DNA of 32,906 bases from Dehalococcoidia bacterium (lineage in GTDB: Bacteria > Chloroflexota > Dehalococcoidia > DSTF01 > JACRBR01), in the NCBI GenBank assembly GCA_021731085.1, contig JAKFYB010000007.1, positions 1 through 32,906 of the forward strand. The letters are read 5' to 3'. Made by a program: the position numbers and the translations under genes. Under the pieces are notes generated by a model that was given only the letters and a program-made list of their open reading frames with translations, was not told the origin of the DNA and did not search any database. Of this stretch, positions 1 to 32,906 are shown in pieces. Position 1 is the stretch's first letter. Each line of letters opens with the position of its first letter.

Positions 1-72
1 ATCGTCACCACCACATGCAGCGGCGAGTGTGAGCATCGCGCACGCCCCACCCGCCACCAGCCATCGCCGCAT
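1..72 (-). CDS. Partial lipoprotein (N-terminus only)
   Basis: An ATG at 72 on the minus strand opens a frame that runs off the left edge. The 24 visible residues form a typical lipoprotein signal: MRRW, a hydrophobic stretch, then LAAAC followed by GGDD. The cysteine at residue 20 would be lipidated after signal peptidase II cleavage, and the Gly/Asp-rich start resembles that of the neighbouring cyclophilin lipoprotein. It starts 24 nt after the cyclophilin stop codon in the same direction, so the two are probably cotranscribed. A second peptidyl-prolyl isomerase copy is possible, but nothing visible proves it. The lipobox is slightly weak because Ala, not Leu, is at -3. Confidence 0.55.
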   Translation of the reverse strand, partial: MRRWLVAGGACAMLTLAAACGGDD

Positions 73-96
73 CGCCGCAAAGGTCACGCGTGCCGC

Positions 97-831
97 CTAC
101 TCTTCCGTGATCTCGATCGTGTTGATGACGGTGCCCGGCGTCGTCGCCGTCGATGGCTCACGCGGCGCGATCTGGTCGAGCACGTCGCGGCCTTCGACGA
201 TCTGGCCGAACACGGTGTAGCCGCCGTCGAGGCTGGGCTGTGGCGCGTAGCAGATGTAGAACTGGCTGCCACCGGAGTTCGGCGCCGATGTCTTCGCCAT
301 GCCGATGGTGCCATCGAGGAACTTCTTGTCGTTGACTTCGTCCGGGATGTTATAGCCGGGACCGCCGCGTCCTGTGCCCTCCGGGTCGCCAGCCTGCGCG
401 ACGAATCCGGGGATCACACGGTGGAACGTCACGCCGTCGTAGAAGCCGTCGCGCGCCAGGAAGATGAAGCTGTTCACTGTTTCCGGCGCATCTTCTGGAT
501 ACAGCTCGATCTTGATGTCGCCAATGTCCATCTTGATCGTCGCGTAGAACGTCTTGCTCGTGTCGATCGTCAGTTCTGGCTTCGCTGCGTAGGTCTTGAT
601 GTCGCCTCCCGTCCCGGTGCTTGCTGTCGGCTGTCCGGATGTCTCCGGCGCCTGCGTCGGATCCTGCGCCACCGGCGTAATACTGCCCGACCCCGGCGTC
701 TCATTCGGGTTAAACCCGCTTACAGTCGTGGATTCACCGTTTTCGAAATCGTCACTGTCGCCGTCATCGCCACCGCACCCCGCGAGCACAATTGCGCACG
801 CGGCCAGAACAATCGCTACCCATTTCATCAT
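97..831 (-). CDS. Cyclophilin-type peptidyl-prolyl cis-trans isomerase lipoprotein
   Basis: This is a 244-residue secreted prolyl isomerase that probably helps fold proteins outside the membrane. The start ATG at 831 (a second ATG follows at 828) sits behind a purine-rich GGAGGAGGACGAGG ribosome site. Residues 1-19 are a lipoprotein signal ending in a perfect LAGC lipobox (Cys19). An Asp/Ser/Thr/Pro-rich linker (20-90) leads to the cyclophilin domain (about 94-244). Active-site residues are visible: Arg138 in FHRV, Phe143 and Gln146 in FVAQAGDP, and Gln190-Phe191 in GSQFYI. The usual tryptophan region reads LDGGYTVFG, as in many bacterial cyclophilins that lack that tryptophan. An in-frame upstream extension exists, but its sequence looks non-coding and the signal peptide fixes the start. 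Confidence 0.92.
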   Translation of the reverse strand: MMKWVAIVLAACAIVLAGCGGDDGDSDDFENGESTTVSGFNPNETPGSGSITPVAQDPTQAPETSGQPTASTGTGGDIKTYAAKPELTIDTSKTFYATIKMDIGDIKIELYPEDAPETVNSFIFLARDGFYDGVTFHRVIPGFVAQAGDPEGTGRGGPGYNIPDEVNDKKFLDGTIGMAKTSAPNSGGSQFYICYAPQPSLDGGYTVFGQIVEGRDVLDQIAPREPSTATTPGTVINTIEITEE

Positions 832-998
832 CAATCCTCGTCCTCCTCCAGACAGGCATACGATATCAGAGGACTTGCAGATGGCCACGCCTAAGGCGCC
901 GCCACGCGCGTCAACACCTTCGACATATGTATGACGCTTGCCTTCTCTTGGGCGTTCCAACGAACTAGAAGAGACACAGATGCTTGTTTTCGTCGCCT

Positions 999-1268
999 TC
1001 AGTGCATCGCCCACTGCTGCGACAACCGGTCGAAGTACACGGTCGCCGGGCGGCCGTCATCCAGGAGTAGCTCGAAGTACTCGCGCGAGACGGGCTCGTC
1101 CGTCCACCAGCGGTCTTCGGTGCGCCAGCGATCCTGCACCTGCGCGACGACGCGCCACAGGCCGCGATGGTACACGCGGCGCGGCGTGCCGTACGCGTCC
1201 GCCTCCACCCGCAGCTGCTGCGGCGCGCTTAAGCGTCGGACGACGTCTAAGCGTCGGTCGGCGCTCAC
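999..1268 (-). CDS. DUF6504-like small protein coupled to the ImuB-like gene
   Basis: This 89-residue protein starts at GTG 1268 inside the stop of the upstream ImuB-like gene (a GTGA overlap), so translation is probably coupled. The body reads VYHRGLWRVVAQVQDRW, then a WWTDEP segment, YFELLLDDGRPATVYFD and QQWAMH. This matches my memory of the DUF6504 family, small proteins or domains found beside Y-family polymerases in actinobacteria and relatives. The function is unknown; position suggests a role in translesion synthesis. An ATG at 1316 in the same frame would give 105 residues and a 52-nt overlap and cannot be excluded. A short direct repeat, TAAGCGTCGG, lies near the 5' end (about 1229-1258). 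Confidence 0.62.
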   Translation of the reverse strand: MSADRRLDVVRRLSAPQQLRVEADAYGTPRRVYHRGLWRVVAQVQDRWRTEDRWWTDEPVSREYFELLLDDGRPATVYFDRLSQQWAMH

Positions 1269-2608
1269 GCGTCGTACGGTATGAGAATCGCCCGGTCCTC
1301 TGGATGCCGTGAGCATGGGTCCACCTCCACTGCGCGCCACACCATCGGCCCGCCGAAGCGTGCGCGCATCTCCTGTACCGCCTCGAGCAGACGCTCGAGC
1401 TGCGGATTCGTCTCCGTGATCAACTTGCCCTGCTTGCCCGGCTCGCGCACGATCTCGCTCAGCGTGATCGACACCGTGTCGACCGCCTCCGTGAGCTGCA
1501 GCGACTCCAGCCGCGTCTTCAGCAGCGTCATCATGCGTGTCTCGTCGGCCGTTGCGTCGCGGAACGTCTCGATGCGGTCCCACACCAGGCGCCCTTCCGC
1601 CAGCACCTGCGCGTGCATCTTTCGCGCAGCGCGATGGTCGAGCCGCACAGCCAGACGCCGCACGACCTGCCGCGCCGCCATCACCAGCGCTTCGCTCGTC
1701 ACCACCGGCGACTCGAACGTCAGGCGCTCGCTGATCGCTTCCGGCGTGCGTTGCGGGACGAGCGGCTCGTCGTCGATGCCGCGCGCGAGATCCCACATGC
1801 GCCCGCCGATCGAGCGGAACTGCGCCTCCACCGCCGTCCGGGGCAGCGCCGCCACCTCGCCCAGCGTGTGCAGCGAGAGCGAACGCAGCCGCACCGCCAC
1901 CTCCGGCTCGAACGGCAGCAGCCCCACCGACGCATCGCGCAGAAACCGCCGCTCGTCGCCCTCCGAGATCACCGTCACCACGCCCGGCGCCGACAACAGC
2001 GCACCGACGCGCGCGACAAACTTCCCGCTCGCGATCGCGACGGACGGCGTGAGGCCGGTGGCGTCGCGGACGGCGTCGATGAGAGCGCGGCCGATGAGGT
2101 CGGAGGTTGTCGCTGGTCGGTTGTCGCTGGTCGCTGGTCGCTGGTCGCCAGTTGTAGAGGCCGACCTATGTGTCGGCCCATCGTCGATGCGATCACTGAG
2201 ACACCGAGACTCTGAGACACTGACGCACTGCGCGTAGAGCCGTTCCATCCCGCCGACGCCGACGTACGCACACCCCTCACCCACAGGCTCCACCTCCGGC
2301 GCGACGGTCTCGAGCGCGCGGAGCATGACGGCGGCGGCCTCGGCGTAACGCGCCGGGTCGGCGGGGATGTAGGTGGCGTGCGGGAAGTGGGCACGCGCCT
2401 TGCGGAGCGCGAGTCCGGGCCAGACATCCATGAGTTCGGGCGAGGCCTCGAGGACGCGGTTCTTGAGGTAGACGATCGTTGGGCGCTGGTGATTGGTGAT
2501 TGGTGATTGGTGATGTGGCACAGCCGCCCTCGGCTGTGAGCCGCCGACTAGCCGCCCACGCTCGACGGCGAGGGGGAATCTGGGGATGAAAACACACGCC
2601 AGACGCAT
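1265..2608 (-). CDS. ImuB-like Y-family DNA polymerase homologue, probably catalytically inactive
   Basis: This 447-residue protein has the Y-family fold. The N-terminus MRLACVFIPRFPLAVE stands where active polymerases carry the first metal-binding Asp, and EPVGEGCAYVGVGGMERLY replaces the SxDE palm motif. The catalytic acids are therefore missing, as in ImuB, the adaptor of the mutasome. Little-finger features follow (SIGGRMWDLARGIDDEPLVP and the region after it). AGGAG sits 6 nt before ATG 2608, and the promoter spacer carries a LexA-type box, so SOS control is likely. No imuA or dnaE2 is in view. Two low-complexity inserts (about residues 24-43 and 128-168) are encoded by palindromes and 7- or 8-bp tandem repeats. 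Alternatively it is another inactive Y-family branch. Confidence 0.8.
   Translation of the reverse strand: MRLACVFIPRFPLAVERGRLVGGSQPRAAVPHHQSPITNHQRPTIVYLKNRVLEASPELMDVWPGLALRKARAHFPHATYIPADPARYAEAAAVMLRALETVAPEVEPVGEGCAYVGVGGMERLYAQCVSVSESRCLSDRIDDGPTHRSASTTGDQRPATSDNRPATTSDLIGRALIDAVRDATGLTPSVAIASGKFVARVGALLSAPGVVTVISEGDERRFLRDASVGLLPFEPEVAVRLRSLSLHTLGEVAALPRTAVEAQFRSIGGRMWDLARGIDDEPLVPQRTPEAISERLTFESPVVTSEALVMAARQVVRRLAVRLDHRAARKMHAQVLAEGRLVWDRIETFRDATADETRMMTLLKTRLESLQLTEAVDTVSITLSEIVREPGKQGKLITETNPQLERLLEAVQEMRARFGGPMVWRAVEVDPCSRHPEDRAILIPYDA
2105..2153. repeat. Heptamer array (GCTGGTC/GGTTGTC) inside the ImuB-like gene
   Basis: Seven consecutive 7-bp units run ggttgtc, gctggtc, ggttgtc, gctggtc x3, gccagtt. 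The array lies in the coding region and is read in frame on the minus strand as a hydrophilic stretch (DQRPATSDNRPATTSD). An inverted repeat GGCCGAC/GTCGGCC with a 6-nt loop follows at 2159-2178. Confidence 0.85.
2194..2230. repeat. Octamer array (CACTGAGA-like) inside the ImuB-like gene
   Basis: Four 8-bp units (cactgaga, caccgaga, ctctgaga, cactgacg) and a partial fifth follow one another. They are read in frame on the minus strand as QCVSVSESRCLSD. Together with 2105-2178 they make up one insert of about 40 codons. Confidence 0.75.
2486..2538. repeat. Heptamer array (TTGGTGA) plus hairpin inside the ImuB-like gene
   Basis: Four units (ctggtga, then ttggtga x3) occupy 2486-2513 and encode HHQSPITNHQ on the minus strand. 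An 8-bp perfect stem, CACAGCCG/CGGCTGTG, with loop CCCT follows at 2519-2538. The pair forms an insert close to the N-terminus. Confidence 0.8.
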
Positions 2609-2644
2609 GAGCGGCTCCTGCTGGCGGCGGGGAGATGGATCCGG

Positions 2645-2674
2645 ATCATACTAGAACAGGCGTTCTGTTAGCAA
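2645..2674 (-). promoter_or_regulatory. Promoter of the ImuB-like operon
   Basis: On the minus strand a -35 TTGCTA (2674-2669) and a -10 TATGAT (2650-2645) are separated by 18 nt. The start codon lies about 30 nt past the expected transcription start. The -10 matches the sigma-70 consensus at five of six bases and the -35 at four of six. The spacer contains the LexA-type box listed separately. Confidence 0.6.
2653..2666. promoter_or_regulatory. LexA-type SOS box
   Basis: The sequence AGAAC-AGGC-GTTCT is a perfect 5-bp inverted repeat. Its core GAAC-N4-GTTC is the LexA (DinR) box of Firmicutes and Actinobacteria. It sits entirely between the -35 and -10 of the ImuB-like promoter, so bound repressor would block transcription. 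It could also affect the divergent gene that starts at 2746. Confidence 0.65.
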
Positions 2675-2745
2675 GGAAGTTCCCGTCTTGCATCAACAAG
2701 CTCGTCTGCGTAGGATCGTCTAACAATTTTATTTTGAGAGGGTAC

Positions 2746-3858
2746 GTGCAAAAGCTCATTCTGGTCGTGCTCGGCATCGTGGCGGCAGGTAGCTTCTTGC
2801 TAGCTAAGGAGTCCTCCGCTGATGACACCACATTCGATATCCCCACGATTTGTTGTGGAACACCGAATCAGCAGATGGCACCACAACTGGCGTTCACCTT
2901 AACCGTAGAGACTCCTGGTGCACTCTTTGTTCAGTTTCGCTACAGCACCATGGCGTGCGGTTCCGCTCGAATGCACTTCTCTGTTGACGGGACTGAGATT
3001 GCTGTGACGCCATGGCTTGGCTACCCGGGTGATCCACTCAACCGGGATCAATGGAGTCCACTCATCAACCTTGGTCAATTTTCACCAGGGTTACGAACGC
3101 TTCGTCTGGATCCTGAAGGCCAAGTAGATGGCTGTAATTCAGGCACGCTGATCCAATGGGAAGGAACACTCAGAATCGTAACGTCTTGTCAGGGCGACGA
3201 GGACTGCGATAGCGTCGCGGATGCCATCGACAACTGCCCCACCACACCTAACTCTGACCAACTCAACACGGACGAGAACTTCATCGACCACTCGCCACCG
3301 TACAACCCCAACGTCGATGACCGAACACGGATTCGCTCCGATGTTTTGGGCGATGCGTGCGATCCCGACGACGACAACGACCTCATCAGTGATGATGCGG
3401 AGGCCAGCTGTAGCTTCGGAACAGATCCGCTCGACTTCGATAGCGATAACGACCGTGTCTATGATGGCGCAGAGTGTGCGTTCGGATCGGACCCGTCGAA
3501 CCCAGGCTCGCGCCCGACACTCGCGCAATGTGCCGCGCTGGTAGGCGTCACGACGACAATGGATAGTGATGGGGATCGTCTCGTTGATGCGGCAGAGATG
3601 TGCTATCTCGCGTCGAATCGATTCAGCACCGACACCGACGGCGATCGTATGACCACGGGCGCCAGCGACGGCTGTGAGGCTGCATCTTTCAACGGCGACC
3701 GCATCGTGAACGTTGCGGACATGGGAATGCTGGCGAGCGCCATTTCGCACGTTATCCTGCCCCACGTGAACATCGACGTGAATAAGGATGGCTTTCTGAA
3801 TCCCGCCGATCAGGGCCTCGTCGCCAGCTTCATCTCGCCTTCCGGACAATGTCCGTAG
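2746..3858 (+). CDS. Secreted protein: unknown beta-rich domain, TSP3-like repeats, dockerin-like C-terminus
   Basis: The 370-residue protein starts at GTG 2746 after a GAGAGGG ribosome site. A signal peptide covers about residues 1-25. Residues 30-150 form a beta-rich domain I do not recognise, with several cysteines. Residues 150-310 carry Asp-rich calcium repeats of thrombospondin type 3 style (for example DNCPTTPNSDQ and GDACDPDDDND). The last 55 residues hold two calcium-loop repeats, NGDRIVNVADMGMLA and DVNKDGFLNPADQGLVA, like a dockerin, and end in SPSGQCP. The tail is shared with the next three genes. The 5' half is clearly less GC-rich than its surroundings, suggesting an acquired domain. 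An in-frame ATG at 2635 is rejected because it lies within the divergent promoter. Confidence 0.82.
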   Translation: MQKLILVVLGIVAAGSFLLAKESSADDTTFDIPTICCGTPNQQMAPQLAFTLTVETPGALFVQFRYSTMACGSARMHFSVDGTEIAVTPWLGYPGDPLNRDQWSPLINLGQFSPGLRTLRLDPEGQVDGCNSGTLIQWEGTLRIVTSCQGDEDCDSVADAIDNCPTTPNSDQLNTDENFIDHSPPYNPNVDDRTRIRSDVLGDACDPDDDNDLISDDAEASCSFGTDPLDFDSDNDRVYDGAECAFGSDPSNPGSRPTLAQCAALVGVTTTMDSDGDRLVDAAEMCYLASNRFSTDTDGDRMTTGASDGCEAASFNGDRIVNVADMGMLASAISHVILPHVNIDVNKDGFLNPADQGLVASFISPSGQCP

Positions 3859-3879
3859 CAGGGGTGTGAAGGTGCGGCA

Positions 3880-3885
3880 TATACT
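3880..3885 (+). promoter_or_regulatory. Possible -10 box (TATACT) for a leaderless start
   Basis: TATACT ends 9 nt before the ATG at 3895, and no Shine-Dalgarno sequence is visible. No good -35 was found, so this is tentative. Confidence 0.3.
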
Positions 3886-3894
3886 TCCACCCTC

Positions 3895-5580
3895 ATGCGT
3901 ACGTCTGCTCGGATCGCACTGATCGCTGCTCTTGCCGCACTTGTCGTGGCGGTGGGCACGCGGCCTTCTTCGCACGAGGCGGACGCGGCTTCGTACGACT
4001 TCTCTGCGGCCGACGCGATCGCGGCTGATACGGTCGATGACTACAACTTGCCGGGTGGCGTGCTGGTGCTTTCTGACGACGACGGCACGCTGTTCGAGGA
4101 GGGCTACGGCTCGTACACGCCGACGACGGGCGTGCTCATCGCCTCCGCGAGCAAGTGGCTCTCCGGCGCGACGATCATGACGCTGGTCGATGACGGCCTC
4201 GTCGATCTCGACGCGCCGATCTCGACCTACCTCACGACGTGGACGGGCGCGAAGGGCAACATCACGATGCGGCAGTTGTTCTCGCACACCTCCGGCCTCG
4301 TCGATGACCATCCGTGCGAGGGCAACACATCGATCACGCTCGCGCAGTGCGTCGATCAGATCTACGCGACGCCGCTCGAGCACACGCCGGGCACCGTCCT
4401 CAACTACGGCGGCGTCTCGATGAAGGTCGGCGGCCGCATCGCAGAGGTCGTCACCGGCCAGACGTGGGCACAGCTCTTCAGCGAACGCATCGCGACGCCG
4501 CTGGGCATGACATCGACGTTCTACTTCGGCGGCTCGAACCCGGGTGTCGGCGGCAGCGGCTTTTCGAACACCCGCGACTACTCGCGCTTCCTGCGCATGC
4601 TCCTCCGTGGCGGCGAGCTCGACGGCACCACGGTGCTGAGCAGCTCGTCCGTCGCCGCGATGCATGCGGACTCGGTCGGCGGCTTGCCGAACGTCAGCGG
4701 CGGCAACAACAAGTACGGCATCGGCAACTGGGTCGATACCGCCGGCCCGATGGGCGGCACGATCCAGAGCGCGAGCTACGGCGCGTTCGGCACGACACCG
4801 TGGATCAACTGGAACCGCGGCTACGCCGGCATCTTTCTCGTGTACACAGAAGTCAACGGCATGCAGCAGGCAGGCAACCAGATCCAGACCGCCGCCAACG
4901 CCGCCACCGTCGATGATGACAACGACGACGTCGGCGATCCCATCGACAACTGCCTCGGCGTCGCGAACCCGGACCAGCTCAACACCGACGTCAACTACAT
5001 CGACAACAGCCCGCCGTACAACGCCAACGTCGACGACCGCACGCGCGCGATGTCAGACGCACTAGGCGATGCCTGCGATCCGGACGACGATAACGACGGC
5101 CTGCCGGACAGCGACGAGCAGAACGCTGTCGGTACCTGCCTCGGCTACCTCACGAATCCGCTGAGCGCCGACAGCGACGATGACCGCGTTCTCGACCTCG
5201 CCGAATGCACCGCGCACAACGCAGGTCTGCCCGGCGACCCCAACAATCCCAGCATCCACCCGTATGCGGAGTGTCGAAACCTCGTCGGTACCGACGATCA
5301 GGACGGCGACCGCGTCGTCGACTACATCGAGTACTGCTACTACGGCACCGATCGCTTCACAGCCGACAGCGACACCGATGGCACGAAGGACGGTTGTGAA
5401 GCCGCGTCCTTTAACGGCGACCGCATTGTGAACGTCGCCGATATGGGCATGCTCGCGACCGCGATCACAAACCCCGCCTTCCGCATCCGCAACGTGGACG
5501 TCAACAAGGACGGGGTCTGGAATCCGGCGGATCAGGGCCTCGTCGCAAGCTTCATCTCGCCTTCGGGCCAGTGCCCTTGA
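3895..5580 (+). CDS. Secreted beta-lactamase-family serine hydrolase with TSP3-like repeats and dockerin-like tail
   Basis: This 561-residue protein has a signal peptide (1-32) and a class C beta-lactamase/DD-peptidase-like domain (about 38-335). The SxxK motif is Ser84-Ala-Ser-Lys87 in IASASKW, and the second motif is Tyr171-Gly-Gly in LNYGG, where YxN is usual, so the third position differs. A clear KTG motif was not found. Residues 345-500 are Asp-rich calcium repeats, and 505-561 form the dockerin-like module ending SPSGQCP. Such domains act on peptidoglycan peptides, esters or lactams; the substrate here is unknown. The gene follows the previous one by 36 nt and may be cotranscribed or start leaderless from TATACT. 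Confidence 0.85.
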   Translation: MRTSARIALIAALAALVVAVGTRPSSHEADAASYDFSAADAIAADTVDDYNLPGGVLVLSDDDGTLFEEGYGSYTPTTGVLIASASKWLSGATIMTLVDDGLVDLDAPISTYLTTWTGAKGNITMRQLFSHTSGLVDDHPCEGNTSITLAQCVDQIYATPLEHTPGTVLNYGGVSMKVGGRIAEVVTGQTWAQLFSERIATPLGMTSTFYFGGSNPGVGGSGFSNTRDYSRFLRMLLRGGELDGTTVLSSSSVAAMHADSVGGLPNVSGGNNKYGIGNWVDTAGPMGGTIQSASYGAFGTTPWINWNRGYAGIFLVYTEVNGMQQAGNQIQTAANAATVDDDNDDVGDPIDNCLGVANPDQLNTDVNYIDNSPPYNANVDDRTRAMSDALGDACDPDDDNDGLPDSDEQNAVGTCLGYLTNPLSADSDDDRVLDLAECTAHNAGLPGDPNNPSIHPYAECRNLVGTDDQDGDRVVDYIEYCYYGTDRFTADSDTDGTKDGCEAASFNGDRIVNVADMGMLATAITNPAFRIRNVDVNKDGVWNPADQGLVASFISPSGQCP

Positions 5581-5587
5581 TGTGGAT

Positions 5588-5629
5588 TTGGGAAATGGGA
5601 GCGGTACGCTTTCCCACTTTCCACGTCCA
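5588..5629. repeat. Intergenic heptamer hairpin
   Basis: Units of 7 bp (ttgggaa, atgggag, cggtacg, ctttccc, actttcc) lie just after the stop at 5580. The G-rich and C-rich units face each other and could fold as an imperfect hairpin. It might act as a terminator, but no T-run follows. Confidence 0.5.
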
Positions 5630-5648
5630 GCGCCTCACTATCCATCCA

Positions 5649-5677
5649 TTGACAGCGCGCTGCTGCGGGACGATAAT
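5649..5677 (+). promoter_or_regulatory. Strong sigma-70 promoter (copy 1 of 2)
   Basis: A perfect -35 TTGACA (5649-5654), a 17-nt spacer and -10 GATAAT (5672-5677) stand 27 nt before the ATG at 5705. An AGGA ribosome site (5692-5695) follows. The region from the -10 to the start codon is nearly identical to the one at 6981-7015. Confidence 0.82.
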
Positions 5678-5704
5678 CGAGCCCTCAGGATAGGACGGCC
5701 TGTC

Positions 5705-6880
5705 ATGCGAACGTCTTTGCTCGCCTTTGCCTCGCTCGCGCTTATCGCGGTTGCATCCGCTGCCGTGCTGACAATCGGCGAGCGCGACGCTACGCCTGCC
5801 GACGCCGCGCAGTCGCGGCCGATCAGTGACGGTGCGGAACCGGCATCCGGCGCCGGAACGGCCGACCTCACGATCACCAGCATCACCTTCGGCCCGAAGG
5901 ACCCGCCGTGTAGCGGCGCAGCGCTGTTCGTCGAAGTCGCAAACATCGGTGATGGTGACGCAGGCAGCTTTGTCGTGGGCGTGAATCTCTTTGCGCTCGG
6001 TGTCTCGGGTCTTGCCGCGAACACTTCGACCACCGTCATGATGTCGCTGTCGACCGTGGGCGACGTGACGGCTACGGCCGATGCTAACGGTGTCATCACA
6101 GAATCCGACGAGAGCAACAACAGCCTCACCGTTCCGCCGTTCATGACACCAGCGCCACAGCCCACTTGCGTGCCTCCGACGGCAACGCCCGTGCCCGACT
6201 CTGACGGCGACGGCGACGGCGTGGGCGATCCCATCGACAACTGCCCCGAGAACGCAAACGCAGACCAGGAAAACAACGACCGCAACTTCATCGACAACAG
6301 CCCGCCATTCTCGATGGCGGTCGATGATGGCACACTTGCGATGTCCGACACGACGGGCGATGCGTGCGATGCGGACGACGATAACGACGGGCTCATCGAT
6401 ACTCAGGAGGTCTATAACCCGTGCGAAGGCCTTCCGCCTCCCTGCGTGCCGTCACCCTGCTACGGCAGCGGCACGTATCCTCATATCGCCGACACCGACG
6501 GCGACCGCTTCCTCGACGGCGTCGAGTGCAATCATGGCTCGAGTCCGGCGACGTCGGGAAGCCGTCCTCCGATCACTGTGTGCGGTCCCGAGGGTGATGC
6601 CGATGGAGACAAGATCAGCGACCGCATCGAGTACTGCTTCTATGGCACCGACAGGCTCGTCGCGGATAGCGACGGCGATGGCACGAAGGACGGCTGCGAA
6701 GCCGCATCCTTCAACATCGACACCATCATCAACCCAGGAGACATGGGCATGCTCGCCTCTGCGATCGCTAACCCCACCTTCCGCACCAAAAACGTCGACG
6801 TCAACAAAGACGGCGCCTGGAATCCCGCCGACCAGGGCATCGTCGCCAGTCTGCGAGTTCCTTTCGGCCAGTGCCCGTGA
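5705..6880 (+). CDS. Secreted CARDB-domain protein with TSP3-like repeats and dockerin-like tail
   Basis: The 391-residue protein starts at ATG 5705, 9 nt after AGGA. A signal peptide covers about 1-37. Residues 50-145 look like a CARDB adhesion-type beta sandwich (ADLTITSITF, VANIGDGDAGSF, ITESDESNNSLTV). A Pro/Thr linker follows, then Asp-rich calcium repeats (165-330) and the dockerin-like end with NPGDMGMLA and DVNKDGAWNPADQG, closing in FGQCP. In the first calcium loop the usual NGDRIVN is changed to NIDTIIN, so that loop may bind less well. It shares its tail with three neighbours and its promoter with the next gene. Role inferred: extracellular binding or adhesion. Confidence 0.83.
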   Translation: MRTSLLAFASLALIAVASAAVLTIGERDATPADAAQSRPISDGAEPASGAGTADLTITSITFGPKDPPCSGAALFVEVANIGDGDAGSFVVGVNLFALGVSGLAANTSTTVMMSLSTVGDVTATADANGVITESDESNNSLTVPPFMTPAPQPTCVPPTATPVPDSDGDGDGVGDPIDNCPENANADQENNDRNFIDNSPPFSMAVDDGTLAMSDTTGDACDADDDNDGLIDTQEVYNPCEGLPPPCVPSPCYGSGTYPHIADTDGDRFLDGVECNHGSSPATSGSRPPITVCGPEGDADGDKISDRIEYCFYGTDRLVADSDGDGTKDGCEAASFNIDTIINPGDMGMLASAIANPTFRTKNVDVNKDGAWNPADQGIVASLRVPFGQCP

Positions 6881-6957
6881 TTCGGGTGAGACACTGGACG
6901 TGAGACGCCCATGGTCCATCGCCAGAATCAATTCCAAGGCGCTCCCCACGCTGGCGA

Positions 6958-6986
6958 TTGACAGCGTCCGCCGACCGGACGATAAT
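6958..6986 (+). promoter_or_regulatory. Strong sigma-70 promoter (copy 2 of 2)
   Basis: TTGACA (6958-6963), 17 nt and GATAAT (6981-6986) repeat the layout of the promoter at 5649. The downstream leader up to ATG 7013 differs from the first copy mainly by one missing base. The spacers differ, so the boxes look conserved for function. Confidence 0.82.
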
Positions 6987-7012
6987 CGAGCCCTCAGATA
7001 GGACGGCCTGTC

Positions 7013-8682
7013 ATGCGAACACCCTTGGTGACCTTTGGTCTCGTCGCCGCCCTTGCGGTTCTCGCCGCGGTCCTCGTGATCGGCGCAGAGCGGGATGCCG
7101 CACCCGCGGGCGCGGCACAGGCGCCCGTCGTCGGCGCCGGCGGCATGCCGGAGATGGGCGTCGGCCAGCCCGATCTTGTCGTGACCAGCATCGTCAGCAA
7201 CCAGAACGGCCCCTTCCCGTGCCAGACGCCGGCTGGTGTGCTTGTCACCGTCAGAAACCAGGGCACGGCGGCGGCGCCCGCAAGCTTCGGCGGCGTCAGT
7301 GTCGGGTCGCTTGTCGAGGTGGTGGAGTTTCCAGCCCTTGCCGTCTCGCAGGAGGCGACGGCCTTCGCGCCCGTCATCGGTATTCCGTCGGGTGACACGT
7401 ACACCGGCCACATCGATCCCCTGAATGTCATCGCCGAGAGCAACGAGTCGAACAACACGCTCGTCGTGAACGGACTGGTTGTCGGTTCACTCCCGACGTG
7501 TACGCCAACGCCGACCATCACAGCGACATTCACTGCAACGCCAACCGCGACGCCCACCGGCTTCTCCGGCCAGGACACCGACGGCGACGGCATTCTCGGC
7601 TCCGTCGATAACTGCCCCTTCGTGTTCAACCCCGGCCAGGAGAACAGCACAGACGGCAACTACATCGACCACTCTCCGCCATACAACCCAGCGTCGATGA
7701 CAAGACGAACCCACTGTCCGACCGCATCGGCGATGTGTGCGACACGGACTGGGACAACGACGGATTTGAGAACAACATCGAATTTGTCGCTCCGTGCCCG
7801 ACGCCCACGCCTGGCCCCGGCCCGACCCCCGGACCATGCGGTCCACCACCCTGCTCGCCCAGCCCCACGGGCACGAACAACGTCCTGCGCGACACCGACG
7901 GCGACCGCGCGCTCGACGGCGTGGAGTGCGCGCTAGGCACGGATCCGACATCATCGTCGAGCGCGCCAGCGATCGCGCAGTGCGGCCCACTCGGCGACGC
8001 CGATGGTGATGGGTTGACCGATCGCGTCGAGTACTGCTACTACGGCACGCTCGCCAACAACATCGACTCGGACGGCGACGCGACGCTGGACGGCGCAAGC
8101 GACGGTTGCGAGACGCGCTCGTTCAACGGCGACCGGATCGTGAACGTGGCCGATATGGGGATGCTGGCGACGGGCGTTTCCGGCACCGTCGCGTATCACC
8201 CGAACGTCGACGTGAACAAGGACGGTGTGCTCAATCCAGCAGATCAGGGCATGGTCGCAACCTTTATCTCGCCGTCGGGGCGTTGCCCGAACGGCCAGCC
8301 GGACCTGCGTGTGCTCTCAATGAGGATCGAGTTGGAGACGGGCAGTTCGTGTGCATACACGTCGACGGCGCTGGGCCTGCGCGTCACGGTGCAGAACGCC
8401 GGAAACTTCGGCGCTCCCGCCTTCTTGCTCCAGGTCGACGGTATCAACCACCTACTATCGATGGGCCTTGGCGCCGCGCAGACGCTTAGCATGTGGTTCG
8501 GCGGCGCGCCCTACAGCAATATGGGTGGTCACAACGTGTTCGCTGACAGCGGCCAGACTGTTTTCGAGAGCAGCGAGTCGAACAATGTCCTTACCCAGAT
8601 CGTGCCAATCCCAACCTTGCCACCAACGTGCACACCCACGGCTACGCCGTCGCCAACGGCCACGCCCTCTCCCCCAATCTGA
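7013..8682 (+). pseudogene. Frameshifted secreted protein: CARDB, TSP3-like repeats, dockerin-like, second CARDB
   Basis: The reading frame opens at ATG 7013 with a signal peptide, a CARDB-like domain ending AESNESNNTLVV, a Pro/Thr linker and the first calcium repeat. At about 7687-7690 the frame breaks: the sequence reads CCCA where the paralogues have CCCCA. Adding one C restores YNPSVDD and continues into GDVCDTDWDND, a dockerin-like pair (NGDRIVNVADMGMLATGV, DVNKDGVLNPADQGMVA), a second CARDB domain (about 8290-8610, ending ESSESNNVLTQI) and a Pro/Thr-rich tail. The whole protein would have about 556 residues. The unshifted frame continues to 7936 as nonsense. It could be a real mutation, a phase-variable tract or a sequencing error. 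It is the only one of the four with a domain after the dockerin-like module. Confidence 0.8.
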
Positions 8683-8707
8683 CCTTCAACGGCCGCCGTT
8701 CACCAGC

Positions 8708-8713
8708 TATCCT
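8708..8713 (+). promoter_or_regulatory. Possible -10 box (TATCCT) for a leaderless start
   Basis: TATCCT ends 7 nt before ATG 8721 and there is no Shine-Dalgarno sequence. A weak -35-like TTCAAC lies 17 nt upstream at 8685-8690. Confidence 0.3.
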
Positions 8714-8720
8714 TTCTTGC

Positions 8721-9188
8721 ATGACTGACTCCACATCACCGCGCATCGACCTCACGCCGCACTGGCAGTCCGTACAGGACAGTATCCTCCAGATCGTCGA
8801 CCTTATTCCCGAAGACAAACTCAACTATGCGCCCAAGGAAGGTCTCTGGAACTCGCGCGGCATCATCATCCACGTCGCCGACGCGCGCGACCAGTGGCTC
8901 ACGCACACCGTCGTCGATGGCGGCGAGTACCCGAACATCTGGACGACGGCACGCACCGTGGACGACCTCAAGCGCGAGCTTGCGCGCACGTGGGAGCGCC
9001 TGCTGCGCTTCCTCGGCAACCAATCGCAGCTTGATGCGGAGTACGACGACGAGGATCGCAACGGCCAGATCGTGAAGGTCTCCGGCCACTGGATCGCCTT
9101 CCACCTGTTGGAACACGACATTCACCACCGCGCGGAGCTGCTCCAACGCCTCGCCCACCTCGATGTAGCGCACCGCATCGATTTCTAG
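8721..9188 (+). CDS. DinB-like four-helix metal-binding protein
   Basis: The 155-residue protein looks like the DinB/YfiT fold, a four-helix bundle that binds a divalent metal through three histidines. Candidate ligands are the His in IIIHVADARDQW and two in HLLEHDIHHRAELL. Some relatives are thiol S-transferases, but the substrate cannot be told from sequence. This DinB family is unrelated to DNA polymerase IV despite the name. The start at 8721 fits the family length; an in-frame upstream ATG at 8628 lies within the preceding gene. Confidence 0.75.
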   Translation: MTDSTSPRIDLTPHWQSVQDSILQIVDLIPEDKLNYAPKEGLWNSRGIIIHVADARDQWLTHTVVDGGEYPNIWTTARTVDDLKRELARTWERLLRFLGNQSQLDAEYDDEDRNGQIVKVSGHWIAFHLLEHDIHHRAELLQRLAHLDVAHRIDF

Positions 9189-9293
9189 CTTGACGGCGGC
9201 CCGTTGCGGGATTCACAACAACCGTGATCACGCGCTGCGAAATCATCAACCGAAGATCATTTCCGTTGTCGAAGCAGGTACTTATTGTTACTG

Positions 9294-9321
9294 TGACACT
9301 AAGTCTTTGACACTAAGTCCC
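9294..9321. repeat. 14-bp tandem direct repeat
   Basis: TGACACTAAGTCTT (9294-9307) is followed at once by TGACACTAAGTCCC (9308-9321). The unit is twice seven bases. It lies in the 185-nt gap before riboflavin synthase, near a GC-rich hairpin (GGGCGGG-cgc-CCCGCCC, 9331-9347). Confidence 0.75.
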
Positions 9322-9373
9322 CTGACAGGAGGGCGGGCGCCCCGCCCGTCGCGGCCGAAGGCGGAAGTGCATC

Positions 9374-9970
9374 ATGTTCACAGGCATCATCGAAGAGGTC
9401 GGCGAGGTCCGCTCCAACGAAGAGGGCACCATCGCCATCAAGGCGAAGAAGATCCTCTGGGGTACGAATCTCGGTGACTCCATCGCCGTCAACGGCGTCG
9501 ACCTGACAGCCAAGCACTTCGACGAAGAAGGCTTCATCGCCAACGTCATGCCCGAGACATACCGCCGGAGCAACCTGGGCGAACTCAAGGCGGGCGACCC
9601 GATCAACCTCGAGCGCTCGATCCAGCTGGCTGGTCGGCTCAGCGGCCACATCGTCCGTGGCGTCGTCGAGGCGACCGGCACCATCGACTCGTTTACGCCG
9701 GAGGGCGAAGCCATCATCCTCCGCATCAACGCCAGCCCCGAGATCCTGCGCTATGTCATCATGAAAGGGCCTGTCACCATCGACGGCATCAGCCTGACGG
9801 TGATGGCCAAGGACGATCACTCGTTCTCGGTGTCGCTCGTGCAGTACACGCAGGAGAACACGAACCTCCACGCCCGCCAGCCCGGCGACCGCGTGAATCT
9901 CGAGACCGACATCATCGCCCGCTACGTCGAGGCGATGCTCCAAGACAGGAATGTCGTCCCGCCAGAGTGA
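9374..9970 (+). CDS. ribE: Riboflavin synthase alpha chain
   Basis: This 198-residue protein converts two 6,7-dimethyl-8-ribityllumazine molecules into riboflavin. It opens with the family hallmark MFTGIIEEVG and has two lumazine-binding repeats: residues 1-95 (VNGVDLTAKHF, MPETYRRSNLG) and 96-198 (SGHIVRGVVEATG, TIDGISLTV, FSVSLVQYTQENTNL, DIIARYVEAML). The usual GGHxVxGHVD motif lacks its second His and Asp (RGVVEATG), and the IPHT segment reads VQYT, so this is a divergent copy. GGAAG lies a few bases before ATG 9374. It is 82 nt upstream of ribBA. No FMN riboswitch could be recognised in the 185-nt leader. Confidence 0.88.
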   Translation: MFTGIIEEVGEVRSNEEGTIAIKAKKILWGTNLGDSIAVNGVDLTAKHFDEEGFIANVMPETYRRSNLGELKAGDPINLERSIQLAGRLSGHIVRGVVEATGTIDSFTPEGEAIILRINASPEILRYVIMKGPVTIDGISLTVMAKDDHSFSVSLVQYTQENTNLHARQPGDRVNLETDIIARYVEAMLQDRNVVPPE

Positions 9971-10052
9971 ATGTAGGGATGAAGCTTGGGCTCCGTCCCA
10001 TTCCGCAGCAGTCGCAACAGACACGGGCCCCCGCCTGGATCGCGAGACATAG

Positions 10053-11303
10053 ATGCCATCGGATATGCCACCCAAGGTCACAGATAGGGAAGTGAAGCGC
10101 GCGCGCAGCCTCGCCACCATCGAGGAAGCGATCGAGGAATACCGCAACGGCCGCGCCGTCATCATCATCGACGACGAGGACCGCGAGAACGAAGGCGACC
10201 TCACGATCCCGGCGCAGTTCGCGACGCCCGAAGCGATCAACTTCATGGCGCGCCACGGCCGCGGGCTCGTCTGCGTGCCGATGACGGCTGAGCGCATCGA
10301 CCAGCTCCGCATTCCGATGATGGTCAACCACAACAACGACTCGCACTTCGGAACGCCGTTCACCGTCGGCGTCGAAGCGAAGGCCGGCGTTACCACCGGC
10401 ATCTCCGCGGCCGACCGCGCGCGCACGGTGCAGGTGCTCATCGACCCGAAGGCAAAGCCGAACGACCTCGTCATGCCCGGCCACATCTTCCCGCTTAAGG
10501 CACGGGATGGCGGCGTGCTCGTACGCGCGGGGCAGACGGAAGCGACCGTCGATCTCTGCAAGCTCGCGGGGCTGTACCCGGCGGGCGTCATCTGCGAGAT
10601 CATGAACGACGACGGCACGATGTCGCGCCTGCCGGAGCTCAAGAAATTCGCCAAGAAGCACACTCTGAAGATCATCAGCGTCACCCAGCTCATCCAGTAC
10701 CGCCAGCAGAAAGAAAAGCTCGTCCACCGCGTCGCCGAGTCCAAGCTCCCGACGAAGCACGGCAACTGGACGTGCATCGCCTACAAGGCGATGACCGACC
10801 CCGACGAGCACATCGCCTTCGTCATGGGCGATGTCTCGGGCGAGGAGCCCGTCCTCGTGCGAGTACACAGCCAGTGCGTGACAGGCGACGTATTCGGCTC
10901 AGCACGCTGTGATTGTGGCGAGCAGCTCGAGATGGCGATGAGGATGATTCACGAAGCCGGTCGCGGCGCGATCATCTACATGCGCCAGGAGGGCCGCGGC
11001 ATCGGCCTGCATAACAAGATCAAGGCGTACGGCCTGCAGGACAAAGGCATGGACACCGTGGAGGCCAACGAAGCACTGGGCTTCCCCGCCGACCGCCGTG
11101 ACTACGGTATCGGCATGCAGATCCTCGTCGATCTCGGCATGAAGAACCTGCGCCTGATCACCAACAACCCCGCGAAGCGCGCCGGCATCGAAGGCTACGG
11201 CCTGAACGTCACCGAACGCATCCCCGCGCACACCGTCCCCAACGAACACAACGTCCGCTACCTCGAGACAAAGCGCAAGAAGATGGGCCATCTGCCCGCG
11301 TAG
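10053..11303 (+). CDS. ribBA: Bifunctional 3,4-dihydroxy-2-butanone 4-phosphate synthase / GTP cyclohydrolase II
   Basis: The 416-residue enzyme supplies both entry branches of riboflavin synthesis. The N-terminal half (about 15-220) makes DHBP from ribulose 5-phosphate and shows DDEDRENEGDL, TGISAADRART and GHIFPLKARDGGVLVRAGQTEA in pieces. The C-terminal half opens GTP and shows the zinc cysteines in SQCVTGDVFGSARCDCGEQ, then RQEGRGIGL and NNPAKRAGIEGYG. The length is normal for RibBA. No strong ribosome site precedes ATG 10053, and an ATG four codons later is an alternative. It follows ribE in the same direction. Confidence 0.95.
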   Translation: MPSDMPPKVTDREVKRARSLATIEEAIEEYRNGRAVIIIDDEDRENEGDLTIPAQFATPEAINFMARHGRGLVCVPMTAERIDQLRIPMMVNHNNDSHFGTPFTVGVEAKAGVTTGISAADRARTVQVLIDPKAKPNDLVMPGHIFPLKARDGGVLVRAGQTEATVDLCKLAGLYPAGVICEIMNDDGTMSRLPELKKFAKKHTLKIISVTQLIQYRQQKEKLVHRVAESKLPTKHGNWTCIAYKAMTDPDEHIAFVMGDVSGEEPVLVRVHSQCVTGDVFGSARCDCGEQLEMAMRMIHEAGRGAIIYMRQEGRGIGLHNKIKAYGLQDKGMDTVEANEALGFPADRRDYGIGMQILVDLGMKNLRLITNNPAKRAGIEGYGLNVTERIPAHTVPNEHNVRYLETKRKKMGHLPA

Positions 11304-11332
11304 TCGTTGGTCGCTGGCCTTTAGGGGGACTG

Positions 11333-11704
11333 ATGGGCGAGGACGGCATCACGACAAACGGCAAGCTGTCCTACATCCAGATCCCGACGCTCGACGCTGC
11401 GGCGTCGGCCGCCTTCTATCGCGATGTCTTCGGATGGGAACTGCGCGGGTCGGCGGAACATCGCAGCTTCACGGACGCCAGTGGCGAACTTATCGGCGCC
11501 TTCATCACAGGACGAGAGATCAGCCGCGAGCCAGGCATCCTCCCCTACATCTATGTCAACGGACTGAACGCAGCAGTCGAACGCATCAAGTCACACGGCG
11601 GCGAAATCGTGCGCGCGCCGTACCCAGAGGGCGACCTCTGGGTAGCGACGTTCCGCGACCCTGCGGGCAACGTCATGGGTATCTGGCAAATGGGCGGACG
11701 TTAA
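11333..11704 (+). CDS. VOC-family (glyoxalase-like) protein
   Basis: This 123-residue protein has the paired beta-alpha-beta-beta-beta layout of the vicinal oxygen chelate fold: an SYIQIPTLDAAASAAFYRDVFGW start, a PYIYVNGLNAAVERIKSHGGEI middle and a FRDPAGNVMGIWQ end. The usual metal-binding His at the first strand is missing (YIQIP) and the last strand lacks the Glu, so it may bind a ligand without metal chemistry. AGGGGG lies 5 nt before the ATG. Two heptamers (gtcgttg, gtcgctg; 11303-11316) sit in the gap from ribBA. Its 3' end is only 4 nt from the convergent GNAT gene. Confidence 0.82.
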   Translation: MGEDGITTNGKLSYIQIPTLDAAASAAFYRDVFGWELRGSAEHRSFTDASGELIGAFITGREISREPGILPYIYVNGLNAAVERIKSHGGEIVRAPYPEGDLWVATFRDPAGNVMGIWQMGGR

Positions 11705-11708
11705 CCAA

Positions 11709-12395
11709 TCACTCGTCGTCCCAACCAGGCGGAGCGTCCGGCCGCCAGCTCAGGCCCAACAACGAGTCACCACGGTCGCGGTCGACGTGCTCGAACACGA
11801 CCCACTCCTCCGGCTCGACCTCTATCTCCATCACGGGATAGCCGATCGGCGCGCCGCTGCCCTCGACGACGAACGTCTCCTCGTCGAAACGCTGGACGCC
11901 ATAGATGTCTGCGATCGCGCGGCCGACTTCACGCTGCCACGCCGTGATCGGCACGCCGGGCTTGGGAACGACGACGGGGTTGCGCGACATCGTCCGCATG
12001 CTCGCTGGGTGCGCCATCCTCCCGACCGATAGCGAACGCCCCTCCGGACGGATGCCCGCCGCGCCGATCGCCGTCATCTCCAGCGCACCGAAGAGGCCGC
12101 GCCGGCGGAACTCGGGCGCCACGCAGCAGATGCCCGCAAGCGCCACTGGCGTCGCGGGCAGCCGCGGCAGATCTACAACCCGCATGTCACCAAGCGCGAA
12201 GCCCGCCGGCGTCCCGTCCTTCGCCGTCGCTATCGCGGCGTACCGCAGCACGCCGAATGATTTGTCCAGGTACGGATGATTCGCCTGCCGGTAATTCGTG
12301 TCAAATAGCGCGTGCATCAGAGCCCGCTCCTCAGCAGTCGCGTCCACTGTTGCGAGCGCGTGCACGTCAAAATCCGGCAGATTCGGCTGCTGCAT
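11709..12395 (-). CDS. GNAT-like N-acetyltransferase family protein
   Basis: The 228-residue protein contains an acetyl-CoA binding motif A in AGICCVAPEFRRRGLFGAL, which fits the R/Q-x-x-G-x-G/A loop of GNAT enzymes. The rest, including a Trp/Glu-rich C-terminus (EVEPEEWVVFEHV, GLSWRPD), is not assignable. The substrate is unknown. ATG 12395 is chosen because a TACAAT box ends 7 nt upstream with no Shine-Dalgarno, consistent with a leaderless message. A longer frame from 12473 would run through the divergent promoter region of the sigma gene. Confidence 0.62.
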   Translation of the reverse strand: MQQPNLPDFDVHALATVDATAEERALMHALFDTNYRQANHPYLDKSFGVLRYAAIATAKDGTPAGFALGDMRVVDLPRLPATPVALAGICCVAPEFRRRGLFGALEMTAIGAAGIRPEGRSLSVGRMAHPASMRTMSRNPVVVPKPGVPITAWQREVGRAIADIYGVQRFDEETFVVEGSGAPIGYPVMEIEVEPEEWVVFEHVDRDRGDSLLGLSWRPDAPPGWDDE

Positions 12396-12402
12396 GCACG
12401 GA

Positions 12403-12408
12403 ATTGTA
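12403..12408 (-). promoter_or_regulatory. Possible -10 box (TACAAT) for a leaderless start
   Basis: On the minus strand TACAAT matches the sigma-70 -10 at five of six bases and ends 7 nt before ATG 12395. No convincing -35 was found. Confidence 0.35.
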
Positions 12409-12533
12409 ATCGAGCCCCGCGAAGCTGAATCGGCGAAGGCCGCTTGGACGTCAATGGCCGATGCTTCTATCACCGTAACCTTTCAGGTGTCCCGAGGGAT
12501 GTATATGCAGTGCTGGCAAAACCGGACGTCCAA

Positions 12534-13085
12534 ATGGTGAGTGAGCGCAGCGCAACCGCGCGGGCCGGGCAGAGCGAGCAGGAGTTGGTCGACCGCCTCC
12601 TCGCGCTTGATGGTTCTGCGTGGCGTGAGCTGTTCGAAGCGAACTATGGCCGCGTGTACGGCTACGCCTACCTCCGGCTCGGCAATGCCGCCGACGCCGA
12701 GGATGTCGCGGCCAGCGTGTTCTCGGAGGCCATAAAGAGCATCCGCTCCTTTCGGTACCGCGGCATTCCGGTGGCGGGCTGGCTGTTCCGTATCGCTCAC
12801 CACGAAACGGTTGATGCGCTCAAGCGGCGTCAGCGGCTTCCGGCGTCAATCGTCGGCGATCCGGGCGGCGAGCACACGGACTTAGCGAAGGCCATAGATC
12901 GCATGGATCTTGGCGACGCGTTGGGTGGCCTCAAGCAGGAGCACCGTGACGTGCTGATGTTGCGCTTCATCGAAGATCGCAGCGTCCGCGACACGGCGGA
13001 GATCCTGCGAAAGACCGAAGGCGCGGTGAAGGTGCTGCAGTTGCGGGCGTTGCGCGCAATGCGAGCACGAATCGGAGGAAGGTAA
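12534..13085 (+). CDS. ECF-type RNA polymerase sigma factor
   Basis: The 183-residue protein has the two-domain ECF layout. Region 2 lies at about 28-95 (LFEANYGRVYGYAYLRLGN, DAEDVAASVFSEA, GWLFRIAHHETVDALKRR in pieces) and region 4 at about 125-178 (LKQEHRDVLMLRFIEDRS, then a helix-turn-helix with TEGAVKVLQLRALRAMR). ATG 12534 is chosen because the SERSATARAG start is a normal short ECF leader; an in-frame ATG at 12444 lies in the promoter gap. The next gene begins 3 nt after the stop and encodes a membrane protein that is probably its partner or regulator. The target promoters are unknown. Confidence 0.88.
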   Translation: MVSERSATARAGQSEQELVDRLLALDGSAWRELFEANYGRVYGYAYLRLGNAADAEDVAASVFSEAIKSIRSFRYRGIPVAGWLFRIAHHETVDALKRRQRLPASIVGDPGGEHTDLAKAIDRMDLGDALGGLKQEHRDVLMLRFIEDRSVRDTAEILRKTEGAVKVLQLRALRAMRARIGGR

Positions 13086-13088
13086 GCG

Positions 13089-14168
13089 ATGGCCGGCGAA
13101 CGGGAACGTCCTGAAGACCGACTCGAAGAACTCTTGTCTGCCCCCAACACGGGCGAGACAGGTGCGCCGCGCGCGAATGAAACGGGCGAACTTTCCACCT
13201 TGCGCGACGTAGCAGGAGACATGCGCGATGCGCGCGCGTCCATCCCGCCGTCGAAAGGCGCCGGGGCGTTCGCCGCGATGATGAATCAACTGGAGACGGC
13301 ACGAATGAGTGAGGAGACAGGCGGGTTTGGGGAAGTGATCGCGGGATGGTGGAAGCGGCCGGTGCTGCGAACGGGCGCGGCGGTTACGGCAGCCGTCCTC
13401 GTGCTTGGTGGCGCGAGCCTCGGCGTGGCTGCGGCGACGGGCAACGAACCAGTACGCAATCTTTTCGGCATCTCGTCCAACTCGACGATCAAGGTTGAGC
13501 TCACCGGCACGGTGGTCTCCGTAAACGGCCCCGTCGTCGAGGTCAGCGCAAACGGCGACATACGCGTTGTCGTCATCGACGAGAACACTGATCTGACGTC
13601 CGGCGGGGACGATGACACACCGCTGCCTCTCGACGGCATCCTGGTCGGCCAGGTCGTCGAAGTGCACGGACGGTTGCAACCAGACAATTCGATCCTGGCG
13701 ACACGCTTCCACCTCGAAGACGGCGATGATGGCATCGGCGGCACGCCAACGGCCGGCGCTCCCACGCAGGCCGTACCGACGGCCGACGCCACCTCCGGAG
13801 TCCCCACCGTCGTGAACCCGACAGTTGGCGTGCCGACGGTCGGCAGCACCCCGTCCGCAGGCCCCACGGTTGACGACCATGGCGGTGACCGCGACGACGA
13901 TGATGATGACGACAACAGCGGTTCCGGCAGCGGGGACGATGACGGCGACGACGACAACAGCGGCTCCGGCAGCGGCGATGACGACGGCGACGACGACAAC
14001 AGCGGCTCCGGTAGCGGCGACGATGACGGCGACGACGACAACAGCGGCTCCGGTAGCGGCGATGACGACGGCGACGACGACAACAGCGGCTCCGGCAGCG
14101 GCGATGACGACGGCGACGACGACAACAGCGGCTCCGGTAGCGGCGACGATGACGGCGACGACGACTAA
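13089..14168 (+). CDS. Membrane-anchored DUF5666 protein with Asp/Ser/Gly repeat tail (putative sigma partner)
   Basis: The 359-residue protein has a cytoplasmic N-terminus (1-90), one membrane segment (about 92-117) and an outside DUF5666-like beta domain (about 136-211: VELTGTVVSVNGPVVEV, GQVVEVHGRLQPDNSILATR). A Pro/Thr/Val linker follows, then six copies of a 14-residue unit, DNSGSGSGDDDGDD. The very acidic tail could bind calcium or hold the domain away from the cell. GGAGGAAGG precedes ATG 13089, 3 nt behind the sigma gene, so it is probably an anti-sigma-like or co-regulated partner. Its N-terminus lacks an obvious zinc anti-sigma motif. The DUF assignment is from memory. Confidence 0.75.
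   Translation: MAGERERPEDRLEELLSAPNTGETGAPRANETGELSTLRDVAGDMRDARASIPPSKGAGAFAAMMNQLETARMSEETGGFGEVIAGWWKRPVLRTGAAVTAAVLVLGGASLGVAAATGNEPVRNLFGISSNSTIKVELTGTVVSVNGPVVEVSANGDIRVVVIDENTDLTSGGDDDTPLPLDGILVGQVVEVHGRLQPDNSILATRFHLEDGDDGIGGTPTAGAPTQAVPTADATSGVPTVVNPTVGVPTVGSTPSAGPTVDDHGGDRDDDDDDDNSGSGSGDDDGDDDNSGSGSGDDDGDDDNSGSGSGDDDGDDDNSGSGSGDDDGDDDNSGSGSGDDDGDDDNSGSGSGDDDGDDD
13911..14162 (+). repeat. Six 42-bp tandem repeats in coding sequence
   Basis: Six consecutive 42-bp units start at 13911, 13953, 13995, 14037, 14079 and 14121. They differ mainly at synonymous third positions (GGC/GGT, GAC/GAT), so the protein unit is kept exactly. The unit is a multiple of three, so copy number can change without a frameshift. 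Confidence 0.93.
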
Positions 14169-14190
14169 CTCAGGGTTCTTTCCCTGCACA

Positions 14191-14226
14191 GCGAAAGGGC
14201 GGCCAATCGGCCGCCCTTCGCTCTTC
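14191..14226 (+). terminator. Rho-independent-type terminator hairpin
   Basis: A perfect 10-bp stem AAGGGCGGCC/GGCCGCCCTT (14195-14218) with loop AATC stands 27 nt after the stop of the DUF5666 gene. The following bases are pyrimidine-rich (cgctcttcccc) but not a pure T-run. It may serve both the sigma operon and the convergent gene at 14265. Confidence 0.75.
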
Positions 14227-14264
14227 CCCGAAGGGTCCCGGGGGTCAGCTCATTCGCCTCGGCT

Positions 14265-14630
14265 TTATGCGGGAGCCCCACTCGTCTGACTCGGCTCGCT
14301 CGACACCGTGCGGCCAACCCCGACTTTGCGTTCGCCCTCAGGTCCCGCAACGGCGCCATGCATGATCTCTTCATTGCGGCGCTGAATATCCTCGAGCTGA
14401 TGCCGTGAATCGCCCGATGGTGTCCGCGGCTCCTGGACGTCGGTGGGCGCCGGCGGCTCCTCTTGCTGTAGCGGCTGCGTCTGGCCCGGAAGTGGGTGCC
14501 CGGATCGCTCCAACTCATCCTTTTGTTCGTCGTTCAGCTGTCCTTGATCCGCCACCCTAAGCAGGTCGACGCGTTGCGTCTTCTCCTCCTCCGTGCGTGG
14601 TGAATAAGTCGTTGAGCCTTGGCCGTTCAT
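14265..14630 (-). CDS. Hypothetical hydrophilic protein
   Basis: I do not recognise this 121-residue protein. It has no membrane segment or signal peptide and is rich in Glu, Gln, Pro and Arg. A charged, probably helical part (EEEKTQRVDLLRVADQGQL, DEQKDELERSG) is followed by a Pro/Gln linker and a second helical part (HQLEDIQRRNEEIMHG). The start is well supported by AGGAG 7 nt before ATG 14630. It stands alone between a terminator and the dioxygenase gene. It is likely real because of the ribosome site and a codon pattern like its neighbours. Confidence 0.6.
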   Translation of the reverse strand: MNGQGSTTYSPRTEEEKTQRVDLLRVADQGQLNDEQKDELERSGHPLPGQTQPLQQEEPPAPTDVQEPRTPSGDSRHQLEDIQRRNEEIMHGAVAGPEGERKVGVGRTVSSEPSQTSGAPA

Positions 14631-14758
14631 ATGTCATCTCCTGTCGCGCGTCTATGACGCATCTCAAGGATGACGATCGCCAATTGCTTAGCGCTGGCAT
14701 GACGATGGTTTGATCTTGCAGAATCGTGTCGGACAACCAGGCCAAGAACGACCGACGC

Positions 14759-15532
14759 CTACTCCAAATATTTCCGAGGGTGGCGTCCGTCCACGTTCCC
14801 TAGAAACGGTGGGTGGATGTTGTATCCCAGCAGCTCCTGCAGGCGCGGCTCCAGCGTCCGCACGACCTCGCGCGGCACGCCGATTACATGGTTCTCCTGT
14901 GGGCGCACCCAGGACGCGCAGTACTCAAGGATGACGCCAAGGCGCGGCTTGTCGGTCGTGTTCGCGCCGCCGCCGTGGTACACACTGCCGCGAAAGAACA
15001 TCACCGACCCGGCCGGCATCTCGCCCGCGATCGTCGGCGTGTCAGCATCGGGACGCTGGTCGACCCACTTGTGTGTGCCGGGGGCCACGCGCGTCGCACC
15101 GTTCGCCTCCGTAAACGGATCAAGCGGCCACATCGTGTTCATCACGACCTCCGCGTGCGGGCGCGGCAGCGGATACACGCCGTCGTCCGTGTGCAGGATC
15201 TGCGCCGTCTCTCCCGGCCCGATGTGTATGCCGACGGGCGCGCTGAGCTGGTAGTTCACGAGCACCTTGTCGAGTACGCCCAGCACGAGCGGGTGCACGG
15301 CCGGCCCATCGAACGCGCGCGTCTTCGCGTAGAGGTTATAGATGCGCTGCGTCTTGAATCCCTCGAAATCGTTGCGGCCCGCCGGCGTCGACTGCAGTAC
15401 GCCGATCAGGTCGTCGCGCTTCGCCTGCACTTCCTCCGGCGACAACACGCCCTCTACGATCGCGTATCCGTCCGCGTCCAACGCCGCGACCACCTCATCG
15501 ACCGAAACCGAAGCCGCCTGAAAGTGCACCAC
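14759..15532 (-). CDS. Phytanoyl-CoA dioxygenase (PhyH) family Fe(II)/2-oxoglutarate oxygenase
   Basis: The 257-residue protein has the full iron facial triad: His114 and Asp116 in LHTDDGVYPL, and distal His186 in VYHGGGANTT. Arg197 (KPRLGV) would hold 2-oxoglutarate. The N-terminal helices (VDEVVAALDADGYAIVEGVL) are typical of the family, and the length is normal. The start is GTG 15532 behind GGGAGG; a second GTG follows immediately. PhyH homologues hydroxylate many small molecules, so the substrate is unknown. It is divergent from the degenerate GGDEF gene. Confidence 0.88.
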   Translation of the reverse strand: MVHFQAASVSVDEVVAALDADGYAIVEGVLSPEEVQAKRDDLIGVLQSTPAGRNDFEGFKTQRIYNLYAKTRAFDGPAVHPLVLGVLDKVLVNYQLSAPVGIHIGPGETAQILHTDDGVYPLPRPHAEVVMNTMWPLDPFTEANGATRVAPGTHKWVDQRPDADTPTIAGEMPAGSVMFFRGSVYHGGGANTTDKPRLGVILEYCASWVRPQENHVIGVPREVVRTLEPRLQELLGYNIHPPFLGNVDGRHPRKYLE

Positions 15533-15634
15533 GATCGCCTCCCTCTAATTACGTGGTGGCCGCCGCATGCTCGCCACTGCACGCACAGGATCGATCTCCA
15601 AAGCCGACAGCGCCACCCACCCGATGGCCACACC

Positions 15635-15665
15635 GTCTCCCGTAGGCGCTTCCCCTATGGGAGAC
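15635..15665. promoter_or_regulatory. 12-bp-stem hairpin or operator in a divergent gap
   Basis: GTCTCCCGTAGG pairs with CCTATGGGAGAC across a 7-nt loop (cgcttcc), with a single G-T wobble. It lies between the PhyH gene and the GGDEF-like gene. It may be a protein-binding palindrome or a folded leader. A related motif occurs at 19920-19931. Confidence 0.5.
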
Positions 15666-15691
15666 AATTTGTAGCAGCCCGATACCTCTCT

Positions 15692-16378
15692 ATGCAGACC
15701 CGCCCGATCCGTGCCCAGCAGCGCCGCCGACCAGACTCGAACTTCCGCATGCCTTCGGCGCCGATGCTGCTGCTCGCCGCGCTGTTCCTCACCGCCGCCC
15801 TCGCACTCGCCGCACAGGATCGCGACATGGCCGCCGCAGTCGCGACGCTCGCCGCCGCCGCGACCGTCGGGGCGGAACTCTGTCGCATAGGCCTGTGGGA
15901 CAACCGCACGAGCCCGTCTATGATCGCGCGGCTCTTCGCACAGGCGCAGGCCGGCAAGCGACTCGCCATCTATGACCGCGAGACCGGCTTGTTCGCACAT
16001 TGGTATCTCACACTTCGCGGCGAGGAAGAATGCGCGCGGGCCAGCCGCTACGACCGTAGCCTCAGCCTGCTCGTCATCGAACCGGGCGCTGGCGACCCCT
16101 CAGCAGCGTGGGCGCTCAAGGCCGAGATCGGCCGCTGGATCCAGACCGAACTCCGCGCAACCGACATCGCCGGCTACGTAGGCAACGGCCGCTTCGTCAT
16201 TCTGGCTCCGGAAGCCGGACGGCCCGCGACGGCAACCCTGGTAGAGCGCATCAGTTCCGCGATTCCTGGCGTCGACATTGGCATGAGCGCGTTCCCTGAC
16301 GACGGCGACTCTTACAGTGTGCTGTGGCGCCACGCCACGCTGCGTCTGCGGGACAGCAAGCTCGCCGACGCCGCCTAG
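15692..16378 (+). CDS. Membrane protein with degenerate GGDEF domain
   Basis: The 228-residue protein has two predicted membrane helices (about 22-62: MLLLAALFLTAALALAAQ and the following Ala-rich stretch), then a GGDEF-like domain. The family start DRETGLFAHWYLTL and the RASRYDRSLSLLVIEP strand are clear. The signature loop reads GNGRFVIL where GGDEF is expected, so it cannot be a normal diguanylate cyclase. It may bind c-di-GMP or GTP, or act as a dimerisation module. ATG 15692 is the first plausible start past the divergent gap; the open frame upstream is antisense to the PhyH gene and is not counted. Confidence 0.68.
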   Translation: MQTRPIRAQQRRRPDSNFRMPSAPMLLLAALFLTAALALAAQDRDMAAAVATLAAAATVGAELCRIGLWDNRTSPSMIARLFAQAQAGKRLAIYDRETGLFAHWYLTLRGEEECARASRYDRSLSLLVIEPGAGDPSAAWALKAEIGRWIQTELRATDIAGYVGNGRFVILAPEAGRPATATLVERISSAIPGVDIGMSAFPDDGDSYSVLWRHATLRLRDSKLADAA

Positions 16379-16393
16379 CCTGGCGGAGATTGG

Positions 16394-17341
16394 CTACTCC
16401 AGCGTGAAGAAGCGGCGGCCATCATCGAACCCGAAGCCGGGAGCGGCGATCAACAGCAGGTCCGTCTCATCCTCTGGCACCTGGATGCAGAAGTAGCCTT
16501 CGATCGTGCCGCCTGGGAACATCTCGCCACCGAGGGTGTCTTCCAAAAAGCCGCACGACGACCCCTCTTCGAAGCCGTCGTAGATCACGTTGCTCGAACC
16601 CGTCAGCTCGAAGTCGCTTTCGAACACCTGTATCGTCTCGTCCGTGTCCGCGTCGCCGATGTGCTCGACCTTTATCCTTGCCAGCACGACACGCCGCCCC
16701 GGCACCGGCGTCTGATCGAACTCCGTGAGCTCTTCGAGCTGCGCCGCCGCGTTCGTGTCCACCTCGAGCAGCGTAATCCGAAGGTCACTCACCTCTACCG
16801 ACTTGCCGACCGCCTGCGGTTCACTGCGCGACGAGCCAGGGCCGGTCACGGGCGTCTCGTCGTCGTCAGCATCGTCGTCGCCGAGGTTCACTTCGCCGTC
16901 GCAGCCGGTGTCATCGGTCGTCGTGAACTTCCACTCACCGTCCTCGAGGATCCAGTACTCTGCCGTCTCCTCTTCGCTCTGAAGATCGAGATCCTCGCCG
17001 TCGATGCTGCCCTCCATCGTCACGTACGCCTTCTCGCCCTCGAACCGCACGTCCGTCACCGTCACCTCAACGTCCTCTTGATCGACATCGCCGAAGAACA
17101 CGCTGGCGATCGCGATCACCTCCGTGAAGTCCTTGAGCGAGCATTGATCCTGAAAGTCCGACGAGAAGTAGGCATACGCACCAGGAGCATCGCCGGAGAA
17201 GATCGCCTTGAAAACGGCCGGCGCCGCCTCGCGAAGGTCATCCTCGCGCTCCGCCGGATCGTCGCTCTCGCCGCCACCGCTGCTGCAAGCGGCAAACGTC
17301 AGCGCGATGAGGGTGATGGCAGCAAGCATGATGCGGGGCAT
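16394..17341 (-). CDS. Lipoprotein with C-terminal DUF4352-like domain
   Basis: The 315-residue protein has a lipoprotein signal ending FAAC (Cys19), an Asp/Glu-rich linker, and an N-terminal domain (about 35-155: APAVFKAIFSGDAPGAYAYF, EYWILEDGEWKF) that looks like an NTF2-like or DUF4878-type alpha/beta fold. After a second acidic linker comes a beta-rich domain (175-315: VGKSVEVSDLRITLLEV, RRVVLARIKVEHIGDA, GTIEGYFCIQVPED) resembling DUF4352, an extracellular immunoglobulin-like fold. Function is unknown; it is probably a surface protein. AAGGAG lies 8 nt before ATG 17341. Its stop is 15 nt from the convergent GGDEF-like gene. Confidence 0.78.
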   Translation of the reverse strand: MPRIMLAAITLIALTFAACSSGGGESDDPAEREDDLREAAPAVFKAIFSGDAPGAYAYFSSDFQDQCSLKDFTEVIAIASVFFGDVDQEDVEVTVTDVRFEGEKAYVTMEGSIDGEDLDLQSEEETAEYWILEDGEWKFTTTDDTGCDGEVNLGDDDADDDETPVTGPGSSRSEPQAVGKSVEVSDLRITLLEVDTNAAAQLEELTEFDQTPVPGRRVVLARIKVEHIGDADTDETIQVFESDFELTGSSNVIYDGFEEGSSCGFLEDTLGGEMFPGGTIEGYFCIQVPEDETDLLLIAAPGFGFDDGRRFFTLE

Positions 17342-17496
17342 AGCGGGATCTCCTTCGGCAACCAACAGTTACAAGAGCATCGACAAGGCCGATGGCCTCC
17401 GCAATCGGGCACTAGGGGCCGCCCTACCTGGCGGCTCCGCTCATATCGACATTGTCTGAGAATTACGGGAACGCCCTACGCCGGAATCCGGTCTTT

Positions 17497-17517
17497 CGAC
17501 GACTGCCGACTGACGAC
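17497..17517. repeat. Short heptamer array (TGACGAC-like)
   Basis: Three 7-bp units (cgacgac, tgccgac, tgacgac) lie just past the 3' end of the membrane-protein gene. Read on the minus strand the stretch starts TGGTCGT, close to the TGGTCGC units at 2105-2153. Confidence 0.5.
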
Positions 17518-17522
17518 CAACC

Positions 17523-18011
17523 CTAGTACGCCGCCTCGTGGCCGAAATGGAGACCGCGGCTGCTGCCGACGAAGTGTCCGAACAGCGCCCACATCATCAC
17601 GCCAAGCATCGCCATCTGGAAATCCGCGAACCACAGCAGCGGCCGCAGCGTCCCCCAGTCGATGTAGTGCTGCCCCGTCGGGCCGGTGATATCCGGCACG
17701 GTCACGATCCAGAGCGGCACCGCGATCCTCGCGATCGCCGCGCAGAGCGCCCAGAACGCCGCCCATCGGGTGCTGCCGTCGCCATCGAGCAACCAGACGC
17801 CGGCGACCAGCCCGAACAGGTACGGCACGATCGTCTCAAGATACTTGTCGCGCGCCACCCACTCGCTGCCATACGCGACGCCAAGGTCGACACCCGGCAC
17901 CGTCACGAGTTCAAGCTGCTCGTAGATGGCATACGGAATCGTCAGCGCGCACGCGGCCGCGAGCCACGCGAACGGCATCCACCACTTGTGTACGACTTCC
18001 CAGTTGTTCAT
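17523..18011 (-). CDS. Hypothetical integral membrane protein (about four helices)
   Basis: I do not recognise this 162-residue protein. It has about four hydrophobic segments (WWMPFAWLAAACALTIPYAI; TIVPYLFGLVAGVWLL; AAFWALCAAIARIAVPLWIV; MAMLGVMMWALFGHFVG). A conserved-looking loop, DITGPTGQHYIDWGTLRPL, lies before the last helix. ATG 18011 has no Shine-Dalgarno, but a TACGAT box ends 9 nt upstream, suggesting a leaderless message. It lies 71 nt downstream of the GH2 gene in the same direction, and 3' heptamers follow it. Confidence 0.68.
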   Translation of the reverse strand: MNNWEVVHKWWMPFAWLAAACALTIPYAIYEQLELVTVPGVDLGVAYGSEWVARDKYLETIVPYLFGLVAGVWLLDGDGSTRWAAFWALCAAIARIAVPLWIVTVPDITGPTGQHYIDWGTLRPLLWFADFQMAMLGVMMWALFGHFVGSSRGLHFGHEAAY

Positions 18012-18020
18012 TGCAGGGAC

Positions 18021-18026
18021 ATCGTA
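18021..18026 (-). promoter_or_regulatory. Possible -10 box (TACGAT) for a leaderless start
   Basis: On the minus strand TACGAT ends 9 nt before ATG 18011. The same hexamer at the same distance precedes ATG 20019. No -35 was recognised. Confidence 0.35.
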
Positions 18027-18082
18027 GGTGCCAGCACCCGCCCCCGTGTATAGGGGAACTCCCTTACGTTTGGAATTCTGCG

Positions 18083-19840
18083 CTACCGGCCGCGGGTAGC
18101 GCGGGCGATCTTCTCAAGCGGCACCTTTGGCGTGCGATCGGCATAGAGGAGGCCGTTCGTTTCCTGGTACGTGTCCGCGAACTGTGTGTAGCAGAAGCCA
18201 CTGAAGGCCCCTACCGATCGCACCGCCGCCAACAATCGCGCGTACCGCTTCCGCAGCTTCTTCGCCGACTTCACACGCGAGTATCCCCAGGCCCCAGGTT
18301 CAACATCGGGCGCGTATGCGATTCCGCCGAACTCCGTAAGCATCACGGGTACGTCACCAGCCCGCTGCCCGGCGAGCGAGATGCGCCGGCCGGCCACACG
18401 CCCCGACTCGATCATCGCTGACATCGAAGCAGGATCGCCCCAGCGGCATCCGAGGGTCTCCGCATCCTGATCGTAGTCGTGCACGGCGAGGATATCCGTG
18501 CGCGGCACCTCCCAACCATCGTTCGTGATGACCGGACGCGTCGGATCGAGCGCGCGGGTCAGCGCATACACCCCCTCCGCATAGTCGCGTTGCTGCGGCG
18601 ATCGCGCGATCCCCGGCAGGCCCCACGACTCGTTGAACGGCACCCAGGCGACGATGCACGGGTGGCTGCGGTCGCGCTCGATCACCGCCGCCCACTCGCG
18701 CGTCAGGCGCAGCATCGCCGTCTCGTCGAAGGCGTACGCGGACGGCATCTCTTCCCATACCAGCAGCCCCAGGCGGTCAGCCCAGTACAGGTAGTGCGGA
18801 TCCTCGATCTTCTGGTGCTTTCGGACGCCGTTGAAGCCCATCGCCTTCGCCAACTCGACGTCGCGCCGCAATGCATCATCGTCCGGCGACGTCAGCCCGC
18901 TCTCGGGCCAGTAGCCCTGATCGAGCGCCATCCTCAACCGCATCGGCTGTCCGTTGAGCATGAAGCGATCGCCATCAACGCCGACGGAGCGCAACGCCGT
19001 GTACGACTCGACGCGGTCGATGACGACACCGTGCACATCCAGCAGCTCAACGCGCGCCTCGAACAACACCGGATTCCCCGGCCGCCACAGCCACGCCGCC
19101 CGCGCCGCATCGATCCCCGGATCTGGCAGGGCGATCGTCCGGCGCGCGCACATGTCGCCCAATGACCAAACGTCGTCACCGACGAGGCTCTCGCCGCGGG
19201 TGAGTTGCACGCGTAGTCGCAGGTCATCGCGCCGCACACCCTCGATGCGCGCATCGATCGAGATCGTGAATGCATCAACATCACTCGAGCAGCGCAGGTC
19301 GGCGATGCGCGTCGCCGGCACGCGCTCCATCCACACCGTCTGCCAGATGCCCGTCGTGCGCGGATACCAGATGCCGTGCGCGTTCGGCTCCCAGTCCTGC
19401 TTGCCGCGCGGCTTCGACATGTCGCGCGGGTCGTCTTCTGCGCGTACAACGATCGTTTGTTCGTCCGCAGTCATCAGGTCGGTGATGTCGGTGCTGAACG
19501 GCGTGTAGCCGCCCTCGTGCGTGACGGCGAGCGAGCCGTTGACCCAGACGGTTGCCGCGAAGTCCACAGCGCCGAAATGCAAGAACACGCGCTCGCCGGA
19601 TGCAAACGGCGGACGTGACGCCGCAACCGTGCGCCGGTACCAGACGGCGCGATACATACCGGTGTCGCTTATGCCACTGGCCGGCGTCTCCGGCGAGAAC
19701 GGCACCTTGATCGGGCGGTCGTCCCACCGCACGTGGTCAGGCATACGCCACGCAGCATCGTGATCGATCGCGAACTGCCACGCGCCATTGAGATCCAGCG
19801 CGCCGCCCCGTCGCAGCATCGGCCGAGGATATCCATGCAT
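18083..19840 (-). CDS. Glycoside hydrolase family 2 enzyme (beta-galactosidase/glucuronidase-like)
   Basis: The 585-residue protein shows the GH2 order: sugar-binding jelly roll (about 15-185: LNGAWQFAIDHD, YRAVWYRRTV, VWVNGSLAVTHEGGYTPF), immunoglobulin-like domain (about 190-300) and TIM barrel (300-585: KAMGFNGVRKHQKIEDP). The acid/base Glu404 lies in FNESWG and the nucleophile Glu503 in LTEFGG. There is no signal peptide, so it is probably cytoplasmic. The length is closer to glucuronidases than to LacZ. The substrate cannot be fixed. ATG 19840 follows a GATACT box by 6 nt; GTG 19843 is an alternative start. Confidence 0.9.
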   Translation of the reverse strand: MHGYPRPMLRRGGALDLNGAWQFAIDHDAAWRMPDHVRWDDRPIKVPFSPETPASGISDTGMYRAVWYRRTVAASRPPFASGERVFLHFGAVDFAATVWVNGSLAVTHEGGYTPFSTDITDLMTADEQTIVVRAEDDPRDMSKPRGKQDWEPNAHGIWYPRTTGIWQTVWMERVPATRIADLRCSSDVDAFTISIDARIEGVRRDDLRLRVQLTRGESLVGDDVWSLGDMCARRTIALPDPGIDAARAAWLWRPGNPVLFEARVELLDVHGVVIDRVESYTALRSVGVDGDRFMLNGQPMRLRMALDQGYWPESGLTSPDDDALRRDVELAKAMGFNGVRKHQKIEDPHYLYWADRLGLLVWEEMPSAYAFDETAMLRLTREWAAVIERDRSHPCIVAWVPFNESWGLPGIARSPQQRDYAEGVYALTRALDPTRPVITNDGWEVPRTDILAVHDYDQDAETLGCRWGDPASMSAMIESGRVAGRRISLAGQRAGDVPVMLTEFGGIAYAPDVEPGAWGYSRVKSAKKLRKRYARLLAAVRSVGAFSGFCYTQFADTYQETNGLLYADRTPKVPLEKIARATRGR

Positions 19841-19919
19841 CACACTAGTATCGGCAATGCCGCCGTTCGGCGTCTCGGTGCGCTCTCGCTCCGGTATGAG
19901 GATGCAGCGATCATCTGTT

Positions 19920-19931
19920 CTCCCTTAGGGG
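19920..19931. promoter_or_regulatory. Palindromic motif CTCCCTTAGGGG
   Basis: The 12-mer lies in the divergent gap between the GH2 gene and the small membrane protein. Its reverse complement CCCCTAAGGGAG differs by one base from CCCCTATGGGAG at 15652-15663. It may be a shared operator. Confidence 0.3.
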
Positions 19932-19961
19932 TTCATCTAGCCAGATCATCAATCCGCAACC

Positions 19962-19996
19962 TCTGACCTCCGGCATCAGACCTCCATCGTCCCTCC
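19962..19996. repeat. Heptamer array (TCNGACC/TCCNNNN)
   Basis: Five 7-bp units (tctgacc, tccggca, tcagacc, tccatcg, tccctcc) stand in the divergent gap just before the small membrane-protein gene. Confidence 0.5.
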
Positions 19997-20003
19997 ACTG
20001 TGG

Positions 20004-20009
20004 TACGAT
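20004..20009 (+). promoter_or_regulatory. Possible extended -10 box (TGG-TACGAT), leaderless
   Basis: TACGAT preceded by TGN ends 9 nt before ATG 20019. An extended -10 can work without a good -35, and none is seen here. Confidence 0.4.
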
Positions 20010-20018
20010 CTTCCCATA

Positions 20019-20333
20019 ATGCGACGCATCTCATATAAGACGGCCCTCACTGCGCTCTTCTTCGTCGGAGCCTGGTTCGTGCTGGGCTTCCTCTTCCTCA
20101 TGACACCCATACCCGGCGCGCTCGGCATCGGCGGGGCGCTCTTCCAGGCGTGGATCCTCGTGTTCATCGTCGCCCTAGGCATCAGCGGCGCCATGCTCAC
20201 GATGGCGTCGATCAACGGCCTCTTCCCTCGCGTCGTCAAGCCACCGAAGAAGCGCGCCACGCCCACCACCACCGCGACGCGCACGACAACGTCCTGGCAA
20301 CAGCCGACGACGTCAACGCGCCGCGACTCCTGA
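20019..20333 (+). CDS. Small membrane protein (two helices)
   Basis: The 104-residue protein has two hydrophobic helices (LTALFFVGAWFVLGFLFLM and AWILVFIVALGISGAML) and a basic, Thr-rich cytoplasmic tail (VVKPPKKRATPTTT onwards). I do not recognise a family. Its stop overlaps the next start in a TGATG junction, so it is probably translationally coupled to the hydrolase. The start is supported by an extended -10 box 9 nt upstream and by the helix starting soon after it. Confidence 0.65.
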   Translation: MRRISYKTALTALFFVGAWFVLGFLFLMTPIPGALGIGGALFQAWILVFIVALGISGAMLTMASINGLFPRVVKPPKKRATPTTTATRTTTSWQQPTTSTRRDS

Positions 20334-21199
20334 TGACCACAGCACGCGTCAACGACATCGACATCTGGTACGAACGCTCTGGCACGCCGCCCGCCGGCGA
20401 TGCGATCACGAGCATTCCCGTTATCCTCCACCACGGCTTCGCTGGACCAGCGTCCACTGGCTGGCCAACCATCGTCGACCGCCTCAAGCAGCGCTGCGAT
20501 GTCGTGATCTACGACGCACGCGCGCACGGAGAGACCACCGTCCCCGACCCCGCAACTGTCACGATGCCCCAGTACGCCGCCGACATGGCCGGCCTCATGG
20601 ATGCGCTCGGCATTCGCGCCGCGCACATCGCTGGCGTCTCATTCGGCGGCATGGTGGCAGCCCAGTTCGCCTGCGACTTCCCCGAGCGCATGCAATCGCT
20701 CGCGCTGTTCGACACCGTCGCCTGCAACGGCGGCAGCGATGATCCCGCCGCAACGCAGGTCGAGGACTTACTCGCGACAGCGTTTGCGCGCCTGTCACAC
20801 ATTGTCGAGAAGTACGGGTTGCAGGGTCTCGTCGATCGCGAGAACGCCCATCGCCACAACGGCGATAAATACGCACACTTGGCGAACGATTCGCTCGAAC
20901 TGCAGGACGAGCGCAACCGTAGGAATAAGGTGGAAGGCATGACGCCCGCTGGCTTCCTCGCCGCCGCGCGCGCCCTTTCTGAGCGCCCGGATCTCAGTGC
21001 TCGCATCCCGAAGATCACGGCGCCAACCCTTGTCTCATGCGGCGAATGGGATCTGTTCTACCCCTGCGCCATCCGCGACGGCAAACTCATCCCAAACGCA
21101 AGATTCGTCACCATCAAGCGCGCCTCGCACGACACGCTTCTGTACCAACCCGAAGCGTGGTTCGAGACGTTTAGGTCGTTCCTGTCCGAGCAACGATAG
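20333..21199 (+). CDS. Alpha/beta-fold hydrolase
   Basis: The 288-residue protein has an oxyanion HHGFAG segment and the nucleophile Ser103 in GVSFGGM. The acid is probably in CGEWDLFYP and the catalytic His in ASHDTLLY. The spacing and length fit the esterase/lipase or 3-oxoadipate-lactonase-like group. Its substrate is unknown. It starts at an ATG that shares one base with the upstream stop (TGATG), so an in-frame ATG at 20150 is rejected. It ends 19 nt from a convergent gene. Confidence 0.86.
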   Translation: MTTARVNDIDIWYERSGTPPAGDAITSIPVILHHGFAGPASTGWPTIVDRLKQRCDVVIYDARAHGETTVPDPATVTMPQYAADMAGLMDALGIRAAHIAGVSFGGMVAAQFACDFPERMQSLALFDTVACNGGSDDPAATQVEDLLATAFARLSHIVEKYGLQGLVDRENAHRHNGDKYAHLANDSLELQDERNRRNKVEGMTPAGFLAAARALSERPDLSARIPKITAPTLVSCGEWDLFYPCAIRDGKLIPNARFVTIKRASHDTLLYQPEAWFETFRSFLSEQR

Positions 21200-21218
21200 C
21201 TCGCAGGGAAACGCACGC

Positions 21219-21587
21219 CTACGGCAACCGCCGGCCAAACATCCGCAGCACCAACTCTGGCGCGACCGATAGCACACCCACCACCACCGCAATCACCGCC
21301 ATCAGCACGCCGCCGACGATGCGGGCGATGCTCGCGCTGGTGTTGTCGTCACCCAGGCCCTCCATGATCATGTACACAGCGCCATATGCGGTGATAGCGG
21401 CGAGCAGCGCGCCGGTGATGCGTGCCATCGGCGACGGCAAGCGCGGCGGCGGCAAGGTCTGCTGCGATGTGCGCTTGGGCTGAGGCTCGGGACTGGGCGC
21501 CGGGGAGGACTCGGGCGAGACGCCGCCGCCCGCCGAGCGGTCTCGGTCGCGATTGCGTCCCTTCTTGCGTCCTTTTCCGGTGGCCAT
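21219..21587 (-). CDS. Small membrane protein with basic, Pro-rich N-terminus
   Basis: The 122-residue protein begins with a highly basic segment (GKGRKKGRNRDRDR), then a Ser/Pro-rich linker, and two hydrophobic helices (ITGALLAAITAYGAVYMI; IVGGVLMAVIAVVVGVL). I do not recognise a family. AGGA lies about 9 nt before ATG 21587. It follows the agmatinase-like gene by 43 nt in the same direction and may share its message. The basic start could contact nucleic acid or lipid, which is a guess. Confidence 0.6.
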   Translation of the reverse strand: MATGKGRKKGRNRDRDRSAGGGVSPESSPAPSPEPQPKRTSQQTLPPPRLPSPMARITGALLAAITAYGAVYMIMEGLGDDNTSASIARIVGGVLMAVIAVVVGVLSVAPELVLRMFGRRLP

Positions 21588-21630
21588 CTTCGTTTGTCCT
21601 GTGCGGTTGATTCGACGTGGAATAGGGGTG

Positions 21631-22506
21631 CTATCGGCTTGTCGTCGCCAGCCCGATCAACCGATACGTGAGCTTCGCCGCGAGCTGCGCGCACGATCGC
21701 GGTCCCAACGACGGCGAGAGTTCCGTCACGTCGAAGCCAACGACACGCTTCGTCTTCGTCAGCGCGACAAGCAGGTCGCTCACTTCGTCCCAGTGCAGGC
21801 CACCCGGCTCCGGCGTCCCCACCGCGGACATCTCCGCCGGGTCGAAGTTGTCGAGGTCGATCGTGATGTACACGTCGTCGCTCAGGCGCGAAGTCACCGC
21901 GTCGTGCCCCTGCTCCCGCAGCTCGCGTGGGGAGAAGAACGCCAACCCCTGCTCGCGGATGAGCTCGACATCCTCGACCGGAGCGCTGCGCAACCCCACC
22001 TGCGTGACGGGCGCGACGTCGAGGATGCGCCGCAGCGTGCAGGCGTGGTTGAAGCGTGAATCGAGGTATTCCTCACGTAGATCGCTGTGAGCGTCGAAGG
22101 CGAGCACGCTGAGCCCCGGCGTCCGCGCTGCATACGCCCGCGCCGATCCCGCGGCGACCGTGTGCTCGCCGCCCAGCGTCACGACGAACTTTCCGGCGTC
22201 GATCAGCTCGCCCGCGACCTCCTCGATGCGCGCGCACATCGCGTCCGGCGACCCTGTGTGCGGCGCAAGTTCCGGCAGCGTGTGGATGCCGACTTTCCAC
22301 GGCTCGATGCCGAGGCCCACGTCGTACAGCTCCATGTCGGCCGAAGCTTCGATGATGGCACGCGGACCATCACGCGTGCCCGCGCGCGCAGTGACGGTCG
22401 AGTCGTACGGCACCGGCAAGATCACTACCCGCGATGTCTCGAACGCGGAGTCTTCAGCGTCGAGCGATGCGAAGTTTGCGGGCGGGTAGAAGCGCTCGTC
22501 GGCCAT
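21631..22506 (-). CDS. speB: Agmatinase/arginase-family ureohydrolase
   Basis: The 291-residue protein belongs to the Mn-dependent ureohydrolases. Metal-binding motifs are GGEHTV, FDAHSDL and DLDNFDPAEM, followed by GTPEPGG. The length fits agmatinase, which turns agmatine into putrescine and urea, but related guanidinohydrolases share these motifs, so the substrate is inferred. The third motif reads DLDNFDP where DIDxxDP is usual. No Shine-Dalgarno precedes ATG 22506; instead heptamer repeats begin 8 nt upstream and one of them supplies a TAACCT box on the minus strand. It probably belongs to a transcription unit with pepA and the DUF2283 gene. Confidence 0.85.
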   Translation of the reverse strand: MADERFYPPANFASLDAEDSAFETSRVVILPVPYDSTVTARAGTRDGPRAIIEASADMELYDVGLGIEPWKVGIHTLPELAPHTGSPDAMCARIEEVAGELIDAGKFVVTLGGEHTVAAGSARAYAARTPGLSVLAFDAHSDLREEYLDSRFNHACTLRRILDVAPVTQVGLRSAPVEDVELIREQGLAFFSPRELREQGHDAVTSRLSDDVYITIDLDNFDPAEMSAVGTPEPGGLHWDEVSDLLVALTKTKRVVGFDVTELSPSLGPRSCAQLAAKLTYRLIGLATTSR

Positions 22507-22513
22507 GGGGGTA

Positions 22514-22548
22514 GGTTACAGGTGACGGGTTACAGGTGACAGGTAACG
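22514..22548. repeat. Heptamer array (GGTTACA/GGTGACA) before the ureohydrolase
   Basis: Five 7-bp units (ggttaca, ggtgacg, ggttaca, ggtgaca, ggtaacg) fill the gap before the ureohydrolase start. Two 8-bp units (gtcagtgt, gtcagtca) follow at 22555-22570, the reverse strand of the octamers at 2194-2230. Confidence 0.82.
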
Positions 22549-22563
22549 AGTTGGGTCAGTGTG

Positions 22564-22812
22564 TCAGTCACGCGAGCACCTTGACGGGAGCGTCGCGAGG
22601 AGATCGCCGATCTCATCTGCGGCAGGCAGAGAGTTAAGCCGGACGCCCTCACTCAGGCACGTCAGTTCGACACCAACGACCGTCCCGTCCTCGGAGAAGT
22701 CCACACGCCGCTCGGGCGAAATAACTTCACCGCGAGCGTATTCCTTATCAGACAGATACACATACAGAGCGTCTGCTTCGGCGTCGTGTTCAAATTGAAG
22801 TATCGTGGCCAA
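22564..22812 (-). CDS. DUF2283 family small protein
   Basis: The 82-residue protein shows the family pattern FEHDAEADALYVYLSD, followed by ERRVDFSEDGTVVGVEL. The role of the family is unknown. TTG 22812 is chosen as the start because GAGGAG lies 5 nt upstream; TTG 22824 in the same frame is an alternative. It begins 38 nt after the stop of pepA and reads in the same direction. The last codons run into the octamers at 22564-22570. Confidence 0.72.
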   Translation of the reverse strand: MATILQFEHDAEADALYVYLSDKEYARGEVISPERRVDFSEDGTVVGVELTCLSEGVRLNSLPAADEIGDLLATLPSRCSRD

Positions 22813-22850
22813 GCCACTCCTCAAATCCTCAACGGCTTAATTCTCAATTC

Positions 22851-24365
22851 TTACCCCAGCGGCCGCACCGCCAGATCCTCCACCAGCCCAACCAACGTCC
22901 GTACCGGGATCCCGCTGGCGCCCTTCGTGAGCACGCCCTTCTCCGCGTCGTAAAAGTCGACGCCGGCGATGTCCAGGTGCGCCCAGGGCCGGTCGTCGAC
23001 GAACTCCTTGAGGAAGAACGCCGCCGCGATCGAGCCTGCGCCGCGCGCGCCACTGTTCTTCATGTCGGCGATGTTGCTCTTGATCAGGTCCTTGTACTCC
23101 GGCCACATCGGGAACGGCCACGACTTCTCGCCTGCGCGCTCGCCCGCCTGCTTGATGCGCTCGACAAGGCCATCGTGCGGCGAGAAGATGCCGAAGGCCG
23201 CGTTGCCGAGCGCGATCGAGATCGCGCCAGTCAGCGTCGCGACGTCGACGATCGGCGAAAGGTTGAGCTGGATCGCGTACGATAGCGCGTCGGCGAGGAT
23301 CAGGCGGCCCTCGGCGTCCGTGTTCACGACCTCGATCGTCTTGCCGTTCATCGCCCTCAGGATGTCGCTCGGCTTCAGCGCGTTCGAGCCGGGCATGTTC
23401 TCCGTCGCCGGCACCAGCGCGGTGACGTTCACGGCGGGCTTGAGCCGCGCAATCGCGCCCATCGCGGCGATGATCGCGCCACCGCCCGACATGTCGCCCT
23501 TCATCTCGAGCATCGCGTCGCTCGGCTTAATGGAGATGCCGCCGGTGTCGAACGTGATGCCCTTGCCGACGAGGCCGATCGCCTGTGCCTCCGCGTCGGC
23601 CGCACCCCTGTACGTAATGACGATGAACTTCGGTGGCTGCGCCGAACCGCGCGCGACGCCGAGAAACGAACCCATCCCCATCTCGGCGCACTGCTCGCGC
23701 TCGAAGACGCGAAAGCCGAGGCCGTATTGCTCCGCCATCGCCTGAGCGCGCGCCGCGAACTCCGTCGGCGTGAGCGTGTTCGCGGGCTCGTTTGAGAGAT
23801 CGCGGGAGAACTCGGCCGCTTCGGCGAGAATGACACCGCGCTCGACAGCCGCCTGCAATATGTTGAATTTCGCCCCGTCGTTTTCGACGATGGCCACCGT
23901 CTCGACCTCGAACGGATCGTCCGGCGGCTTCTGGTAGCGGTTGAAGCGATACAGCCCGAGGTGCGTGCCCTCCGCGATCGCCTGTGCGCACGCCGCCGCA
24001 TCCAGCCCGGCGATCCCCGCGCCATGCGCGATCGTCGCGTACGAACCGACCCGCTTGCCGCGCAGAAAGCGCGCGATGTTAGCCGAGAGCGTGCGCACCT
24101 TGTCGATGGTAAAGTCGCCGCTCTTCCCGAGCCCCGCCACCAGCACCCGCGGCGTCGGCAGCTTGCCGCCCGTATGCAACAGCGTAAGCTCCCCCTCCTT
24201 CCCGCGAATGTCGCCGCTCGCGAGCAGCCCGGCGATCGTGCCGTCGAGCGCCGCATCCAGCGCGCCAGTGCCGCCGCCAGGCGCTGTTATCCCCTCGAAC
24301 AGGTTCACAACAACGCAGTCCGCGCTGTACGTGCTGATGTCGCCGGCTTCAACCTTGATTTGCAT
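22851..24365 (-). CDS. pepA: Leucyl aminopeptidase (M17 family)
   Basis: The 504-residue cytosolic metallopeptidase removes N-terminal residues from peptides. The signature NTDAEGRL is at residues 348-355, and the metal/catalytic loop VGKGITFDTGGISIKP lies about 80 residues upstream, with the MKGDMSGGGA segment between them. The N-terminal regulatory domain spans about 1-165. The length is normal for bacterial PepA. No good ribosome site is seen at ATG 24365. It is divergent from the arsenic operon across a 132-nt gap and leads the minus-strand genes down to 21219. Confidence 0.96.
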   Translation of the reverse strand: MQIKVEAGDISTYSADCVVVNLFEGITAPGGGTGALDAALDGTIAGLLASGDIRGKEGELTLLHTGGKLPTPRVLVAGLGKSGDFTIDKVRTLSANIARFLRGKRVGSYATIAHGAGIAGLDAAACAQAIAEGTHLGLYRFNRYQKPPDDPFEVETVAIVENDGAKFNILQAAVERGVILAEAAEFSRDLSNEPANTLTPTEFAARAQAMAEQYGLGFRVFEREQCAEMGMGSFLGVARGSAQPPKFIVITYRGAADAEAQAIGLVGKGITFDTGGISIKPSDAMLEMKGDMSGGGAIIAAMGAIARLKPAVNVTALVPATENMPGSNALKPSDILRAMNGKTIEVVNTDAEGRLILADALSYAIQLNLSPIVDVATLTGAISIALGNAAFGIFSPHDGLVERIKQAGERAGEKSWPFPMWPEYKDLIKSNIADMKNSGARGAGSIAAAFFLKEFVDDRPWAHLDIAGVDFYDAEKGVLTKGASGIPVRTLVGLVEDLAVRPLG

Positions 24366-24459
24366 GTGTTCTCAACTTTCGAGTCTGCTTTTGGATTCAC
24401 TGCCATGTTAGGAACCGGACGACGCAGGCGCCATCGGCCATGACACCAGAGCAGGGTGT

Positions 24460-24488
24460 TTGACCACGGGGTCACTCCATCGTAATCT
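24460..24488 (+). promoter_or_regulatory. arsR promoter with overlapping palindromic operator
   Basis: A -35 TTGACC (24460-24465), 17 nt and a -10-like TAATCT (24483-24488) end 9 nt before ATG 24498, so the message may be leaderless. The perfect inverted repeat TGACC-acgg-GGTCA (24461-24474) overlaps the -35 and is a good candidate for ArsR self-repression. Confidence 0.6.
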
Positions 24489-24497
24489 GACGATGGT

Positions 24498-24775
24498 ATG
24501 GAGCTCGTGGAATCTGATCTCGATAGGATGGCGGCGATGCTCCGGGCCCTCGGGCACCCAACACGTCTCGACATCGTGCGCACGCTGGCGGAAGCCGGCG
24601 ACACCAACTGCATGGATCTAACGCGTCACGTCGCCCTCGCGCAGTCGACGGTGTCCGAGCACCTGCGCGTGCTGAAGGAAGCCGGACTGATCGAGCAGTG
24701 CGGCCCCGGCCCACGCTCCGGCTACTGCATCAAGCGCGACGCGCTCGTCTGGCTCAAGCAGAGCGTGGTGGGACT

Positions 24776-24779
<4 letters not shown>
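24498..24779 (+). CDS. arsR: ArsR-family winged-helix repressor
   Basis: The 93-residue protein has the compact ArsR/SmtB fold: an AAMLRALGHPTRLDIVRTL start, the recognition helix region LAQSTVSEHLRVLKEAGL, and a wing ending YCIKR. The classical CVCDL arsenite motif is missing. Cysteines are at 38 (TNCMDL), 68 and 77, so a non-classical arsenite site may use these. The gene overlaps the channel gene by a GTGA junction, and the arsC downstream supports an arsenic role. An operator-like palindrome lies over its promoter. Confidence 0.9.
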
Positions 24780-28131
<3,352 letters not shown>

Positions 28132-28149
28132 ACTTTGGCCCCTAAGCTC

Positions 28150-28452
28150 CTAGATCACTTCCACTTCCTCCACCATCACGACTTGCTGGCCTGAGAGAAA
28201 ATTCACCACATCGCGCGCGGCCTCCTGCGCCGCCTCGGACGTGAACGCCGCCTGCATATCCGCAAGCGAATCGAACCACATCTCGGCGATCCCATCGAAC
28301 GGCGCACCGTCCGCGAGGGCATGGTTCTGCACGTACTTCCGCACGCCGGGCATCCGCGCGCCGATTGCTCCATGCACGTCGCGCCAGTACGCCCGGAACT
28401 CGTCCCGCGTCATCCCATCCTTCTTGTGGAGCACAACAACCATCTTCGTCAC
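28150..28452 (-). CDS. EthD-like small protein
   Basis: The 100-residue protein shows the EthD pattern: a VVVLHKKDGMTRDEFRAYW first strand and helix, HGAIGARMPGVRKYVQNH, and a GIAEMWFDSLADMQAAF second half. These ferredoxin-like dimers occur in degradation and polyketide pathways; the substrate is unknown. The GTG start at 28452 is preceded by GGAGGTGATC, a ten-base match to the usual 3' end of 16S rRNA, which is the strongest ribosome site in the window. Its stop lies 18 nt from the convergent ligA stop. Confidence 0.8.
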   Translation of the reverse strand: MTKMVVVLHKKDGMTRDEFRAYWRDVHGAIGARMPGVRKYVQNHALADGAPFDGIAEMWFDSLADMQAAFTSEAAQEAARDVVNFLSGQQVVMVEEVEVI

Positions 28453-28582
28453 TGATCACCTCCCCGGCAGCCTACCAGTACCGCCCAAGCGGTTCGATCA
28501 TTTGCGACGCTTTGGCAATAATGGTGTTCGCGGAGGCGACGACGAATTCGATGTCGATGTCGCACGAGTGTGGAGGTTGAAC

Positions 28583-29158
28583 ATGGCTCTCAGAGACACA
28601 CCCGGCATGGACGTGGAGAGGCGTGTCGAAGAGCGCCTTCCGACCGGACTGCGTGCTCGTTTAGAGAGCGTCGATGACGCCGTCATGAGTTTTCTTGAGC
28701 GCTGGGGAGTCACGGCGTTGCGATGGGCGCTCGGCATCGTCTTCGTCTGGTTCGGCGCATTGAAGGTCATCGGCAAGACACCCGTCGAGGATCTCGTCGC
28801 TGATACCGCCTACATCCTGCCCGGCGGTTTCATCGTGCCCGCGATCGGCGTCATCGAGATCATCGTCGGCCTGGGCCTCTTGATCCCGATCGCACTGCGG
28901 CTCACGCTGCTGCTCTTCTGGGCGCAGATGGCCGGCACATTCCTCGTCCTCGTGCTGCACCCGGATCTGTCATTCCAGGGCGGCAACCCGTTGCTCCTCA
29001 CCGTTACCGGCGAGTTCGTGATCAAGAACCTCGTGCTCATAACCGCGGGGCTGGCGGTCGGCAGCCAGATTCGGCGCCTCAGTGCAGCGCCCTCAACGCC
29101 AGTCGGATCGTCTCCCTCTCCTGCTGGTAGACGCGGACAGCCGCGAGCACAACCATGA
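28583..29158 (+). CDS. DoxX-like membrane protein
   Basis: The 191-residue protein has a polar N-terminus (1-45) and four hydrophobic helices (ALRWALGIVFVWFGALKVIG; FIVPAIGVIEIIVGLGLLIP; LTLLLFWAQMAGTFLVLVL; FVIKNLVLITAGLAVGSQI), the usual DoxX/DUF417-like layout. The GALKVIGKTPVED segment after helix one is typical. Its role is unknown; relatives affect membrane redox or sulfur handling. GGAGG lies 6 nt before ATG 28583. The C-terminal tail is Ser/Pro/Arg-rich. Confidence 0.78.
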   Translation: MALRDTPGMDVERRVEERLPTGLRARLESVDDAVMSFLERWGVTALRWALGIVFVWFGALKVIGKTPVEDLVADTAYILPGGFIVPAIGVIEIIVGLGLLIPIALRLTLLLFWAQMAGTFLVLVLHPDLSFQGGNPLLLTVTGEFVIKNLVLITAGLAVGSQIRRLSAAPSTPVGSSPSPAGRRGQPRAQP

Positions 29159-29230
29159 ACGCGCTCAACACAGGCCTGCGCTCCGTAATCCGCGCGGTCG
29201 CTGCGTATACTCGAACCATCCATCGGCCTC

Positions 29231-30721
29231 ATGCGGCAGGAAACCCTATTGGACGTTCTCTTCACTACCGTCGAAATGAGCCCGCTCGCGAAAGTCGGCG
29301 GACTGGGCGATGTTGCGGGTTCGCTGCCGCGCGCGCTTCGAGCGCAAGGCGCTAACGTTCGCGTCGCGATGCCATTCCACAGCATCGTCCGCGGCACAGC
29401 CGTCGCACCACGAAAGGTGCTCGACGGCGTGAAGGTGCAGTGGCCCGACGGCGAGCAGCGCGTCGATGTCTGGATGGCCGACGTCCGTGGCGTGCCGACG
29501 TACCTCATCGAGAACGAACGCTTCTTCGATCGCGCCAGCGTCTACGGCTTTGATGACGACAAGGATCGCTTCCTCTTCTTCTGCGACGCCCTCCTCGCAT
29601 CGGCCCCACACCTCGGCTTCCGGCCCGATGTCATCCACGCGCAGGACTGGCACACCGGCCTCATCCTCACGCGCCTCGCCGCCATCGATGCTTCGGGCGA
29701 CGACCATCCCTGGTCCGACGCGGGCCGCACCTACACCATCCACAACCTCGCGCTCCAGGGGAATTTCGACAGCGGCTTCGCGCACCACTACGGCATCAGT
29801 CCGAGCCTCCTCGCCGCGCCCGAGAGCGTCGACCCCGGCCTCACCTACAGCGCGATGGCGCAGGGCATCCTGCACGCTGACCGCATCAACACCGTCAGCG
29901 ACAGCTACGCGAAGGAGATCATGACGCCCGAGTATGGCGCCGGCCTTGATACGCTCTTGCGCGCTCGCGCCGCAGTCGTCTCAGGCATCGTCAACGGCAT
30001 CGACTACGACGAGTTCAACCCCGAGACGGACCCGCACGTCGTTCAGCACTACAACGCAGACACGCTCGACAAGCGCGCTGCCAACAAGCGCGCCCTCCAG
30101 CAGAAGGCTGGCCTCCCTGAGAGCGAGCGCTCGCTGCTGTTCGGTGTCGTGACGCGGCTCTTCGCGCAGAAGGGCATCGATCTCGTAGCGGTTGCCTTCG
30201 ACCACATGCTCACGAACCGCGATGCGCAGCTCGTCGTGCTCGGCACGGGCGATGAAGACGTGCACCGCATGCTCCTGCAGTTGCAAGAGAAGTTCCCGCA
30301 GCGCGTGAAGATCTGGCTCGACTTCGACCCGCCCCTCGGCCAGCAGATCTATGCGGGATGCGACGCCTTCCTTATGCCGTCACGCTACGAGCCATGCGGC
30401 CTCGGCCAGCTCATATCGCTGCGCTACGGCGCCGTCCCCGTCGTGCGAAGGACGGGCGGTCTCGCCGACACAGTCCAGAACGCCGACCTCCCGCTCCGTT
30501 CCGGCACCGGCTTTGTCTTCGACGCCGCGAACGCCACCGAACTTGAACACGCATGCTGGCGCGCGCTTGCCGCTTTCGAGAATCCCGACGGTTGGCGTGC
30601 GTTGCAGGAACGCGGCATGCGGCAAGATTGGTCGTGGGGGCGCGCCGCAGGCAACTACATCGAGCTCTACGAAGCGGCCAAGGCCGATCGCCTCAGCGCA
30701 AAGAAGCCTGCTCATGACTGA
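29231..30721 (+). CDS. glgA: Glycogen synthase (ADP-glucose, GT5)
   Basis: The 496-residue enzyme extends alpha-1,4-glucan chains from ADP-glucose. It shows the GT5 sugar-nucleotide loop PLAKVGGLGDV, the HAQDWHTGLI segment, the NGIDYDEFNP linker, the second Rossmann start GVVTRLFAQKGIDL and the catalytic-side PSRYEPCGLGQLISLRYG plus RRTGGLADTV motifs. The length is normal. A TATACT box ends 19 nt before ATG 29231 and may be its -10. The last codons overlap the ROK kinase gene by 8 nt, so the pair is probably one operon for glucose storage and use. Confidence 0.95.
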   Translation: MRQETLLDVLFTTVEMSPLAKVGGLGDVAGSLPRALRAQGANVRVAMPFHSIVRGTAVAPRKVLDGVKVQWPDGEQRVDVWMADVRGVPTYLIENERFFDRASVYGFDDDKDRFLFFCDALLASAPHLGFRPDVIHAQDWHTGLILTRLAAIDASGDDHPWSDAGRTYTIHNLALQGNFDSGFAHHYGISPSLLAAPESVDPGLTYSAMAQGILHADRINTVSDSYAKEIMTPEYGAGLDTLLRARAAVVSGIVNGIDYDEFNPETDPHVVQHYNADTLDKRAANKRALQQKAGLPESERSLLFGVVTRLFAQKGIDLVAVAFDHMLTNRDAQLVVLGTGDEDVHRMLLQLQEKFPQRVKIWLDFDPPLGQQIYAGCDAFLMPSRYEPCGLGQLISLRYGAVPVVRRTGGLADTVQNADLPLRSGTGFVFDAANATELEHACWRALAAFENPDGWRALQERGMRQDWSWGRAAGNYIELYEAAKADRLSAKKPAHD

Positions 30722-31691
30722 CCACATCTATGCTGGCATCGACCTCGGCGGCACGAAAATCCTTGTACTGATCGCCGACGACAACGGCAAGGTCATTGGC
30801 GACACGCGCATCCCAACCGAAGCCGCGCTCGGCGTAGACGGCGTCATCAACCGCATCGTCGAAGCAACGAAGGACGCCGTGCAGGAAGCGGGCGTCGAGC
30901 TGCCGGCTGTCCGCGCGATCGGCGTCTCCGCGCCCGGGCCGATCGACACCGTGAAGGGCATCATCACCGACCCGCCGAACCTGCACGGCTGGCACAACGT
31001 CCCACTCGCCCGCATCCTGCAGGAGCGTCTCGACGCGCCCGCCATCCTCGAGAACGACGCCAACTGCCAGGGGCTCGCCGAGCACGAGTACGGCGCTGGC
31101 CGCGGTTTTCGGCACATGGTCTTCGTCACCGCCAGCACCGGCATCGGCGGCGGCATCATCATCGACAACGAACTGTACGTTGGTGCAAGCGGCGCTGCCG
31201 GGGAGATCGGGCACCTCGTCGTGGCCTCAGAGGGGCCGACCTGCGGAGCTGGCCATATTGGATGCCTCGAAGCGATGGCGTCTGGCACGGCTATTGCCCG
31301 CGATGCTGCCGCGCTGATCGCGCAAGGCCAACTCGTTCGCACAGCGCGGATCGCAGAGCACAACCCTCCACTCGATGCGGCTGATGTCTTCCGCGCCAGC
31401 CAGGAGGGCGAGACCGAAGCCGGCGCACTGATCACGCGCGCTGGCCGCTATCTCGGCACCGGACTCGCCAGCATCATCAATGCCTTCAACCCGCAGGCCA
31501 TCATCATCGGCGGGGGGCTGATCAACATGGGGGACGCCATCATGGCGCCGGCGATCGAGGTCGCGCGTGATCGCTCCTTCGGCCAATCATTCAACGACGT
31601 CCAGATCATCGAAAGCGAATTAGGCGACCGCGCCGGCGCCCTCGGCGCAATCGCTGTCGCCCGCAAAAAAGTCGCTGCTGGCGCGATGTAA
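30714..31691 (+). CDS. ROK-family sugar kinase (glucokinase-like)
   Basis: The 325-residue protein has the N-terminal phosphate loop YAGIDLGGTK, the catalytic END segment (ILENDANCQG) and the ROK signature EIGHLVV followed by CGAGHIGCLE. ROK proteins bind zinc through the EIGH histidine and three cysteines of CxCGxxGC; here the second cysteine is Ala, so the site is incomplete. There is no N-terminal helix-turn-helix, so it is a kinase and not a repressor. Glucose is the likely substrate given the overlap with glgA, but this is inferred. Its stop lies 2 nt from the convergent permease stop. Confidence 0.88.
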   Translation: MTDHIYAGIDLGGTKILVLIADDNGKVIGDTRIPTEAALGVDGVINRIVEATKDAVQEAGVELPAVRAIGVSAPGPIDTVKGIITDPPNLHGWHNVPLARILQERLDAPAILENDANCQGLAEHEYGAGRGFRHMVFVTASTGIGGGIIIDNELYVGASGAAGEIGHLVVASEGPTCGAGHIGCLEAMASGTAIARDAAALIAQGQLVRTARIAEHNPPLDAADVFRASQEGETEAGALITRAGRYLGTGLASIINAFNPQAIIIGGGLINMGDAIMAPAIEVARDRSFGQSFNDVQIIESELGDRAGALGAIAVARKKVAAGAM

Positions 31692-31693
31692 CG

Positions 31694-32545
31694 CTACGTG
31701 CCCGTGCGCGTGGCAAACGTCCGACGCAACATCGCCGCAAGAGTAAGGTCGGAAGCGCCACCGACGCTGACGTCCCGCTCCTCGAACGTTCGTACCGCGA
31801 CGATGGCCAGCCCGCACGATATGCCCGTCAGCAAGGCGACGTGCGCCCAGTTCAGACCATCCACCAGCGGTTGGCCGTTCCCGTAGTAGTAGAAGGGTGA
31901 CAGATACCGCAGCGGTTCCAACACGTCCACTGTCGCGGCGAGCGTTTGCATGAAGAACGTCGCCGTTGCGATCCCCACGGTCACCGCAACCGCCATACCA
32001 CGAGTTGGCGCAATCGCTCCTGCAGCCAACGACAGCGCGAAGAACAGCAACGTGATCGGCAAGAGGTTCACGTTCGCGAGGAAGACATCCCATAACGTGA
32101 CGTCTATGTCCACAAACGGAACAGACACGAGCCAGCCCGTGTATCCGATCGCGATGATCAAGACTGACGCGAGGATGGTCGCCGCAATGCGTTGCAATAC
32201 AAACGAGCGCCGCGTAACCGGCTGCGCGAGCACGAGGTCCATCGTGCCGCCGCTTTCCTCGCCAGCGATGGCGCCCGTTCCCTGGATCACGGCATACACG
32301 AGCAGCAGAATCGGAATCCAGCTGTAGAACTCTGCGCTTAGGAATCCCGGCGCGGTTGCGAGGTTCAGGTCCCCTCCCAGCAACGCCTCGAACGCCGGTG
32401 GTATCTCGAAGTTCTGGAGCGTGTCGCGGTATGACGGCCAGATATAGACGTCCATCGCCGCGATGACGGCGAGAGTCAGCCCGAATCCGAGGATCTGCAT
32501 CTTCTGGTCAAACAGCGCTTTCGTGAAGATGCTACGCGCTTGCAC
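31694..32545 (-). CDS. ABC-2 type transporter permease
   Basis: The 283-residue membrane protein has about six hydrophobic helices (FGLTLAVIAAMDVYIWP; WIPILLLVYAVIQGTGAI; ILASVLIIAIGYTGWLV; LPITLLFFALSLAAGAI; MAVAVTVGIATATFFM; VALLTGISCGLAIVAV). The EESGGTMDLVLAQPVTRRSF segment is typical of ABC-2 permeases in exporters. GTG 32545 follows GGGAGG and overlaps the ATPase stop by 14 nt, so the two are coupled. An in-frame ATG at 32647 lies within the ATPase gene and is rejected. The exported substrate is unknown. Confidence 0.88.
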   Translation of the reverse strand: MQARSIFTKALFDQKMQILGFGLTLAVIAAMDVYIWPSYRDTLQNFEIPPAFEALLGGDLNLATAPGFLSAEFYSWIPILLLVYAVIQGTGAIAGEESGGTMDLVLAQPVTRRSFVLQRIAATILASVLIIAIGYTGWLVSVPFVDIDVTLWDVFLANVNLLPITLLFFALSLAAGAIAPTRGMAVAVTVGIATATFFMQTLAATVDVLEPLRYLSPFYYYGNGQPLVDGLNWAHVALLTGISCGLAIVAVRTFEERDVSVGGASDLTLAAMLRRTFATRTGT

Positions 32546-32906
32546 GCCGCGCCTCCCTTCGTTCGTCGTGCGCCCCAGTTGGACCGTCTCCCGTGTAGTA
32601 CGCCAGGAACACATCCTCGAGACTGGGCTGTTCCGTGCGCAGGTCAATCACCGTCTGCGTCGCACAAGCCTTGATCACCGCATCGACGCCGTCCTGCGCT
32701 TGAACCCGAACCGTCGACCCATCGCGATGAAGTTCCTTCAACCCGGGAAGTGCAAATAGTGACGGCGGCGGTGGCGCCGAAAACGTTACCTCGAGCACGT
32801 GCACGTTGCGAGACTTCAAAGCCGCAACGTCCTCGACGGCGATCAGTTCGCCCTGCCGGATGAAGGCAACGGACTGGCTGATACGCTCCACTTCCGGCAG
32901 CACATG
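32532..32906 (-). CDS. ABC transporter ATP-binding protein (C-terminal part)
   Basis: The 5' end is cut by the window edge; 124 residues are visible. The first visible residue, His, followed by VLPEVERISQSVAFIRQGEL, fits the H-loop region after Walker B. A C-terminal domain follows (HVLEVTFSAPPPP, GVDAVIKACATQTVIDL), ending in the typical PSLEDVFLAYYTGD of drug- or ion-type exporters. It overlaps the permease gene, and the two form an ABC-2 exporter. Walker A and B and the signature motif are outside the window. Confidence 0.88.
   Translation of the reverse strand, partial: HVLPEVERISQSVAFIRQGELIAVEDVAALKSRNVHVLEVTFSAPPPPSLFALPGLKELHRDGSTVRVQAQDGVDAVIKACATQTVIDLRTEQPSLEDVFLAYYTGDGPTGAHDERREARRASA

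Follow-up and report, generated by a model that had tools for sequence, protein, structure and literature searches.

The window analysed here, i.e., the whole stretch of 32,906 nucleotides, corresponds to positions 1-32906 of contig JAKFYB010000007.1 in the draft genome of a Dehalococcoidia bacterium (3.58 Mb in 52 contigs, 96.6% complete), and its features are collected in Table 1. Its minus strand carries an ImuB-like ORF that matched the Pfam family IMS at 3.5e-9 and in which, according to alignment to solved DNA polymerase IV structures, the catalytic DEAYLD has become EGCAYV, DE being replaced by EG. This replacement is as expected for an ImuB-like, inactive Y-family protein; a Y-family fold with lost catalytic acids is also the feature it shares with ImuB, the inactive Y-family polymerase of the mutasome. 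A preliminary description of this DNA had stated that tandem repeats and small palindromes interrupt the gene in two blocks and that the frame stays open despite them. Both statements were borne out, as two such blocks (here A and B) were located and the frame is uninterrupted over 447 aa. It had also been pointed out correctly that a 7-bp unit is not a multiple of three, and the ImuB frame is shifted when one or two units are gained or lost.

Table 1. Features of the ImuB-like gene and of the other heptamer-bearing sites in the window, with positions, strand and supporting evidence.
Feature	Position	Strand	Evidence
ImuB-like ORF, 447 aa, carrying blocks A and B	1265..2608	-	Pfam IMS 3.5e-9; alignment to Pol IV structures
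Heptamer array, GCTGGTC with GGTTGTC variants	2105..2151	+	
Block B, net gain of about 123 nt (ends accurate to a few nt), missing in relatives	2109..2231	.	Protein alignment with 20 relatives; congener DNA
pal1, 26-bp GTAG-tagged palindrome, 40 genomic copies	2154..2179	+	Stem covariation; folding
Octamer array CACTGAGA, second occurrence at L043 14466	2194..2226	+	
Block A, extra DNA in N-terminal variable loop, older residues partly replaced	2487..2546	.	
Heptamer array TGGTGAT x4, directly adjoining pal2	2487..2514	+	
pal2, palindrome of 24 bp with GTGG tag, found about 15 times in the genome	2515..2538 (up to 2540)	+	Folding
Intergenic degenerate heptamer array, AGGTGAC/AGGTTAC/AGGTAAC	22513..22552	+	
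Two heptamer arrays, together adding about 35 aa in frame to LigA (ORF 25438-28131)	26509-26535 and 26568-26597	+	Comparison with relatives and E. coli LigA

Block B combines a heptamer array, the palindrome pal1 and an octamer array. The period of 7 bp assigned earlier to the first of these was upheld, whereas the count of seven full units was not: six units are present, two of which are GGTTGTC variants, followed by a degenerate seventh. The octamer array reported before is present and degenerate (about 3.8 units, 81% match), and the four-unit heptamer array of block A consists of four perfect TGGTGAT units. The two hairpins seen earlier correspond to pal1 and pal2, and both fold well below background as single-stranded DNA, with values of -8.0 kcal/mol (z -5.2) for pal1 and -10.1 kcal/mol (z -3.6) for pal2. 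In a protein alignment with 20 relatives (20 rows, one of which, L027, was in the wrong frame and was ignored), block B is missing in every relative aligning there, the congener included, and the residues of blocks A and B are absent in all relatives. At the DNA level the locus of block B measures 156 nt here as compared to 33 nt in the congener, which gives a net insertion of 123 nt, and alignment to solved Pol IV structures places it in the loop between a palm strand and the next helix. Block A is no clean insertion, because the congener also has extra sequence at this site, namely a different, shorter extension. The earlier expectation that both blocks would be absent in close homologues thus holds for block B, the site of which is empty in relatives, and only in part for block A.

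Both palindromes belong to families dispersed over the genome. The pal1 pattern, GTAG-GGGCSGNC-CTATGT-GNCSGCCC, was found in 40 copies as compared to 0 for the reversed control pattern; 37 of the copies are intergenic, the other three being inside called ORFs. GTAG is invariant in 19 distinct copies, in which 95.4% of the pairs of the 8-bp stem are kept and 13 double-sided changes occur, and the pairing and covariation scores were unmatched by any shuffle. The family is present in 8 of 39 relatives, with 12 copies in genome G003, and was not found in the 72% complete genome of the congener. At an acyl-CoA synthetase-like gene that contains pal1 there is no length change in comparison to the nearest relative, which implies that replacement also occurs and that simple insertion does not account for all cases. 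For pal2, the pattern GTGG-CACAGCCG-TCCC-CGGCTGTG with a stem of 7-8 bp gave about 15 genome copies, five of which are in frame within other genes; these host genes we take, from their sequences, to be GlpD-like, radical-SAM-like, phage-portal-like, MidA-like and SMP-30-like. Comparison with relatives revealed net insertion at the radical-SAM-like and MidA-like sites. The GlpD-like protein (L135 503-2188 (-), and L191) has a counterpart in the congener (G001) with a similar QPGAAV-like insert in the same place, so the pal2 insertion may predate the species or the site may have been hit repeatedly. In the phage-portal-like gene (L138 644-2113 (-)), pal2 is adjoined by a further palindrome, GTAGCGCGGGCCTTCAGCCCGCGC, both being in frame. 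A match to PF01797 (RAYT/Y1) was not found in the 96.6% complete draft genome, and in the relatives no PF01797 gene was found on the same contig as pal1. A RAYT as local mobiliser was therefore rejected, and pal1 is called REP-like with no claim of RAYT mobilisation.

The heptamer arrays were found to be a genome-wide feature as well. In 1.41 Mb, i.e., 39% of the genome, 25 period-7 arrays reached a score of at least 12 as compared to 0.2 in Markov-4 shuffles, a density that is slightly biased upward, as the sample includes a few stretches picked for a TGGTGAT or pal1 hit. The count far exceeds that of shuffled sequence; with this and with the lack of the block residues in relatives, neither of the two outcomes that the preliminary description had named as refuting was seen. 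Periods 5, 8, 9, 10 and 11 gave 0-4 arrays in the same 1.41 Mb and period 6 gave 7. Only 13 of the 25 strong arrays lie inside genes as compared to a coding fraction of 0.88 (P 1e-5, with gene calls from a simple codon-usage script and hence approximate borders), which indicates that arrays are depleted, not excluded, from coding DNA. The combination of heptamers and palindromes in frame in one gene, stressed in the earlier account, is confirmed; the heptamers, however, are not private to the ImuB-like gene but form dispersed families of which about half of the strong members are genic. When the 39 arrays with a score of at least 10 were compared, 8 fell in one heptamer class as opposed to about 0.7% expected, and 20 could be joined by one-base steps, so that few motif families are represented. 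Almost no arrays were seen in six other sampled genomes of the class, and (GACCGAC)3 with at most one mismatch was detected in 3 of 197 class genomes, all of the host's GTDB family, and additionally in the congener in a separate search.

Two further associations were considered. Of the 39 arrays, three have a pal1 copy no more than 150 bp away; since some of the sampled stretches had been taken around pal1 copies and both elements favour intergenic DNA, this comparison is biased and was not used as evidence. A preference of arrays for gene starts, hinted at by a few cases, was unsupported in the larger sample. Arrays such as ATGACCAACATCCAACATCC stand at the extreme 5' end of an SDR gene (L173 418-1368) and of a MqnC/CofH-like gene (L170 7248-8630); they may be translated there as N-terminal tails, or the true start may be located downstream of them. 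A longer tandem repeat, with 6.5 copies of a 42-bp unit (91% match) rich in GAC/GGC codons, is found at 13891-14165.

Within the window, LigA provides a second case of an in-frame insert. Its insert is missing in four relatives, and in E. coli LigA the aligned blocks are separated at this site by no more than a few residues. In the ORF (25438-28131 (+)), LigA is preceded in the same frame by a low-molecular-weight phosphatase domain (PF01451, aa 6-128), which represents either a fusion or a wrong start. By alignment, the inserts of both the ImuB-like protein and LigA are assigned to loops; predicted structures were too poor to serve as loop evidence, with a mean pLDDT of 34 for ImuB (single sequence) and of 41 for LigA (6 sequences).

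Taken together, these results make it probable that the blocks are recent, lineage-specific in-frame insertions, built from REP-like hairpins and heptamer/octamer arrays and kept in loops. This reading is based on the empty sites of the relatives, on the multicopy nature of pal1 and pal2, on arrays in excess of chance drawn from few motif families, and on the same kind of insert in LigA. Following this, we propose that the hairpins copied themselves to new sites, probably via a RAYT-type single-strand transposase that acted in trans or has since been lost, and that the arrays began from few heptamer seeds and then grew and shrank by replication slippage. The surviving copies would be those that kept the frame and fell in surface loops of the catalytically degenerate ImuB, and the inserted peptide is most likely without a specific role. 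The preliminary view of spreading or slippage-born micro-elements tolerated in loops of the protein was therefore essentially right, although GTAG/GTGG-tagged REPs fit the hairpins better than the Rickettsia palindromic elements that it had named as a parallel.

A purely local origin, in which each array and each hairpin arose in place by slippage and mutation with no spread, is unlikely. Slippage is the accepted explanation of the heptamer excess (PMC4692102), the ancestral site in the congener holds GCGGACGACCTGGCA, which resembles GACCRAC heptamers, and the octamer array is degenerate, all of which would be in line with such an origin. However, the dominance of few motif families described above argues against it, and pal1 and pal2 recur almost unchanged at dozens of unlinked places, which is impossible under local origin and renders it improbable for the hairpins already. 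As regards the arrays, the data suggest that slippage sets their length and that spread or re-seeding of few motifs contributes in addition.

A different question is raised by the genes in which the arrays occur. Since start sites are uncertain, only arrays in the interior of genes were counted and those at gene ends disregarded; in a first scan, interior in-frame arrays were detected in the genes for the ImuB-like protein, LigA (two), DnaE, PriA (two), an HhH-GPD glycosylase and a Xer-type recombinase, and, outside DNA metabolism, in Lon, PurL and a sigma-factor/zinc-finger gene. A looser scan, performed after the pattern had been noticed, brought in two more carriers, a Mur ligase gene and an HhH-GPD gene resembling endonuclease III. 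Replication, repair and recombination genes made up 7 of 11 array carriers as compared to 2 of 35 length-weighted random genes, namely LigD and an SMC-type gene (Fisher one-sided P 1.8e-4), in a small sample and for a category that was mostly post hoc, i.e., chosen after most of the data had been seen; moreover, DnaE and one glycosylase, two of the seven, share one 10-kb stretch (L220), which also holds the Lon array. Along L220 646-15179, DnaE, the HhH-GPD glycosylase, GtrA and Lon all carry arrays in a span of 15 kb, and three of these arrays belong to the TTTGCTG/TTTGCCC type. LigA and PriA of G003, a genome rich in the same heptamer with 78 exact (GACCGAC)3 hits, contain no such insert. 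A concentration of heptamer arrays in DNA replication, repair and recombination genes is thus likely but unproven. That arrays accumulate in frame specifically in DNA-metabolism genes of the host family, either as selected mutation-rate modifiers or via feedback on slippage, is a speculative and rather improbable extension. No paper on heptamers in repair genes was found in a search of the open-access literature.

The recurrence in these genes and the frame dependence of the ImuB-like gene on unit number might instead point to a functional switch, in which slippage of 7-bp units turns repair proteins off and on and produces reversible mutator states. We hold this to be very unlikely, since several of the carriers (dnaE, ligA and priA) are presumably essential genes or close to it. 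Heptamers have been tied to phase variation in other bacteria (PMC6344855); the arrays here, however, are located deep within genes, comprise a small number of units (3-5) and are often imperfect, which implies slower slippage. Likewise very unlikely is that the ImuB-like gene is a decaying pseudogene gathering repeats or that the contig is misassembled: large inserts in a gene already devoid of polymerase catalytic residues and a draft of 52 contigs would fit, but the open frame, the conserved flanks, the 76% identity to the congener over aa 170-447 and the similar in-frame inserts in ligA, dnaE and priA, which have to remain intact, speak against it.

Insertion of dispersed elements into loops, as preferred here, involves repeats of which both are known kinds. 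GTAG-tagged REPs, including GTGG variants, have been described and occur in Chloroflexi; some are in frame, two even in one ORF, many were noted in 2013 to lie in replication/repair genes including dnaE2, REPtrons may be missing, and the association with RAYTs is common, not universal (PMC3733652). With these, pal1 shares the 5' GTAG tag, the 8-bp stem and the length of 26 bp (within the ranges of 6-9 bp for stems and 20-40 bp for elements), as well as a mostly intergenic and occasionally in-frame location, and pal2 shares the GTGG variant tag, the hairpin and the multicopy state. By contrast, the copy numbers of about 40 and 15 are below the usual REP number, which is more than 100 (PMC2817692), no RAYT/Y1 gene was found in the genome, and both palindromes in the ImuB-like gene adjoin heptamer arrays. 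Rickettsia palindromic elements, as described in PMC3733652, are in-frame palindromes in protein genes like pal1 and pal2, but they belong to another phylum and RPE-1 is longer; RPE-4 and RPE-6 are grouped there with CGTC-tagged repeats, and the GTAG tag of pal1 argues against them.

Heptamers are the commonest intergenic tandem repeat in prokaryotes (PMC6344855), they are under-represented in coding DNA and slippage related to the polymerase footprint has been put forward for them (PMC4692102), and TAACTGA heptamers show a patchy spread (PMC4679880). The arrays described here share with bacterial heptameric SSRs, including cyanobacterial STRR, the period of 7, few degenerate families, dispersal, sporadic presence in taxa and depletion from coding DNA. 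They differ in their motifs, in the lack of GGG tracts in the main families, in that about half of the strong arrays are genic, and in their apparent concentration in DNA-metabolism genes. G-quadruplex heptamers of the GGGNATC kind, which need at least four GGG tracts (PMC4692102), were rejected, as TGGTGAT and GCTGGTC have GG only. REP-like hairpins and heptamers are usually called intergenic, and here they are joined in frame in one repair gene. If the bias toward DNA metabolism holds in independent genomes, two classes of micro-repeat would be linked to the very machinery that controls slippage and mutation.
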